Origin: Nitrospirota bacterium
GTDB taxonomy: Bacteria; Nitrospirota; Nitrospiria; Nitrospirales; Nitrospiraceae
Direction of reading: 5' to 3'
Length of the DNA stretch: 58,916 bases
Assembly: GCA_022545705.1 (NCBI GenBank)
Contig: JACZQN010000002.1
Coordinates: 1-58,916, forward strand
Shown: in pieces, positions 1 through 58,916 of the stretch
How the letters are laid out: each line of letters opens with the position of its first letter
How positions within the stretch are numbered: the first letter of the stretch is position 1
The notes under the pieces: model-generated
Database searches by the model: none
What the model was told of the DNA's origin: nothing
Seen by the model: the letters and a program-made list of their open reading frames with translations, nothing else
Translations under genes and position numbers: made by a program

Positions 1-698
1 ACGGGGCGATATCCAGCAACACCAACAACGAGCGTCGGCAGATTCGTGGATTGTTGAAGGTCTGCTATCAGGCTCTCCCAGGCTTCGTACGGCCACATTT
101 TGTCTGGAAAGCTGTGAGGCGCCACAGCCAAGTAGCATCCTGGAATCAGTCCCCGCGCCCTAAGAATTTGCTGAGCCTCACCGACATGGTCCTCTGTGAG
201 TGGAAGGAACGGTCGGCACCGTTCCGGTGGCAGAGAGAGACCGATCGCTCTGGCTTTCATTCTGATGGTTGGCTCTTTCCTTGCTAATTGATCTGGGCAC
301 TTGAAGGACCCTACGGCAACAAGTCCAGAAGAATCTGATGTATCGGCACAAATCTCCTGAATAATGTGCTGAAACGTCTGGTAATAGGGTTTCTGCTCCC
401 GCTTGGACTGAAGCTCGCCAGAGGGAGCTTGAGGATGATAGCGAATTGGTAGACCTCGCAGCTCCGGAACCAGTTCATAGAGGCCTTTCCACCGTGGATC
501 GGCATAAACCACAGCTTTTGCATCGGGATAGAGTTCCATAACTTCGTGTAGGATTCTAAAATCATTCACCGTATCGCCGAGGCCAGGTCCAAGAATAAAG
601 TACAGGCGCCCCGTATACGATCGTGGAACTTGTGGAATGTGCAACCTTAGGTGCCTTGGGATAGCTCCTAACCTGGTTAGCTGTTTCCCACTGGCCAT
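1..698 (-). CDS. GT9 (heptosyltransferase-like) glycosyltransferase, partial
   Basis: The frame is open from an ATG at 698-696 to the window edge, so the C-terminus is missing (about 232 codons visible). After a short basic N-terminus comes RLYFILGPGLGDTVNDFRIL, the glycine-rich first strand-loop of the GT9 (ADP-heptose:LPS heptosyltransferase) fold. A later segment, VAPHSFPDKMWPYEAWE, matches the start of the GT9 C-terminal half, which binds the nucleotide sugar. The ATG lies five bases after the stop of the upstream GT2 gene, so it is the last visible gene of the envelope operon. It is more divergent than the two other GT9 genes here (5626-6657 and the N-terminal half of 6750-8450). It probably adds a core or outer-core sugar on the cytoplasmic side; the sugar cannot be told from sequence. 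Confidence 0.75.
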   Translation of the reverse strand, partial: MASGKQLTRLGAIPRHLRLHIPQVPRSYTGRLYFILGPGLGDTVNDFRILHEVMELYPDAKAVVYADPRWKGLYELVPELRGLPIRYHPQAPSGELQSKREQKPYYQTFQHIIQEICADTSDSSGLVAVGSFKCPDQLARKEPTIRMKARAIGLSLPPERCRPFLPLTEDHVGEAQQILRARGLIPGCYLAVAPHSFPDKMWPYEAWESLIADLQQSTNLPTLVVGVAGYRP

Positions 699-702
699 AG
701 CT

Positions 703-1548
703 CTATCCCCGAAATCCTCTTCGCAGAACCGCCGTATAAAATCGCGGGTTCAACCACCGGTTCAATCGGAAACGCAGCCGCTTGGCTTCGCAGACTCGGC
801 TCGCCATCACAGCGGGATGCCTTCCGCGAAACTCCTTCATAATCGAATAGTCTGGAAATTCGAAGGTCTCTTGGCTGAGTCGCTGTGCCTGCTCGGCAGG
901 AGGGTTATCACCATGGTGCCGCGCTACCTGATACCTGAACTTCTCCAGTAATACTTTCCCCGGCTTCACCCACCCGTAATGATAGATCGTGGCTCCAGAT
1001 TCCCGCACACGCTCGCGGTGTTGCGATTGAAGGTACCCTCCGTCTTCCTTCAGGCAGAACCCCACCGCATCACCACAGGAGAGGACAGACCCGTTATTTC
1101 GAATAATGCGTACAGCTCGGTGGTAAGCCCAGGGATTCGCGCTCCAGTAATCACCATAGAAATGGAGATATCTAAATGTGAAGCCGAGAACCTGTGGGTT
1201 ATGAAGCTCGACTCGAAGCGCTCTCTCTACACGGTCGTAATCCCGCTCGTGCAGCACTTCATCCGCCTGAAGGTAGAGTGCCCAAGCACCGGTACAATGA
1301 GAGAGCGCAACATTTGTCTCCTTGGAAAACAGGAGGCCATCCTTGGTCATCAAGTCATCCCAGACCGATTCGATAATCCGAACTTTCTCAGATTCGATCG
1401 AGCGAATGAGCTCCAATGTCCCATCGTCCGACTGGCCGACGTTGACGATAAACTCGTCAACAATGGGCAGTGCCGACCGGATCACTTCGACGATCGGATA
1501 GTCGAACTTGACCGCGTTTCGGCAAATGGAAAATCCGCTGACCTTCAT
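703..1548 (-). CDS. GT2 family glycosyltransferase
   Basis: A 281-aa GT-A fold glycosyltransferase. The N-terminus (GFSICRNAVKFDYP) and the stretch DEFIVNVGQSDDGTLELI form the nucleotide-binding half, and LYLQADEVLHE near residue 95 holds the acidic metal-binding signature. It has no membrane segments, so it should be a cytosolic or membrane-associated enzyme adding a sugar to LPS core or another glycolipid. It lies 61 bases downstream of the WaaE-like GT2 gene and just before the partial GT9 gene. Acceptor and donor sugars are not predictable. Confidence 0.8.
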   Translation of the reverse strand: MKVSGFSICRNAVKFDYPIVEVIRSALPIVDEFIVNVGQSDDGTLELIRSIESEKVRIIESVWDDLMTKDGLLFSKETNVALSHCTGAWALYLQADEVLHERDYDRVERALRVELHNPQVLGFTFRYLHFYGDYWSANPWAYHRAVRIIRNNGSVLSCGDAVGFCLKEDGGYLQSQHRERVRESGATIYHYGWVKPGKVLLEKFRYQVARHHGDNPPAEQAQRLSQETFEFPDYSIMKEFRGRHPAVMASRVCEAKRLRFRLNRWLNPRFYTAVLRRGFRG

Positions 1549-1609
1549 CGCTCAGACCAATCGCCACTCAATCACGGTTTCTTTGACGGGCTCAATCGTT
1601 ATTTGTGAT

Positions 1610-2371
1610 TCAATTGCTGCGGAGCTCCCAGAGCTTGGCGTACTTGATGAACGTATAGTAGGCGTACAAGCCCGATAAGATCAGGCCGGGCATGCCGTCC
1701 AGAAACCCGGCCCGACCAAGATACATCTTGGCGAACGTGAATAGCGGATGCGTGACCAGTTGATGCGTCCGGAACCGGCGTCCCTCCTGCACCAAACGCT
1801 GGGCCATCAGGTCCGAGTAGCGATCCATTTTGGCTAGATAGTGATCGATATCTCGGAACGGATACTGCAGCACGTGCTCCTTGAGATACCCCGTTCGTCC
1901 ATCCAGCTCGAATCCCTCATGGACAAGATCCTCGCGATACCGCATCCGGCCTTTACGGAACAACTGGGGCTGGCGGTAATCGGGATACCATCCAGAATGA
2001 CGGATCCAGCGTCCGAGGAAATAGTTCCGCCGTGGGACGAAGTAGGCATCCGCGTCTGGTTCGTCCTTCAGCACTCGCCGAATTTCGTCTCGCACCTCGG
2101 GCGTCGCGCGCTCGTCTGTGTCCAAGCTAAACACCCATTCGTGCGACGTGTGGGTCAGCGCTTCATTCCTTAACCGGCCGAACCCCCTGAACTCATGTTG
2201 ATACACCTTCTCGGTAAATTCCCGGGCGATCTTCTCCGTGGCATCGGTGCTGAATGAATCCACAAGCACGATCTCATCGGCCCATGTCACAGTCTCCAGA
2301 CAGGCCCGAATATTCGGTTCCTCGTTGTACGCGATCACCAGCGCCGAGACTTTGTGAGAGGTGCTCGTCAC
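1610..2371 (-). CDS. WaaE/KdtX-like GT2 LPS core glycosyltransferase
   Basis: A protein of about 253 aa beginning at GTG 2371, whose start overlaps the sulfatase stop by four bases (GTGA); a GGGCGGGAAG stretch upstream can act as ribosome-binding site. An ATG at 2395 gives eight more residues but a longer overlap. The sequence follows the WaaE/KdtX family: SALVIAYNEEPNIRACLE at the start, DEIVLVDSFSTDAT, the metal site FSLDTDERATPE, then WIRHSGWYPDYRQPQLFRK and a C-terminal part with two hydrophobic helices. Characterised relatives add glucose to heptose in the inner core. It very likely decorates the heptose core made by the upstream genes. Confidence 0.85.
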   Translation of the reverse strand: MTSTSHKVSALVIAYNEEPNIRACLETVTWADEIVLVDSFSTDATEKIAREFTEKVYQHEFRGFGRLRNEALTHTSHEWVFSLDTDERATPEVRDEIRRVLKDEPDADAYFVPRRNYFLGRWIRHSGWYPDYRQPQLFRKGRMRYREDLVHEGFELDGRTGYLKEHVLQYPFRDIDHYLAKMDRYSDLMAQRLVQEGRRFRTHQLVTHPLFTFAKMYLGRAGFLDGMPGLILSGLYAYYTFIKYAKLWELRSN

Positions 2372-4518
2372 AACTTCCCGCCCAATTCCATCCACGACCA
2401 GACCCGGTTCTGCTCCAGCAGGACATTTGAGCTGATATAGAGCGCTAGCATCTGCCGAAATTGAGGATCTGCATCCGTCTCATTCACAGCGCGCTGCACC
2501 GCCGGACCCTCGAACCGGTGATCGGTTCGGTAGAACCGACCGGTCCGAAGAGAGTAGACCGAGACGCCGTCCTTGTCAGCGATGCCGATCATATCGTCAT
2601 ACACGCTGGTGAGAAAGGCGAAGTTGTCCTGGAGACAGTCCTCGACGAGAGCGCAACTCAGGTCTCGGCCCACAAAGGGTGATAGGCGCGGCGTCAAGCC
2701 GTTCAGGGCAAGAATCGTCGGCGCGAGGTCCACCTGACTCGCAACGGCTCGTACGATCCGGGGACGATACGTTGACGGGCTTCGCAGGGATTCATCCATC
2801 CAGATGAAAAGCGGGGACATGAAGTGTCCGACTTGCCGCTCAAGATCGGTGCGTCCCACGCGCTCGTGACGCCCGTGATCACCCAGGATGAACAGGACCG
2901 TATTTTTCAACAGCCCGTCTCGTTGCAGTTCTGTGAAGAACCGTTCGAATTCCAGGTCCGCATAACGCAACGCGGCAATGTAGCCGTCCGGCTCGGCCTG
3001 AAGCGCGCGGACGGCGGGATGCGTGAGTGGAACCTTGAAGGGGTGGTGGGTGCTAAGCGTCATCGTCGCAAGGTTAAACGGCCGACCAGCTTCCTGCAGG
3101 GTCTCGATTCGGCTCCGCAGGAAATCGAACAAGGCGCCGTCCGTGAGGCCAAGCCCGAGCCGCTCGGCATGCTCAGGGAAATCGCTCTCGTCGTACAAGT
3201 GCTGCAACCCATTGCGCGACATGAACAGGTGCAGGCGATTGAGGTCCCGGTGGTGACCGATCACCATTTCAGTATGGTACCCTGCCTTCTGTAACAAGGA
3301 AGGAAGGCAGAGGTAGTCATGCGTGTATCTGGTCTTCATCGCCGACGTTCCCTGGCGAGGGTAGTAGGAACAGAATGACGCGAAAAGCCCGCGTGACGTC
3401 TGTGTGCCATTGGTGAAAAAACGCTCGAAATAGACGCTGTCGCCTTTCAGACGATCCAGAAAGGGCGTGACGGCATACCCCTGCTTCGTTGTGCCGAGAT
3501 AGCGCCGATCCAACCCCTCGATGTACACGAGCAGGATGTTTGCCAGTCTAGGGAGACGCACCGCCTGACCTTCCTTGCGCTCCCGGACAAACGGGTACTG
3601 TGTGGATGGGAAGCGATCCTGTCCGCCTAGCATGTCCTGAGCGAGGTGAATCGCCTCATCCACTGGCATCGCATGCAGCTCCGGCAGCATGCCGAGACTG
3701 AGTTTTGATGCAATGGTGGCACGGAGAGCCTCGCTTGCGTACACCACGGGATTCTGCGCCAGGGTATAGTACGTCGCGCTGCTGATCTCGACAATCCGAA
3801 TGGCATACGGACCTTGCGGATGAGCGCCCGCTGCGCCGATGATGAGTCCAAGGACCACCATCGCATTGACCCTTCCAGGGACCGCGGTCTCCCAACGGGC
3901 CAGGGCCGGCTCGATCGCCCTTCTAAACAAGAGCCACCATCCTCCGATCGCGACAGCCTGCATGAGGAAGAATCCGATCAATCTTCCTCCCCATTTCGTG
4001 ACCTCGCCGAGCTCGGCGGCCGACTGGCGGATGGCCTGGTCGCCCATGGTGGCGTGCTCCGTCGTTGCCGCTCCGCCCCTGGCCTGTACGAAGAGATCCC
4101 CGAGGTACTCGAAGAAGACAAAATTCAAGCGCTGCTGGTTGTAGCCGTAATAGCCCATATCCACAATCAGCAACACCATGAGCAAGACGCCCACCGCCCC
4201 ACAGGATCTCATCAGCGCTCGTGAGTGAGCGCCGCGCTTGGTGATCGCCCCGAACCATCTCACAGCGCTCGCGCGGACGATTCCAACGGCGCCCGCGAGG
4301 AGGGCTGCCAGCAGCACGGCTATGGTCGCGGTGATCAAGTCCGCCCTCAGCCCCGTGGCCAGCGTCTTGGCCAGCAGGCTGAGCGACGGGGTCTCAGAGG
4401 CAATCGCCTCGGGTAGGAGAAACAGCCGTTCGGCTTGCTGAATGACCAGGAACAGCATCCACCAGAAGACGAGGACGCGCCGGAATGACTGCAAGGAACC
4501 CTTACCGGACAGTGTCAT
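2368..4518 (-). CDS. LtaS-like membrane sulfatase-fold phosphotransferase
   Basis: A 716-aa protein with about five N-terminal transmembrane helices (residues roughly 12-245) and a periplasmic alkaline-phosphatase/sulfatase domain (about 325-640). Metal and nucleophile motifs are visible: LLVYIEGLDRRY (metal-binding Glu), FFTNGTQTSRGLF (Thr nucleophile), and ILGDHGRHE (Asp-His metal site). This is the layout of LtaS/phosphoglycerol transferase I enzymes, which move a phosphoglycerol or similar group from a phospholipid onto a glycan. The ATG overlaps the GT4 stop (ATGA), so the genes are translationally coupled. In this LPS operon it most likely places a phospho-substituent on LPS or periplasmic glucan. 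The donor is unknown, and EptA-type phosphoethanolamine transfer is an alternative. Confidence 0.8.
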   Translation of the reverse strand: MTLSGKGSLQSFRRVLVFWWMLFLVIQQAERLFLLPEAIASETPSLSLLAKTLATGLRADLITATIAVLLAALLAGAVGIVRASAVRWFGAITKRGAHSRALMRSCGAVGVLLMVLLIVDMGYYGYNQQRLNFVFFEYLGDLFVQARGGAATTEHATMGDQAIRQSAAELGEVTKWGGRLIGFFLMQAVAIGGWWLLFRRAIEPALARWETAVPGRVNAMVVLGLIIGAAGAHPQGPYAIRIVEISSATYYTLAQNPVVYASEALRATIASKLSLGMLPELHAMPVDEAIHLAQDMLGGQDRFPSTQYPFVRERKEGQAVRLPRLANILLVYIEGLDRRYLGTTKQGYAVTPFLDRLKGDSVYFERFFTNGTQTSRGLFASFCSYYPRQGTSAMKTRYTHDYLCLPSLLQKAGYHTEMVIGHHRDLNRLHLFMSRNGLQHLYDESDFPEHAERLGLGLTDGALFDFLRSRIETLQEAGRPFNLATMTLSTHHPFKVPLTHPAVRALQAEPDGYIAALRYADLEFERFFTELQRDGLLKNTVLFILGDHGRHERVGRTDLERQVGHFMSPLFIWMDESLRSPSTYRPRIVRAVASQVDLAPTILALNGLTPRLSPFVGRDLSCALVEDCLQDNFAFLTSVYDDMIGIADKDGVSVYSLRTGRFYRTDHRFEGPAVQRAVNETDADPQFRQMLALYISSNVLLEQNRVWSWMELGGKL

Positions 4519-5618
4519 GCCGCTGCCAGCCTCCGATAGACGGCTTCCAGCCGGTCCAGCATGCTCTCGAGAGAGTACTCCCGTTCAACCAGCGCCCGCC
4601 CGCGTCCTCCCAGTTCTTCCCTCAAGCGAGGGTCCGCCAGTAAGTTCATGATCCGCTCCGCCAGCGCCTCCGCATGACGGGGAGGAACAAGAAAGCCGGT
4701 CTGGCGGTCCCGGATCACGTCCGGAATCGAACCGACCGTTGTGGACACGACCGGCAATGCCAGAGCGAGCGCCTGCATCAGCACTTGAGGGATCGTGTCC
4801 GCTTCCACCGTAGGAATGACGAAGAGGTCGAGCGAGCGGAATACATCCAGCAAGTCCGCTCGGTAGCCCAGGAGCCGAACCTGTTTTGCCAACCCGAGCC
4901 TGGCAATACACGCCCGGATCCTCTGCTCCTCCGGTCCTTCACCCACAATGAGAAACGTGACGTCCTTCTCGCGGGTCAATACGTGCGAAGCCGCTTCAAT
5001 GAAATATTCGTGCCCCTTGTAGGCACGTAAATAGGAAATAAGCCCCACCAGTCTGTGGTCGGGGCCCAACCCAAGCTCCAGCCGTAGATCCCGTTCCGGA
5101 GGGCCAGGCCGAAAGTACTCTAGATCGATTCCGATCGGGAAGGCTGTCACCCGCTCCGGCTCCAACCCGTCGCGCTCGATCAACGCCCGTCGCGTGAGTT
5201 CGCCCCCGGTCACGATCACCATGTCAAGCAAACGCCGATAGAGAAAACGGGTCATTACGTTCCTGTTCAGGGGTGTGGAAATGTGCCGGGTGCGGACCAG
5301 TTTGGGGCGCGATGGGACAAGCCGGGCGGCCAGCGCTGCGATCCAACTGTCTCGGGAACTGTTCACATGCACAATGTCCGGTTTCTGAGCCGTCATAAGG
5401 CGCCTGAGGGCCCAGATAGCCAGGGGATAACGGTGACGCCCCATCGAAATAGCTTTCACAGGCAGACCCTTACGGGTGGCCATCTCATAAATCGGACTCC
5501 CCGGCTCCAACACCAGCCGAATGTCATGCCCGCGTTTGCGCAAGCCCTCGGCATGCAGCAGCACAGCCAGCTCCTGGCCGCCAGTCGTTGCGGACGATTC
5601 GGACACCATGATCTTCAT
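4515..5618 (-). CDS. GT4 family glycosyltransferase
   Basis: A 367-aa GT-B enzyme. I chose ATG 5618 (MKIMVSESSATTGGQE) because it lies seven bases after the waaC stop and the preceding open frame is out-of-phase waaC sequence. The N-terminal half holds the glycine-rich GGQELAVLLHAEGL and DIVHVNSSRDSW segments. The C-terminal half has FLIVGEGPEEQRI and the GT4 EX7E-type region near PTVEADTIPQVLMQALALALPV, which binds the nucleotide sugar. No signal peptide. It is coupled by an ATGA overlap to the sulfatase-like gene. Likely an outer-core hexosyltransferase; substrate unknown. Confidence 0.85.
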   Translation of the reverse strand: MKIMVSESSATTGGQELAVLLHAEGLRKRGHDIRLVLEPGSPIYEMATRKGLPVKAISMGRHRYPLAIWALRRLMTAQKPDIVHVNSSRDSWIAALAARLVPSRPKLVRTRHISTPLNRNVMTRFLYRRLLDMVIVTGGELTRRALIERDGLEPERVTAFPIGIDLEYFRPGPPERDLRLELGLGPDHRLVGLISYLRAYKGHEYFIEAASHVLTREKDVTFLIVGEGPEEQRIRACIARLGLAKQVRLLGYRADLLDVFRSLDLFVIPTVEADTIPQVLMQALALALPVVSTTVGSIPDVIRDRQTGFLVPPRHAEALAERIMNLLADPRLREELGGRGRALVEREYSLESMLDRLEAVYRRLAAA

Positions 5619-5625
5619 CGAAGCT

Positions 5626-6657
5626 TCAATGCGCGACCCGGAGCGCCAGCCGTTCCCGCACAGCCTCAAGCACTGTGTCAGGCGAAATACTCTCGAGGCA
5701 TTCAAGCTGCACCGTGTTGCGGCACGTCCGGCTGAAGCAGGGACTGCACGGGAGTTTGTGCATGAGAACGCGCTTGTGGTGTCCGTACGGGCCGGTGCGA
5801 AGGGGGCTGGTCGGGCCAAACAGCGCGACGACCGGCGTCCCTACCGCCGCCGCGATGTGCATCGGCCCCGAATCATTTGTCAGCAGTAGCTGCGCGGATT
5901 TGAGTAAGGTTGGCAGGAGTCCTGGTGTGGTCTTCCCGGTCAGGTCAACGGGCGTGGTCCGCATCTGACGCTTCACGGCGTTTGCCACAGCAGAGTCATC
6001 AGGCCCGCCGATCAGGGCAACAGGGCCCAGGCCCTCATGCTGAAGTCGGTCGGCAGTTCTTGCAAAAAACTCCGGAGGCCAACGTTTGGTCGGCCAGCGG
6101 GCTGAGACATTCATCGCGATCCAGGGCGCGCCCGCCGTCACACCATGATGGCCCAGCAATCTCTCGACCTCTTCCCTGTCAGCAGGAAAGCCACGGAAGC
6201 GAAACTCCGGCGTTCCTTGAACCGGAGCACCCAACGCCTCCGCGATCAGTAGGTAGCGATCCACAGCGTGCAGGTCTGAGTTGGGAACCGGTACCCGGTG
6301 GGTGTAGAAGAACGGGCTCGCTTCCCGTGCGTTGGCAAACCCGATGCGAGTCGCACAGCCAGCCAGCCACGCCAGAACGCTGCTGCGGAACAGACCTTGC
6401 AGATCAATGGCGAGGTCGAACCCAACCTCACGAACGCGCCGGATCTGGGCTAGCCAATTGCCGAAACCCGGGTTGACAGGCCAGACCTCATCGAGTCCGT
6501 CCGCTCGTTCCACCAGATCTGCCCACTGCCGCTTCACAAACCAGGCGATGTGCGCATCAGCGAACCGTTCCCGCAACACCCTCAGCGTAGGGAGCGTGTG
6601 TACGATATCCCCCATTGAGCTGGGTTTGATGATGAGGATACGTCGGTAGTCAGCCAT
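5626..6657 (-). CDS. waaC: LPS heptosyltransferase I (WaaC-like)
   Basis: A 343-aa GT9 enzyme. The start RILIIKPSSMGDIVHTLP is the WaaC signature; the C-terminal half has LLLTNDSGPMHIAAAVGTPV and the FGPTSPLRTGP loop that binds ADP-heptose. WaaC adds the first L-glycero-D-manno-heptose to Kdo of Kdo2-lipid A on the inner face of the inner membrane. It follows the waaF-gmhB fusion, separated by a 92-base gap that carries one of the degenerate heptamer arrays. The conserved CSPCFSRTC near the C-terminus is usual for the family. WaaC rather than WaaF is inferred from the first motif. Confidence 0.88.
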   Translation of the reverse strand: MADYRRILIIKPSSMGDIVHTLPTLRVLRERFADAHIAWFVKRQWADLVERADGLDEVWPVNPGFGNWLAQIRRVREVGFDLAIDLQGLFRSSVLAWLAGCATRIGFANAREASPFFYTHRVPVPNSDLHAVDRYLLIAEALGAPVQGTPEFRFRGFPADREEVERLLGHHGVTAGAPWIAMNVSARWPTKRWPPEFFARTADRLQHEGLGPVALIGGPDDSAVANAVKRQMRTTPVDLTGKTTPGLLPTLLKSAQLLLTNDSGPMHIAAAVGTPVVALFGPTSPLRTGPYGHHKRVLMHKLPCSPCFSRTCRNTVQLECLESISPDTVLEAVRERLALRVAH

Positions 6658-6669
6658 AACAAGAAGCCT

Positions 6670-6808
6670 ACAGCTCTCAGCAATCAGCCTTTACTCGAGA
6701 CGGATGAGATGTGTGGGAAAGCCTCGATCGCCGAGTCCCGCATCGCTCGCTACCGCCGTTGTCGGGTTCCTGAGCGCTGAATGCTGATGGCTGATGGCTG
6801 ACGACTGG
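6670..6808. repeat. Degenerate heptamer array pair (TCAGCNN word)
   Basis: On the plus strand a short left array (6670-6690) reads as NNTCAGC units. A right array (6771-6808) reads as the reverse complement, with units such as GCTGATG spaced seven bases apart. The arms face each other across about 80 bases. The right arm lies inside the 3' end of the waaF-gmhB frame and encodes its odd tail RQPSAISIQRS. The pattern resembles cyanobacterial short tandemly repeated repetitive (STRR) heptamers. Confidence 0.7.
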
Positions 6809-8450
6809 CAGCGTCTTCCAGAATCCACTCCACCGCCTCGCCCAGGCTGACGGCCACGTAATCCGGCATCAGGCGTTCCGCCTCGAGATCCGCGAGCGCC
6901 TGTTGGCTGGTCGGCCCAGTAGTTACGAGCACGCTTCGCGCGTCAATCCGACGGGCCAACTCGACATCCCGCTTCTGGTCACCTACGACATAGGCACTTG
7001 TCCCATCAAGTCCCAGTTCGGCCACCGCGCGCTCGACCAGGAGGGTTCCGGGCTTCCGGCACAAGCAGCCATCGTCCGGATGATGAGGGCAGCAGTAAAT
7101 TCCATCGAGCGACGCCCCGCCGGCGTGGAGTAATTCACGAAGCCGGGCGTGGACGGCGTCAACCGAAGCGCTGCTCACGAGCCCGCGGCCGATCCCGGAC
7201 TGATTCGTGATCAGCACAACGTGCGCCCTCTCCCTGTTCAACCGGGCCACGGCCTCGACCACGCCGGCGAGCAGGTCCAATTCCTGCGGCGATTCGACAT
7301 AGCCGGTGTCGCGATTCAAGGTTCCATCACGGTCGAGAAAGACCGTGACGTCTTGAAGACGAGCTGACACGTTGTCAGACCGAACGCTTGTCAGCTCGAT
7401 ACATGTTTGCTTGTCAGCTTGGAGTTGCGTGAGAGCTGCTTCACACACCTCATCCACGGTGACGCGCGTCATGCAACGGTGATCGATCGGGCACTCACGC
7501 AACAAACACGGAGCGCATTCCACCTCGTGCCGGACAATGGAATGAGCGGTCCCCAACGGAGCGGTCGTGCGCCAATCGGTTGGCCCGAAGATGGCGACCA
7601 CCGGGACGCCGAACGCAGCGGCAATGTGCATCGGTCCCGTATCATTGGTGATGAACAAGCTGCAACGCTTGATCACCGCCATCAATTGTCGAATGGATGT
7701 CTGCCCCGAGAGCATGATCGGCTTCGACGCCATCCGCTCAGCGATCGCCTGACCGAGCGTTTCCTCGCCACCTGTCCCGACAATGACGACCCGAATGCGC
7801 TTTGCGCCGGACTCACGCACAAGCCGGTCTGCTGTCTCCGCAAAGCGATCTGGCAGCCACCGCTTCGCGCCACCGTACATGGATCCCGGATTCAGGCCCA
7901 CGAGACAGTCAGCCTCACCGATTCCAAACTGTGCGAGCCTCTGCTCCCTCTCACGCTCTTCTTGAGCAGTCAGGTAGAGCTGAGGGGCGCTTGCCTGTCC
8001 CTCCACACCCAAGGGACGCAACATGTCCAAGAAGTAATCCACTTGGTGTCGCGTCGTCGTGGGCTTCACCACCGGATCCGAAAGTAAGAACTTCCTGCCA
8101 TCCGTGGCATACCCATAACGTCTCGGGATCCCCGACAGAAACGCCAACATGGCCGCTTCGAAGGCATTTTGCAGCAGGATCGCCAGCTCGTATCGCTGAC
8201 CGCGCAGCATCTCCGCTAACGCCCATTTCCCGGTGATCCCCGAATGCCGACCGCGATCCTCGTACACCATCACTTTGTCGCAAGCGGGATGGCCCTGGAA
8301 CAACTCCGCGATCGCTGGTTTGGCCAACCAGGTGATCTCTGCGGACGGAAAGAGTTTCCGCACAGCCGAAAGCGCCGGTTCGCTCATGACGGCGTCGCCG
8401 ATCCAATTGGGTGTTCGCACGAGCAGTCGCTTGACGGATTCCTTACGCAT
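6750..8450 (-). CDS. waaF/gmhB: Heptosyltransferase II / heptose bisphosphatase fusion (WaaF-GmhB)
   Basis: A 566-aa two-domain protein. Residues 1 to about 345 are a GT9 heptosyltransferase II: LLVRTPNWIGDAVMSEPAL at the start, and FITNDTGPMHIAAAFGVP plus FGPTDWRTTAP in the C-terminal lobe. After a linker, residues about 366-540 are a HAD-family D-glycero-D-manno-heptose-1,7-bisphosphate phosphatase. It has VFLDRDGTLNRD (Asp nucleophile), ITNQSGIGRG, the zinc site CCPHHPDDGCLC and VVGDQKRDVELA. One polypeptide thus combines a step making ADP-heptose (GmhB) with the transferase using it. The last 20 or so residues are encoded by a heptamer array and are probably not functional. The downstream gene is waaC. 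Confidence 0.92.
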   Translation of the reverse strand: MRKESVKRLLVRTPNWIGDAVMSEPALSAVRKLFPSAEITWLAKPAIAELFQGHPACDKVMVYEDRGRHSGITGKWALAEMLRGQRYELAILLQNAFEAAMLAFLSGIPRRYGYATDGRKFLLSDPVVKPTTTRHQVDYFLDMLRPLGVEGQASAPQLYLTAQEEREREQRLAQFGIGEADCLVGLNPGSMYGGAKRWLPDRFAETADRLVRESGAKRIRVVIVGTGGEETLGQAIAERMASKPIMLSGQTSIRQLMAVIKRCSLFITNDTGPMHIAAAFGVPVVAIFGPTDWRTTAPLGTAHSIVRHEVECAPCLLRECPIDHRCMTRVTVDEVCEAALTQLQADKQTCIELTSVRSDNVSARLQDVTVFLDRDGTLNRDTGYVESPQELDLLAGVVEAVARLNRERAHVVLITNQSGIGRGLVSSASVDAVHARLRELLHAGGASLDGIYCCPHHPDDGCLCRKPGTLLVERAVAELGLDGTSAYVVGDQKRDVELARRIDARSVLVTTGPTSQQALADLEAERLMPDYVAVSLGEAVEWILEDAASRQPSAISIQRSGTRQRR

Positions 8451-8456
8451 GGATTC

Positions 8457-8536
8457 CCCGAATGCTCAACGCTGAATAGGGCCCGAAGCTATCGGCTCTA
8501 CCCCATTGCCTCTCGCCCCTTGCCACTCGCCTTCCC
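8457..8536. repeat. Degenerate heptamer array (CCNNTNG word)
   Basis: Between the lpxK stop and the waaF-gmhB start the plus strand holds successive seven-base units CCCATTG, CCTCTCG, CCCCTTG, CCACTCG (8502-8529). A shorter left stretch with the GCTNAANG words lies at 8457-8480. No coding potential is seen. It fills the whole intergenic space of the operon. Confidence 0.65.
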
Positions 8537-10960
8537 TCAATGATCATTCACTCCCAGGAGCAGTCGCTCCAATTGATCGCGGCCATCCAGAATTTGCGTT
8601 CCGAGACGCAACGCCAAGATGCGCGGTCCGTCGTCCTGCGAGCGAACCAATTGGCCGATCTTGACCGCATCCTTTTCTGTTGTCACAACGAGCTCTGCGC
8701 CATCACGCCTGGCCCGGTCTTGAATAGCTTGCAGATCGCGTTGGGTGTATTGGTGATGATCCGCGAAGACCACTTCGCCGACAAGCTTTAGCCCCTGTTC
8801 GGTCAGCAGCCTACGGAAGGATTCCACGTTGCCGATCCCGCTGAACGCGACCGCCGCTCGGCCTGATGCACTCTCCAGCCCCTGCACCGCCCCCGTCACC
8901 ACGTCGATGAAAGCCTCGGCCCTGAATTGGATTCGGATCGGGCGAATCCCGTTCGCGGTCAAAGCTGGAAGTGAAGCCAGCCTACCGGGCACACCCACCG
9001 TCGAGTCGCACCGGGTCAACACCAGCGCTGTCGCGCGGGCCGCCGCTGAGAGCGGCTCCCGCAGGCGGCCGGCAGGCAGGAGGGCTTCTAGACCCGTCGG
9101 GTCCGACGCGTCCACCAACAGCAAGTCCACGTCCCGGTGCAGAGCCAGGTGCTGGAATCCATCGTCCAAGACAAAATAATCAACCGGAAACCGCTCGAGG
9201 ACCCAGCGGCCGAGCCTGTACCGATTCGCTCCGACTGCAACTACCGCTTCGGGGCAACGCTGCGCAATCAGATATGGCTCATCACCGGCCTCCGCCGGGT
9301 CCGCGATGATCGTCCGGCCATCTGAGACCAGGAGCATGGGCGAGGAACCCTGTCGGCGATAGCCCCGGCTGAGCACCGCAACACGTTTCCCCCGGGACAG
9401 GAGCCATTGGGAGAGTGAGATTACGACCGGCGTCTTCCCGGTACCACCGACTGTGAGGTTCCCCACGCTCACGACCCGAGATGGAAGGCGCCGCCGTGGG
9501 AGCCAGCCACTTTGATACAGCGCCGCCCGTACACGGACCGCCAGCCCATAGGGCACCGCCAATGCGTTCAGCGCCCAGCGCGGGAATGATAAGGACCGAA
9601 CGCTGAACGTGCGGGCTAGGGGCAGGATCGTGGAACCAACCGCTTCGTTGGTCCGCAGTTGCGCATCCACGATCTTTCCGATCAATTCCAGACTGTGCGC
9701 CACCGCCCCGCGATTTTCCATCACGACGGCTCGGGCCGCCTCGCCCCTTTGGTCGAGCGCTGACCGATCGCGAAGCAGTGTAGCCATTTCGCGCGCGAGC
9801 TGTTCCCCGTCACGCACAGGCACCCCGCCTCCCGCTCGAATCAGCAGTTCAGCAATCTCGGCGCAGTGATCCGTGTGCGGTCCGAAGAACACGGGCTTCC
9901 CCCAGAGGGCCGGTTCCAGTAAGTTATGGCCACCGACCGGCACGAGCGTCCCGCCGACAAACGCGAGCACCGCATGGCGGTAGACACTGGCCAGTTCACC
10001 ACGCGTGTCCAGGATGATCACGCGGCGACCCGCGGCTGTCGCGACGTGAGATGCATCCAACCCGTGCGAGCTTCTCCGACGAATAGGCAGCCCACGCGCC
10101 TTGACGGTGGCTTCGAGCTGGGCCGCCCGCTCGATGTGCCGAGGGGCGAGCAAGAGGACCAGCGATGAAAATTCTCGGTGGAGCATCTCGTACCCAGCCA
10201 GGATTTGGTCTTCCTCTTCCGGGTGCGTGCTTCCAGCGACGATCAGTTCTTCATCCTCGGACAAACCGATCGCGCTCCGTGGTACGTGTTCCTCACCAGC
10301 GCTCGAATCGCGCAGGGGTTGATCGAATTTGATGTTCCCGGTTCGTGTGACCCGGGTCGAACAGGCGCCAAGCGAGACGATGCGCTCCACATCGCGCTCG
10401 GACTGCATCAGCATCGCCGTCACTGCCCCTAGCACCTGCCTAAGAAAGGGTCTCACCACCGCATACCGGCGAAAGGACCGTGAGGAAAGCCGACCGTTGA
10501 CTAGGATCGAGGGCACGCCGCGGCGCGCCAGCACTCTGAGCAGGTTTGGCCAGAGCTCGGTTTCCACAAACAAAAAGGCGGTCGGCCTCAAAGCCTCGAC
10601 GAATCTTGCGACGACCCAGGGGAAATCCAAGGGCGCGTAACAATGTTGAGCCACACCATCCAGCTTTTGCTCCACAGCCTCCCGCCCGGTTTCGGTGACC
10701 GTCGAGATCACAAGCTGACAGGTCGGATACCGAGCATGCAGCTCCCGAATCAGCGGGGCCACTGCCACGACCTCGCCTAGAGACACGGCGTGTACCCACA
10801 CCAACGGTTGGCCGGGACGCTTGAGCTGGGGGAGCTGAACCCCGAACCGCTGGGCAAGGCCGGGGCGACAGCGCTTCTTGGCCAAGAGGGTCAGGAGGAT
10901 GAGGGGCGAAACCAGCAGGAGAAGAACGTTGTAAGCCAGGTACCACATCGCATGTTCCAT
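8537..10960 (-). CDS. waaA/lpxK: Kdo transferase / lipid A 4'-kinase fusion (WaaA-LpxK)
   Basis: An 807-aa protein joining two consecutive lipid A enzymes. Residues 1 to about 425 are WaaA/KdtA: an N-terminal membrane anchor (WYLAYNVLLLLVSPLILL), WVHAVSLGEVVAVAPLI with the catalytic Glu, FVETELWPNLL, and FVGGTLVPVGGHNLLEPA that binds CMP-Kdo. After a linker, residues about 455-805 are LpxK: a second hydrophobic stretch, the P-loop VGNLTVGGTGKTP, VLSRGYRR, FVLDDGFQH and VVTTEKDAVKI. LpxK phosphorylates the disaccharide made by LpxB and WaaA then adds Kdo. The kinase acts first although its domain is C-terminal. The protein length equals the two enzymes summed, with no stop between them. Confidence 0.93.
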   Translation of the reverse strand: MEHAMWYLAYNVLLLLVSPLILLTLLAKKRCRPGLAQRFGVQLPQLKRPGQPLVWVHAVSLGEVVAVAPLIRELHARYPTCQLVISTVTETGREAVEQKLDGVAQHCYAPLDFPWVVARFVEALRPTAFLFVETELWPNLLRVLARRGVPSILVNGRLSSRSFRRYAVVRPFLRQVLGAVTAMLMQSERDVERIVSLGACSTRVTRTGNIKFDQPLRDSSAGEEHVPRSAIGLSEDEELIVAGSTHPEEEDQILAGYEMLHREFSSLVLLLAPRHIERAAQLEATVKARGLPIRRRSSHGLDASHVATAAGRRVIILDTRGELASVYRHAVLAFVGGTLVPVGGHNLLEPALWGKPVFFGPHTDHCAEIAELLIRAGGGVPVRDGEQLAREMATLLRDRSALDQRGEAARAVVMENRGAVAHSLELIGKIVDAQLRTNEAVGSTILPLARTFSVRSLSFPRWALNALAVPYGLAVRVRAALYQSGWLPRRRLPSRVVSVGNLTVGGTGKTPVVISLSQWLLSRGKRVAVLSRGYRRQGSSPMLLVSDGRTIIADPAEAGDEPYLIAQRCPEAVVAVGANRYRLGRWVLERFPVDYFVLDDGFQHLALHRDVDLLLVDASDPTGLEALLPAGRLREPLSAAARATALVLTRCDSTVGVPGRLASLPALTANGIRPIRIQFRAEAFIDVVTGAVQGLESASGRAAVAFSGIGNVESFRRLLTEQGLKLVGEVVFADHHQYTQRDLQAIQDRARRDGAELVVTTEKDAVKIGQLVRSQDDGPRILALRLGTQILDGRDQLERLLLGVNDH

Positions 10961-11118
10961 TAACCGCGAATCGTTACACGTTCAACGTAGGAGCCTAGCC
11001 CGATCCGGACAGCGCTTTGACTCGAGCAAAGATGTCCAGCGAGTTCCTCCAGCTTTTGCATATCAACGATGAACGCATGACGCCTCACCTATCACGCTTT
11101 ACGCTTCACGCATGACGG
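10961..11118. repeat. Degenerate heptamer array pair (TNACGCN word)
   Basis: The left array (10961-10990) carries units like ATCGTTA and ACGTTCA. The right array (11071-11118) carries TCACGCT, TTACGCT and TCACGCA with a strict seven-base period. The two arms are roughly inverted, with about 80 unstructured bases between them. The right arm encodes the final residues and stop of the broken DUF374 gene. Confidence 0.65.
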
Positions 11119-11769
11119 CTTCGTCAGCCTGGTCGGTGATTCGGTTCAGGGCTGCCTCCAGCTCACGGCGCTTCGTTTCAAGGTCGACCTCCGTCGAATC
11201 GCGCTGGACCCAAATCGGGTCTCCCCAGATGAAGAGGCCCCGGCAGAACGGATAGGGGACTAGGAAATGATCCCAACTGCGAAAGACTTTTTTTTTGAGC
11301 AGCTAAATGTGAGTGGCACAATCGGAAGACCGGTGGCCTTCGCCAACTGGACCGCACCCACCTGGGCAACCTGGCACGGCCCTTTCGGCCCGTCTGGCGT
11401 CACAACCAAGTCCACGCCAGCCCTGCCCAGTCGGATGAGGTGCCGAAGGGCTGGCACACCCCCCCGGGTCGTGGATCCCCGTACCGACTGAAACCCGAAA
11501 CGCGACACAATCTGGTGGATAAGCTCTCCATCTCGGTGCTGACTGATCAGGATATATGCCTCTGTCCCGCGATAGGCAAGCGGCATCATCAGTTGCCGCC
11601 CGTGCCAAAAAGCGATGATGAGTCGTTTCCCCTGGCGATACAGATCGTCCACGCTCTCACTGCCCTCGGTCCGGATCCGTATGGCCCATCCCAGGGTCCG
11701 GATGACCCACGCGCCAATCGGCGGCAGGAAGCCCATTTTTAACCACGTCAGCAATCCCGACTTCGTCAT
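11099..11769 (-). pseudogene. DUF374 lysophospholipid acyltransferase-like gene, frameshifted at A9
   Basis: The first part (from ATG 11769) gives the DUF374/LPLAT protein: FWHGRQLMMPLAYRG (acyltransferase His), ISQHRDGELIHQIVSRFG, VRGSTTRGG and VVTPDGPKGPCQVA. After TFSCSKKK the frame ends at a stop near 11262. Adding one A to the nine-A run (coding strand; plus 11288-11296) restores KVFRSWDHFLVPYPFCRG and FIWGDPIWVQRDSTEVDLE, the expected DUF374 ending, with a stop at 11101-11099. The family is linked to acylation in LPS clusters and sits here between msbA and waaA-lpxK, so it may add a late acyl chain to lipid A. Whether the frameshift is real, a homopolymer sequencing error, or bridged by polymerase slippage cannot be decided here. 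Confidence 0.85.
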
Positions 11770-11846
11770 TGATTCACTGTTTCATTGGACCATTGACTCG
11801 TTGGTTCAATGAAACAATCCCTCAATGGTTCAATGAGCCAATTCTG
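11762..11846. repeat. Octamer array pair (ATTGNNTC word), copy 1
   Basis: Between the msbA stop and the DUF374 start the plus strand reads in eight-base units TGATTCAC, TGTTTCAT, TGGACCAT, TGACTCGT. A facing arm follows with units such as ATGGTTCA. The right end forms the last codons and stop of msbA (ELAH then TGA). A larger relative with the same word and a similar end lies at 37335-37504. Confidence 0.7.
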
Positions 11847-13569
11847 CGTCCTGAAACTGGATCGCGTGCAGGCGCTGATACCGTCCACCGTTCCGGAGCA
11901 GTTCTTCGTGCGAGCCGGTTTCCACAATACGGCCGCGGTCCAGCACGATGATGCGGTCCGCGTTCTGCACCGTAGAAAGACGGTGCGCGATGACCAGCGT
12001 GGTCCGATTCCTCATCAAATTGGAGAGTGCGAGCTGCACAATTCGCTCCGACTCGGAATCCAGTGAGGAGGTGGCCTCGTCCAGGATCAAGATGGGCGGG
12101 TCCCGTAGGATCGCCCGCGCAATCGCCAGTCGTTGGCGCTCCCCTCCTGAAAGTTTGACTCCATTTTCTCCGATGACCGTGTCATAGCCGTCCGGCAAGC
12201 GTTGGATGAAATCATGGGCGTACGCCGCCTGGGCTGCCTCAACCAGCTCATGCTCGGCTGCATCGAGTTTGCCGTAGGCGATGTTGTTCCTGACCGTCTC
12301 GTCGAAGAGTACCGTGTCCTGCGAAACGATTCCAATCTGCCGGCGAAGCGACTTCAGCGTGCCTTCTCGAGTATTCTGGCCATCGAGGAGGATCATGCCC
12401 CGGGTCGGCTCGTAGAAGCGGGGCACCAGATTCGCGAGCGTCGTTTTCCCGCTCCCGCTGCTCCCGACCAGGGCAACGACCTCTCCCGCAGACATGGACA
12501 GATTGATGTCCCGGAGCGCGGGCTGCTCCGTTCCATCGTACTGGAACGTGACGCCCCTGAATTCGAGCGACCGGGTAATGGGTGACAATTCCCGAAGGCC
12601 TCGATCGCGATCCCGCTCGTTTTCCAAATCCAGCACGCCAAACACCCGCTCGGCAGCGGAGAGCGCCTGTTGAATCGTGTTGTTCGCGCCCGCCAGGCGC
12701 CTGAGGGGAGTATAGGCCATGAACATCGCGGCTAAGAACGAGAAGAACGCGCCGGGCGTCATCTCGCCATCGATCACCAGGTAGCCGCCGTACCAGATAA
12801 TCATGGCCACACCCAGGACTCCGATCACCTCCATGTGCGAGGAGACAAGCGAGGAGACCTGGACCCCCTTCATGGTGGCACGCAAGTAGGCCCGGTTGCT
12901 GTGCTGAAACCGCGCTCCTTCAGCCTCCTCGCGGCCGAAGGTTTTGACCACTCGGATGCCGGTCAGAGCTTCCTGGAGCGCTGAGGCCATGTCGCCGATC
13001 TTTTCCTGCCCTCGGGTCGCAAGCCCACGTAAGCGCCGCCCCATCTGGGTCACCGTATAGAACGACATCGGGACCACCACGAGCGACACCGCCGCCAGTT
13101 TCCAATTTTGGTAGAAGATGATCCCCATCATCGCCACAAACGTCAGTCCCTGCTGGAACAGATCCTTGAGGACCCCTGCAACGGCGCCGGCCATCAGATT
13201 GACGTCGTTGATCACGCGCGACATCAACCGTCCGGAGGTGTTGGCATCGTGGTAGCCGGCCGGCAGGCGCATGAGCTGCAGGAACAGTTCTTCGCGCACA
13301 TCGGCAATCACATGATTACCCACATAGTTCATGAGATAACTCTGCCCGTAGCTAAACCCTGCCTTGAACACCGCGACGCCCAAGATCACGATGGGCAGCA
13401 CAGTCAAGAGAAACTCGTCTTTGCTGATAAAAATCCCGTCCAGTACCGGGCGGACCATCCAGGCGTATGCGCCGGTCAGACCTGCCACCAGGCCCGAGCA
13501 GACAAATGCGGCAATCAGCCGGAACCGGTACCTCACAAGGTAGTGGAGCAGCCTGAGAAACACCTTCAT
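11830..13569 (-). CDS. msbA: Lipid A export ATP-binding/permease (MsbA-type ABC exporter)
   Basis: A 579-aa half-transporter. I chose ATG 13569 (MKVFLRLLHYLVRYRF), which overlaps the lpxB stop by four bases; upstream codons are out-of-frame lpxB. Six transmembrane helices lie in residues about 15-300. The ATPase domain follows, with Walker A VALVGSSGSGKTTLANL, signature KLSGGERQRLAIARA, Walker B PILILDEATSSLDSES and the switch His in VIAHRLSTV. MsbA flips Kdo-lipid A across the inner membrane. Its position between lpxB and waaA-lpxK supports that role over a generic drug exporter. The final residues ELAH come from an intergenic octamer repeat. Confidence 0.93.
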   Translation of the reverse strand: MKVFLRLLHYLVRYRFRLIAAFVCSGLVAGLTGAYAWMVRPVLDGIFISKDEFLLTVLPIVILGVAVFKAGFSYGQSYLMNYVGNHVIADVREELFLQLMRLPAGYHDANTSGRLMSRVINDVNLMAGAVAGVLKDLFQQGLTFVAMMGIIFYQNWKLAAVSLVVVPMSFYTVTQMGRRLRGLATRGQEKIGDMASALQEALTGIRVVKTFGREEAEGARFQHSNRAYLRATMKGVQVSSLVSSHMEVIGVLGVAMIIWYGGYLVIDGEMTPGAFFSFLAAMFMAYTPLRRLAGANNTIQQALSAAERVFGVLDLENERDRDRGLRELSPITRSLEFRGVTFQYDGTEQPALRDINLSMSAGEVVALVGSSGSGKTTLANLVPRFYEPTRGMILLDGQNTREGTLKSLRRQIGIVSQDTVLFDETVRNNIAYGKLDAAEHELVEAAQAAYAHDFIQRLPDGYDTVIGENGVKLSGGERQRLAIARAILRDPPILILDEATSSLDSESERIVQLALSNLMRNRTTLVIAHRLSTVQNADRIIVLDRGRIVETGSHEELLRNGGRYQRLHAIQFQDAELAH

Positions 13570-14696
13570 GCGTGGCACTCCGCAAGGACCACGGCTGCCG
13601 CCCGGGTTGACGCGCCGGGCGCACCCAGCCGATCCCTCACCCCGCGCAAGGCCGCTCGCATCTCGCGTGAGGCAACCTGATCGCTGAGCAGGCGCGCCGC
13701 TTCCTCGCTCAGTCGGCTGGGGCATGCCTCGTGCTGGAGCAGCTCGGGCACGATCCCGCGGCCCGCGACGATGTTCACCAATCCGACATGCTTGACCTTG
13801 ATGAGCATGCGTGCCAGCCAGTAGGTCAGCCACGAAGCACGATAGGTAATCACCATGGGGGTGCCGATCACCGCCGCTTGCAGGGTGGCCGTCCCGGACG
13901 CGACCAGTAACAGATCCGAGAGGGCCATGATCTCGTTCGGCTGATCCGGATAGACGCGAACGCTGAGTCCACTGCCTTCAGCAAGCGCTTCAATCAGACC
14001 ATCCGGGATGGACGAGGCTTGCGCGACTGCCAGCTCAAGCCCTGGGTACTGCCCAGCAAGCCGCGCGGCTGCTTGCAGCATAATCGGCAGGAGGGACCGG
14101 ACCTCTCTTTCACGACTGCCCGGCAAGAGCCCGATGACGATTGCCGCCTCGTCGAACCCGAAGCGTTTCCGTAGCTCTGCGCGGTCATAGCATGGGTCGA
14201 CCGCATCCAGTAGGGGATGGCCGACAAAGTCGCAGGCGATCCCGGCCTGCCGGTACAATACCTCCTCGAAGGGCAGGATCACGAGCATGCGGTCCACCAC
14301 CCGAGAAATCAAACGGATGCGGCTCGAGTGCCATGCCCAGATCTGGGGCGCGATATAATAGACCACGCGATGGCGGGCCTTCTTCGCCACACGAGCAAGG
14401 CGCAGGTTGAGCCCCGGATGGTCGATAAAGACCACCGCCTCGAGGCGTGTCTGGCGCAGGAATCTGGTCAAGGCTGAGTAGTTGCGAAGGGCGGCACGAA
14501 GCTGCGCCAGCCCCGGCATGCCCATGACATCAAGCCGCTGGATCCCGGCAAGCAACTGGACACCGGCGGCTTGCATCTTGTCGCCACCCACCCCGAGGAT
14601 CTCAACATCCTGCCGGAGCGTTCGAAGGGCGCGGGCAAGATTCGCACCGTGGAGGTCGCCTGAAGCCTCACCGGTTACGATCAGAATTCGGGGCAT
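13566..14696 (-). CDS. lpxB: Lipid A disaccharide synthase
   Basis: A 376-aa GT19 enzyme. ATG 14696 (MPRILIVTGEASGDLHGANL) is chosen because LpxB proteins begin right at this motif; the 22 extra codons upstream come from an intergenic heptamer array. Other signatures are VVFIDHPGLNLRLA, YYIAPQIWAWHSSRI, GLLPGSREREVRSLLP and VASGTATLQAAVIGTPMVI. It condenses UDP-2,3-diacylglucosamine with lipid X at the inner membrane, the step after LpxI. The ATGA overlap couples it to msbA. Confidence 0.95.
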   Translation of the reverse strand: MPRILIVTGEASGDLHGANLARALRTLRQDVEILGVGGDKMQAAGVQLLAGIQRLDVMGMPGLAQLRAALRNYSALTRFLRQTRLEAVVFIDHPGLNLRLARVAKKARHRVVYYIAPQIWAWHSSRIRLISRVVDRMLVILPFEEVLYRQAGIACDFVGHPLLDAVDPCYDRAELRKRFGFDEAAIVIGLLPGSREREVRSLLPIMLQAAARLAGQYPGLELAVAQASSIPDGLIEALAEGSGLSVRVYPDQPNEIMALSDLLLVASGTATLQAAVIGTPMVITYRASWLTYWLARMLIKVKHVGLVNIVAGRGIVPELLQHEACPSRLSEEAARLLSDQVASREMRAALRGVRDRLGAPGASTRAAAVVLAECHA

Positions 14697-14701
14697 GGCT
14701 C

Positions 14702-14819
14702 TATTCGTGAACCGTTCAGCGTTAATCGTCACACGTCCAAAAAGGGTGTTCTCCGGGTTCACTCGACGTTTCAGGAATCACGGTTCACGTTTCACGCGTC
14801 CCGTTCACGCTTGACGTCC
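14702..14819. repeat. Degenerate heptamer array pair (NNCGTNA word)
   Basis: The left array (14702-14738) has units TTCGTGA, ACCGTTC, AGCGTTA, ATCGTCA. The right array (14763-14819) has facing units such as TCACGGT and TCACGTT. It fills the gap between the Gfo/Idh gene and lpxB. Out-of-phase reading of its left arm creates a spurious N-terminal extension of LpxB. The same word family appears at 17465-17530. Confidence 0.7.
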
Positions 14820-15767
14820 TCAGGTGTGGCGCTGCACGAAGGTTCCGATTGCCTCGAGCACCTGATGAGCCAAGTCCAGCGCTGCAGCGCCGTCTTCTCC
14901 GGATACCGGAGGCGGCGTGCTGGTCCGAACAGCACAGAGGAAGGCCTCTAGCTCCAACCTCAGCGGTTCCTCATCGCCAGCCCGCACCGGCTCGATCTCG
15001 ATCTCAGGCCGATTCCCCTGCCCGAGCCGCCGCCTATAGATCAGCCCCTCTCTCGTTTGGTAATCGACGGAGATGTACGCATCCCGCTGAAACAGCCGAA
15101 GCTTGCGCATGGGGGTCGCTGAAACTCGGCTGGCCGTCAGATTGGCGACGCACCCGCTCCCGAAGGCAATCCGCGCGTTGGCAATATCGATATTTGGCGA
15201 CAGGACCGGCACGCCAGCGGCACGGACTTCTTCGACAGGCCCAGGATCAAACGAGAGGATGATATCCAGGTCGTGAATCATGAGGTCGAGGACGACATCC
15301 ACATCGGTGCCTCGCACGCCAAAGGGGCTCAGACGGTGACATTCGATAAATCCCGGTTTGTCGATATAGGGACGGACCGCGCTGATGGCGGGATTGAACC
15401 GTTCGATGTGGCCGACTTGAAGAACCCGTCCGCATGACCGTGCCAGCTCCATCAGCTCTCGCGCCTCGGCCGGCGTGACCGCAATGGGCTTCTCCACCAG
15501 GACATGCACGCCTGCCTCGAGACAGGACTTTACCAAGGCGTAATGCACCGAGGTCGGCGCCGCCACGCTCACCGCCTCGATCTGTTCCAGCAGCGGCGCA
15601 GCAATCGTGTGCGCGGCAACGCTGTGCCGTTCAGCGATCAGCTTCGCTCGATCCGGATCGATATCCGCGACGCCGACCAACCTGGCGCTCGGCAACTCGG
15701 CGTAGAGGCGAGCATGGTGCTGCCCCAGATGCCCCACGCCGATCACGCCGATGCGTACTGGCTTCAC
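14820..15767 (-). CDS. Gfo/Idh/MocA family oxidoreductase in the lipid A operon
   Basis: A 315-aa NAD(P)-dependent oxidoreductase. The N-terminal Rossmann domain has IGVIGVGHLGQHHARLY and HVLVEKPIAVT, with the conserved catalytic Lys of the EKP motif. The C-terminal alpha/beta domain contains DLMIHDLDIIL, with a conserved His. It starts inside the lpxI stop (ATGA) and precedes lpxB, so it is co-translated with lipid A genes. In other bacteria a Gfo/Idh enzyme (GnnA) oxidises UDP-GlcNAc for 3-amino lipid A, but no GnnB aminotransferase is here. A UDP-sugar or lipid A precursor is a reasonable substrate guess. Confidence 0.85.
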   Translation of the reverse strand: MKPVRIGVIGVGHLGQHHARLYAELPSARLVGVADIDPDRAKLIAERHSVAAHTIAAPLLEQIEAVSVAAPTSVHYALVKSCLEAGVHVLVEKPIAVTPAEARELMELARSCGRVLQVGHIERFNPAISAVRPYIDKPGFIECHRLSPFGVRGTDVDVVLDLMIHDLDIILSFDPGPVEEVRAAGVPVLSPNIDIANARIAFGSGCVANLTASRVSATPMRKLRLFQRDAYISVDYQTREGLIYRRRLGQGNRPEIEIEPVRAGDEEPLRLELEAFLCAVRTSTPPPVSGEDGAAALDLAHQVLEAIGTFVQRHT

Positions 15768-16624
15768 GGCTCTCGATCGCTGGGAAGTCCCACGATAGTA
15801 ATGCCTGCCCGTTCCGCGTTAGCCAGCATTGCCTCTCGATCCAACATCACGCTTCGGCCCGCCTCTACCGCCAAGGCCGACGCTTTCACCGACACCATCG
15901 TTTCGATGGTGGCGGGACCTACCGCGGGCAGATCAAACCGCAGGTCTTGCTGGGGCTTGCTCCGCTTGACCACGACCGTGGCATCCCCAGCCAAGGCGCC
16001 GCCTCTGCGGATCGCTTCATCGGTCCCCTCGACTGCCTCGACCGCCACAAGCACTCGGTCTTTAACAATCACGCACTGGCCGATGTCGAGCCGACCGATC
16101 TCGCGCGCCACTTCCCACCCATACCGGAGATCTTCCCACTCCTTGGGAGACGGGCTACGCCTTGTCACGGGTCCTTCTTCGACCAGGATTCCGCGAAGAC
16201 CGAATGTGGATTCCCGGATGTGAATGCCCTCGCTCTCCAGCTCGGCCGCCACCTCACGCAGGATCGCATCATCCTTCAACTGCCTTAGACGGCTTGCCAC
16301 GGAAAGCGCGCGGAAGTCCGGCAGGACCGTCGTGAACACATGGGTCTTTTTGATGCCGCCTAACATGACCGCTTGGCGGACCCCGTCCTCTTTCAGTACC
16401 CGGATGAGCTTGTTGAACTGTCCGATTTTGATCCAGTGAATCCGCTCGACGTGCTCCTCCAGCTCCGCAGCAGTTTCGCCAATGTGAGCGACCGCCGAGA
16501 CGCTATACCCCAGCCGCTTCGCATTTTGCGCGAAAATGATGGGAAAACGCCCATTGCCTGCGATAAGGCCGATTCGTTCGCCGGGCTCTACCAGAGCCGG
16601 CCCTGGTGGGACAGTCTCAGGCAT
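15764..16624 (-). CDS. lpxI: UDP-2,3-diacylglucosamine pyrophosphatase LpxI
   Basis: A 286-aa LpxI protein (formerly DUF1009): GLIAGNGRFPIIFAQNAKRL at the start, QAVMLGGIKKTHVFT in the middle and the family's conserved C-terminal half with VVKDRVLVAVEAVEGTDEAI, VVKRSKPQQDLRFDLPAVGP and TIVGLPSDREP. LpxI hydrolyses UDP-diacylglucosamine to lipid X, replacing LpxH of enterobacteria. It lies five bases after lpxA and is coupled by ATGA to the Gfo/Idh gene. Confidence 0.94.
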   Translation of the reverse strand: MPETVPPGPALVEPGERIGLIAGNGRFPIIFAQNAKRLGYSVSAVAHIGETAAELEEHVERIHWIKIGQFNKLIRVLKEDGVRQAVMLGGIKKTHVFTTVLPDFRALSVASRLRQLKDDAILREVAAELESEGIHIRESTFGLRGILVEEGPVTRRSPSPKEWEDLRYGWEVAREIGRLDIGQCVIVKDRVLVAVEAVEGTDEAIRRGGALAGDATVVVKRSKPQQDLRFDLPAVGPATIETMVSVKASALAVEAGRSVMLDREAMLANAERAGITIVGLPSDREP

Positions 16625-16628
16625 GCCG

Positions 16629-17435
16629 TTACTCCTCGTTCTCCATCTCCTTCCCGACCGATCGACACACGCCGCGTTTGGTGCTCTCCATAAAGCTTAC
16701 GACTTCCATCACATCCGTGTTGTCCCTAAATTCATCCCGAGCCCGTTTGATGGCCTCAGCCATCCGATGCCCGGACCGAAACAAGAGTTCGTAAGCCCTT
16801 TTCAGGCCACCGATTCGCACGGTGGAAAACCCGTGACGCTTGAGGCCGATCGAGTTGACTCCGTAGAGCCGTGCTCGATAGCCGCCCGCCGCACGCATGA
16901 ACGGCGGCACATCCTGTCCCAGCGCTGAGCATCCCCCGATCATCCCGTAGGGGCCTACCCGTACGTACTGATGGATTCCCACCAGTCCACCAATGATGGC
17001 GTGGTCACCGATCGTAATATGGCCCGCCAGCGTGGCCGCATTGGCCATGATCAGGTGGTTCCCAAGATGGCAGTCATGCGCGATATGGACATAGGCCATG
17101 AGAAAATTATGATCCCCGATGGTGGTGACGCCACCGCCCTGCACAGTGCTTCTGTTCACCGTGACGTATTCACGCAAGATGTTGTCGTGGCCAATGACAA
17201 CACGCGTCGGCTCTCCCTGATACTGCAGATGCTGAGGCGGAGTCCCGATGGAGGCATAGGGATAGATCTGGCAGCGCTCTCCGATCTCGGTCCAACCTTC
17301 AATGTAGACGTGTGAGATCAGGCGAGTTCCGCGACCGATCTTGACATGCTCGCCAATCACCGAGAATGGACCGATCTCGACACCCTCGGCGAGTTCGGCC
17401 TTGGCGTGCACAACCGCTGTGGGATGAATCGGCAC
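16629..17435 (-). CDS. lpxA: UDP-N-acetylglucosamine acyltransferase
   Basis: A 268-aa left-handed beta-helix protein. Hexapeptide repeats run from residue 1 to about 190, with the catalytic His in AYVHIAHDCHLGNH and the family motif GGLVGIHQYVRVG. A helical C-terminal domain follows (about 195-262). It performs the first step of lipid A synthesis, moving a hydroxyacyl chain from ACP to UDP-GlcNAc in the cytosol. It follows fabZ, which competes for the same hydroxyacyl-ACP pool. Confidence 0.96.
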   Translation of the reverse strand: MPIHPTAVVHAKAELAEGVEIGPFSVIGEHVKIGRGTRLISHVYIEGWTEIGERCQIYPYASIGTPPQHLQYQGEPTRVVIGHDNILREYVTVNRSTVQGGGVTTIGDHNFLMAYVHIAHDCHLGNHLIMANAATLAGHITIGDHAIIGGLVGIHQYVRVGPYGMIGGCSALGQDVPPFMRAAGGYRARLYGVNSIGLKRHGFSTVRIGGLKRAYELLFRSGHRMAEAIKRARDEFRDNTDVMEVVSFMESTKRGVCRSVGKEMENEE

Positions 17436-17464
17436 TCGCTTGCCTCCACCAGAGCCGGCACGTA

Positions 17465-17530
17465 AATCGTTATTCGTGAACCGTTAACCGATACGCTCCC
17501 GATTCACAGTTCACGATTCACGTTTAACGG
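17465..17530. repeat. Degenerate heptamer array pair (GTTCACG word)
   Basis: The left array (17465-17490) has units ATCGTTA, TTCGTGA, ACCGTTA. The right array (17501-17530) has GATTCAC, AGTTCAC, GATTCAC, GTTTAAC with an exact seven-base period. The arms face each other over about ten bases and can form a hairpin in RNA. The right arm supplies the final Arg codon and stop of fabZ (ACCGTTAA on the coding strand). Confidence 0.72.
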
Positions 17531-17976
17531 TCCCCAGCTTTTTCCTCTGTCACCATGGCAGTCAGTTCCGCCTCGCAGACCAACTCCGACTCCACAAACG
17601 CATTCCCACGCATTTTCCAGAACGGCTGACGCCGCTTGAGCACTTCCACCTCCAGACGGAGTTGATCACCCGGCACCACCGGCTTTCGAAATTTGGCGTT
17701 GTCTATTCCCGTCAAGTACACCACAGGCCGGCCTTTGAACGGGGACGACTTGAACGCAAGCACGCCCCCCACCTGAGCCATGGCTTCCAGAATCAGTACA
17801 CCGGGCATGACCGGTCGATCGGGGAAATGGCCCTGGAAAAAAGGCTCATTGATTGTGACGTTCTTGATGCCGACGATGCGCCGGCCAGGCTCCAGTTCGC
17901 TGATCCGATCCACGAGCAGAAACGGATACCGATGGGGAAGCGTCGCTCGAATTTCCGTACTGTCCAGTGCTGACAT
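17524..17976 (-). CDS. fabZ: 3-hydroxyacyl-ACP dehydratase FabZ
   Basis: A 150-aa hot-dog fold dehydratase. [32 protein letters not shown] (catalytic His and Glu) and [16 protein letters not shown] are all present. It dehydrates 3-hydroxyacyl-ACP in fatty acid synthesis and so balances the pool shared with LpxA and LpxD. It sits directly downstream of the second skp gene, where many genomes have lpxD between the two. Confidence 0.95.
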
Positions 17977-18014
17977 CAGTCCCGCCTCCTCCTATAATGC
18001 GGCTGGCTAGCGCA

Positions 18015-18560
18015 CTACCGGTTCCGCCGATTAAACTCCTTCACGACTCGATCGGTCAGGTCAACCGCTTGGTGATGATACAGCACGACCCGCAAGGTGG
18101 ATTCATCGCCGATATCCAGCACGGCTCCATAGCCGGCTTTTTTCGCAACCGCTGAGGTCGCCTCATCGATTTTTCTTAAAAACCGATCCGCCATTTCCTG
18201 TTGCTTGAGCTGAATGTCCCGGTTCAACTCTTGAAGTTGGCGCTGGTACTGCTCCAGCTTGGCCCGAAACTGCTCCTGCTTCGCACGCTTGGCCGCTTTG
18301 CTCAGCTTGGCTTCCTGCTCCTTCAGCTCACGTTCGAGCTGCTTCATATCTTCGTCTTCAGCCGCGAGGATTCGCTGCTGGTTCGCGGTGAACTCCTTGA
18401 GTTCCTGCAACGCACGTTGTCCGGCTTTCGTCCGTTCCATGACAGCGCGCTGATTGATCACACCGACCTTGAACGTCTCCGCCGCCAGACCTGTGCTCGC
18501 CTGGCCCGCCATGATCAACAGAATGGATCCAGCGGCCAGAAGCGAGGTTCCCCGATTCAT
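18015..18560 (-). CDS. OmpH/Skp family periplasmic chaperone (second copy)
   Basis: A 181-aa protein with a signal peptide (residues 1-26, ending in the GLAAETFKVG region) and a long charged coiled coil (about 55-135, rich in Lys, Glu and Gln), the Skp tentacle. FKVGVINQRAVMERTKAGQRALQEL is split by the family's beta-strand core and VVLYHHQAVDLTDRVVKEFN closes the body domain. Skp holds unfolded outer-membrane proteins in the periplasm for BamA, encoded two genes upstream. It follows the first copy by about 50 bases. Confidence 0.88.
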   Translation of the reverse strand: MNRGTSLLAAGSILLIMAGQASTGLAAETFKVGVINQRAVMERTKAGQRALQELKEFTANQQRILAAEDEDMKQLERELKEQEAKLSKAAKRAKQEQFRAKLEQYQRQLQELNRDIQLKQQEMADRFLRKIDEATSAVAKKAGYGAVLDIGDESTLRVVLYHHQAVDLTDRVVKEFNRRNR

Positions 18561-18609
18561 CCCTCAACGCTCCCTTCGCACAAAGGCCTACGCATTCGAG
18601 CGTCCGCCG

Positions 18610-19200
18610 TCACCGGGCTCCCCTATTGAGCTCGGTGATCACCTGCGCTGTCATGTCCAGCGAGGAATCGCTGTAGACGGTCGGGCTGCCCAGCCCCTTC
18701 TCAATCACGACCAACAAGCCGTTCTCCCGAGCCACCTCCGCCACGACTTCTGCGACTTTGCTCCTGAATTTTTCCAGGACCTCCTTTTGCTTCACCTGGA
18801 CTTCCCGGTTCATTTCGTTGACTTTCTGTTGATACTCGATCATCCGACGGCGAAACCGCTCCTCGCGTCCCCTCTTGGCATTGGCGCTCAGCACGCTCGC
18901 TTGTTTCAGAAGATCTCCTTCCATCCGCTTCAGTTCTTTTTCCTCAAGTTCCACAAGGGCCCGGCGATTGTCCGTGAACGTAGTCAGCTCTTCCTTAGCC
19001 TTCTGGCCGGCCTCAGTTTCGTTGAGCACTCGCTGGGGATTGATCACCCCAATGCGGACCCCGGATTGGCTGCTAAGCTGCGGCGACGAATTGGTCGCGC
19101 ACCCGCTCAAGGCAAGACCGATCACGAGACCGATCGTGCAGCTCGATGGAACTTTCGAGAGCCGCCGAACAGCTCCCTGGCCTACCTCTTTCAACTTCAT
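18610..19200 (-). CDS. OmpH/Skp family protein, lipoprotein-like (first copy)
   Basis: A 196-aa relative of the downstream gene. The N-terminus has a hydrophobic segment ending in LALSGCATNS, a lipobox, so this copy is probably a lipoprotein rather than a free periplasmic chaperone. IGVINPQRVLNETEAGQKA starts the body, a coiled coil covers about residues 75-150, and VYSDSSLDMTAQVITELNR ends it. The two copies differ enough to be an old duplication. It lies directly after bamA, as skp does in many genomes. Confidence 0.85.
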   Translation of the reverse strand: MKLKEVGQGAVRRLSKVPSSCTIGLVIGLALSGCATNSSPQLSSQSGVRIGVINPQRVLNETEAGQKAKEELTTFTDNRRALVELEEKELKRMEGDLLKQASVLSANAKRGREERFRRRMIEYQQKVNEMNREVQVKQKEVLEKFRSKVAEVVAEVARENGLLVVIEKGLGSPTVYSDSSLDMTAQVITELNRGAR

Positions 19201-19236
19201 TCCTGAGTCACTCCCATCACCTCTGCGGTGGACGCG

Positions 19237-21513
19237 TTAGAACAGCGATCCCACGGAAAATTCAAACACAGCATCCTTCTCAAGCGGATTCGGGTCCAGA
19301 TTGATTCCATACGCGAGGCGAAGTGGACCGAACGGCGAGATCCACCGCACCTCGATACCGGCAGCTTCCCTCAGGTCCAGGTCCAGGTCCTCCGTATCGT
19401 CGAATCCCCTGCCGTAATCGAAGAACAGGACCCCGTTAAGCTTGGCCTCAGCAGAGATCGGGAAAATGAATTCGTTGTTAATAATGATCTGCTTCGTGCC
19501 CCCCAGCAGCGTCCCACTCTCGGTGACAGGGCCCGCCCGTCCGAACTCAAACCCGCGCATCGTGTTGATTCCGCCGACGAAGAACCGTTCCGTCAGCGGA
19601 ACCGGTTTCCCGCCCAGGCCCTCCGTAAGGCCGAATCGCGCTCGAATCGAATGGCGGATGTCAAAGAACAAGGGGGTGTATTTATTGTTGTCGAACCCGA
19701 GCTTGTAAAAGTTATTGGTGCCCCCGAGCGCGGGCGTCCCGAGATCAAAGCTGAGGCTGCTCCTCATCCCGGTTCTCGGGTCCAGAAAGAAATCCCGTGT
19801 GTCACGCGCGATCGAGGAGCGGAACCCTGTTGTGGACTGATTCCCCTCTTGGTCTTTCACGAAGTCCGGTGCGTCAGCTTCCACCTCGCTGATCTTTAAT
19901 GCCTCGCCCACCAGGCTCAGATTCCCGGATGTGAACTCCGAAAACCACCGACCGAAGGAGACCCCACCGCCCGCCTTTGCTTCGGTATAGGTGAGGAAGT
20001 CCGTCTCGGTGCTGAACGCATCGAGCTGCACGGACGTCAGCGAGTCGCGAAAATGAGGCTCGCGGAAGGAAATCACCCCGAGGGTTCGACGCTGCCCTAA
20101 CTGCCCTCGCACCCGCAACAGGTGGCCGCGCCCAAACAGGTTCCCCTCCGTAATATCGGCGATCGCCGTGAGCTGATCCAGGGAACTGAACCCACCGCCG
20201 ATACTGAAGGATCCAGTCGGCTTTTCTTTGACTTTGACATCGAGGTCCACTTTGTCAGAGGCCACCTGCCTGGGTAAGATTTCGACCGTTTCAAAAAAAT
20301 TCAGGTTGTTCAGCCGCTGGAAACTGCGTTTCATCGCCTTCGTATCGATGACTTCTTGTTCGTTGAGCCGGAGTTCGCGACGGATCACATTATCGCGGGT
20401 CTTGTCATTGCCCCTGATCGTGATTCGATTGACCCTCATCATCTCCCCTTCCTCGATGCGGAAGATGATCGCCGCTGTCTTTGTCTCGGGGTTCGGCACA
20501 ACCGAGGGAGTCACCCGCGCAAATGCGTACCCCCTCCCTCCATACAGGTCCTCGAGTCGGGTTTTCTCTTCACGAATCGCGGCGCGCTGGAACACCTCCC
20601 CGGGCTTAATCTTCGACTCTTTCATGAGTTCCTGTTCCTCAAACACCGTATTACCCCGAAACCCGACCTCGCCAACCGTGAACGGCTCGCCTTCGACGAT
20701 CGTATACGTCACGGTGAAGCCCTGGCGATCCTCCGTCAACTCGACGACCGGCAGACTGACCTGCACGTTCAGATAGCCTTTGTTGAGATACACCTCCTTG
20801 ATCCGCTCCACATCGTTGCCCAGTTCCTCGCGCCTGAGTATGCCGGCGTCCGTGAACAGCGAGAGGAAAAAGACCGTCTCGCGGTTGGCCAACATTTTCA
20901 GGAGCTCCTTTTTTGACACGGCTTCCGCCCCGTCGAAAATCACGGTTTCGATTTTGAGCTGATCGCCTTCCTTGATGTAAAAGGTCAGCCGCTTCCGATC
21001 CTCTTCCAGCGTTTGAACGATCGGGATGACCCGGGCATTGGCGTAGCCCTCATCACGGTAAGCCGACTCAATTCGTTCGGCGCTCTCTTTGACCTCTTGC
21101 TGATCGAGGAAGGATTGGCTGCGGATCGTGGTCTTCTCCCTCAGCTTGTCCTCGTTGAGATTCTCGTTCCCATCAAATACAATTTCGGTGATGAAGGGCT
21201 TCTCGCGCACCACGAGGATGACTGTCAGGCCACCGGCCGCTGGTTCCGCCTCGATCTGCACGTCTTCAAAGAACCCCATCGCATAGATCAGACGGATTTG
21301 TGCGCGGATTGCTTTGGCCGTATAGGGATCACCGACGTTCAGTGTGAGCCGACTCCGGATCGCCAATTCCTCAATCCGTTTGTTCCCTTGCACCTCAATA
21401 GACGTGACTTTTTGAGGACTGTCCTGGGCATACAGCGCGCCGGCGGGAGTGACAACAAGCGCGCTGACCATGACTGCGAGACACAATGATCGATTTCCCA
21501 CCGGATTGGTCAC
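19237..21513 (-). CDS. bamA: Outer membrane protein assembly factor BamA
   Basis: A 758-aa Omp85 protein starting at GTG 21513, with AAAGG five bases upstream. It has a signal peptide (about 1-29), five POTRA domains (about 36-385) and a C-terminal beta barrel (about 390-758) ending in the aromatic signature FEFSVGSLF. The barrel motif GGINTMRGFEFGRAGPV is a variant of the Omp85 VRGF/Y lid-lock loop. It inserts beta-barrel proteins in the outer membrane. It is the first gene of the envelope operon, read from a promoter at 21709-21737 that leaves a leader of nearly 190 bases. Confidence 0.95.
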   Translation of the reverse strand: MTNPVGNRSLCLAVMVSALVVTPAGALYAQDSPQKVTSIEVQGNKRIEELAIRSRLTLNVGDPYTAKAIRAQIRLIYAMGFFEDVQIEAEPAAGGLTVILVVREKPFITEIVFDGNENLNEDKLREKTTIRSQSFLDQQEVKESAERIESAYRDEGYANARVIPIVQTLEEDRKRLTFYIKEGDQLKIETVIFDGAEAVSKKELLKMLANRETVFFLSLFTDAGILRREELGNDVERIKEVYLNKGYLNVQVSLPVVELTEDRQGFTVTYTIVEGEPFTVGEVGFRGNTVFEEQELMKESKIKPGEVFQRAAIREEKTRLEDLYGGRGYAFARVTPSVVPNPETKTAAIIFRIEEGEMMRVNRITIRGNDKTRDNVIRRELRLNEQEVIDTKAMKRSFQRLNNLNFFETVEILPRQVASDKVDLDVKVKEKPTGSFSIGGGFSSLDQLTAIADITEGNLFGRGHLLRVRGQLGQRRTLGVISFREPHFRDSLTSVQLDAFSTETDFLTYTEAKAGGGVSFGRWFSEFTSGNLSLVGEALKISEVEADAPDFVKDQEGNQSTTGFRSSIARDTRDFFLDPRTGMRSSLSFDLGTPALGGTNNFYKLGFDNNKYTPLFFDIRHSIRARFGLTEGLGGKPVPLTERFFVGGINTMRGFEFGRAGPVTESGTLLGGTKQIIINNEFIFPISAEAKLNGVLFFDYGRGFDDTEDLDLDLREAAGIEVRWISPFGPLRLAYGINLDPNPLEKDAVFEFSVGSLF

Positions 21514-21820
21514 TGCGGCCTTTCAAGGGATGTCCGCTGACCAATGCTTGTGGGGTAGGATCCCAGGACCCGAAGGGCTACGGGGAGAACGCCGATACGA
21601 CCGCCTCACTGGTTTCGACCTGACCCAGAGTCTTCGCAGAGGAGGTCGCATAAGCTAAAAAAAGTCCCCTCGACAGAGATCTAATCAAGCACTTGAAAAA
21701 CATGAAGAATTATACGTGTCATTACGAAACATGTAAAGAAGATTTCGCAGATCCCCCTCGTGGGCACGCGTCGTTCGCTTCTTCCGAGTTTCTTGACATT
21801 CTTTTAATCCATCCCATAGT
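21514..21820. other. Divergent promoter region between bamA and galU
   Basis: This 307-base gap holds the promoters of both divergent operons (listed separately). The bamA side is a leader of nearly 190 bases. It includes the plus-strand CCCGAAGGG hairpin seed near 21568 and an A-rich run near 21660 that becomes a T-run in the bamA transcript. I could not fold it into a recognised riboswitch, and no credible ORF is present. Confidence 0.6.
21709..21737 (-). promoter_or_regulatory. Sigma-70 promoter for the bamA envelope operon
   Basis: On the minus strand a TTTACA -35 (21737-21732) and a perfect TATAAT -10 (21714-21709) are separated by 17 bases. The predicted start is near 21702. It is the best-matching promoter I see upstream of this minus-strand gene run, so it probably drives most of the 18 envelope genes. 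Confidence 0.8.
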
Positions 21821-21822
21821 AT
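21793..21822 (+). promoter_or_regulatory. Sigma-70 promoter for galU, possibly leaderless
   Basis: TTGACA (21793-21798), an 18-base spacer and TAGTAT (21817-21822). The expected start of transcription is about 21829-21830, the A of the galU ATG, so the message may have no leader. No Shine-Dalgarno sequence precedes that ATG. Confidence 0.6.
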
Positions 21823-21829
21823 GCTGCTG

Positions 21830-22723
21830 ATGCGCAAAACCTTGATCCGCAAAGCCGTGATTCCAGCCGCTGGGCTCGGAACCCGCTTCCTCCCCGCGAC
21901 GAAGGCTTCACCCAAGGAAATGCTCCCGCTGGTTGATAAGCCGCTCATTCAGTATGCGGTCGAGGAAGCCGTCGCTGCAGGCATTGAAGATATTATCATC
22001 ATCACCGGTCGGGGAAAGCGCGCAATCGAGGACCATTTCGACCGATCCTTTGAGCTGGAGGAGACCCTCAAAGGGAACGGAAAGGTTCGACTGATCAAGG
22101 AGTTGCGAAGGATATCAGAGTTGGCGAAATTCTGTTACATCAGACAGCCTGAAGCGCTGGGACTGGGGCACGCTGTGTTGTGCGCCCAGCATTTGATCGG
22201 CAATGAACCCTTTGCGGTCATCCTGGGTGATGAAATCATCGATGCCTCAGTGCCGGCCCTGGGCCAGCTTATGCAGGTCTATGCCGAGGGATACGGAGCC
22301 GTCGTTGGTGTCCAGAAAGTTCGGATGGCTGACGTCAGTCACTACGGGATCATTGCCTCGGAGCGGGTGACAGCAGGACTCCATCGGGTCCGCGACCTCA
22401 TCGAAAAACCGACTCCGGAAGAGTCACCCTCTCGCTTGGCGCTCATCGGACGCTACGTGCTCTCCCCGGCGATTTTCCCGGCGCTGCAACGCACCGTTCC
22501 TGGAAAAAATCGCGAGATTCAACTGACCGACGCCCTGCGCCATCTCGCGCGGCAGGTTCCAATCTACGCCCGAGAGATTCAGGGCCAGCGGTACGATGCC
22601 GGGGATAAGCTCGGCTTCCTCCAAGCCACGGTCGAATTCGCGTTGAAGGATCCAACCCTTGGACCTCGCTTCTCACGGTACTTGAAGCAGCTACACCGAC
22701 GGGCTGGCTTGCTCCCCGCCTGA
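21830..22723 (+). CDS. galU: UTP-glucose-1-phosphate uridylyltransferase
   Basis: A 297-aa nucleotidyltransferase. The N-terminus AVIPAAGLGTRFLPATKASPKEM is the GalU signature with the substrate-binding Lys; LGLGHAVLCA and VILGDEIID bind UTP and metal, and GRYVLSPAIFPALQ and EIQLTDALRHL follow. I chose ATG 21830 rather than 21821, which would lie inside the predicted -10 box. It makes UDP-glucose, the donor for the glucosyltransferases of the divergent LPS operon and for glycan storage. lon follows after 41 bases. Confidence 0.94.
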   Translation: MRKTLIRKAVIPAAGLGTRFLPATKASPKEMLPLVDKPLIQYAVEEAVAAGIEDIIIITGRGKRAIEDHFDRSFELEETLKGNGKVRLIKELRRISELAKFCYIRQPEALGLGHAVLCAQHLIGNEPFAVILGDEIIDASVPALGQLMQVYAEGYGAVVGVQKVRMADVSHYGIIASERVTAGLHRVRDLIEKPTPEESPSRLALIGRYVLSPAIFPALQRTVPGKNREIQLTDALRHLARQVPIYAREIQGQRYDAGDKLGFLQATVEFALKDPTLGPRFSRYLKQLHRRAGLLPA

Positions 22724-22764
22724 TTGCTTGAATCGGTGCTCACGTTCTGGTAGGAATCGCCTGG

Positions 22765-25275
22765 ATGCCAACTGAACTATCCGAACACGACGCTCAGAAC
22801 CTTGAAATTCCCGATCAGCTTCCTCTGCTGCCTGTCCGGGACATCGTGGTGTTCCCGTACATGGTCCTTCCCTTGTTCGTCGGGCGAGAGATGTCCATCA
22901 AAGCCATTGAGGCAGCGCTAGCCGGGAACCGCATGATTTTTCTCGCCACCCAGAAGGTGCTCGAGGTGGAGAACCCCACGCCGGACGATGTCCACTCGGT
23001 CGGCACCATCGGCATCATCATGCGCATGCTGAAGCTTCCGGATGAGCGGATCAAAATCCTTGTCCAAGGCCTGTCGAAGGGCCGGGTGCAGGAGTATATC
23101 CAGAGCGATCCCTATTATTCCGTGCGGATCGCCAAGATTGTTGAAGTCAAACCGCCCGCCACATCGCTTGAGGCCGAAGCGGTCACGCGAACCGTCAAGG
23201 AACAGCTGGAGCGGATCATCAGCCTGGGCAAAGTGCTCATGCCTGACGTCATGGTCGTCATTGAAAACCTGGACGACCCCGGCCGCCTGGCTGATATGGT
23301 GGTCTCCAACCTGGGGCTGAAAGTCGAAGTGACACAGACCATCCTTGAGGTGGAGGATCCCATTGCACGGCTCACGCGGGTCAGCGAAATCCTGGCGAAG
23401 GAAGTCGAAGTGCTGTCCATGCAGCAGAAAATCCAGGCGCAAGCGAAGGGCGAAATCGACAAGACCCAGCGCGAGTATTTCCTGCGCGAGCAACTCAAGG
23501 CTATTCAAAAAGAGTTGGGAGAGCTGGACGAGCGGGCTGAAGAGATCGCGGAGTTCCGCAAACGCATTAAAGACGCCAAGATGCCCGAGAAGGTCTTCAA
23601 AGAGTGCGAGAAGCAGCTCAAGCGCCTCGAAAAGATGCACCCGGACACGGCCGAGTCCGCCACGGTTAGGACCTATCTGGAATTGATGGTCGAGCTGCCG
23701 TGGAGCAAGAAGTCCAAAGACAACCTGGACATCAAGGCGGCCACCAAGGTGCTGGACGAGGACCATTATGACCTTGAAAAGGTCAAGGAACGCATCCTCG
23801 AGTACCTCGCTGTCCGAAAGTTAAAGGACAAGATGAAGGGGCCGATCCTGTGCTTCGTGGGCCCCCCGGGAGTCGGAAAAACGTCGCTCGGCAAATCGAT
23901 TGCGCGGGCCTTGGGACGGGAATTCGTGCGGATCAGCCTCGGCGGGGTGCGCGACGAAGCGGAAATCCGCGGGCACCGCCGCACGTACGTCGGCGCCCTA
24001 CCGGGACGCATCATTCAGGGTATCAAACAAGCTGGAACCAACAACCCCGTCTTCATGATGGACGAGGTGGATAAGGTCGGAATGGACTTCCGTGGCGACC
24101 CGTCGGCTGCGCTCTTGGAAGTGTTGGATCCGGAACAGAACCACACGTTCAGCGACCACTATTTGGGCGTGTCCTTTGACCTGAGCGATGTGATGTTCAT
24201 CACGACGGCGAACCTCATGGACCCCATCCACTCCGCGCTGCGCGATCGGATGGAGATCATCGAGATCCCGGGCTACACGGAAGAAGAGAAGCTGGGCATT
24301 GCGAAACGGTTTCTCGTCCCTCGCCAACTGAAGGAGCATGGAATCACGGAGGCACATATCCGGATTGGCGAGCCGACGCTCCGTGAAATCGTGTTCCGTT
24401 ACACCAGGGAAGCTGGAGTCCGAAACCTGGAACGTGAGATCGCGAATACCATGCGGAAGGTGGCCAAAAAGATTGCCGAAGGAAAGGACCGCTGCTATAC
24501 CATCTCCCCGGCGAATCTCCACCGCTACCTGGGCGTCCCCAAGTTTCTCCCCGAAACCGAGAAGGAGAAAGACGAAGTCGGGGTTGCGACCGGGCTCGCG
24601 TGGACGGAGGCGGGCGGCGATGTGCTGCACATCGAGGCCACCGTGATGATGGGAAAGGGGCAGCTGACCCTGACCGGGCACCTCGGCGAAGTCATGAAGG
24701 AATCAGCTCAGGCTGCTCTCAGTTACGTGCGTTCGCGCGAGAAGCGGCTGGGCATCAACCCCGCGACCTTTGCCAAAAGCGACATCCATATCCACGTCCC
24801 GGCCGGAGCGATTCCTAAAGACGGACCCTCGGCCGGCATCACCATGGGGACAGCGTTGGCGTCCAGCCTGTCGAATATCCCGGTCCGGCGCGATCTTGCG
24901 ATGACAGGTGAGATCACCTTGCGCGGGCGAGTCTTACCGGTCGGTGGGCTCAAGGAGAAAATCCTGGCCGCCAAACGGGCGAAGTTGTCCACGGTGATCC
25001 TCCCGAAGCGCAACCAGAAAGATCTCGCGGACATTCCTAAGCACTTGTTGCGCGGCGTCCGGTTGGTCTTCGTAGACACGATGGGCGATGTGCTCAAGGC
25101 CAGCTTACGCCGACCGACCACCGCGCAGCCCGAATCCAAGCCGGTGGACAAGCGGCAGAGGACAAGACGCCCGCGGCTCCGGCCCCGTCAGCCGGAGAAG
25201 CCCAGACGCGTACCCCGTTCGCGGCCACTCGCACCGACGGTGTCCGCCCGACCCGCGCCCCCGGGCACGGCTTGA
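22765..25275 (+). CDS. lon: ATP-dependent protease Lon
   Basis: An 836-aa Lon protease. The N-terminal substrate domain starts with [20 protein letters not shown]; a coiled-coil region lies around residues 215-300. The AAA+ module has Walker [19 protein letters not shown] and Walker [11 protein letters not shown]. The C-terminal protease domain has the catalytic Ser in [15 protein letters not shown] and the Lys in [13 protein letters not shown]. It degrades misfolded and regulatory proteins in the cytosol. The last 50 residues after LKASLRRP are an Arg/Pro-rich tail; a neighbouring frame there reads as a more typical Ala/Pro tail, so an indel is possible. The stop is one base before the thiL ATG. 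Confidence 0.95.
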
Positions 25276-25276
25276 G

Positions 25277-26371
25277 ATGCGCACCCGATCGTTGCGGATG
25301 TCGCTGCCACAGGTGGGCGAATTCAACCTGATCCAAAGCCTGCGCCGACGTTACGGGCAAACAGGCCGGGCCGTGCTGTGTGGCATCGGCGACGACGCGG
25401 CGATGGTTCGAGCATCGTCCGCCCACGCACTCCTCATCACCACCGACCTCGTCGCAGAAGGGATCCATTTCAATCTCCACACCGCCACCTTTGCGGACAT
25501 TGGATACAAGGCGGCCGTAGCCAATCTCAGCGATATTGCCGCCATGGGTGGGACCCCCCAATACCTCTTGGCCTCAGTCGCCGTTCCACGATCATGCACC
25601 GCATCGAATATCGATGACCTCTATGGCGGCTTGATGCGGGCCTGCCGACCCCATGGGGTGGAACTGGTGGGTGGAGATACCTCCGAATCGAAGGACGGGC
25701 TGTTCGTCAGCGTGACCGTGACAGGTTGCGTGGAACCAGGGCGAGCGCTCAGGCGCGACGGCGCGAAGGTCGGCGACCTCGTGTACGTGACCGGAACTCT
25801 CGGAGATTCATTGGCCGGACTGAGGATCCTCACTCGGAAGGGACGAAGGCAGAGGCGGACTCGTGGGAGAGAGGGTGCCAATCCGCGCTACGTGAAGAGT
25901 CTGGTCGATCGGCACCTGCACCCTACACCTCGACTTCAGACCGGCCTGCTCCTCGCGCACGACCGCCTGGCAACCGCCGCGATCGACATTTCAGACGGCT
26001 TGTCTGGGGATTTAGCCCATGTCTGCCGGGAGAGCGGAGTTGGGGCAGAAATTGAGGCCGCAGCAGTTCCACTCTCCGACGCCTGCCGTGCATACGCGGT
26101 TGCGTCTGGTGTAGACCCGATTGATTGGGCTCTGCGAGGTGGAGAAGACTACGAACTGCTTTTTACGGTTCCCCCGAGGAACTGCTCGAAGCTCGGTCGG
26201 GTGTCACAACGGTCCACGTGCCGCATTACCCGCATAGGAACCATCCGGCCGAGAGCGTTTGGACTCCGCCTCCGGAGGCAAAGCGGAAGGGTGACTCAGC
26301 TCGCGGACTCCAGCTACCAGCATTTTCGGGCAGCCCGTACAACCCCGCGAGAGGCCGCGTGGTCAAGCTAG
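25277..26371 (+). CDS. thiL: Thiamine-monophosphate kinase
   Basis: A 364-aa ATP-grasp-unrelated AIR-synthase-fold kinase. GEFNLIQSLRRRYG starts the fold, CGIGDDAAMV and LLITTDLVAEGIHF bind Mg-ATP, and DISDGLSGDLAHVCRESG plus LRGGEDYELLFTVP complete the active site. It makes thiamine diphosphate from thiamine phosphate, the product of the ThiE step encoded at 35.9 kb. An ATG at 25298 is an alternative start. A basic insertion around LTRKGRRQRRTRGRE (near residue 185) is longer than usual. The 3' end overlaps the next gene by 13 bases. Confidence 0.93.
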   Translation: MRTRSLRMSLPQVGEFNLIQSLRRRYGQTGRAVLCGIGDDAAMVRASSAHALLITTDLVAEGIHFNLHTATFADIGYKAAVANLSDIAAMGGTPQYLLASVAVPRSCTASNIDDLYGGLMRACRPHGVELVGGDTSESKDGLFVSVTVTGCVEPGRALRRDGAKVGDLVYVTGTLGDSLAGLRILTRKGRRQRRTRGREGANPRYVKSLVDRHLHPTPRLQTGLLLAHDRLATAAIDISDGLSGDLAHVCRESGVGAEIEAAAVPLSDACRAYAVASGVDPIDWALRGGEDYELLFTVPPRNCSKLGRVSQRSTCRITRIGTIRPRAFGLRLRRQSGRVTQLADSSYQHFRAARTTPREAAWSS

Positions 26372-26853
26372 CTCGCATCCGTCCGCTCCTGCGTCTCATC
26401 CTCCGCCTGAATGAATCGCCGCACCGGATCGCGCTCGCGTTCGCCACGGGCGTGTTTATCGCCTTCTCGCCGACCTACGGTCTGCATACGGTCAGCGTGG
26501 TCTTTTGTGCGTGGGTGTTCCGCCTCAATGCGCTTGCCCTGTTCGCAGGTTCGTTGATCAACAATCCATGGACGCTGGTGCCGATCCTGGCCGCCACTGT
26601 GTGGACGGGTTTTGAGATCCTCGGCAGCCCGCAAGTTGAGACCGTGTACTGGCAGGGCCTCGGGATCGAGTCGCTCTACGAGCAAATCCTGCCCTATGCC
26701 ATCCCGTTTTTCGTCGGAGGAGTGGCCTTGGGCACGCTTGGCGCGCTTCTCACCTATCCCGCCGCCTACCTTGCCGTCACGACGTTCCGTTCGCGCCGGA
26801 ATCGGGCCCGGGCTGAGAGCGGACAATTGCCTCCCAGACTCGGCCTCAGTTAA
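26359..26853 (+). CDS. DUF2062 family small membrane protein
   Basis: A protein of about 164 aa starting at GTG 26359, inside the end of thiL. The family signature FATGVFIAFSPTYGLHT and FAGSLINNPWTLVPI is clear, and three or four hydrophobic segments (about 30-60, 65-100, 115-145) indicate an inner-membrane protein. The function of DUF2062 is unknown; it often sits near cell-envelope or lipid genes. The longer open frame upstream is thiL sequence in another phase. Confidence 0.82.
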   Translation: MVKLARIRPLLRLILRLNESPHRIALAFATGVFIAFSPTYGLHTVSVVFCAWVFRLNALALFAGSLINNPWTLVPILAATVWTGFEILGSPQVETVYWQGLGIESLYEQILPYAIPFFVGGVALGTLGALLTYPAAYLAVTTFRSRRNRARAESGQLPPRLGLS

Positions 26854-26878
26854 GATACCCGTACGGAGACACACCCCC

Positions 26879-28303
26879 ATGATAGGCGACCCTTCTCTTC
26901 TCGGCGCGCCGTATGATGGGTCGGCGTTGATCGCCGATCCCATTCACGAGTACATCACGTTTACGGTTCCCTACTCGACGCCTGATCCCTCGGAACGCAC
27001 AGAAAAAGACCTGATCGACTCACCCTGGGTCCAGCGGCTGCGCTATATCTATCAGCTCCAAAGCGCCCGATGGGTCTATCCCTCAGCCGAACACAGCCGA
27101 TTTCAGCATTCCCTGGGCGTCATGCATGTAGCCGGCCGCTTTGCGCGCCACCTGTACCCCTCGCTTGCGACAGTAGTGCCGGACCTCCCCTCCATCAATT
27201 TCATCGAAGAGCTACTCCGCGTCACCGCGCTGGTGCATGACCTGGGTCATGGACCATTCTGCCACTTCTTTGACGCCAACTTTTTGGAGCAGTTTGGACT
27301 GACCCACGAGCACATTGGCCAAGTGCTCATCCGCGAGCGGCTCGGTAAGATCATCAGGAAGATCCGCCGAAGTCCTCATGGCCCATTCAACCCTGGGGAA
27401 CACCTCGACCCCGATCATCTTGCGTTTCTGATCCTGAAGGATCCGGAGAAAGACAGCACGCGCGTGCCAAAGTGGGTGGCGTTCCTGCAACCCGTGATCG
27501 GCGGCATCTATACTGCGGACAACCTGGACTATGTCCTCAGGGACTCCTACATGTGTGGAGTCGCGGTTGGTCCTGTGGATCTCACGCGACTCATCCATTA
27601 CACGCTGATCACCCCCAAGGGCTTGACGATCCACCGAACGGGCCTGCCCGCCCTGCAGATGTTCCTGAACACTCGGCTGTATCTCTACTCGAACGTCTAC
27701 TACCATCGGACGACGCGGGCCATCGACATTCATCTGAGGGAGATCTTTGGGGACACGATGAAATACCTGTTCCCCTATAATCCTCTGGACCGACTGGATG
27801 CCTATCTGTACCTGACCGATTGGTCGCTCATGGAGACGGTCCGTCACTGGCCCGGGGAGAGGAGTAAAGCGAAGAGGGCACTGGGACGGGAATGGGCCCG
27901 CATCCTCGGGCGGGATGTGAAGTGGAAGATGGCCTACAACGCCTTCTTACCAACCCGAGGCGACGAACGGGGTCGCACATTCATCGACCAACGCACCGTC
28001 GAGCACCGCCTCAGACAGGCCCTTCCTCCGCATCTGAGGAAACTGGACTTCCGCGTGGATATGGCGAACCAAGACCCGCGACCCCTCAATTTGCTCAATA
28101 TGGGGGAGTTCCAGATCTACGTCTACGACCCGGCCACCCGGTCGATTTCCAAGGAAGCGTTAAAGGAGTTTTTCGACTACCTGCCTGCGCGCATCGTGCA
28201 ATTCCGCATCTTCGCCAAGGACCACAGCACCGATGCCGAGCTGGCGCGCGCCGCCGAGAAAGTCCTCACCTCGGACGGCCACAGCGTCAAAACCAACGTG
28301 TAA
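26879..28303 (+). CDS. HD-domain phosphohydrolase (SAMHD1/dGTPase-like)
   Basis: A 474-aa protein starting at ATG 26879 with GGAG upstream. The metal-binding HD motifs are in order: RFQHSLGVMH (first His), ALVHDLGHGPFCHFF (HD pair) and YTADNLDYVLRD (final Asp). This order and the surrounding sequence fit the SAMHD1-like HD family found in many bacteria. These enzymes hydrolyse dNTPs or related nucleotides; the exact substrate is not predictable. It is the last gene of the galU-lon operon and faces the proteasome operon end to end. Confidence 0.88.
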   Translation: MIGDPSLLGAPYDGSALIADPIHEYITFTVPYSTPDPSERTEKDLIDSPWVQRLRYIYQLQSARWVYPSAEHSRFQHSLGVMHVAGRFARHLYPSLATVVPDLPSINFIEELLRVTALVHDLGHGPFCHFFDANFLEQFGLTHEHIGQVLIRERLGKIIRKIRRSPHGPFNPGEHLDPDHLAFLILKDPEKDSTRVPKWVAFLQPVIGGIYTADNLDYVLRDSYMCGVAVGPVDLTRLIHYTLITPKGLTIHRTGLPALQMFLNTRLYLYSNVYYHRTTRAIDIHLREIFGDTMKYLFPYNPLDRLDAYLYLTDWSLMETVRHWPGERSKAKRALGREWARILGRDVKWKMAYNAFLPTRGDERGRTFIDQRTVEHRLRQALPPHLRKLDFRVDMANQDPRPLNLLNMGEFQIYVYDPATRSISKEALKEFFDYLPARIVQFRIFAKDHSTDAELARAAEKVLTSDGHSVKTNV

Positions 28304-28435
28304 CCGACGGGCACGGACCCTCGCGCTCGGATTCCCGCGGAAATGGGCCGACGCCGGCTGCACACACTCCGACGCACCACCCTCGCGAACGTGGGCACAC
28401 CCATGGTTGTCGGAGAGGCGAGCGAACCAGGGTCT

Positions 28436-28465
28436 GGCCGACCCGCGAGTGGAGCGGGGTCGGCC
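28436..28465. terminator. Inverted repeat between convergent operons
   Basis: GGCCGACCC (28436-28444) and GGGTCGGCC (28457-28465) form a perfect 9-bp stem with a 12-base loop, in the 177-base gap between two convergent genes. There is no T-run on either side, so it would be a weak or Rho-assisted bidirectional terminator. A second stem, CCTCGCTG paired with CAGCGAGG, overlaps the end of the M23 gene. Confidence 0.4.
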
Positions 28466-28480
28466 TCCAAAGCAGGCCGG

Positions 28481-29431
28481 CTACCCCTCGCTGCGTGGTT
28501 CAGCGAGGAGGGGGAGATTGATCAGCGCGTAGGGATTGACCCGCGCGCCGTTCAGGCGGACGCCCCAGTGAAGGTGGGGACCGGTCGCGCGACCGGTCGC
28601 ACCCACCTTGCCGATCGGATGCCCCCGTGTCACCGGTTCGCCGTCTTGCACGCTCACTTCAGACAGGTGGAAGTACATGGAATACAGACCGAGGCCGTGG
28701 TCCACCAAGACGCCCTTGCCAGAGAAAAAATGATCCACCGCCAACCTGACAACCCCGTCGTTGGTGGCGACCACTTCGGTCCCAAGGGGCGCGGCAATGT
28801 CTTCGCCATTATGCGGGCTTCGCGGCTGGCCGTTGATGATCCGTTTTCGGCCGAAGGCACCCGCAATCGCCCCGAGTACCGGTTCAATGAACGGTTGGCT
28901 CCAGAATCGCTCCTGCGACACGGTGTTCAGCACGCTCCGTACTTGCTTCTGCTCAGCCTTCACTCGGACGAGACTGTTTGGGTCCAGGTCGACCATCCGC
29001 TTGGGAAGCGTGAGACGCTGGACCGGGTAGTCCTCCTGTATGACCAGTACGTGATAGCTCAACCGCCGAGATTCCCCGGGAGCGTTGAGGTCAACCACGA
29101 GCTCATGGCTACCCGGTGTATCCAGCATATCGATCCCCAGCAGCCCAAGATAGGCACCTGGGCCACCGGGACTGGATTGGTAGAAAAAGGGAATCCGCCG
29201 GCCGAGGAACCGACCGGTCACGTCGATGGAATGACGACTGACCGGCACGCGAACGACAATGACCTGCCCTTGCTTACCGCTGAGCTGGCCGTCCGCCCCG
29301 CGAGCTTCGTGTTGGGTGCTCGGAAGCAGGTCCACAGGGAGCACGCTGGCCAGCAGCATCACCCCCACGATCGCCACCAGATCCGTCCGGACTCTGCGTG
29401 AGCCTGCTTGATCCTGATCGGTCACGTTCAT
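28481..29431 (-). CDS. M23 family zinc metallopeptidase coupled to pafA
   Basis: A 316-aa protein starting at ATG 29431, overlapping the pafA stop as ATGA. Residues about 15-37 form a signal peptide or anchor (DLVAIVGVMLLASVLPVDLL). A beta-rich middle domain is followed by a LytM/M23 domain (about 205-305) with the zinc ligands in SPHNGEDIAAPLGT (His and Asp) and GPHLHWGVRLNG (HxH). M23 enzymes cut peptidoglycan peptide bridges in the periplasm or regulate amidases. Its tight coupling to a cytosolic proteasome operon is unexpected. The active-site residues look complete, so it is probably an active endopeptidase. Confidence 0.88.
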   Translation of the reverse strand: MNVTDQDQAGSRRVRTDLVAIVGVMLLASVLPVDLLPSTQHEARGADGQLSGKQGQVIVVRVPVSRHSIDVTGRFLGRRIPFFYQSSPGGPGAYLGLLGIDMLDTPGSHELVVDLNAPGESRRLSYHVLVIQEDYPVQRLTLPKRMVDLDPNSLVRVKAEQKQVRSVLNTVSQERFWSQPFIEPVLGAIAGAFGRKRIINGQPRSPHNGEDIAAPLGTEVVATNDGVVRLAVDHFFSGKGVLVDHGLGLYSMYFHLSEVSVQDGEPVTRGHPIGKVGATGRATGPHLHWGVRLNGARVNPYALINLPLLAEPRSEG

Positions 29432-30804
29432 CGGTAGAACCGAGGTCCCGACACCTGCGAGACTAATTCCTCCACACGGCGGTTGACGGAGCTGAAGGGA
29501 TCCATGCACAGGATGGTTTCTTCCCAATACCCGTTGAGCTTCAAGTACGTCCAGTCCACCGTGTACGAGCGATTCTTGGCTCGGGCAAAGCGGATGAAGT
29601 CACCCCGCACCTTCGCGCGGGTCGTCTGCGGCGGGACCGTCATCGCCCGCTGCACCGCTTCTTCATCCACGACCCGCTCATCCATGAGACGGGACTCCAT
29701 GAGATAATAGAGCCCCCGCGTTCGCTTCACATCGTGATACTGGAGGTCCATCAGAAGGACCCTGGGGTCATCCATGCCGCAATCCTTCTTGGCCATAAAC
29801 CGGTCAATGAGCATCTTCTTGCTGACCCAATCCACTTCCAGAAACAACTGCATCGGGTCCTCATCCAGCCGGTCCAACCACCTCAGCCACTTCGCCAGGA
29901 CATCGAACATCACCGGATCGTGCGACTGGGCGCTGAGATACTCATGAGCTCGCTCACAATACGCTCGCTGAATCTCAATCGCGCTCATTTGCCGCCCATC
30001 GTCCAGCTTCACCTTTTTCTTGAGCGTGGGATCTCTGGAGATTTCACGGATGGCCTTCACGGGATCTTCTAGCTCGACGCCGGAGACGGTGTACCCGTCC
30101 TCCACCATCGAGAGCACGAGCGACGCAATCCCGACTTTCAGGTACGTGGCATGCTCGGACATATTGGAGTCGCCGACGATGATGTGCAGCCGCCGGTACT
30201 TCTCAGCATCGGCATGGGGTTCATCACGTGTATTGATGATGCTCCGGGAGGACGTGGTGGAGGAGGAGGTCTTCTCGTGGATATGCTGCGCCCGCTGTGA
30301 AATGAAGTACTGTGGCTTGCCCGAGACCTTCAGCACTTTCCCTGCCCCGGCATAGATTTGGCGCGTGACAAAGAAGGGAATCAATTGCTCCGTGATTTTC
30401 CAGAAATCCACGTCTCGGCGCATCAAGTAGTTTTCATGACAGCCGTACGTATTGCCCAGCGAATCAGTGTTGTTCTTGAAGATGTAGATTTGCCCCGAGA
30501 GGCCTTCTTCCCTCAAACGCTCCTCGGCCGACGGCAGGCAGGCTTCCAACAGGCGCTCCCCAGCCTTGTCATGGATCACCAGGTCAAGGATATTGTCGCA
30601 TTCAGGCGTGGAATACTCGGGATGGCAGCCGGTGTCCTGGTAAAAGCGGGCCCCATTCACCAGGAAGGCATTCGAAGGCCAGCTGTTGGGAATCAGGCCC
30701 TCGAAAATATACCCGAGGACCTTTTCCATCGGAAGGTAGATCCGCCCGTTGGGCGAGAAGATCAACCCGTATTCGTTCTCAAGACCGAGGATACGCTGTT
30801 TCAT
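29428..30804 (-). CDS. pafA: Pup/UBact ligase PafA
   Basis: A 458-aa glutamine-synthetase-like ligase. MKQRILGLENEYGLIFSPNG holds the Mg-binding Glu, and FYQDTGCHPEYSTPECDN holds the catalytic Asp of the PafA/Dop family. DEPHADAEKYRRLHIIVGDSN follows. PafA joins the C-terminal Glu of Pup to lysines of target proteins using ATP. It is told from Dop (32505-33980) by the missing Dop loop after the first strand. The start at 30804 matches homologues, though no good ribosome-binding site precedes it; GTG at 30828 is possible. Confidence 0.93.
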   Translation of the reverse strand: MKQRILGLENEYGLIFSPNGRIYLPMEKVLGYIFEGLIPNSWPSNAFLVNGARFYQDTGCHPEYSTPECDNILDLVIHDKAGERLLEACLPSAEERLREEGLSGQIYIFKNNTDSLGNTYGCHENYLMRRDVDFWKITEQLIPFFVTRQIYAGAGKVLKVSGKPQYFISQRAQHIHEKTSSSTTSSRSIINTRDEPHADAEKYRRLHIIVGDSNMSEHATYLKVGIASLVLSMVEDGYTVSGVELEDPVKAIREISRDPTLKKKVKLDDGRQMSAIEIQRAYCERAHEYLSAQSHDPVMFDVLAKWLRWLDRLDEDPMQLFLEVDWVSKKMLIDRFMAKKDCGMDDPRVLLMDLQYHDVKRTRGLYYLMESRLMDERVVDEEAVQRAMTVPPQTTRAKVRGDFIRFARAKNRSYTVDWTYLKLNGYWEETILCMDPFSSVNRRVEELVSQVSGPRFYR

Positions 30805-30904
30805 AACGGAGGCTGTGCATCCTGCCACGCTCTGGTTCTAGGATACACCCGTGCATAGGGTTCTTCAACAGAAGGGAACCAAGACGACTGCTCGGTCAGC
30901 GGAT

Positions 30905-31588
30905 TCAGGCAAGGATCTGGCGGGATTCCGCTGGTGGAAGACGACGGAACTTGCGACCCGCGCGGGCGCGATCGAGGACCGCGATCTCGAGCCCCTCGGG
31001 CGGGAGCTTCTGATTTGTGATGTTCTCCAACGCTTCGACGCAGAGCACGAGGGCTGCTTTGAGGGTCGGCGTGTCACCCTTGTACCGCTCCTTGAGAAAG
31101 ACCTGCAACGCTTCAGCACGCCCCCCGATCGCCGCATAGCCTCTTTCATCAATGATGCTCCCATCAAAGGAAATCCGATACAGCTCGTTCGGCCGGTCGT
31201 GCTCCCCCACTTGCACGACGAGGATCTCGACTTCCAGCGGCTTCAGCTCTTGGCTGAAGATCGTGCCAAGGCTCTGCGAATAGCCGTTCGCCAACGACCG
31301 TGCGGTCACATCCTCGCGGCTGTACATGTAGCCCTTGAGATCTGCATGCCGGATGCCCGCCTTGCGCAGGTTCTCGAACTCACTGTACTTCCCGGCGCCC
31401 GAGAAGGCGATGTTGTCGTAAATCTCCGAGATCTTGAAGAGGGACACGCTGGGGTTGTCCGCGACAAGCAAGACCCCGTCACGATATTCCATGGCAATAA
31501 TGGACCGGCCCTTCGCGATGCCTTTCTTGGCATACTCCGCCTTGTCCTGCATCATCTGTTCAGGAGAGACGTAGTACGGCAAGGGCAT
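30905..31588 (-). CDS. prcA: 20S proteasome alpha subunit
   Basis: A 227-aa alpha-ring subunit. The N-terminus MPLPYYVSPEQMMQDKAEYA forms the gate and H0 helix of actinobacterial PrcA, followed by GRSIIAMEYRDGVLLVADNP. No catalytic Thr is expected in the alpha subunit. It begins one base after the prcB stop, giving equal translation of the two ring types. The alpha ring docks ARC through its C-terminal tail. Confidence 0.94.
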   Translation of the reverse strand: MPLPYYVSPEQMMQDKAEYAKKGIAKGRSIIAMEYRDGVLLVADNPSVSLFKISEIYDNIAFSGAGKYSEFENLRKAGIRHADLKGYMYSREDVTARSLANGYSQSLGTIFSQELKPLEVEILVVQVGEHDRPNELYRISFDGSIIDERGYAAIGGRAEALQVFLKERYKGDTPTLKAALVLCVEALENITNQKLPPEGLEIAVLDRARAGRKFRRLPPAESRQILA

Positions 31589-31589
31589 C

Positions 31590-32414
31590 TTACCCCTCCT
31601 TCTTGCGCTCTTCGATCAGCGCAGCATAGATCGTTTTCATGCGTTCGTCATCCACGTCGGAGATCCCGGAGGCGCTCACGAGCTTGGCGGAGGGATAGAT
31701 TCCGCGGACAAGATCCGGACCACCAGTCGACACATCCTCGTCGGCTGCGTTATAGAGGGCGAGCAGGGCAATCCGGAGCGCGTCCTCCTCGGAGAGTGTT
31801 TTGCGGAAATGCTCCCGCATTGTATTTCGCGCGTCCTTTCCTCCGGAGCCAATCGCATGGTAGTCCGATTCCTCATACCGGCCACCGGTAATGTCGTACT
31901 TAAAGATCCGTCCCTCACCCCGCTTGAGATCATAGCCCACATAGATCGGGATGACGACCAGCCCTTGAAAGACCATGGGCAAATTGGCCTTGACCATCTG
32001 GCCCAGCTTGTTCGCCTTGCCCTCGCAGGACAATTGGAGGCCCTCCAGCTTCTCATAGTGCTCCAGTTCGGTCTGAAAGAGTTTGGCCATCTCAAGGCAA
32101 GGGCCGGCCGCCCCGGCGATAGCCATCGCGGAATGCTCGTCAACTTTCGAGACCTTCTCGATCCGGCGACCCGCAATTTGGGACCCCTCGGTCGCCCGCC
32201 GGTCTCCCGCGATGACGACCCCTCCCTGATACTTGATGGCCAGCACCGTCGTGCCGTGTGTGACCGGCGGCAACGGTGATGCGCCGCTTCCCTCGCTCAA
32301 CGGCAAGGAGGAGGATGTTGGGGACCACGGCGGACCCGGCGGCGCCAAGTCGGGCCGATGGCGAGCTAGATAATCGAAGAAACTGGAGCCTTCATCATCC
32401 GGGACACGCTGCAC
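31590..32414 (-). CDS. prcB: 20S proteasome beta subunit
   Basis: A 274-aa beta subunit starting at GTG 32414 after AAGGAGG. A 54-residue propeptide contains SSFFDYLARHRPDLAPP, a feature of actinobacterial PrcB. Processing at HG|TTVLAIKY exposes catalytic Thr55. The active-site Asp in AGDRRAT and Lys in RRIEKVSK are in place. Fourteen copies form the proteolytic rings of the cytosolic 20S core. The gap to dop is only 90 bases, too short for the modifier gene usually placed here. Confidence 0.95.
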   Translation of the reverse strand: MQRVPDDEGSSFFDYLARHRPDLAPPGPPWSPTSSSLPLSEGSGASPLPPVTHGTTVLAIKYQGGVVIAGDRRATEGSQIAGRRIEKVSKVDEHSAMAIAGAAGPCLEMAKLFQTELEHYEKLEGLQLSCEGKANKLGQMVKANLPMVFQGLVVIPIYVGYDLKRGEGRIFKYDITGGRYEESDYHAIGSGGKDARNTMREHFRKTLSEEDALRIALLALYNAADEDVSTGGPDLVRGIYPSAKLVSASGISDVDDERMKTIYAALIEERKKEG

Positions 32415-32504
32415 GTCGTTCCGCCTCCTTCAGTGTCAGTGAGCCGGCCCCATGATCAGCAGCTCTGCCCGATGCGAGGCAGCATCAGCACGGGTGGATG
32501 ACGA

Positions 32505-33980
32505 TCAGGTGGTAAGCTTCGCGAGCAACGATTCGGCTGAGTCGGAGTGTTCCAGAAGTTCGCGCGTGAGGGATTCCGTACCGCGCAGAGGCTCCATTAA
32601 CGGAATCTTCTTAATGGCAGTGTTGCCCACATCAAACAGCACCGACGTCCAGCTCGCGGCATACACCGAGCGAGGAAATTTTTGCAGGCAGTTCCCTCGG
32701 AAATAGGCCCGCGTATTCAGCGGAGCTGTATGCTGCGCCTTGGCGATCTCACTGTCCTGGAGTAACCGGTCGATCAGATTGCTGCGCTCCAGGGCATAAT
32801 ATAAGCCCTTCTCGGGACGCACGTCGTGATATTGTAGGTCCATGAGCGCCACCCGGGAATCGTTCCACTCACATCCCTTTCGCTCCATGTAGGACCGAAT
32901 CATGTGCCGTTTTGCCACCCAGTCCAGCTCATGCACCAACTGCATCGGGTCCTGCTCGAGCCTGTCCAGCACTTCTTCCCAGCGCACCAGGATATCCTTG
33001 GTGATTTGGGACAGCTCATGGCAGGCATAGAAATCCATCGCCGCCTTCAAGTAGGCGTGTTGAGCCCCGATGGCCGAGGTGACACGGCCATCAGCCAGCT
33101 TCAGCGTGGCTTTCATATCAAGGTCGCGCGAGACATCCTTGATCGCTCGCACGGGGTCCTCGAGTTCTAAATTCGGAAACTCGACCCCCGCCTCAATCAT
33201 ATCCACGATGATAGCGGTCGTGCCGATTTTCAAATAGGTGGACAACTCTGCCATGTTCGCGTCTCCTACGATGATATGGAGACGCCGGTATTTCGCAGGG
33301 TCAGCATGCGGCTCATCCCTGGTGTTGATGATGGGCCGTTTGACCATCGTGTTCAGATCCACCAGACATTCGAAAAAGTCCGCGCGTTGGGAGATCTGGT
33401 AGTCGGTCGGACTCGTCTGGTTTTCTGCGCCGACCTTGCCTGCGCCTGCGTAAATCTGTCGGGTGACTAAAAACGGCAGCAGAACCTGTGCGAGGCGGTC
33501 GAAGGGAACAGACCGCGACACCAAGTAGTTTTCGTGGTACCCATAGCTGTTTCCCTTGCCGTCGGTGTTGTTCTTATAGACCAGCGCCTGGCCCTTGCCG
33601 CTCGATCGGGCTGACGCGGTGAGACACTCGGCCATGATGCGTTCACCCGCGCGCTCGTAAGCGACCAACTCGCGTGGATTGGTGCACTCCGGTGTTGAAT
33701 ATTCTGGGTGCGCCCCATCCACGTAGAGCCGCCCGCCGTTGGAGAGAAGCTTGTTGAGCAAGCGATTATATTCAGGTCCCGGCCGCTCTCGTTCGCCTTC
33801 CACCTCGAATCCGCGAGCATCGAGCAACGGGTTCTCGTTCTCGTAGTCCCAAATGGCTTGGGGAGAAGGGACTGCCGGGTAGTGTCCGATCAACTGGAGT
33901 GAATGGGCAACGGGATCCAGCGGCTCCGCATTCCGAGCGGCAATGCCAAATTCCGTTTCCGTACCAACCACGCGCTGCAC
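32505..33980 (-). CDS. dop: Depupylase/Pup deamidase Dop
   Basis: A 491-aa paralogue of PafA starting at GTG 33980. VVGTETEFGIAARN binds Mg, IWDYENENPLLDARGFE is the Dop-type segment containing the Dop loop, and DGAHPEYSTPECTNPREL bears the nucleophilic Asp. Dop removes Pup from targets and, where Pup ends in Gln, deamidates it to Glu. It lies 29 bases after ARC and 90 before prcB, the actinobacterial order except that pup is absent. Confidence 0.93.
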   Translation of the reverse strand: MQRVVGTETEFGIAARNAEPLDPVAHSLQLIGHYPAVPSPQAIWDYENENPLLDARGFEVEGERERPGPEYNRLLNKLLSNGGRLYVDGAHPEYSTPECTNPRELVAYERAGERIMAECLTASARSSGKGQALVYKNNTDGKGNSYGYHENYLVSRSVPFDRLAQVLLPFLVTRQIYAGAGKVGAENQTSPTDYQISQRADFFECLVDLNTMVKRPIINTRDEPHADPAKYRRLHIIVGDANMAELSTYLKIGTTAIIVDMIEAGVEFPNLELEDPVRAIKDVSRDLDMKATLKLADGRVTSAIGAQHAYLKAAMDFYACHELSQITKDILVRWEEVLDRLEQDPMQLVHELDWVAKRHMIRSYMERKGCEWNDSRVALMDLQYHDVRPEKGLYYALERSNLIDRLLQDSEIAKAQHTAPLNTRAYFRGNCLQKFPRSVYAASWTSVLFDVGNTAIKKIPLMEPLRGTESLTRELLEHSDSAESLLAKLTT

Positions 33981-34009
33981 GTCCGTTTACCCCACGTCGC
34001 TGAGCGAGT

Positions 34010-35779
34010 CTAAAAGTAATGGCCCGTACCCATCGTTTCAATCCGCCTGGATTCACCCGACCCTGCGGTGAGGGTCCGAACATTGACGATCTTTTCGCCC
34101 TTCTTACCGGCGAGCTTTGCCCAATCATCGGGATTGGCCGTATTCGGCAGATCTTCATGCTCCTTGTACTCTTCGCGGATCGCACGAGAGAAGTCGTCCA
34201 TCTTCAGGCCTTTCTCGTCCGTTGCGATCGCGCGTTTGATGGCAAATTTCTTCGCGCGAGAGACAATCCCTTCGATCAGCGCACCGCTCGCAAAGTCCTT
34301 GAAGTAGAGCGTCTCCTTCTCTCCATTGGCGTACGTGACCTCCAGGAATTTGTTTTCCTCCGACATGGCATACATGGCCTCAGCGGTCATCTCCACCAAT
34401 CGTTCAACCAACCGGCGACGATCCCCCCCGTGACGTTCCAGCTCCGCCTGGGCAAATGGCAGATCTTCGGTCACATACTTTCGGAAAATGTCTCGCGCGG
34501 CGGTCATGTCGGGCCGAGAGATCTTGATCTTGATGTCGAGGCGGCCAGCACGCAGGACAGCCGGGTCGATGAGGTCCTGCCGGTTACTGGCCCCAATGAC
34601 GATGACGTTGCGCAGCCGCTCGACGCCATCGATCTCCGACAGAAACTGCGGCACGATCGTCGACTCGATATCCGAGGACACGCCGGTCCCCCGAGTCCGA
34701 AATAAAGCGTCCATCTCGTCAAAGAAGATGATCACGGGATTCCCGCCGGACGCCTTTTCCTTAGCCTTGTGGAACACCTCGCGTACTTGGCGCTCCGATT
34801 CTCCGACATATTTATTCAGCAACTCCGGCCCCTTGACATGAAGAAAGAAGCTGCGGAGCTCCTTGCCGGTCAGGTGGGCGAGTTTTTTCGCGATCGAGTT
34901 CGCCACGGCTTTTGCGATCAAGGTCTTCCCGCAGCCTGGGGGGCCGTACAGCAACACGCCTTTCGGCGGACTGAGTTTATGTTCGGCAAAGAGCTCGGGA
35001 TAGAGGAACGGCAACTCGACCGCGTCCCGGACCTGCTCGATCTCTTTCTCAAGACCGCCCACGTCGTCGTAACTGACCTCTGGAACCTCCTCCAACACGA
35101 GCTCCTCGGCCTCGGACTTGGGCAACTTCTCAATCACATACCCCGACCGAGGATCGTAGAGCAGGAGATCTCCGACGCTCAGCCGCTCGCCGATCAACGG
35201 CTCCCCGAGTTCGGCAACTCGCTCCTCATCATAGTGCAGGGTCACAAAGGCGCGCCCGCCTTCGAGAATGTCCTTTAAGCGCACGACCTCACCCTGCCCA
35301 TCGAATGCGCGAGCCTCGATCACGTTGAAAGCTTCGTTGAGGACGACTTCCTGTCCTTTCCGCAACGCCTTCGCCTTGATCATTGGATGGATGTTCACTT
35401 TCATCTTCCGGCCTGAGACATACACATTGGCCGTTTCATCACCGTTCAGGCTGGAAAAGATGCCATAGCTGGATGGGGGCGCCGTGAGCTTGTCCACTTC
35501 CGCACGCAGCGCCTCGATTTGTCCTTTGGCTTCCTGCAGCGTCGCAGCCAGCTTCTCGTTCTGCCTCGCGACCTGCTCCAGTTGATGTCTCGAGTGATGG
35601 AGTTGGCGTAGCTCCACCTCCATCGACTGAATCTGCACGCGGAGCTTTTCCATCTCGCGAATGTAATCATCGTTTTTTTTCATCATGCTGGAATCTCCGT
35701 CAGACAACCGCTCGGTAATTTTTTTGACGGAATCGCGGAGGGAGTTGAGTCGGCCTGGACTCCTCTTCGAATCGGCCAT
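34010..35779 (-). CDS. arc: Proteasome ATPase ARC/Mpa
   Basis: A 589-aa AAA+ ATPase. ATG 35779 is chosen because GGAGAG stands seven bases ahead; residues upstream are not conserved. An N-terminal coiled coil (about 35-100) binds the modifier, two OB domains follow (about 105-235), then the AAA module with [19 protein letters not shown] and [16 protein letters not shown]. The C-terminus ends in GHYF, a penultimate-Tyr tail like the GQYL of Mpa that opens the 20S gate. It unfolds tagged proteins into PrcAB. It has its own promoter at 35837-35865. Confidence 0.94.
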
Positions 35780-35836
35780 CACGTGCTCTCCGAACGCCCG
35801 GATACCCCAAGGGAATCCACAGCCCAACCTGAGCGA

Positions 35837-35865
35837 ATTCTAGCACCGCCCCCTGAAGCGGTCAA
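35837..35865 (-). promoter_or_regulatory. Sigma-70 promoter of the proteasome operon
   Basis: On the minus strand TTGACC (35865-35860), a 17-base spacer and TAGAAT (35842-35837) lie in the thiE-ARC gap. The start would be near 35830, giving a leader of about 50 bases. This separates the proteasome genes from the thiamine genes upstream. Confidence 0.7.
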
Positions 35866-35886
35866 CCACTTCACCTCTCTCACCCA

Positions 35887-36516
35887 TCAGGATGCAGCCA
35901 GCGCATCGAGGAATTGACGCGTGACGAATTCAACCGACGGCGCGGAGAGGATCGCGGAGATCACCGCAACACCAAAGGCGCCGGACTGTCGCACTTCGCG
36001 AACCCGTGGGACCGTCACGCCGCCGATTGCGAAGACCGGGATTCGGCAGCGTCGGCTCGCGTCTTCGATCGGTCGCAGCCCGATCGGTTCCCCGAAGCCG
36101 CGTTTCGAGGCTGTCTCGTACACCGGCCCGAGCACCACGAAATCGGCGCCGTTGGCCTCGGCGTGGAACACTTCCTCCACGGTATGCGCCGACACACCGA
36201 TCACCCGATCCGGGCCGAGAATCCGTCGAGTCACCGCGACCGGTATGCTGCTGGCGCGCAGGTGCACACCATCGCCTCCGGCCGCCATGGCCAGATCGAG
36301 GCGATCGTTGACCAACAATAAAGCTCTGTGTTCGCGCGTGATGCGGAGCACCTCCTCAGCCAGACCGAGCAAGGCGCGGGTATCGAGATCCTTTTCCCTC
36401 AACTGGACCGCTCGCACGCCAGCCTCCACCGCTACCCGAATGAGCGATACCAGGGGCCGGCCGCGGGTCTGATGGCGATCAGAAACTAAATACAGGGGAA
36501 AGTCAACGCGGGGCAT
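35887..36516 (-). CDS. thiE: Thiamine-phosphate synthase
   Basis: A 209-aa TIM-barrel enzyme. AVQLREKDLDTRALL, LLVNDRLDLAMAAGGDGVHLR and VIGVSAHTVEEVFHAEANGADFVVLGPV are the ThiE substrate-binding segments, and FAIGGVTVPRVREVRQSGAFGVAVISAI closes the barrel. It joins the pyrimidine and thiazole units into thiamine phosphate. It follows thiG by about 30 bases. The C-terminus is slightly shorter than in E. coli ThiE but complete. Confidence 0.93.
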   Translation of the reverse strand: MPRVDFPLYLVSDRHQTRGRPLVSLIRVAVEAGVRAVQLREKDLDTRALLGLAEEVLRITREHRALLLVNDRLDLAMAAGGDGVHLRASSIPVAVTRRILGPDRVIGVSAHTVEEVFHAEANGADFVVLGPVYETASKRGFGEPIGLRPIEDASRRCRIPVFAIGGVTVPRVREVRQSGAFGVAVISAILSAPSVEFVTRQFLDALAAS

Positions 36517-36543
36517 GCGAGGTCTGGCGCAGTGGAGCGAGCG

Positions 36544-37317
36544 TCAGAGAAATCCCTCGATCGGACTACTGGCAGTCGCGTAGAGTTTCCTGGGAATCCG
36601 CCCCGCCTTGTACGCCAACCGGCCAGCATGCACGGCGCACTTCATCGCCTCAGCCATTGCAATCGGGTCTCCCGCGCCGGCGATCGCGGTATTCATCAGC
36701 ACCGCGTCACAGCCATATTCCATCGCGAGCACTGCGTCTGAAGGGGTCCCCACCCCTGCGTCCACAATGACTGGCACCTTGACCATTTCGAGAATGATTT
36801 TGAGGTTGTATGGATTCCGAATCCCCAGACCAGACCCGATCGGCGCAGCCAACGGCATGATCGCTGGGCATCCAACATCAACGAGCTTCTGGGCCACGAT
36901 AGGGTCATCGTTGGTATAGGGCAGTACGATAAACCCCTCCTTCACTAGCACCTTGGCGGCCTCGACCAACCCAACCGTGTCCGGGAACAGCGTCCGCTCA
37001 TCACCAATAACCTCGAGCTTCACCATATCGGACACGCCTGCTGCGCGGGCAAGCCTGGCGTACCGTAACGCGTCCTCCACGGTATAGCAGCCGGCCGTGT
37101 TCGGAAGGATCGTGTACCGCTTGGGGTCCAGATAATCGAGCAGGTTCTCTTTGGACCGGTCCGTGATGTTCACCCGGCGGACCGCCACCGTGACGACATC
37201 GGCTCCGGACGCCTCGATGGCCTTTTGCGTTTCGATGAAGTCTTTATATTTTCCCGTCCCGACCCACAGCCGCGATGTGAACTCGCGTCCTGCGATAGTT
37301 AGTCGATCATCTTGCAT
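36544..37317 (-). CDS. thiG: Thiazole synthase
   Basis: A 257-aa TIM-barrel protein. [19 protein letters not shown] starts the fold, [17 protein letters not shown] holds the Schiff-base Lys, and [29 protein letters not shown] binds phosphate. ThiG takes sulfur from ThiS thiocarboxylate and builds the thiazole of thiamine. ATG 37317 matches homologues; GTG 37326 would add three residues. Neither has a clear ribosome-binding site, because an octamer repeat element lies immediately upstream and separates it from thiS. Confidence 0.93.
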
Positions 37318-37334
37318 GACAGGCACCCATGGAA

Positions 37335-37504
37335 GAATTGACTCATTGAGTCATGTGATCATTGATGCATTGACTCATTGCTTGTCGCACTGAAATGAAA
37401 CAGTCCCTCAGTGATTCCGCGTAAGAATGGATTCATTGAATGATTGATTCATTGCATGATTTCTTTGAAATGAGCCAATGACTCAATGCATCAATGATCC
37501 AATT
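37335..37504. repeat. 170-base octamer inverted-repeat element (ATTGNNTC word), copy 2
   Basis: The left array reads ATTGACTC, ATTGAGTC, ATGTGATC, ATTGATGC, ATTGACTC from 37337 in exact eight-base steps. The right end mirrors it: 37357-37380 and the reverse complement of 37476-37499 agree at 23 of 24 bases. Both outer ends begin GAATTG followed by TCATTGA two bases later. It separates thiS from thiG and supplies the last codons and stop of thiS. A shorter relative lies at 11762-11846. Confidence 0.8.
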
Positions 37505-37721
37505 CCTCCGCCCCTCCCCCGACGAAATTGATGATCTCGATGTGATCGCCCTCACACAATGCGCGCCGATCGAACTCTTGACGGTCGAGGATCTCCAGGT
37601 TGATCTCGACAGCTACACGGTCCGGGCCGACTTCCAGTTGGCGCAGCAGGTCCGCCACGGTGCCACCAGCACCCACGCTACGCGACTCTCCATTGACCTG
37701 GATCTGCATAGCTCGTACCAT
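37491..37721 (-). CDS. thiS: Sulfur carrier protein ThiS with a C-terminal tail
   Basis: A beta-grasp (ubiquitin-fold) protein of about 76 aa. ATG 37721 has AGGA seven bases upstream; ATG 37709 (MQIQVNGESRSVG) is the usual homologous start. GTVADLLRQL and RVAVEINLEILDRQEF are ThiS motifs, and the C-terminus DHIEIINFVGGG is where ThiS normally ends so that ThiF can activate the terminal Gly. Here six residues, AEELDH, follow, encoded by the end of the octamer repeat. Either the tail is trimmed by a protease or this ThiS cannot be charged. It precedes thiG in the same transcript. Confidence 0.88.
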   Translation of the reverse strand: MVRAMQIQVNGESRSVGAGGTVADLLRQLEVGPDRVAVEINLEILDRQEFDRRALCEGDHIEIINFVGGGAEELDH

Positions 37722-37785
37722 TTTGCATCCTACACAGATGTGTTCGGCGTTGCGCCGTCCTCCCCTCAACAGAAGACGCGCGAGT

Positions 37786-37815
37786 ATCCTACGGGACGAC
37801 AGAAGTGGTTGTCAA
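37786..37815 (-). promoter_or_regulatory. Putative promoter of the thiSGE operon
   Basis: On the minus strand TTGACA (37815-37810), an 18-base spacer and TAGGAT (37791-37786). The leader would be about 60-70 bases and contains a small GGCG/CGCC hairpin. I found no THI-box (TPP riboswitch) motif in it. Confidence 0.55.
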
Positions 37816-37932
37816 CAAAGGGCGGCACGCCTGCATGGGCGCCTCACGAGGAGGTGGTGCACCGGGCCGTCGCCTGCAAACCGATTCGAACCGCTCGCCA
37901 CTGTGCGAGGTGACTGGCATCATAGTACTCCG

Positions 37933-38406
37933 ATGACAGAACGAAACAGAGCCCTTGCTACGCTGTTTCAGGCAATCGCCGACCTGCTGGCGACAAAAGA
38001 AGCCAATCGGTACCGAATTCGCGCCTACCGACGTGCCGCCGATTCTCTGCTCCTTCTCGGCGAGGATATTGAGACGGTCGCCCGACGGGGAGCGCTCCAG
38101 CAGATCGCCGGAATCGGCCAAGATCTGGCGGGCATGATTGAGGAATTCTTGGAGAGCGGGACCATCAGGACTTACGAACAGCTCACACGCCCGTTGCCGC
38201 CGGACATTGCCGCATGGACCACCCTGCCCGGTCTCTCCGAGCCCTTGGTCCAATATCTCTACTTTCGCCTGGGCCTCCAAACCCTGGCCGACCTCGAGGC
38301 CCTCGTCCGCTCACACCTGCTCCGAACCCTGCACAGCGCGGCGGTCCCAGAAGAAGAGTTGCTCGCTGCGATTCACGCCCGACGGCAATCCGAGCCTAGT
38401 CCCTGA
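37933..38406 (+). CDS. Stand-alone PolX-type helix-hairpin-helix protein
   Basis: A 157-aa protein starting at ATG 37933. Residues 1-85 match the N-terminal 8-kDa and HhH part of family X DNA polymerases: LFQAIADLLATKEANRYRIRAYRRAADSL, then ALQQIAGIGQDLAGMIEEFLESG. A second HhH-like stretch, WTTLPGLSEPLVQYLYFRLGL, follows. The polymerase palm and PHP nuclease domains are absent, and the gene ends normally, so it is a short family member rather than a fragment. It probably binds DNA non-specifically. It is alone on the plus strand between two minus-strand operons. Confidence 0.8.
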   Translation: MTERNRALATLFQAIADLLATKEANRYRIRAYRRAADSLLLLGEDIETVARRGALQQIAGIGQDLAGMIEEFLESGTIRTYEQLTRPLPPDIAAWTTLPGLSEPLVQYLYFRLGLQTLADLEALVRSHLLRTLHSAAVPEEELLAAIHARRQSEPSP

Positions 38407-38461
38407 GGGAAGCCTCACTGATGAAGGCGGTCACCCCCTCCGACGTCACAAGGGATCCCTG

Positions 38462-39802
38462 TCAAAGAGGACGCAGCTCCTTGAAGATCTTCCACGTTTT
38501 CAAGAGCTCGACGGCCTTCTGGAGCTGGGGATCGTCTTCAAGCGTCCCCAGACCGCTCGAGGCGCCCAAGCCTCCGGTGGTGTTGGGGGGGGCCTTGTCG
38601 CCCGACCGAGGTGACGAGGAGGCCCCCCCTGGGGAGATGGACGACTGCGAGGCCGACGCGCTACTCCCGCTGCTCCCCGGCTTCGTGACTGAAGCCGGTT
38701 GAGCTTTGACGAGAATGTCCGGCGTAATGCCCGTGGATTGGATAGAACGCCCCTTCGGTGTGTAATACTTCGCCGTCGTGAGCCGCAGCCCGGATCCGTC
38801 CGTCAACGGCAGGATGGTCTGGACCGAGCCCTTCCCGAACGTGCTTGCGCCGACGATGACCGCTTTGCCCCAGTCCTGCACCGCACCCGCCACAATCTCC
38901 GACGCGCTGGCCGAGCCTTCATTCACCAAGACGATCATCGGAAACTCCTCGTAGTCATCTTTCGGGTGCGAGACATACTCATCCTTTCGTCCCTCCCGCC
39001 CCTGGGTATAGACGATCAGCTTGCCGGGAGGGATGAATTGCTCCGACACCTCGACTGCCGCGGAGAGAAGCCCGCCGGGATTATTTCGCAGATCAAGGAT
39101 CATGGAAGGGTGTTCCCGATCACGAAACTCTTTCAGCGCCTGTCTGAGGTCCCGAGCCGTCGATTCCTGAAACTGGGTGATCCGGATATACACGATGTTG
39201 CCATCGATGATCTTCGAACGAACGCTCTCGATCTTGATAATATCCCTGACCAAGGTAAACACGATCGGATCCGGCGTCCCTTTACGCTCAATCGTCAGAC
39301 TGACTTTGGTGCCTTTCGGCCCCCGCATGCGCCGGACCGCCTCCATAATCGTCATATCTTTCGTCGCCTCGTCATTGACCTTGGCAATGTAATCGCCCGC
39401 CTGGATCCCGGCTCGGTGTGCCGGTGTCTCCTCGATCGGAGCAATCACGGTCAATCGGTTGTCCTTGACGCCGATCTGAATACCGATGCCACCGAATTCG
39501 CCCCTGGTCTCGACCTGCATTTCCTTGTACATGTCCGGGGTCATGTACGCCGAATGCGGATCGAGCGTGGAGAGCATCCCCCTGACCGCGCCCAGGACCA
39601 ACTCTTTCACATTCACGTCCTCGACGTAATGCCGCTGGATCTGGGTCAACACCTCGGAAAACGTCTTCAATTCTTCGTAGGTCTCCGTGGCGTACCCCGT
39701 GAGTTCCCAGCCTTTTCCAACGAGAACACCGATGAGTAACGTCATCACGAGGATCGGCCCCAGATACCATCTCCTGTGCTGCGGTGGCTGTTCCATAATC
39801 AT
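38462..39802 (-). CDS. ctp: S41 family carboxy-terminal processing protease
   Basis: A 446-aa CtpA-type protease. An N-terminal membrane anchor or signal (about 12-32) is followed by VEDVNVKELVLGAVRGMLSTLDPHS, a PDZ domain (about 100-180) with FGGIGIQIG, and the catalytic domain. The Ser is in VLVNEGSASASEIVAGA and the Lys in STFGKGSVQTILPL. A Ser/Gly/Pro-rich linker (about 380-420) precedes a short helical end. CtpA enzymes cleave periplasmic targets, including peptidoglycan hydrolases in some bacteria. It follows envC by 22 bases, so a role in envelope remodelling is likely. Confidence 0.92.
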   Translation of the reverse strand: MIMEQPPQHRRWYLGPILVMTLLIGVLVGKGWELTGYATETYEELKTFSEVLTQIQRHYVEDVNVKELVLGAVRGMLSTLDPHSAYMTPDMYKEMQVETRGEFGGIGIQIGVKDNRLTVIAPIEETPAHRAGIQAGDYIAKVNDEATKDMTIMEAVRRMRGPKGTKVSLTIERKGTPDPIVFTLVRDIIKIESVRSKIIDGNIVYIRITQFQESTARDLRQALKEFRDREHPSMILDLRNNPGGLLSAAVEVSEQFIPPGKLIVYTQGREGRKDEYVSHPKDDYEEFPMIVLVNEGSASASEIVAGAVQDWGKAVIVGASTFGKGSVQTILPLTDGSGLRLTTAKYYTPKGRSIQSTGITPDILVKAQPASVTKPGSSGSSASASQSSISPGGASSSPRSGDKAPPNTTGGLGASSGLGTLEDDPQLQKAVELLKTWKIFKELRPL

Positions 39803-39824
39803 CCGTCCTTTCCGGGAGATTGCA

Positions 39825-41018
39825 CTATTGCCTCGCGAGCCAGGTCAGCGGATCTACCGGCTTCGCCCCCTGACGCAACTCGAAGTAGAGCAGATTGTCC
39901 TTCGTCATTCCCGTGTCGCCTGTCTCCCCAATCACCTGCCCCGTTTCCACCCCTTCGCCCGCCTTGACCAGCAGCGTGGACGCGTGTGCGTAGAGGGAGA
40001 AAAACCCATTGGCGTGGTCAAGGATCAACACGAGCCCATATCCCTTCAACCAATCAGCATACACCACTTGCCCGGCCAGAACCGCCCGGATCGCACTGCC
40101 TTCTTCTGTCAGGATTTCGATTCCCTTGCGTTGCACATAGGTGTCAAAGTTCGGGTGTTTCTGGCGGCCGAAAGACGACACGACCTTGCCATCAGCCGGC
40201 CATTTGAAGAGCCCTTTGAATGCTTTTGGGGTCTTCAGCTTCGAGGCTCGCGCCGCAGCTACCCTTCTTCGCTCCTCCAGCTCCTTCAACAAGGCATCGA
40301 CACGCTCGGCAGACCGCACCAGTTCTTTCGCCGCTCGCTCATAGGATTCCTTCTGCCCGGTGATCTTGGCTAGCAACTGGCGCTTTTGTCCTCGCAGGCT
40401 CCGAATCTTGCCCAATTTCTGCTCGGTGTCCTGTTTCAACCTCAGCATCTCCTGTCGGGCTTCAGTTCGCCGCTGCTCGACCTGCTCCAGGTGCTCCAGG
40501 TCACGCTGATAGGCCTTGATCAAATCAAACTCGCGTTGTGAGACAGCCGAGAGATATTGGAAACGACGATGGAACGTGGCATAGCTATCCGCTCCCAGGA
40601 TGGCCTTGAGCCTCCCGAAGCGCCCTTCCATGTACTGGGCGCGCAGCCGCGCCAGAATCGAACTGCGACGCCCGCGGATGCGGCTCCGCACTTCGTCGAG
40701 CTGTGTGTTAATCGCTTCCAGCTGCCGGTCTTTCTGCTTCAGTCTCCGACTGATGTCCTGCCTGTCCCGGCGGTAGCGCATGAGGCGTTTGTCCAGGTTA
40801 TGGATCGCTCCGAGGACGGTCCGCTGCTTTTCCTCCGCCGCGCGCGCGGACTTCTTCTTCTCGCGGATCTCTCCCTTCAGTTCTTGAAGGGTCTGACGCT
40901 GCCGCTCGATTTTCTGGGACAGTGGCTGGTTCGAGCCCTTCCCCGCCAACACAGGGGCGGGACCGTGGGCGCCGAACAGGAACCCGACCGCCAATGCGGT
41001 GATGACCCACCCCCTCAT
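39825..41018 (-). CDS. envC: Murein hydrolase activator EnvC (M23/LytM)
   Basis: A 397-aa protein starting at ATG 41018, overlapping the ftsX stop as ATGA. A signal peptide (1-25) is followed by a long coiled coil (about 30-255, Arg/Lys/Glu/Gln-rich) and a LytM domain (about 275-395). The catalytic zinc ligands of active M23 enzymes are degenerate: WPADGKVVSSFGRQKHPNFDTYVQRKG lacks HxxxD, and LYFELRQG replaces HxH. That is typical of EnvC, which activates amidases rather than cutting. FtsEX drives it during septation, fitting its place after ftsX. Confidence 0.92.
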   Translation of the reverse strand: MRGWVITALAVGFLFGAHGPAPVLAGKGSNQPLSQKIERQRQTLQELKGEIREKKKSARAAEEKQRTVLGAIHNLDKRLMRYRRDRQDISRRLKQKDRQLEAINTQLDEVRSRIRGRRSSILARLRAQYMEGRFGRLKAILGADSYATFHRRFQYLSAVSQREFDLIKAYQRDLEHLEQVEQRRTEARQEMLRLKQDTEQKLGKIRSLRGQKRQLLAKITGQKESYERAAKELVRSAERVDALLKELEERRRVAAARASKLKTPKAFKGLFKWPADGKVVSSFGRQKHPNFDTYVQRKGIEILTEEGSAIRAVLAGQVVYADWLKGYGLVLILDHANGFFSLYAHASTLLVKAGEGVETGQVIGETGDTGMTKDNLLYFELRQGAKPVDPLTWLARQ

Positions 41019-41914
41019 ACCCTGGCTCTCCCCATATCCAGTACTGAAATCAAGCTGCCTGCGCAGCCGAGCACCAGTCCAACGAGGACCATGAGCAGCG
41101 AGACCTGCACGGGGAAAAAATGAAACCCGGTCTCGAGGCCCAACACCTGTCCTGGGGCGCCGGGCTGCAGCTTCATGAATTCTAAGCCGCCTTTGAGGAT
41201 CGCCAGCGACAGCAGACTGCCGATGGCTCCAAGCACTGCTCCTTCGAGCACATACGGGATCGTGATAAAGGCTGGCGTGGCGCCAATCAGCCTCATGATC
41301 TGGATCTCTTCCCTGCGGGCGTACAGGGTTAAGCGAATCGTGCTGGCAATGATCGTTACCGAGGCAGCCGCCAAGACGGCCCCAACTGCAAACCCGGCTA
41401 ATTCCAGATACCCGATCATGGTGGTCAGATTCTCGACCCACTCTCGACTGTACCGCACTTCCGCCACACCGGGAAGCCCTCGCAGCCGTTCAGCCCAACG
41501 CGTGACAGACGGCGGCGAGCGCAACGAGGGTGCCAGCGTCACCTCGAAGGAAGCCGGCAGTGGATTTTCCCCGAGTCCGTCCAACAGGTGGGACTCAGCC
41601 GGGAACTGCTCCCGGAAGTCCATGAGCGCCTGCTCCTTGGAGACATACGTCAAGGACTCAACACCAGGGTCTTCCTTCACCGTCTGCCGGAGCTTGGAGA
41701 TATCTTGCGCGGCGACGTCATCACTCAAATAGACCACCACCTGGAAGTCCTCGTGCAAAGAGTCGGCCATTTCCTTAAGATTTAGGTAGAGCAGCAAGAA
41801 CACTCCAAAACAGGCCAGCGTGAACGCCGTGGTCGCCACCGCGATGACCGTGGTGGTCCTATTGAGCCGAATATTGGCGAACGCTTCCTGTACCCAATAG
41901 AGCACCTGCCTCAC
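41015..41914 (-). CDS. ftsX: Cell division protein FtsX
   Basis: A 299-aa membrane protein with four transmembrane helices (about 22-45, 170-195, 220-245, 265-290) and an extracytoplasmic loop (about 50-165) that binds the amidase activator. ANIRLNRTTTVIAVATTAFTL starts it, and RREEIQIMRLIGATPAFITIPYVLEG is the cytoplasmic coupling segment facing FtsE. It begins inside the ftsE stop (ATGA). It transmits ATP hydrolysis by FtsE to periplasmic EnvC, the next gene. Confidence 0.93.
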   Translation of the reverse strand: MRQVLYWVQEAFANIRLNRTTTVIAVATTAFTLACFGVFLLLYLNLKEMADSLHEDFQVVVYLSDDVAAQDISKLRQTVKEDPGVESLTYVSKEQALMDFREQFPAESHLLDGLGENPLPASFEVTLAPSLRSPPSVTRWAERLRGLPGVAEVRYSREWVENLTTMIGYLELAGFAVGAVLAAASVTIIASTIRLTLYARREEIQIMRLIGATPAFITIPYVLEGAVLGAIGSLLSLAILKGGLEFMKLQPGAPGQVLGLETGFHFFPVQVSLLMVLVGLVLGCAGSLISVLDMGRARV

Positions 41915-42579
41915 TCCCGATACCCTTTGTCCATCATTACCTTGCCCTGGCTGATCGCGACCACCCGTCGGTTGACTTGCTCGATCACGTGGCGGTTGTG
42001 CGTCGCCACCATCACCGTGGTTCCTCGGGCATTGATCGCTTTGAACAGCTCGATGATTTCAGCCGCGAGGTCAGGATCGAGGTTTCCTGTGGGCTCGTCC
42101 GCCAGCAGGATGATCGGACCGTTCACGATCGCGCGTGCGATGCAGACCCGCTGCTGCTCCCCTGCCGAAAGCATCATCGGACGGTGGTCACGCTTGTGCT
42201 CAACACCGACGGCCTTCAAGGCGTCCATGACCCTCCTCCGCGTCTCGAACGTCGAGGCGCCTTGAACCAGGAGCGGTAAGGCCACGTTCTCAAAGACGCT
42301 TTTTTTCGGCAGCAACCGGAAATCCTGGAACACCATCCCCATGGTACGCCGAAGAAAGGGGACATCGGAGGGCCGCATGCGCGCCATGTTCCGGCCCTGG
42401 ACGAGGATTTGTCCCTCATCAGGGCGTTCTTCGCAGAACAGCAACTTCAGCAATGTCGTCTTGCCGGCGCCGCTGGGCCCAATCAACAAGACGAACTCGC
42501 CCTTGTCGATCTGCAAATTGATGTCGGAGAGAGCCGGGCGACGGTCATAGTACTTCGAGACGTGAAAGAGTTGAATCAT
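41911..42579 (-). CDS. ftsE: Cell division ATP-binding protein FtsE
   Basis: A 222-aa ABC ATPase starting at ATG 42579 (MIQLFHVSKYYDRRPALSDI); longer frames upstream overlap yraN out of phase. Walker A is LLIGPSGAGKTTLLKLL, the signature is MLSAGEQQRVCIARA, Walker B is ILLADEPTGNLDP and the switch is VATHNR. The signature has MLSAGEQQ rather than LSGGE, common in FtsE. It pairs with FtsX in the divisome. Confidence 0.93.
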   Translation of the reverse strand: MIQLFHVSKYYDRRPALSDINLQIDKGEFVLLIGPSGAGKTTLLKLLFCEERPDEGQILVQGRNMARMRPSDVPFLRRTMGMVFQDFRLLPKKSVFENVALPLLVQGASTFETRRRVMDALKAVGVEHKRDHRPMMLSAGEQQRVCIARAIVNGPIILLADEPTGNLDPDLAAEIIELFKAINARGTTVMVATHNRHVIEQVNRRVVAISQGKVMMDKGYRE

Positions 42580-42622
42580 GATCCGCGTATCGGGAGGAGC
42601 CCTCGGCCAAGGCCGCAGCCGG

Positions 42623-43012
42623 TCACCAGCGCAAATCGTCCCCCGGCACCTCAAAGGCGTTCTCGACATGCTCGATCCCGGACGGCTCGGCCCCTCCACC
42701 CGTGAGCAAGACCACGTCGAATCGACACGCCTGATTGCGAAGGCGATGACGCGACAAATAGTTCGCCGCCAGTCGCACCAGCCGAGCCTGTTTGCGCTCG
42801 TTCACGGCATAGGACGCCCCACCATAAGCCGACGACCTCCGAGCTTTGACTTCCACGAACACGAGCACACCGTCGGTCTTGGCGACCAAATCCAGCTCAC
42901 CGAGGGCCGACCTCACGTTCCGATCCAGGATGCGAAATCCTTTCCGGCGCAAGAAGCGTTCGGCTTCCGACTCAGCCGCCTGCCCGATTGCCCGCCGGGC
43001 GACCGTCATCAT
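42623..43012 (-). CDS. yraN: YraN family (UPF0102) endonuclease-like protein
   Basis: A 129-aa PD-(D/E)XK-fold protein. ATG 43012 overlaps the rnhB stop as ATGA. AESEAERFLRRKGFRILDRNVRSALGELDLVAKTDG and LVFVEVKARRSSAYGG show the GE-LD and VEVKAR nuclease motifs. The family commonly neighbours rnhB and is suspected to act on Holliday junctions or other DNA structures; no function is established here. Confidence 0.88.
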   Translation of the reverse strand: MMTVARRAIGQAAESEAERFLRRKGFRILDRNVRSALGELDLVAKTDGVLVFVEVKARRSSAYGGASYAVNERKQARLVRLAANYLSRHRLRNQACRFDVVLLTGGGAEPSGIEHVENAFEVPGDDLRW

Positions 43013-43635
43013 ATCCAGCCTGTCACCCTCTCGGTCAGTGCGGAGACCGGCCGAAAACTTCGCCGGTGCACCTCGCACGGACCGTGCGCTGCCAGGAGTC
43101 GAAGGTGCTCGGACGTCGGGTATCCCTTATGCACACGGAAATTATACTGGGGATAGCGCTGGTGATACTTCAACATTAGGTGATCCCGCGTCACCTTGGC
43201 GACGATGGAGGCCGCCGCAATCGACACCGACAGGCTATCGCCCTTGATGATGGACCGCTGGGGAGGAGCAGCGAGGGGAAGGGTGATCGCATCGATGAGG
43301 ACAAAATCAGGTGGGGGCGCCAGCGCGTGGACCGCCCGGCTCATCGCGAGCCGTGTCGCCTCCTGAATATTCATGGCATCGATCTCGCGTGCGCTCGCAA
43401 CGCCGATCCCGACTCCCACAGCGCGCTCTCGAATGTCGCGATAGAGTCGCTCGCGAACTGCCTCTGCGACCTGCTTGGAGTCATTGAGGCTCGGCAACTC
43501 GCATCGGCTGGGCAGGATCACCGCTGCGGCAACCACGGGGCCAGCGAGAGGTCCCCGCCCGGCTTCATCGACACCAGCGATAAGCCGGTATCCGCACTTG
43601 CGAGCCTCTGTTTCAAAGAAATGGGTGGGTTCCAC
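43009..43635 (-). CDS. rnhB: Ribonuclease HII
   Basis: A 208-aa RNase HII from GTG 43635 (VEPTHFFETEARKCGYRLIAGVDEAGRGPLAGPV). The catalytic acids are the Asp and Glu of GVDEAGRG, the Asp of VLIDAIT and the Asp in IVAKVTRDHLM. It removes ribonucleotides and RNA primers from DNA. The start is uncertain: the frame is open further upstream, but those codons lie in the rplS gap and are not conserved. Confidence 0.9.
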   Translation of the reverse strand: MEPTHFFETEARKCGYRLIAGVDEAGRGPLAGPVVAAAVILPSRCELPSLNDSKQVAEAVRERLYRDIRERAVGVGIGVASAREIDAMNIQEATRLAMSRAVHALAPPPDFVLIDAITLPLAAPPQRSIIKGDSLSVSIAAASIVAKVTRDHLMLKYHQRYPQYNFRVHKGYPTSEHLRLLAAHGPCEVHRRSFRPVSALTERVTGWI

Positions 43636-43693
43636 TGAGGCTATGTGTCCGCCGTGTCGCCTCGTGAGACCAGGCCACAGGTCGCAGCGTCGG

Positions 43694-44140
43694 TCATACC
43701 TTCCCGGCTGGAACTGCCTCTTGGGGCGTCGCCTCGAGCTCAGCCGGCTTTGTCGGCCCGCTGCGCGCGGTTCCACCCTGACCCTTGGATTGAGCGGAGA
43801 ATTCGCGTTCGCTGATTTTCGCCATCTTGCCTTTCCGCCCCCTCAGGTAGTAGAGCTTCGCCCTCCGCACTTTTCCTTGTCGCATCACATCCACTCGGGA
43901 CACGGCCGGCGAGTGAACAGGGAAGATCCGCTCCACCCCGACTCCGTACGACACCTTCCGCACGGTGAAGGTCTCGCTGTTGCGCCCTCCTTTGCGACTG
44001 ATCACGACGCCTTCGAAGACCTGGATCCGCTCCTTTTCACCTTCCACGACTTTGACATGGACCCGAACGGTATCGCCAATCTCAAAGGACGGAACCGACT
44101 TCCTGACCAGCGATCGTTGGATCCGTTCCAACCGATTCAT
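43694..44140 (-). CDS. rplS: 50S ribosomal protein L19
   Basis: A 148-aa L19. [37 protein letters not shown] and [20 protein letters not shown] are the conserved core (residues 15-115). The last 30 residues, rich in Ser, Gly and Lys, form a tail beyond the usual length. L19 lies at the 30S-50S interface. It sits between trmD and rnhB, the classic rpsP-rimM-trmD-rplS order. Confidence 0.96.
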
Positions 44141-44144
44141 GTGA

Positions 44145-44933
44145 CTACCCCTCCTCCGTGCACTTCACTGGCGCTTCACGCGACTCTTCACGTGTAATGT
44201 CATCTAACAACTGTCGATCTTCCTCATTGAACGCCCGGTCCCGCAGGAGATCGGGGCGTTTGAGATAGGTACTCCTCAGCGCCTCCTTCCTTCGCCATCG
44301 TCGAATGGCATCGTGGTTACCGGACCGCAACACCTCCGGGACCGTCAACCCACACACCTCGGCCGGCCTGGTGTACTGCGGGTAATCCAGGAGCGCGTCT
44401 ATGAACGACTCGTGCTGGGCCGACTCAGGATCACCAAGCACACCTGGAATCAGGCGCACCGCCGCATCAATCATCACCAGCGCTGGCAGCTCGCCGCCGG
44501 TTAGGACATAGTCCCCGATCGAGATCTCTTCCGGACGAAGTCCGACACGAACGCGTTCGTCAACGCCCTCGTAATGGCCGCAAAGAAAGACCAGCCTGCG
44601 TCGCTCCCTGCTGAATTCATCAGCCACTCGCTGCGTGAACGGGCGTCCTTGTGGCGATGGGAGGAGAAGGCGGAGCTCATCTCCCGGTCCGGTCTCTTGA
44701 TACTCCCGACGCAGGCTTTCAACAGCCCGGAAGAGAGGCTCGGCCTTCATGACCATGCCGGCCCCACCTCCATACGGCACGTCGTCCGCGACCAGATGGC
44801 GGCTCTCCGCGAACTCGCGCACATTGCGAACCCGCACCTCGAGCAGACCCTTCTCCTGCGCCCGTTTGAGCATACTGTGGCCCAACGTCGCCAGGATCAT
44901 ATCGGGAAACAGCGTCAGGATGTCACAGCGCAT
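44145..44933 (-). CDS. trmD: tRNA (guanine-N1)-methyltransferase TrmD
   Basis: A 262-aa SPOUT methyltransferase. ATG 44933 ([13 protein letters not shown]) is the family start; ATG 44945 is possible and either overlaps the rimM end slightly. [30 protein letters not shown] and [19 protein letters not shown] form the trefoil knot that binds S-adenosylmethionine. It methylates G37 of tRNAs and prevents frameshifting. Confidence 0.95.
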
Positions 44934-45468
44934 GGGTGTGGTCATGGGTCTCCACGAATGCGTCGCTCTGCCGCACCACCATGATGCCGCGTCCGACATC
45001 CACCGACGCCACGGTCGTCCTCGTGGCCGGGATCAGCACTTCTCCGCGGTCACTGTGGGCCACGAACACGTGGCCACCGGGGGTTTCCACGATGTCGTCG
45101 AGTGTCCCCAGCACCCGGCCTCCTTCTTCCAGCACGGTTAAGCCAATCAGCTCAAACTCATAGTAGTGCCCTTCCGGTAGCGGCGGAGTCTGGCCGCGCG
45201 GGATCTTGAGCAGCGCGCCTCGAAAGACCGCCGCCTCTTCCGGCGTCGAGAAGCTTTCCAACCCCAGGAGGTACGAATCTGGTCCGCCCCGCCGCACCCG
45301 CGTCACCGCCGTGGAGAGGGTTCGCCCTCTTGGAGACTCGAGCGTCACCGCCTTGAGCCCCTCGAATCGACCAGGCACATCGCTGAGCGACTCAACTCGG
45401 ACTTCCCCCTTGACCCCGAAAGGCTTCACAATCTTCCCGATCGTAATCTGCTCCGAAACGTCGCGCAT
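44923..45468 (-). CDS. rimM: Ribosome maturation factor RimM
   Basis: A 181-aa protein. ATG 45468 (MRDVSEQITIGKIVKPFGV) is chosen: ITIGKIVKPFGVKGEVRV is the RimM N-terminal signature. The 18 codons before it (FTFTFYLCPF and so on) are read from a heptamer array and are not part of the protein. The PRC-barrel domain (about 95-175) has YYEFELIGLTVLEEGG and GHVFVAHSDRGEVLIPA. RimM assists 16S rRNA processing in the 30S head. Confidence 0.92.
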   Translation of the reverse strand: MRDVSEQITIGKIVKPFGVKGEVRVESLSDVPGRFEGLKAVTLESPRGRTLSTAVTRVRRGGPDSYLLGLESFSTPEEAAVFRGALLKIPRGQTPPLPEGHYYEFELIGLTVLEEGGRVLGTLDDIVETPGGHVFVAHSDRGEVLIPATRTTVASVDVGRGIMVVRQSDAFVETHDHTHAL

Positions 45469-45480
45469 TGTCAGACTCAA

Positions 45481-45561
45481 GGTAAAAGGGCAAAGGTAAA
45501 AGGTAAAAGTGAATTGCGACAACGCTCCAGTTTTTTACTTTTGCCTTTTTACTTTTTACTT
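45481..45561. repeat. Heptamer array pair (GGTAAAA / TTTTTAC word)
   Basis: The left array is GGTAAAA, GGGCAAA, GGTAAAA, GGTAAAA (45481-45508). The right array is TTTTTAC, TTTTGCC, TTTTTAC, TTTTTAC (45532-45559). Both have an exact seven-base period, the arms are inverted, and 23 bases separate them. The right arm contains the rpsP stop and its last Lys codons. A close relative sits at 50360-50455. Confidence 0.8.
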
Positions 45562-45815
45562 GCGGCGCTTTTGCCGAGGATGCCCGAGCGTCGGAGTAAC
45601 GTCCGCACCGTCACCGTAGGCTGAGCGCCTTTTCTCAACCAGTCGAGGATCCGCTCCTCTTTGAGTTCGGTCACAGCCGGATTTTTCAACGGGTCATACG
45701 TGCCCAGCACCTCAAGATAGCGCCCGTCTCTGGGCATGCGCGAATCCGCCGCCACCACCCGGTAAAACGGCCGCTTATGTCGTCCTGTCCGTGTCAATCG
45801 TAAACGAACTGCCAC
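45549..45815 (-). CDS. rpsP: 30S ribosomal protein S16
   Basis: An 88-aa S16. MAVRLRLTRTGRHKRPFYRVVAADSR is the standard N-terminus, and RYLEVLGTYDPLKNPA and ERILDWLRKGAQPTVTVRTLLRRSGI follow. The final SKK is encoded within the heptamer array that begins at the stop. It lies between ffh and rimM as in many bacteria. Confidence 0.96.
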   Translation of the reverse strand: MAVRLRLTRTGRHKRPFYRVVAADSRMPRDGRYLEVLGTYDPLKNPAVTELKEERILDWLRKGAQPTVTVRTLLRRSGILGKSAASKK

Positions 45816-45881
45816 GTCTGTTTCTCCTCCCTCGAGTTCAAGGCTCAGGTTGAGCCTGCTGCCCAGCCTCGGCCGAAACCC

Positions 45882-47228
45882 TCAAAATGACCGCATCGCG
45901 TGCGCGAGTTGTCGCCTCCCGCCTCCGGCGGCCAGGGTCTTCATCATTTTGCGAGAGGCCAAAAACTGCTTGATCAACCGGTTGACCTCCTGCACGCTGG
46001 TCCCGCTGCCTCGCGCGATCCGTTTCTTTCGGCTGCCGTTGATGACCGTATGGTCACGCCGTTCACGGCGGGTCATTGAATCGACGATCGCCACCACGCG
46101 CTTGATCTCTCGCTCAGGCGCGCCCCCGGCTGCCACCTCTTTGAGGCGCTGCCCACCAGGAAGCATGTCCAAGATCTGATCCAGTGAGCCCATGCGATTG
46201 ACCTGTCCAATCTGATCGCGGAAATCTTCGAGCGTAAATGTCTTCGAGGTGAGCTTTCTCTGAATCGCTTCCGCTTGCTCACGGGAATAGGCTTCCTGAG
46301 CCTTCTCGATCAGCGAAAGGACATCTCCCATCCCAAGAATACGCGACGCCATCCGGTCCGGATGGAACACCTCCAGCGCGTCCAGCTTTTCCCCAACGCC
46401 CAGGAATTTCACCGGCCGGCCCGTCACCGCACGGATCGAGAGCACGGCTCCGCCTCGCGCGTCGCCTTCTACCTTTGTCAGAATGACGCCTGTCAGTCCA
46501 ACGCGCTGATCGAACCGCTCTGCGCTCGCCACAGCATCCTGGCCGGTCATCGCATCCACGACGAGCAGGACTTCGTGAGGCGTGATGGCCTGCTTGACGG
46601 CTGCGAGCTCGTCCATCAGCTCCTCATCAACGTGCAGGCGTCCGCCGGTGTCGAGGACCACCACGTCGTGGCCCTGGTCGCGGCCGCGCGCCACACCCTC
46701 CACGCACGCGTGTACCACGTCCTCGACTGATGTGCCGACTCGGCCCGCCCGATGCACGGGCACCTCGAGGCTCGCGCCAAGACTCACTAACTGCTCGGCG
46801 GCCGCAGGCCGACGCGGGTCAGCCGCGACGAGCAGCACTCGCCTCCCCTGCTGCTTGAAAAGGCGTGCGAGCTTCCCGCATGTCGTCGTCTTGCCCACTC
46901 CCTGCAAGCCGACCATCAGGATCACGGTCGGCGGATCAGAAGCCAGCGCCAAGCCGCTTTGCTCCCGGCCCATTAACTCCCGCAGTTCCTCCCAGACCAG
47001 CTTCACCACCTGATGCCCTGGTGTAAGACTCTGGAGCACTTCCTGGCCGACCGCCTTGGCGCGGACGCGATCGATAAAGTCCTTGACGATTTTGAAATTG
47101 ACGTCCGCCTCAAGTAGCGCCAGGCGAACTTCCTTGAGCCCGTCGGCGATGTTCTGCTCCGTCAACACTCCCTGGCCGCGGAGTTTCTTGAAGATCTTCT
47201 CGAACTTTGCGCTCAGGGTGTCGAGCAT
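45882..47228 (-). CDS. ffh: Signal recognition particle GTPase Ffh
   Basis: A 448-aa protein from ATG 47228 (MLDTLSAKFEKIFKKLRGQG). The N domain (1-95), the G domain with P-loop VGLQGVGKTTTCGKLA, the segments VLLVAADPRRPAA and VVLDTGGRLHVDEELM, and the methionine-rich M domain with GSRKKRIARGSGTSVQEVNRL that binds 4.5S RNA are all visible. It targets nascent membrane proteins to the Sec translocon. It leads the ribosomal and division operon. Confidence 0.96.
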   Translation of the reverse strand: MLDTLSAKFEKIFKKLRGQGVLTEQNIADGLKEVRLALLEADVNFKIVKDFIDRVRAKAVGQEVLQSLTPGHQVVKLVWEELRELMGREQSGLALASDPPTVILMVGLQGVGKTTTCGKLARLFKQQGRRVLLVAADPRRPAAAEQLVSLGASLEVPVHRAGRVGTSVEDVVHACVEGVARGRDQGHDVVVLDTGGRLHVDEELMDELAAVKQAITPHEVLLVVDAMTGQDAVASAERFDQRVGLTGVILTKVEGDARGGAVLSIRAVTGRPVKFLGVGEKLDALEVFHPDRMASRILGMGDVLSLIEKAQEAYSREQAEAIQRKLTSKTFTLEDFRDQIGQVNRMGSLDQILDMLPGGQRLKEVAAGGAPEREIKRVVAIVDSMTRRERRDHTVINGSRKKRIARGSGTSVQEVNRLIKQFLASRKMMKTLAAGGGRRQLAHAMRSF

Positions 47229-47279
47229 GCAGGGTGCTCCGATCGCCGCGAAAAAGTTAAACAAAGCCAATCGGATTAG

Positions 47280-47306
47280 TTTATATAACGCAGTGAATCA
47301 AGTCAA
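47280..47306 (-). promoter_or_regulatory. Putative promoter of the ffh operon
   Basis: On the minus strand TTGACT (47306-47301) precedes an AT-rich -10 region with overlapping choices: TATAAA (spacer 15) or TAAACT (spacer 17) within 47278-47285. The leader to the ffh ATG is about 45 bases. Confidence 0.5.
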
Positions 47307-47316
47307 GGTCAGCCAG

Positions 47317-48237
47317 TCATATGCGACAAGAATCGTCGTCCTCTCGCGACGGACGAGGCGGCTGCATCACAGCAGCAGCTCGTCGGGCAGCATCAGGCGT
47401 CTCCTCGAACAACACTTCCAAGAGCACGCTCACTTCTTGAGGCGAGATCCGATGCGAGGGGGCAAGGTACCGCTTCTGAGTGACAGCTCTCTCCGCAGGG
47501 TCCTCGGGTTCATAGTATCCGATGAGGAGACCTTCTCGGTCCGCCTGGTGCAACCTCGTGAGCCATTCCGACTTCGTGACAGGTCTCTCTAGCCCTTGGG
47601 GGTCCAACGTCTCGTCTAGTTGGAGTGTGGTCCAAATCGCCCATCCCACGAACACGGCCCAGGTCTCATTCAACGCCTCCCAGGATTCATGTTCAGTCAA
47701 TAGCCGGAGCTCCGTCGCCGACTTGCGCTGTATGATGGGTGTAATGAGGACCACTTCGTAGCGACACCGTCGCTGCTGCTGCGCAAGGATCAACAAGCGG
47801 GCCATGTCCTGATGGGTCGCTGTCCGCGCAGGGTGCGTACGGATGTAATCCATATAGGCGTGGAAAAGCTCATGATAGAGTGTTCCCAATTCCTGGTGGG
47901 TCAACCGGCTGAGCGGCCTGAGCACTCCGCCGGCTGCGTTGAACGACAGGGACCGGTTCAGCACCATCCGATGTTGTTCGGGATCGTATTCCGCTGCGTA
48001 TCGCTGCAGGTCCTCGAATTCCAGCGTCACGAAGTCGTGGGGGACTTGGCGCAGAAACCTCGTGGGGAGACCAAGCGCGCTGGCCTGCGTAATCAGAGTC
48101 AACCAAGGACTGCGGGACTTGTGGGAGGGCGCTGTCTGCGCCGCCGATCCGCCATCAGCTCCGATCCACACCGCAGGGATCAGCCAGCAGACAAGAATGG
48201 CAATCCCGAGCCGGCACCGAGCCTTATGGCCATCCAT
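47317..48237 (-). CDS. Putative secreted HExxH metalloprotease-like protein
   Basis: A 306-aa protein from ATG 48237, whose start lies inside the end of the helicase gene. A signal peptide spans about residues 9-33. LYHELFHAYMDYI (His122, Glu123, His126) is an HExxH zinc motif, and ALNETWAVFVGWA about 60 residues later could give a third ligand Glu. I do not recognise the family. It could be a periplasmic peptidase, but residues beyond the zinc motif are not assignable, and the HExxH could be coincidental. Confidence 0.7.
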   Translation of the reverse strand: MDGHKARCRLGIAILVCWLIPAVWIGADGGSAAQTAPSHKSRSPWLTLITQASALGLPTRFLRQVPHDFVTLEFEDLQRYAAEYDPEQHRMVLNRSLSFNAAGGVLRPLSRLTHQELGTLYHELFHAYMDYIRTHPARTATHQDMARLLILAQQQRRCRYEVVLITPIIQRKSATELRLLTEHESWEALNETWAVFVGWAIWTTLQLDETLDPQGLERPVTKSEWLTRLHQADREGLLIGYYEPEDPAERAVTQKRYLAPSHRISPQEVSVLLEVLFEETPDAARRAAAVMQPPRPSREDDDSCRI

Positions 48238-50230
48238 GCGATTCTCTCTCCTCAACGAGGGTCCATGTCTCGAGGAAAGAGGGGGAGACCTCATCCAGGA
48301 ACCGTGAGGGCCTGGACAGCATCGATCCGGTGCTCCTGTCATACACGTTGATGGGATAGGTTAAATGGAGGAATCGCTTCGCGCGGGTGACCGCGACATA
48401 ACACAGTCGCCGCTCTTCTTCCAACTCCTCCTCAGTCAGGAAGGAATATGCGGACGGAAAGCGCCCGTCCACGAACCAGATCAGGAAGACGCACTGCCAC
48501 TCGAGCCCCTTTGCTGAATGAATCGTGGAGAGCACGAGCCGTTCGTCATCGCGCTCCACCCCCTCGACGTCAACGACGCTCCCATCCGGAGGCTCTAACG
48601 CCAGATCGGACAGGAATTCCCCGAGCGTCTCGTATCGCTCTGCCATGGCGTAGAGATGCTCCAGATCCCGCATCCGCTTCGGATAATCGTCGTACTGCTC
48701 CTTCAGGATGGGCAGGTAGTACTCATACATCTCGTTGACCTTCTCTGCGGGCGCCATCGAGGAACGGCGGGCGACGTCCTCCAGCACCCGCGCCAGATCT
48801 TTCAGCCTCCGTGAAAACCGCCCGCCGACCTCCCCGAGCACGTCGTGCGGGCGATCAGCTCTCAGAAGAGACCCGATCAGATCCCTGGCCTTCTTGGGGC
48901 CAATGCCCTCGACCAGCAGGAGGAGGCGATTCCAGCTGACCGCATCCAGCGGATTTTCGAGGACCCGGAGATGGGCCAGCAGATCCTTCACGTGCGCGGT
49001 CTCAATGAACTTGAACCCGCCGCGCTTCACGAACGGCAGCCCGCGGCGCGACAGTTCTATTTCCAGGTCGAACGAGTGGAAGCTGGACCGAAACAGGACT
49101 GCGATCTCATCGAGCGGGATGCCCTCTTCGCGTAGTTCCAGGATCTTTTGGGCGACGAACCGTGATTGGGCATTCTCCCCAACCGCCTGGACGAGGGCCG
49201 GCAGCGGCCCGTCCAGCTTCCGGGTGAAGAGGTGCTTGTTGTATTTCTCGGCCGCGCCCTGGATGATGTCGTTCGCAAGGTTCAGAATCGGCTGGGTGCT
49301 GCGGTAATTCTCCTCCAGCTTGTAGATCGCGGTCCCGGGAAACAACGTGGGGAATTCCATGATGTTGCGGAACGACGCGCCGCGGAATGCGTAGATGGAT
49401 TGTGAATCGTCGCCCACGACCATCACGTTGTCGTGGGTCAGAGCCAATTTTCGGATCAGCTCCGCCTGAAGACGGTTCGTATCCTGATATTCATCAACCA
49501 GAATGTACCGGTAGCGAGCCGAAATGGCCCGGCGTGATGCCTCGTCCACGCGAAGCAGTTCCCGGAGACTGACCAACAAATCATCATAGTCCAGCAGTTG
49601 GCGCTCCCGCTTGGCGGTCCGGTACGCGACCTTGAGCCGCTCGAGGTCATCCAGGTGCTCGGCAAAGTGGGTGAATTCGTTCAACACCACGTCTGTCAGA
49701 CTCTGGAGAGTATTCTCGGATTTGCTGAAGATCTCAGCGATCGTCCCCTTTCGAGGAAACCGCTTGTCCTTTTCATTCAACCCGAGCTGGGTGCGCAAAA
49801 GTCCGATCAGATCCTCCGAGTCGCCACGGTCCATAATCGTGAACCCTGGTTCCAGGTTGAGCGGACGTCCGAAGCGGCGCAGGAGAACGTTCGCGACGGA
49901 GTGAAAGGTCCCGCCGGCGACCCGCTCGCTCCGCCCTCCGATCAGGAGACCGACACGCTTCAACATCTCCTGCGCCGCCCTCCGCGTAAACGTGAGCAAC
50001 AGGATCGTCTCCGGATCGATGCCCGAGTCGATCAGGTACGCCACGCGGTACACGAGGGTCCGCGTTTTCCCACTCCCGGCGCCTGCGATGACCAGCGCCG
50101 GACCGTCCGGGGCCGTCACGGCCGCCAACTGCTGTGGATTCAGCGCCTGCGCATAGTCCACCGACAATTTCCGAGCGAGACCCTCCTCCGCCGATCGCCG
50201 GAGGACATAGGGTTTCATCTCCCGATCCAT
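48224..50230 (-). CDS. UvrD/PcrA-family 3'-5' DNA helicase
   Basis: A 668-aa SF1 helicase. ATG 50230 is chosen because GAGGAG lies eight bases upstream. Motif order is complete: Q-motif LNPQQLAAV, Walker A VIAGAGSGKTRTL, Walker B ILVDEYQDTNRLQ, motif III VVGDDSQSIYAFRGA, IV LEENYRST, V STIHSAKGLEW and VI CYVAVTRAK. It unwinds DNA in repair or removes bound proteins. It is shorter than UvrD (about 720 aa) and lacks the C-terminal RNA polymerase/UvrB binding tail. It is separated from the next plus gene by 285 bases. Confidence 0.92.
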   Translation of the reverse strand: MDREMKPYVLRRSAEEGLARKLSVDYAQALNPQQLAAVTAPDGPALVIAGAGSGKTRTLVYRVAYLIDSGIDPETILLLTFTRRAAQEMLKRVGLLIGGRSERVAGGTFHSVANVLLRRFGRPLNLEPGFTIMDRGDSEDLIGLLRTQLGLNEKDKRFPRKGTIAEIFSKSENTLQSLTDVVLNEFTHFAEHLDDLERLKVAYRTAKRERQLLDYDDLLVSLRELLRVDEASRRAISARYRYILVDEYQDTNRLQAELIRKLALTHDNVMVVGDDSQSIYAFRGASFRNIMEFPTLFPGTAIYKLEENYRSTQPILNLANDIIQGAAEKYNKHLFTRKLDGPLPALVQAVGENAQSRFVAQKILELREEGIPLDEIAVLFRSSFHSFDLEIELSRRGLPFVKRGGFKFIETAHVKDLLAHLRVLENPLDAVSWNRLLLLVEGIGPKKARDLIGSLLRADRPHDVLGEVGGRFSRRLKDLARVLEDVARRSSMAPAEKVNEMYEYYLPILKEQYDDYPKRMRDLEHLYAMAERYETLGEFLSDLALEPPDGSVVDVEGVERDDERLVLSTIHSAKGLEWQCVFLIWFVDGRFPSAYSFLTEEELEEERRLCYVAVTRAKRFLHLTYPINVYDRSTGSMLSRPSRFLDEVSPSFLETWTLVEERESHGWP

Positions 50231-50359
50231 AAGACCGTCTCCTCGCACAAGCACGAAATTCCTCCCCGGAGGAGCAGGAATGTGCTACCTGCATGCTCTC
50301 CGAATCGCTGCGCTGTATAGCACACCGCTCCCCCGGGCGCAATCACTGCCGCCCGCGAA

Positions 50360-50455
50360 GGTAAAAGGTCAAAGGGCAAAAGTAAAAAGGCAAAAAAACT
50401 GTTCCCTCCACACTTTTACCTTTTACCTTTGCCCTTTTACCTTTGCCCTTTTGCC
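50360..50455. repeat. Heptamer array pair (GGTAAAA word), second copy
   Basis: The left array has GGTAAAA, GGTCAAA, GGGCAAA, AGTAAAA, AGGCAAA (50360-50394). The right array has TTTTACC, TTTTACC, TTTGCCC, TTTTACC, TTTGCCC, TTTTGCC (50414-50455). The arms are inverted, in exact seven-base steps, 19 bases apart. It lies between the divergent uvrD-like and 282-aa genes, just upstream of the latter's promoter. Confidence 0.8.
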
Positions 50456-50460
50456 TTACT

Positions 50461-50488
50461 TGGACACCGCTCCACGGTGGTATATAAT
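50461..50488 (+). promoter_or_regulatory. Promoter of the 282-aa gene
   Basis: TGGACA (50461-50466), a 16-base spacer and a perfect TATAAT (50483-50488). The start is near 50495, leaving a leader of about 20 bases with GAGAGG ahead of the ATG at 50516. Confidence 0.65.
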
Positions 50489-50515
50489 GTGGCCTTTAGC
50501 TTGTGAGAGGCGTTC

Positions 50516-51364
50516 ATGGCGGTGTCCCAAACTCCGTTGTCGGGAGTCCTCCGAGATCTGGCGTCATTGATGATGACGGTGGCAGGCGAATCCGTCACCA
50601 TGATCAAGCGGAGCGCCCCGGACCAGGCCATGAAACTCAAGAAGAGGCTGGAGTGGCAGATTTACTTGGAAGTCCTGAAGGTCCTGTTCAATTTGGCCGA
50701 TCGAATGTCGACTCTCTACCTACCGATTCAGGAGCAGTCGCATTTCATGGACAGCCTCGAGGGCGCCGTCACTCAACAACTGAAGAACGTCCTGGCGCCC
50801 GCGCTCGCTCCCGGTACCGATGACATGGAGATCACAGTCACGATCGGTCGCGCGGTCTCAGACAGCCGTGATCGGTACGAGCGATTCCGCTTCCTGGTCA
50901 GTGAGGAAAGTCCCGCCAAGGACGAATACTTTAAGGCCTTTGGCGAGCAGGTCGCGCACATGATGGACGCGAAGGACAACGGACAGGTCATTTCCACTGC
51001 GACGCTGTGCGCGACCACCGTCATCCCCGTGATGAAAGCTCTGTTCGAAGCGGCTCAGAAAACGTGGGCTTCCCCTCAGGGGGCGGGAGCGACACCCGGG
51101 TCGGATGCCCAGCCTGCCCCGAGCCCCGCGAGTGGTGGCAACGACAACGAGATCAAGTTGATCAGCGTCATGTCGACCATCGAAGGAGAAGAGGTCGAAA
51201 CGCGCTGGGGCCTCCACCCCCGGTTCAGACAGGATTTAAAAAAGGAACACATGCAGGAACTGTCGGGACTCATGAACCGCATCACCCGGATCCTCGGAGG
51301 ACGGTACGCAGCCGTGGCCTTTTCCCAGGACTGGGCTTCCTGGCACGAGAGCGGCCACGCCTGA
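50516..51364 (+). CDS. Conserved-looking hypothetical protein, 282 aa
   Basis: I do not recognise this family. The protein is soluble with no signal peptide. The first 190 residues look helical (DLASLMMTVAGESVTMIKR, KRLEWQIYLEVLKVLFNLADRM), then a Pro/Ala/Gly/Ser linker (about 185-205), then a C-terminal part ending RILGGRYAAVAFSQDWASW. A clear promoter and GAGAGG ribosome-binding site precede the ATG. It lies just before glgP, so a carbohydrate-storage link is possible but unproven. Confidence 0.75.
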   Translation: MAVSQTPLSGVLRDLASLMMTVAGESVTMIKRSAPDQAMKLKKRLEWQIYLEVLKVLFNLADRMSTLYLPIQEQSHFMDSLEGAVTQQLKNVLAPALAPGTDDMEITVTIGRAVSDSRDRYERFRFLVSEESPAKDEYFKAFGEQVAHMMDAKDNGQVISTATLCATTVIPVMKALFEAAQKTWASPQGAGATPGSDAQPAPSPASGGNDNEIKLISVMSTIEGEEVETRWGLHPRFRQDLKKEHMQELSGLMNRITRILGGRYAAVAFSQDWASWHESGHA

Positions 51365-51433
51365 ACATCCACGGGCATTCCTTACACTGGCCCCTCTTGC
51401 ATCACGCCGCGACACAACTATAATTGGAACAGC

Positions 51434-53599
51434 GTGCACGAGAGTCACCAGGCAAGCGGAATTCCAGTCACTCTGCCAGGGGGGCTGGTTCGCCTCCAAG
51501 AGTTGGCTCACAACCTCTGGTGGAGCTGGCAGCCTGAGGCACGTCGCCTGTTTGAAGGCATCGATCCGATCCTCTGGCAACTCACCCACCACAATCCAGT
51601 CAAGCTTCTTCAAGACGTGAAGCCCGAGCGGCTCACCGGTCTGAACGAAGATCCTGTGTTCATCCGACGGTACTCGGCCGTCCTGAAATCGTATGACGAC
51701 TACATGGCGGCTTCGTCCACATGGTTTTCATCCCACTCTCCTCAGAGCCCGCAGACCTTGATCGCCTATTTTTCGGCAGAGTTTGGGATCCACAACTCGA
51801 TTCCAATATACAGCGGCGGGCTAGGGATCCTGGCGGGCGATTACTGCAAGGAAGCCAGCGACCTGGGCATCCCGCTTGTGGCACTCGGGTTCATGTATCC
51901 GCAGGGCTATTTCCACCAGCGGATCTCACCCGAAGGATGGCAGGAGGCTGAATACGAACCCTTCAACCAGGTCGAGTCCCCGATCGACGTCGCCTCGACA
52001 CCTTCCGGCAGCCCCTGCCTGGTGAGAATTGAAATGCCCGGCCGGACCGTCGTCGCTGTGGTCCGCCAAATCCGAGTGGGACGGGTGCGACTCTACCTCC
52101 TCGACACGAACGTGACCGACAATGCTCCGGGTGACCGCGAACTCTGCGGTCGCTTGTACGGCGGGGATCAGGAGGTCCGCCTGCGCCAGGAAATCCTGCT
52201 GGGAATCGGCGGTGTACGGGTGCTCCGTGCGCTTGGGCTGGCGCCATCTGTGTGGCACGTGAACGAAGGTCATTCGGCGTTTCTGATCCTGGAGCGGCTC
52301 CGAGAGCTCGTGCAGGCCGGGCATTCCTATGCGGAGGCCGCAGCGCACGTCCGTCAGAGCACGGCGTTTACCACGCACACCCCGGTACCCGCTGGGCACG
52401 ACGTGTTTCCCCGCGACCTGATGGATCCTTATTTCCAGGGATATTGGGATCAACTAGGACTGACGCGCGAAGCGTTCCTTGAGTTGGGGACGCATCCGGA
52501 TTCCCCCGACGCTGGATTTAACATGACGGCGCTGGCGATGCGGATGTCCGGACACGTGAACGGGGTCAGCCGCGAGCACGGCCGGGTGTCCCGAGGCATG
52601 TGGCGCTCGCTCTGGCCTGGACTTCCCGAGGAACACGTGCCGATCCGGAGTGTGACGAACGGCATCCACGCGCCGACCTGGATCGCCGCGGAGATGAACG
52701 AGCTCTACAGCAAATACCTAGGGCCTGAATGGACGGAGCACGTGGATGACCCGGCGGTTTGGCAGCGCATCACGGACATCCCCGACGGTGAACTGTGGGC
52801 GGTCCGCCAAGCTCTGAAACGTAAGCTGATGAGCCACATCCGTGACCGTGCGCGAGCCGGCTGGCTTCAGGGAACACTCCACGCGTCGCAGGCACTCGCG
52901 AGCGGCACGTTGCTGGAGCCCGAGGCGCTCACAATCGGGTTCGCCCGCCGCTTCGCCACCTATAAGCGAGCCTCTCTTATCTTCAGCTCACTCGTCCGGC
53001 TTCAGCACCTCCTGCACGATCCCTGGCGACCTCTCCAGATCGTGTTTGCCGGCAAAGCGCACCCTGCCGATGAGCCGGGTCGGCTGTTCATTCACCAGGT
53101 CTATAGCTTCTGCAAGGACCATGGATTGGGCGGCCGCCTCGCCTTCTTGGAGGACTACGACATGCACACCGCCAAATATCTCGTCCAAGGAGTAGACGTG
53201 TGGCTCAACACGCCTCGCCCCCCCATGGAAGCCTGTGGAACCAGCGGCCAGAAGGCGGCTCTCAACGGCGTGCCGCACCTCAGTGTGTTGGACGGTTGGT
53301 GGCAGGAGGGCTACGACGGCGCGAACGGCTGGGCGATCCCTTCGGCACAGAATGCCAGCGACGCGGACGCCCAGGACAGGGAAGATGCCGAACACCTGTA
53401 CCGGATCCTCGAACAAGACGTCATTCCTCTCTACTACACGCGGGACAGGGACGGTATTCCCCGGGGATGGCTCCAGATCGTCAAGGATGCGATCCGCACG
53501 ACCGCGCCACGTTTCTGTGCCAGGCGGATGCTCAAGGAATATATGGAACTTCTCTACACCGACAGCACTCAGCGCGCCTCGCCTCGTCAGACCTCATGA
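51434..53599 (+). CDS. glgP: Alpha-glucan phosphorylase (GlgP-like)
   Basis: A 721-aa GT35 phosphorylase starting at GTG 51434. It carries the short N-terminal domain of the DUF3417-type family (LQELAHNLWWSWQPEARRLFE), then YFSAEFGIHNSIPIYSGGLGILAGDY and VWHVNEGHSAFLILE. Near the end MEACGTSGQKAALNGVPHLS holds the pyridoxal-phosphate Lys. It releases glucose-1-phosphate from glycogen or maltodextrin in the cytosol. GalU, in this window, can convert that product to UDP-glucose. Its stop overlaps the HEAT gene start (ATGA). The length is normal for this short-type phosphorylase. Confidence 0.9.
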   Translation: MHESHQASGIPVTLPGGLVRLQELAHNLWWSWQPEARRLFEGIDPILWQLTHHNPVKLLQDVKPERLTGLNEDPVFIRRYSAVLKSYDDYMAASSTWFSSHSPQSPQTLIAYFSAEFGIHNSIPIYSGGLGILAGDYCKEASDLGIPLVALGFMYPQGYFHQRISPEGWQEAEYEPFNQVESPIDVASTPSGSPCLVRIEMPGRTVVAVVRQIRVGRVRLYLLDTNVTDNAPGDRELCGRLYGGDQEVRLRQEILLGIGGVRVLRALGLAPSVWHVNEGHSAFLILERLRELVQAGHSYAEAAAHVRQSTAFTTHTPVPAGHDVFPRDLMDPYFQGYWDQLGLTREAFLELGTHPDSPDAGFNMTALAMRMSGHVNGVSREHGRVSRGMWRSLWPGLPEEHVPIRSVTNGIHAPTWIAAEMNELYSKYLGPEWTEHVDDPAVWQRITDIPDGELWAVRQALKRKLMSHIRDRARAGWLQGTLHASQALASGTLLEPEALTIGFARRFATYKRASLIFSSLVRLQHLLHDPWRPLQIVFAGKAHPADEPGRLFIHQVYSFCKDHGLGGRLAFLEDYDMHTAKYLVQGVDVWLNTPRPPMEACGTSGQKAALNGVPHLSVLDGWWQEGYDGANGWAIPSAQNASDADAQDREDAEHLYRILEQDVIPLYYTRDRDGIPRGWLQIVKDAIRTTAPRFCARRMLKEYMELLYTDSTQRASPRQTS

Positions 53600-54954
53600 C
53601 TGGCCGGGAGATCCTTCTCACCACGTGGAGCCTGTTCGCCCTCCTGGCGGTGGAGGCCATCGCCCAGCCCGCTGCACCCCATTCGCGCGACGCGCTCACG
53701 GCACTTCAGCGCGAGGCGCGTACTGCGTTTGACGAGGGCCGGTACGACCGCGTCATCCACTCCCTCGAAGCCATCCGATTGGACCATGAACCCTCACGAG
53801 AGCTGTTACGCATCGGCATTCTCAGCTACTTACGGGTCGGACGCAGTGTTGATGCGCTGAGGACCTATACACGCTTCGTCCCACCGGGACGCCCTGAGGA
53901 CTCCCGGTTGCTCCGAGAACTGGCCCTGGGTTTCATCACCGAGCGTGTGCATGATCCGCAAGAGTACGTGCGCATCGCTGTGTACACCGCGCTGGCCGCA
54001 AACGCCAGCGAGGACGTGCGCCTTGTGCTGGAGGACGGCCTCCACGATCCCTCGGTCCCTGTCCGAGCAAAGGTTCTGGAGGGGCTGGGCCGGCTCGGCC
54101 GGGCCACCTCGCTCGCGGTTTTCACGCGAGCGCTCCAGGATCCAACTCCGACCGTGCGCATCGCCGCGCTGAACGCGCTGGGCGAGCGTGGAGACCCAAG
54201 CGTGCTGGATGTGATCCACCAAACCGCGCGGTCCGGGGAAGGGGCAACGCATGTGTTTGCGCTCGCCGCGATGGTCAAGCTGGGACGGGACGATGCATTA
54301 CGCGAGCTCATGAGCGCGGCGACCCTCCCCGACCCGGATGTCCGGATGGCGGCGTTGGGGGCACTGGGACGGTTGAAGGACCCTTCGAGCTTGCCGGTCT
54401 TGAGCCAATCCGTGTACGATCCCCACCCATCCGTCCGCGCATTCGCTGCCGGCGCGTTGGGAGAATTTGGTGATCCCGGAGGCGCACCGGTGCTGACCTT
54501 CGCGTTGGGAGACGAGTACCCTCGCGTCCGCAGCGTCGCCGCCGCGAGCCTCGGCCGGCTCCGCATGGAGTACACCCGGTCGCTGCTCTGGCAGGCCGTG
54601 CGGGACCCTGATATCCGGGTACAAGCCGGCGCTCTCGAGGGACTGCTCCGGCTCGGCGATCGAAACGCTGTCTTGGTCGCGAGCGATCTGGCGAAGCATC
54701 CAGACCCATCGGCCCGGAGTGCCTTGGCGCAGGCGGTCGGAATCGCCGGGAACAGGGAGGCGTTGGTGGTGCTGGAGCAACTGTTGAAGGACCAGCAACC
54801 CCAACCTCGCCTCACGGCCGCCCGGGCGTTGGGTCGCTACACCGGGGGGCGCGTCATCGCGCTGCTGAAGGACGCGCTGAAGGATTCCGACGCGGCGGTC
54901 AGGATCGTGGCAGCCGGGAGCTTGATGCAGGTGCTGGCCACGCAGAAGCGATGA
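53596..54954 (+). CDS. Secreted HEAT-repeat protein
   Basis: A 452-aa protein from ATG 53596. A signal peptide (about 1-25, ending near AIAQPAAPHS) is followed by a TPR-like helical stretch (30-110) and about ten HEAT/PBS-lyase repeats of 30-31 residues (115-445). Units such as DPSVPVRAKVLEGLGRLG and DPTPTVRIAALNALGERG are clear. These repeats form a binding solenoid with no enzymatic residues. It is translationally coupled to glgP and to the next small gene, so a shared envelope or storage role is possible. Confidence 0.82.
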   Translation: MTGREILLTTWSLFALLAVEAIAQPAAPHSRDALTALQREARTAFDEGRYDRVIHSLEAIRLDHEPSRELLRIGILSYLRVGRSVDALRTYTRFVPPGRPEDSRLLRELALGFITERVHDPQEYVRIAVYTALAANASEDVRLVLEDGLHDPSVPVRAKVLEGLGRLGRATSLAVFTRALQDPTPTVRIAALNALGERGDPSVLDVIHQTARSGEGATHVFALAAMVKLGRDDALRELMSAATLPDPDVRMAALGALGRLKDPSSLPVLSQSVYDPHPSVRAFAAGALGEFGDPGGAPVLTFALGDEYPRVRSVAAASLGRLRMEYTRSLLWQAVRDPDIRVQAGALEGLLRLGDRNAVLVASDLAKHPDPSARSALAQAVGIAGNREALVVLEQLLKDQQPQPRLTAARALGRYTGGRVIALLKDALKDSDAAVRIVAAGSLMQVLATQKR

Positions 54955-54986
54955 GGGGACATGAACGCGCTGGCAGAGGGAACTGC

Positions 54987-55454
54987 ATGTTGAGGTTTTT
55001 GGGGTTGCTGATGCTGCTCGCGATCGTGTTCAGCCTCGGATACTATACCGGGCAGCATCCCGTCGGAGAACTCAATAAGACGCTCCGCGGAATCATGAAG
55101 CCGCTTCAGGATCAAACACGGAAAATCCTGGACTCCACCCTGGGCATGGAACGCGATCTCAGGGTCCGCCACCGGTTGGTTGAGGCCAAGGCACGGCTGA
55201 TCCAGGCGAAAGCCGAGCTCCTGGACCGGAACTATGGAAACGCGGCGAGAGAGTTGGCCGAAGCCGCCAAGCAACTGGAGCACACTCGCCTCGCACAACA
55301 GGGAGACGAATCCACCATGAAAGTCCGGGAACTGATCACACAAGTCCGTGAGGCACGGGTCGAGCTTAGGATGGGAAAGATGGTGTCCCGAACCAGGTTG
55401 GACGGAATCCAGAAAGATCTAGACACCCTGCTCGCTTCTCAGGCGGAGGGATGA
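54987..55454 (+). CDS. Small membrane-anchored coiled-coil protein
   Basis: A 155-aa protein. ATG 54987 is chosen because AGAGGG lies seven to eight bases upstream; the ATG at 54951, overlapping the previous stop, is an alternative. One transmembrane helix (about 3-23, LGLLMLLAIVFSLGYYTG) anchors a predicted extracytoplasmic coiled coil (about 45-150, rich in Arg, Glu, Leu and Ala). I do not recognise the family. Its stop is only three bases from that of the opposing HEAT gene. Confidence 0.78.
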   Translation: MLRFLGLLMLLAIVFSLGYYTGQHPVGELNKTLRGIMKPLQDQTRKILDSTLGMERDLRVRHRLVEAKARLIQAKAELLDRNYGNAARELAEAAKQLEHTRLAQQGDESTMKVRELITQVREARVELRMGKMVSRTRLDGIQKDLDTLLASQAEG

Positions 55455-55457
55455 GGG

Positions 55458-56282
55458 TCAGGCTTTGGCCGCCTCTTTCTTCCAGGCGACCAGGATGCGC
55501 TCGATACGCATCCGCACGACCATATCCGGATCCTTCAAGAGGGGCTTAATTGCGTCGCGGCCGCGCGGCTCTCCGATCTGTTCGAGGGCGGCCGCAGCCG
55601 TCAAACGGGTGAACCAATCGCTATCGTTCAGCTTCTCGATCAGGGGATCGACAGCGGCCGGGTTTTTGATGCGCCCGAGCGAGATGACCGACTGTTTTCG
55701 GACGTTCTCATCCTTGTCGTGAAGTGAAGCGATCAGCTTCTCCACCGCAGGGATGCCCAGTTCAACAAGCGCCTCAGTGGCCCCATCGTTGAACTCGTCG
55801 TTGCGCAACTGACCAATCAGAGGATCGAGCACCCGCTCATCTTTAATCTTGCCAAGCGCGGTGATGGCATATTTGCGGATATCCCAGTCCCGCAACTGCC
55901 TGATGAGGGGCTCGACGGCTGGAGACCCAACCATCCCGAGCGCTTCGATGGCCGCGTCCCGAACCTGCCAATCGCCGTCTCGCAGCGCGCGGACGAGCGG
56001 TTCGACGCAGCGTTCATCGCCCATCTCACCCAGCGTGATCAGCGCTTCGCGGCGGATCGCCCAGTCAGTGTCTTTCAGAAGATCAATTTGGATCTCGATC
56101 TCATCCTTGACCTTCTCTTCCTCCAGAACCTCCGGTTCAGCCGCTTCCTGGGCGGTCGGTTCAGCCTGTCCTGGAGCCCCTTCCGCGGTCAGGCTGTCCG
56201 CCACCTGATCGGTCAGCTCGTCGCTCACCGCCGGGGTCTCGGACGCGGTCGGCTCCTCGGGCTTTTGGATCTCGTCACTCAT
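55458..56282 (-). CDS. Cytosolic HEAT-repeat protein
   Basis: A 274-aa protein without a signal peptide. The first 62 residues are acidic and disordered (Pro, Glu, Ala-rich); then six HEAT/PBS-lyase repeats (about 70-260) with units such as DTDWAIRREALITLGEMG and DGDWQVRDAAIEALGMVG. It may scaffold protein contacts in the cytosol; no partner is predictable. It is convergent with the small plus-strand gene. The repeat units are near-identical in spacing to those of the plus-strand HEAT protein at 53.6-55.0 kb. Confidence 0.85.
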   Translation of the reverse strand: MSDEIQKPEEPTASETPAVSDELTDQVADSLTAEGAPGQAEPTAQEAAEPEVLEEEKVKDEIEIQIDLLKDTDWAIRREALITLGEMGDERCVEPLVRALRDGDWQVRDAAIEALGMVGSPAVEPLIRQLRDWDIRKYAITALGKIKDERVLDPLIGQLRNDEFNDGATEALVELGIPAVEKLIASLHDKDENVRKQSVISLGRIKNPAAVDPLIEKLNDSDWFTRLTAAAALEQIGEPRGRDAIKPLLKDPDMVVRMRIERILVAWKKEAAKA

Positions 56283-56312
56283 CGCTCACTCTCCGTGGCT
56301 CAGATCCTTCGT

Positions 56313-56540
56313 TCAGGTGGTTGATGGTGCGCCGCCCGTGTCGGCCGCACCCGCTTTCTTCCCCATCGCACGCCCCTTTCTTGCGGCGAGGCGACGCCGT
56401 TTGCGTTGGGCGCGCTTCAAGCGCTTGTGGAGCGCACGGATCCGGGGATCCCTGTCCGCCCTCCCGCTGGCAGCGAGTTGTTCCTTCACTTTTTTCTTAA
56501 GCCGGACCTCGTCTGTCTCAGATGACGTCTTCTTGGCCAT
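56313..56540 (-). CDS. Small basic protein (75 aa)
   Basis: From ATG 56540 (MAKKTSSETDEVRLKKKVKEQ) a 75-aa protein rich in Lys, Arg and Ala with LHKRLKRAQRKRRRLAARKGRAMGKK in its middle (written in two parts here: LHKRLKRAQRKRRR and LAARKGRAMGKK). It has no signal peptide or zinc motif. It could bind nucleic acid or the ribosome, but I do not recognise it. A strong promoter and a 134-base leader with an inverted repeat precede it, which argues that it is a real gene. Confidence 0.7.
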   Translation of the reverse strand: MAKKTSSETDEVRLKKKVKEQLAASGRADRDPRIRALHKRLKRAQRKRRRLAARKGRAMGKKAGAADTGGAPSTT

Positions 56541-56583
56541 CCCTCCCACACCCTCCAACTTGCCTCTGGTCCACGGACGAGTC

Positions 56584-56653
56584 CCGTTCCAACTTATTTT
56601 CCATAACGCACAATAGAAATGTCGCGAACCCCGATCCGAAATTGTTGGAACGG
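56584..56653 (-). promoter_or_regulatory. Leader inverted repeat of the 75-aa gene
   Basis: CCGTTCCAAC (56584-56593) and GTTGGAACGG (56644-56653) form a perfect 10-bp stem around a 50-base loop, all inside the predicted leader. A structured RNA or a protein-binding site is possible; no known riboswitch fits. Confidence 0.45.
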
Positions 56654-56680
56654 CACTCGCGCCGAATCCATTGGCCATTC

Positions 56681-56710
56681 AGTCTATTCGAGAGCCGTTT
56701 GCACTGTCAA
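56681..56710 (-). promoter_or_regulatory. Putative promoter of the 75-aa gene
   Basis: On the minus strand TTGACA (56710-56705), an 18-base spacer and TAGACT (56686-56681). The start would be near 56674, giving a leader of about 134 bases. Confidence 0.55.
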
Positions 56711-56756
56711 CACGCAGGAATCGGAGAAGAGACACATGAGGAGGGACGTTCGGGGA

Positions 56757-57425
56757 TCACGCAATCTGCAACGCGGCGACTGCATCGACTCGCTGGTCAG
56801 CCGCCAGGATATCCGCCACCCGACGGGTGCGACGCGCGCGTATCACGTCGCCCGGCGGCAGCCGGACCGCGCCAGCCTGCCGTGCCTGCTCGAAGACCCG
56901 CGCCTGCCCCACGACCTCGCTCACGCCGGACGCGCCACCCTGGCGACGACCGACCGGTGCAAGGCTGGAAAGGGCGCTGAGCATCCAGCCATGGCCGGCA
57001 AGGACACTGTCCCGCTCTTGGCCAACCACTTGCAGACTAATCGCTGAAAGCCCGTGCTGGACCATGTCGAGCTTCTGGGCCGCGGCGTAAGAGAGATCGA
57101 GAATCCGTCCCTTGACGTATGGGCCACGGTCATTGATGCGAACACGAACTTGCTTTCCGTTCTCCACATTAATGACCAGCACTTCTGAGCCGAGGGGGAG
57201 CGTGCGATGCGCGCCTGTCAACGCCTCCATGTCGTAAATTTCGCCGTTGGCGGTCAGTAACCCGTGGAAGTCTTCACCATACCAGGAGGCAAGGCCTCGC
57301 TGCGTCACCCCCACATCGAGATCCGCTTCACCTTTGGGCAGAATAGTACACGCACCACTGGCCAGACCGAACGCCACGAGTAGTGCCCATGCCCTGTACT
57401 GTCGTCGCCCTGTTCTCACCACCAT
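56757..57425 (-). CDS. rlpA: Septal ring lytic transglycosylase RlpA-like lipoprotein
   Basis: A 222-aa protein. The N-terminal signal ends in a lipobox (GLASGAC), so it is an outer-membrane lipoprotein. The double-psi beta-barrel domain (about 40-140) has QRGLASWYGEDFHGLLTANGEIYDM, LPLGSEVLVINVENGKQVRVRINDRGPYVKGRILDLS, with the catalytic Glu/Asp and His. RlpA cleaves denuded glycan strands during division. The C-terminal 80 residues are low-complexity and lack the SPOR domain of E. coli RlpA. The gene follows the division cluster theme seen at ftsEX-envC. Confidence 0.87.
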   Translation of the reverse strand: MVVRTGRRQYRAWALLVAFGLASGACTILPKGEADLDVGVTQRGLASWYGEDFHGLLTANGEIYDMEALTGAHRTLPLGSEVLVINVENGKQVRVRINDRGPYVKGRILDLSYAAAQKLDMVQHGLSAISLQVVGQERDSVLAGHGWMLSALSSLAPVGRRQGGASGVSEVVGQARVFEQARQAGAVRLPPGDVIRARRTRRVADILAADQRVDAVAALQIA

Positions 57426-57852
57426 GTCCGATCGCGCCCCATTCTCACAGCCCGGGTCAACAGGAGAGCCGTAGTGGATAACGCATGCCCAAGCGATTAG
57501 TCAACCCCCTTCTTTCGGAGGGGGAGGCAAAGAATCTGAAAGAGGCGTGCGACCACCCGTACTTGACACCGTCATATCGGCCACCTAAGATCGGCCTCCG
57601 TCCGGCGTCCCAGGGCTCGAGTTCACACGAGCAGAACAGACGCGCGCCCCGCCGGGCAACCGCGGAACAACGTGAATCAACCAATCACCCAGCACTTGGC
57701 TAGCCCAGTCAAGGCAGGAGCGGGCTTACTGTCGCCATCGGACGACGCACTGCGCCGCGCCCCCTCGTCCCCTCACGCTCCGCACACGAAGAAGACTTCC
57801 AGGCCTTGACGCACTCATCCCTGCTCCAAGCCGCGTGATAGGAGACGCACCT
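57426..57852. other. Intergenic region between rlpA and the permease gene
   Basis: This 427-base gap has a weak minus-strand promoter-like pair for rlpA: TTGACT (57504-57499), spacer 18, TATCCA (57480-57475). Overlapping it is a small hairpin, CCCCCT (57505-57510) with AGGGGG (57519-57524). A plus-strand open frame at 57485-57703 has no recognisable sequence and no good start signal. I see no tRNA or other RNA gene. Confidence 0.5.
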
Positions 57853-58916
57853 GTGGAGAATTCCCGTCAAGCAGACCGAGACCGAACGCTGCAGATCCTG
57901 CGCATCGCGCTGTTCATCGGCGTGGGTGTCCTGTTTCTGGCGATCATGCAGCCCTTCTTCTCCGCGATAGCCTGGGCAGTGGTGGTGTGTTACGCGCTCT
58001 TCCCCCTGTATCGTCGCCTTGTCCGGATGACCGGTGGGCGGGAGACCCTCAGCGCGCTGTTGATGTGCATCGGGGTCACAATCGGCCTCATTTTCCCCCT
58101 CCTGTACCTCTCGTTTCTGCTTGGTGAAGAATTGACGAAAACCTACACGACTCTCGCACACCTCGTGGAGCGGCGTGAAACGCTCTTCAGCGAGGATATG
58201 CAAAACCTTCCCCTAGTCGCCGCGGTGGCTGAACGAATTGAGGAATACGAACGGCTATCCGGGACAGACCTTCGCACGGCGGTCGCCAACAACTTGAGCG
58301 AGATCGGGGCCTGGCTCGTAAATCAACTGACCCAGGTGGCGACCAACGTCCTGCTCGGGCTGTTCCAATTAGGGCTTATCCTGATCTGCGCGTTCTTTTT
58401 CTTCCGGGACGGCCTTTCGTTAGTGAACTGGCTCCAGGACGTGCTCCCGTTCAAACGAGAGCGGCAGCAAATGGTAATCCAGCGTTTCGGTGAGGTGGTG
58501 ACGGGATCCATCTACGGAAATGTTCTCGTGGCGGTGTTGGAGGGCACGATTGGAGGTCTCGCTTTCTTTGTGGTGGGGCTCCCCTGGCCGATCATCTGGG
58601 GAATGGTGATGGGGATGCTTGCCTTTCTCCCGCTCGTGGGCGCAGGAATAATCTGGATTCCCGCAGCCCTCTATTTGTTGTTCCAGGGGTTCTATGGAAA
58701 GATGGCGATTCTGTGTGTTGCGGGGGCGATCATCGGATTTATCGATTATGCGGTGCGCAACATTATTGTCGGCAAGCACTCGAAACTGCACCCGATTCTG
58801 GTCTTATTCAGCGTCATGGGGGGCATCGCCTTGTTCGGGCTGGTAGGCATCGTGGCCGGACCCTTAGTCGTCGCGGTGGGGATGACGATGATCGAGATCT
58901 ACCGGTCGGAGCACAC
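57853..58916 (+). CDS. AI-2E family permease (PerM-like), partial
   Basis: The frame starts at GTG 57853 with AGGAG about nine bases upstream and is open to the window edge (354 codons visible). It has paired transmembrane helices near residues 15-60 and 70-95, a soluble stretch (about 95-150), and then a further hydrophobic half with FFFFRDGLSLVNWLQDVLPF, YGNVLVAVLEGTIGG and LAFLPLVGAGIIWIPAALYL, the family signature. The final segment, FGLVGIVAGPLVVAVGMTMIEIY, is typical of the C-terminus, so little is missing. The family includes AI-2 exporters and sodium/proton antiporters; the substrate is unknown. Confidence 0.85.
   Translation, partial: MENSRQADRDRTLQILRIALFIGVGVLFLAIMQPFFSAIAWAVVVCYALFPLYRRLVRMTGGRETLSALLMCIGVTIGLIFPLLYLSFLLGEELTKTYTTLAHLVERRETLFSEDMQNLPLVAAVAERIEEYERLSGTDLRTAVANNLSEIGAWLVNQLTQVATNVLLGLFQLGLILICAFFFFRDGLSLVNWLQDVLPFKRERQQMVIQRFGEVVTGSIYGNVLVAVLEGTIGGLAFFVVGLPWPIIWGMVMGMLAFLPLVGAGIIWIPAALYLLFQGFYGKMAILCVAGAIIGFIDYAVRNIIVGKHSKLHPILVLFSVMGGIALFGLVGIVAGPLVVAVGMTMIEIYRSEH

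What the first reader, a model, noticed from the sequence alone, without database searches (positions are those of the whole stretch)
37491..37721. ThiS has six residues after its essential terminal glycines
ThiS must end in Gly-Gly for adenylation. Here GGG is followed by AEELDH then a stop, all encoded by the octamer element. Either a protease removes the tail (as JAMM proteases do for QbsE or CysO-type carriers), or this ThiS is inactive, or ThiG is fed by another carrier.
Basis: partly seen in the sequence, partly recalled or inferred. Interest (0 to 1): 0.55.

Follow-up and report, generated by a model that had tools for sequence, protein, structure and literature searches.

The report
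Thiamin sulfur carrier with removable tail
In Nitrospira-family bacteria the small sulfur-carrying protein for vitamin B1 synthesis is made with a useless, ever-changing tail after its working end, which a ubiquitin-protease-like enzyme encoded in the same genomes most likely trims off.

Summary
In detail: on the minus strand at 37721..37491 thiS encodes GGG-AEELDH-stop. It is no sequencing error and not a dead gene. In the same order, 53 of 53 relatives' thiG-linked ThiS that I read also carry a tail. In a named family set 79 of 80 closed genes do (1-40 residues, 58 distinct endings); the glycines are invariant (80 of 80) and the core is under purifying selection (median dN/dS 0.11). The genome encodes a JAMM protease with an intact motif beside a ThiF, and three other carriers with residues after Gly-Gly. 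Most likely ThiS is a capped precursor matured by this JAMM, as known for QbsE-type carriers; with the end released from selection, the stop codon drifts. In the window it lies in the foot of a dispersed palindromic octamer element; in 27 of 80 relatives thiS appears to overlap thiG. Cleavage itself is untested, JAMM is not linked to thiSG, and a JAMM-tail association test elsewhere in the phylum was not significant (35/76 versus 2/9). I rate it a new variant of a known kind.

The parts
37491..37721 (-). thiS, 76 aa, sulfur carrier of thiazole synthesis, ending GGG-AEELDH-stop
   Evidence: PF02597 5e-14 and TIGR01683 6.9e-21 over residues 7-70
37512..37520 (-). codons of the GGG that must become the free C terminus; invariant in 80 of 80 family genes
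37494..37511 (-). tail codons AEELDH; predicted unstructured with the GGG (pLDDT about 50)
37331..37509 (.). palindromic element of imperfect octamers (ATTGANTC type) between thiS and thiG; its 5' arm covers the thiS tail and stop codon
   Evidence: 44 matches in the genome against 1 for the reversed control
36544..37326 (-). thiG, thiazole synthase, the acceptor of ThiS sulfur
   Evidence: PF05690 7.4e-114
35887..36516 (-). thiE-like gene downstream of thiG (thiamin phosphate synthase; name from its sequence, not searched)
   Evidence: name recalled

Best explanation
The protein is translated as a capped precursor. The JAMM/MPN+ metalloprotease encoded beside a ThiF gene elsewhere in the genome cuts after the third glycine and releases AEELDH; the new C-terminal glycine is then adenylated by ThiF and converted to the thiocarboxylate that feeds ThiG. 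Because anything after GGG is removed, the 3' end of thiS is free of selection and the stop codon drifts: it can sit inside a palindromic repeat (window), be used to overlap the thiG start (about a third of relatives), or lie one codon on. Shown by sequence: tail, its lability, the constraint on the core and GGG, the JAMM gene with intact motif, other capped carriers in the genome. Inferred: cleavage by this JAMM, its site, and ThiF activation of the product.
For: Tails in 53 of 53 relatives of the order read and 79 of 80 closed family genes, 58 distinct endings of 0-40 residues, GGG 80 of 80, core dN/dS 0.11 over 402 pairs; for example, cores 97% identical end in V versus APVDVQGKGRGFVHAE. 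JAMM with E..HxHx7SxxD overlapping a ThiF end (PF14464 6.7e-24); strong JAMM (E <= 1e-6) in 56 of 61 order genomes. Other carriers of the genome also have residues after GG: ThiS2 GGGQ, TtuB-like SGG+11, MoaD fused to MoaE. TtuB-like tails vary in the same way (22 of 30 with, 8 without). In-frame ThiS2-CysM fusions in 3 genomes and ThiS-ThiG fusions in 2, all with JAMM. Precedents read in passages: capped carriers and JAMM PtmS1 (PMC6006322); JAMM cutting MoaD-MoaE (PMC8832034).
Against: No cleavage was tested. JAMM is not in the thiSG locus; in relatives it sits with ThiS2/CysM/ThiF/ThrC/MoaD/NIL/ThiF. In the rest of the phylum, JAMM-positive genomes often have no ThiS tail (41 of 76), and 2 of 9 JAMM-negative ones do (G131, G135), Fisher p 0.29. 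Three order genomes with tails lack a strong JAMM hit (G007, G017, G033), though their ThiS2, which neighbours JAMM, is also missing, as in an assembly gap. Two alphaproteobacterial ThiS-ThiG fusions come from hosts whose JAMM status I could not check. Tails are shorter than alternate reading frames (median 7.5 versus 17.5) and 91% of 57 distinct tails start with a small residue, so they are not wholly unconstrained; relatedness was not corrected for.
Confidence: 0.72

Rival explanations
1. Another peptidase (a carboxypeptidase or general trimming) removes the tail, and JAMM serves only ThiS2, TtuB and MoaD-MoaE.
For: Some tailed genomes lack a JAMM hit: G131 and G135 outside the order and three in it. 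Tails differ wholly in sequence, so a sequence-blind activity suffices.
Against: ThiS2-CysM and ThiS-ThiG fusions need an endopeptidase at GG. JAMM is near universal in the order (56 of 61).
Confidence: 0.13
2. ThiS is inactive or dispensable and thiazole comes from the Thi4-type synthase next to thiC.
For: A sulfide-dependent Thi4 is encoded at C22 (TIGR00292 2.9e-72) and in 55 of 61 order genomes.
Against: ThiS core under purifying selection, GGG 80 of 80; thiG kept next to it. N. defluvii THI4 had little or no detectable activity in an E. coli thiG mutant (PMC8454699, passages read).
Confidence: 0.07
3. ThiG is fed by the second, CysO/HcyS-like carrier ThiS2, and ThiS1 has another role.
For: Both carriers match the ThiS equivalog model; one JAMM/ThiF system may serve both.
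Against: ThiS1, not ThiS2, is adjacent to thiG; ThiS2 is next to or fused with cysM. ThiS2 is itself capped.
Confidence: 0.05
4. The tail has a function of its own (degron, regulatory cap or partner binding).
For: Only 1 of 80 family genes has no tail, and the first tail residue is small in 91% of distinct tails, as if a minimal cap were preferred.
Against: Tail length and sequence are not conserved; in 101 of 286 close pairs (core identity above 85%) the lengths differ; other families of the phylum often have no tail.
Confidence: 0.03

Closest known systems
Capped sulfur-carrier proteins with JAMM protease (QbsE/QbsD, PtmS2-PtmS3/PtmS1)
   Different: Those serve specialised metabolites; here the carrier is thiG-linked thiamin ThiS, the cap is up to 40 residues and hypervariable, and JAMM is not in the locus
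CysO/HcyS-type carriers with cysteine or homocysteine synthesis (recalled; operon classes 4c-4e of PMC1779556)
   Same: ThiS2 of this genome is of this kind (cysM neighbour, one-residue cap)
   Different: The finding concerns ThiS1, not ThiS2
MoaD-MoaE fusion cut by DRJAMM in Deinococcus radiodurans
   Same: JAMM frees a C-terminal glycine of a carrier with a C-terminal extension (PMC8832034); a MoaD-MoaE fusion is also in this genome
   Different: Molybdopterin, not thiamin; the extension there is a functional domain
Canonical ThiS (E. coli 1f0z, B. subtilis 1tyg, Thermus 2cu3)
   Same: Same family and core (organism names recalled)
   Different: Those chains end at the glycines; no tail

Membership tests
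ThiS (sulfur carrier of thiazole synthesis) | beta-grasp ThiS domain | tested here: met
   PF02597 and TIGR01683; core predicted with good confidence
ThiS (sulfur carrier of thiazole synthesis) | adjacent thiG | tested here: met
   thiG 36544-37326 minus strand
ThiS (sulfur carrier of thiazole synthesis) | encoded C terminus is Gly-Gly | tested here: not met
   six more residues; met only if the tail is removed
Capped, JAMM-processed sulfur carriers | residues after GG | tested here: met
   79 of 80 family genes
Capped, JAMM-processed sulfur carriers | JAMM protease encoded in the genome, with intact metal motif | tested here: met
   C61, HSHPRSPAFPSSTD with upstream ECCGLL
Capped, JAMM-processed sulfur carriers | JAMM gene clustered with the capped carrier | tested here: not met
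   no JAMM near thiS-thiG; in relatives JAMM clusters with ThiS2, about 5 kb apart
Capped, JAMM-processed sulfur carriers | cleavage after GG by the JAMM | not testable with these tools
   needs protein assay
JAMM/MPN+ proteases | E, H-x-H-x7-S-x2-D | tested here: met
   read in the sequence; motif definition recalled; nearest solved chain 2kks (2.1e-18)

The most novel reading that the evidence does not exclude
In Nitrospirales one JAMM protease is a shared maturation gate for most sulfur carriers of the cell (thiamin, cysteine, tRNA thiolation, molybdopterin), so that sulfur transfer as a whole depends on proteolysis, and carrier 3' ends have become neutral DNA that tolerates repeat insertion and gene overlap.
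Probability: 0.35. Interest if true: 0.65.

Novelty: new variant of a known kind. Interest (0 to 1): 0.45.

Why it matters
Iyer et al. [quoted passage not shown] A whole order, including cultured nitrite oxidisers, seems to need such a protease to make its thiamin ThiS usable, which is directly testable. It also warns that C-terminal residues of annotated ThiS proteins in these genomes are probably not part of the mature protein, and shows how a protein end freed from selection is filled by repeats and overlapping genes.

Tried and rejected
Sequencing or assembly error: rejected, since tails occur in 53 of 53 relatives of the order read and in the complete genomes of Candidatus Nitrospira defluvii (GGGAR, L149) and N. 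moscoviensis (20-residue tail, L172).

Pseudogene: rejected by dN/dS and invariant GGG.

JAMM presence as a predictor of tails in the rest of the phylum: not significant (35 of 76 versus 2 of 9, p 0.29; thiG-linked only 33 of 72 versus 2 of 6, p 0.69). Four of the 89 loci were left out as ThiS2-type. The test had few JAMM-negative genomes and no correction for relatedness; a wider search for JAMM in the JAMM-negative genomes gave weak matches only, some probably RadC-type (my reading).

Exactly one capping residue as a rule: it holds for ThiS2 in 16 of 16 rows, in the own genome and in 6 of 7 clusters (the seventh is a CysM fusion; two genomes occur in both calls), but G084 has two. The cause may simply be overlap of the ThiS2 stop with the cysM start.

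ThrC-linked MoaD as a tail-free control: only 2 of 7 end at GG, 5 of 7 have one residue more, so it is no clean control.

Literature searches for capped thiamin ThiS or ThiS-ThiG fusions found no description in their listings; terms spelled ThiS also match the word 'this', and most subscription papers are not held.

Full report
WHAT IS THERE. On the minus strand, 37721 to 37491, lies a 76-residue ORF ending GGG-AEELDH-stop; thiG (37326-36544) and a thiE-like gene (36516-35887) follow on the same strand. Pfam ThiS and the NCBIfam ThiS equivalog match residues 7-70, stopping at GGG. AlphaFold on an alignment of 20 sequences folds the core confidently (most blocks at 88-93) and gives the last residues about 50 pLDDT, with 69-71 below 50. 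The window is contig C62 of a 2.17-Mb, 144-contig assembly. Its family contains Nitrospira: contig length 4,317,083 of relative G029 equals that of Candidatus Nitrospira defluvii FP929003.1.

RELATIVES. In 61 genomes (own plus 60) I read the thiG-type ThiS of 53 relatives (29, 24): 53 of 53 have at least one residue after GGG. In the named-genome scan (best 80 of 261 confirmed), 80 of 81 genes (79 of 80 loci plus window) are closed; 79 of those 80 have tails of 1-40 residues and one (L180) stops after GGG. The two sets share genomes. There are 58 distinct endings. GGG is invariant (80 of 80), the position after it has entropy 2.0 bits and the next 3.0, and median dN/dS of the core is 0.11 over 402 unsaturated pairs. 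Of 286 pairs with cores above 85% identical, 101 differ in tail length. The tail therefore changes freely while the protein does not. Two features are not neutral: tails are shorter than the other two frames would give (median 7.5 versus 17.5), and 91% of 57 distinct tails begin with A, S, T, G or C. Neither was corrected for relatedness.

OUTSIDE THE FAMILY. Twelve thiS genes that I picked from the 60 plasmid rows listed (of 78 records): 10 stop at the glycines, 2 (Tistrella, Sphingomonas) are ThiS-ThiG fusions. ThiS chains in the PDB from E. coli, B. subtilis and Thermus (organisms recalled) end at the glycines. In 85 genomes of other families of the class and phylum, 37 have a tail or fusion and 48 none.

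THE PROTEASE AND THE OTHER CARRIERS. The genome has one clear JAMM (C61:7877-8296, E 9.7e-24) with the motif E...HSHPRSPAFPSSTD, overlapping the C-terminal end of a ThiF at a contig edge. In 56 of 61 order genomes a JAMM passes E 1e-6. In relatives with unbroken clusters, read gene by gene in three genomes, the order is ThiS2, CysM, ThiF, ThrC-like, MoaD-like, NIL-like, ThiF, JAMM (G029), with the same main genes in G019 and G039 (some names recalled from sequence). In the own assembly the ThiS2-cysM start (C92) and the ThiF-JAMM end (C61) lie at contig edges, so the middle is probably a gap. All other recognised carriers of the own assembly have something after GG: ThiS2 GGGQ, a TtuB-like protein SGG-ELSADSSQLDA beside a TtuA-like gene, and MoaD fused to MoaE. 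TtuB-like tails in 30 loci read (of 54 genomes with a match) are present in 22 and absent in 8. ThiS2 is fused in frame to CysM in G039, G070 and G078, and ThiS to ThiG in G121 and G162; all five have strong JAMM hits.

WHY THE STOP CODON IS WHERE IT IS. The 197 nt from the codon after GGG to the aligned thiG start fold into a long hairpin (MFE -66.6, z -5.7 against 100 mononucleotide shuffles), and its 5' arm includes the tail codons and stop. The element is made of imperfect ATTGANTC-type octamers; the pattern occurs 44 times in the genome (at most one mismatch) against once for the reversed control, and several of the 12 other copies looked at fold likewise, some beginning GAAGAATTG next to a possible stop codon. 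Tails of the same form (AEELRH twice, TEELSH, SEELIQ, SEELND) occur in five named relatives with related octamer sequence, though only one of these five spacers (L123) has a comparably strong fold (z -6.8; the rest -0.7 to -2.9), so the element, or its edge, has long been there. In 27 of 80 relatives with thiG placed, the thiS stop overlaps the thiG start (start placed by alignment, approximate).

MECHANISM. The most economical reading is a capped precursor: JAMM cuts after GGG, ThiF activates the new end, ThiG takes the sulfur. Capped carriers needing a JAMM are known (PtmS2/PtmS3 with PtmS1, and QbsD as described there; PMC6006322, passages), as is JAMM cutting MoaD-MoaE (PMC8832034, passages). 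New here is the thiamin ThiS as client, order-wide, with a neutral tail. Iyer et al. predicted that JAB may free ThiS or MoaD from fusions but noted no JAB in thiamin operons (PMC1779556, passages); consistent with that, JAMM here is encoded elsewhere.

AGAINST. Nothing shows cleavage. Elsewhere in the phylum 41 of 76 JAMM-positive genomes have no tail and 2 of 9 JAMM-negative ones do (p 0.29); JAMM thus permits but does not require tails, and G131 and G135 are exceptions unless their assemblies lack the gene. In the order, G007, G017 and G033 have tails without a strong JAMM hit; their ThiS2 is missing too, which suggests gaps. A Thi4 in 55 of 61 genomes could make thiazole without ThiS, but N. 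defluvii THI4 was listed with little to no detectable activity in an E. coli thiG mutant (PMC8454699, passages).

VERDICT. Observation confirmed; the protease option is best supported (0.72). New variant of a known kind; interest 0.45.

Noticed in passing
window 37331-37509; copies e.g. L351, L355, L357, L359: Dispersed palindromic element of ATTGANTC octamers with an edge like GAAGAATTG, several copies close to a possible stop codon; 44 pattern matches genome-wide. Possibly a REP- or MITE-like element or a terminator.
   Followed up: partly
window 45479-45561 and 50358-50457: Facing heptamer arrays (AAGGTAA / TTTTTAC; AAGGCAA / CTTTTAC), apparently a second palindromic repeat family.
   Followed up: no
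L093, L095, L096: Cluster ThiS2-CysM-ThiF-ThrC-like-MoaD-NIL-ThiF-JAMM: a threonine-synthase-like enzyme with its own sulfur carrier suggests a protein-thiocarboxylate route to an amino acid such as homocysteine (inference).
   Followed up: partly
L271, L278 (G121, G162); L338 Sphingomonas; L337 Tistrella: In-frame ThiS-ThiG fusions, in two of them with a single residue between GGG and the ThiG Met.
   Followed up: partly
L095 (G039), L268 (G070), L302 (G078): In-frame fusions of the CysO-like carrier to cysteine synthase.
   Followed up: partly
G000:C22 (L050): Thi4-type sulfide-dependent thiazole synthase beside thiC, co-occurring with thiS-thiG in the order (55 of 61 genomes have Thi4): apparent redundancy of thiazole synthesis.
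   Followed up: partly
G000:C99 (L001): MoaD-MoaE fusion downstream of moaC, a further candidate JAMM client.
   Followed up: no
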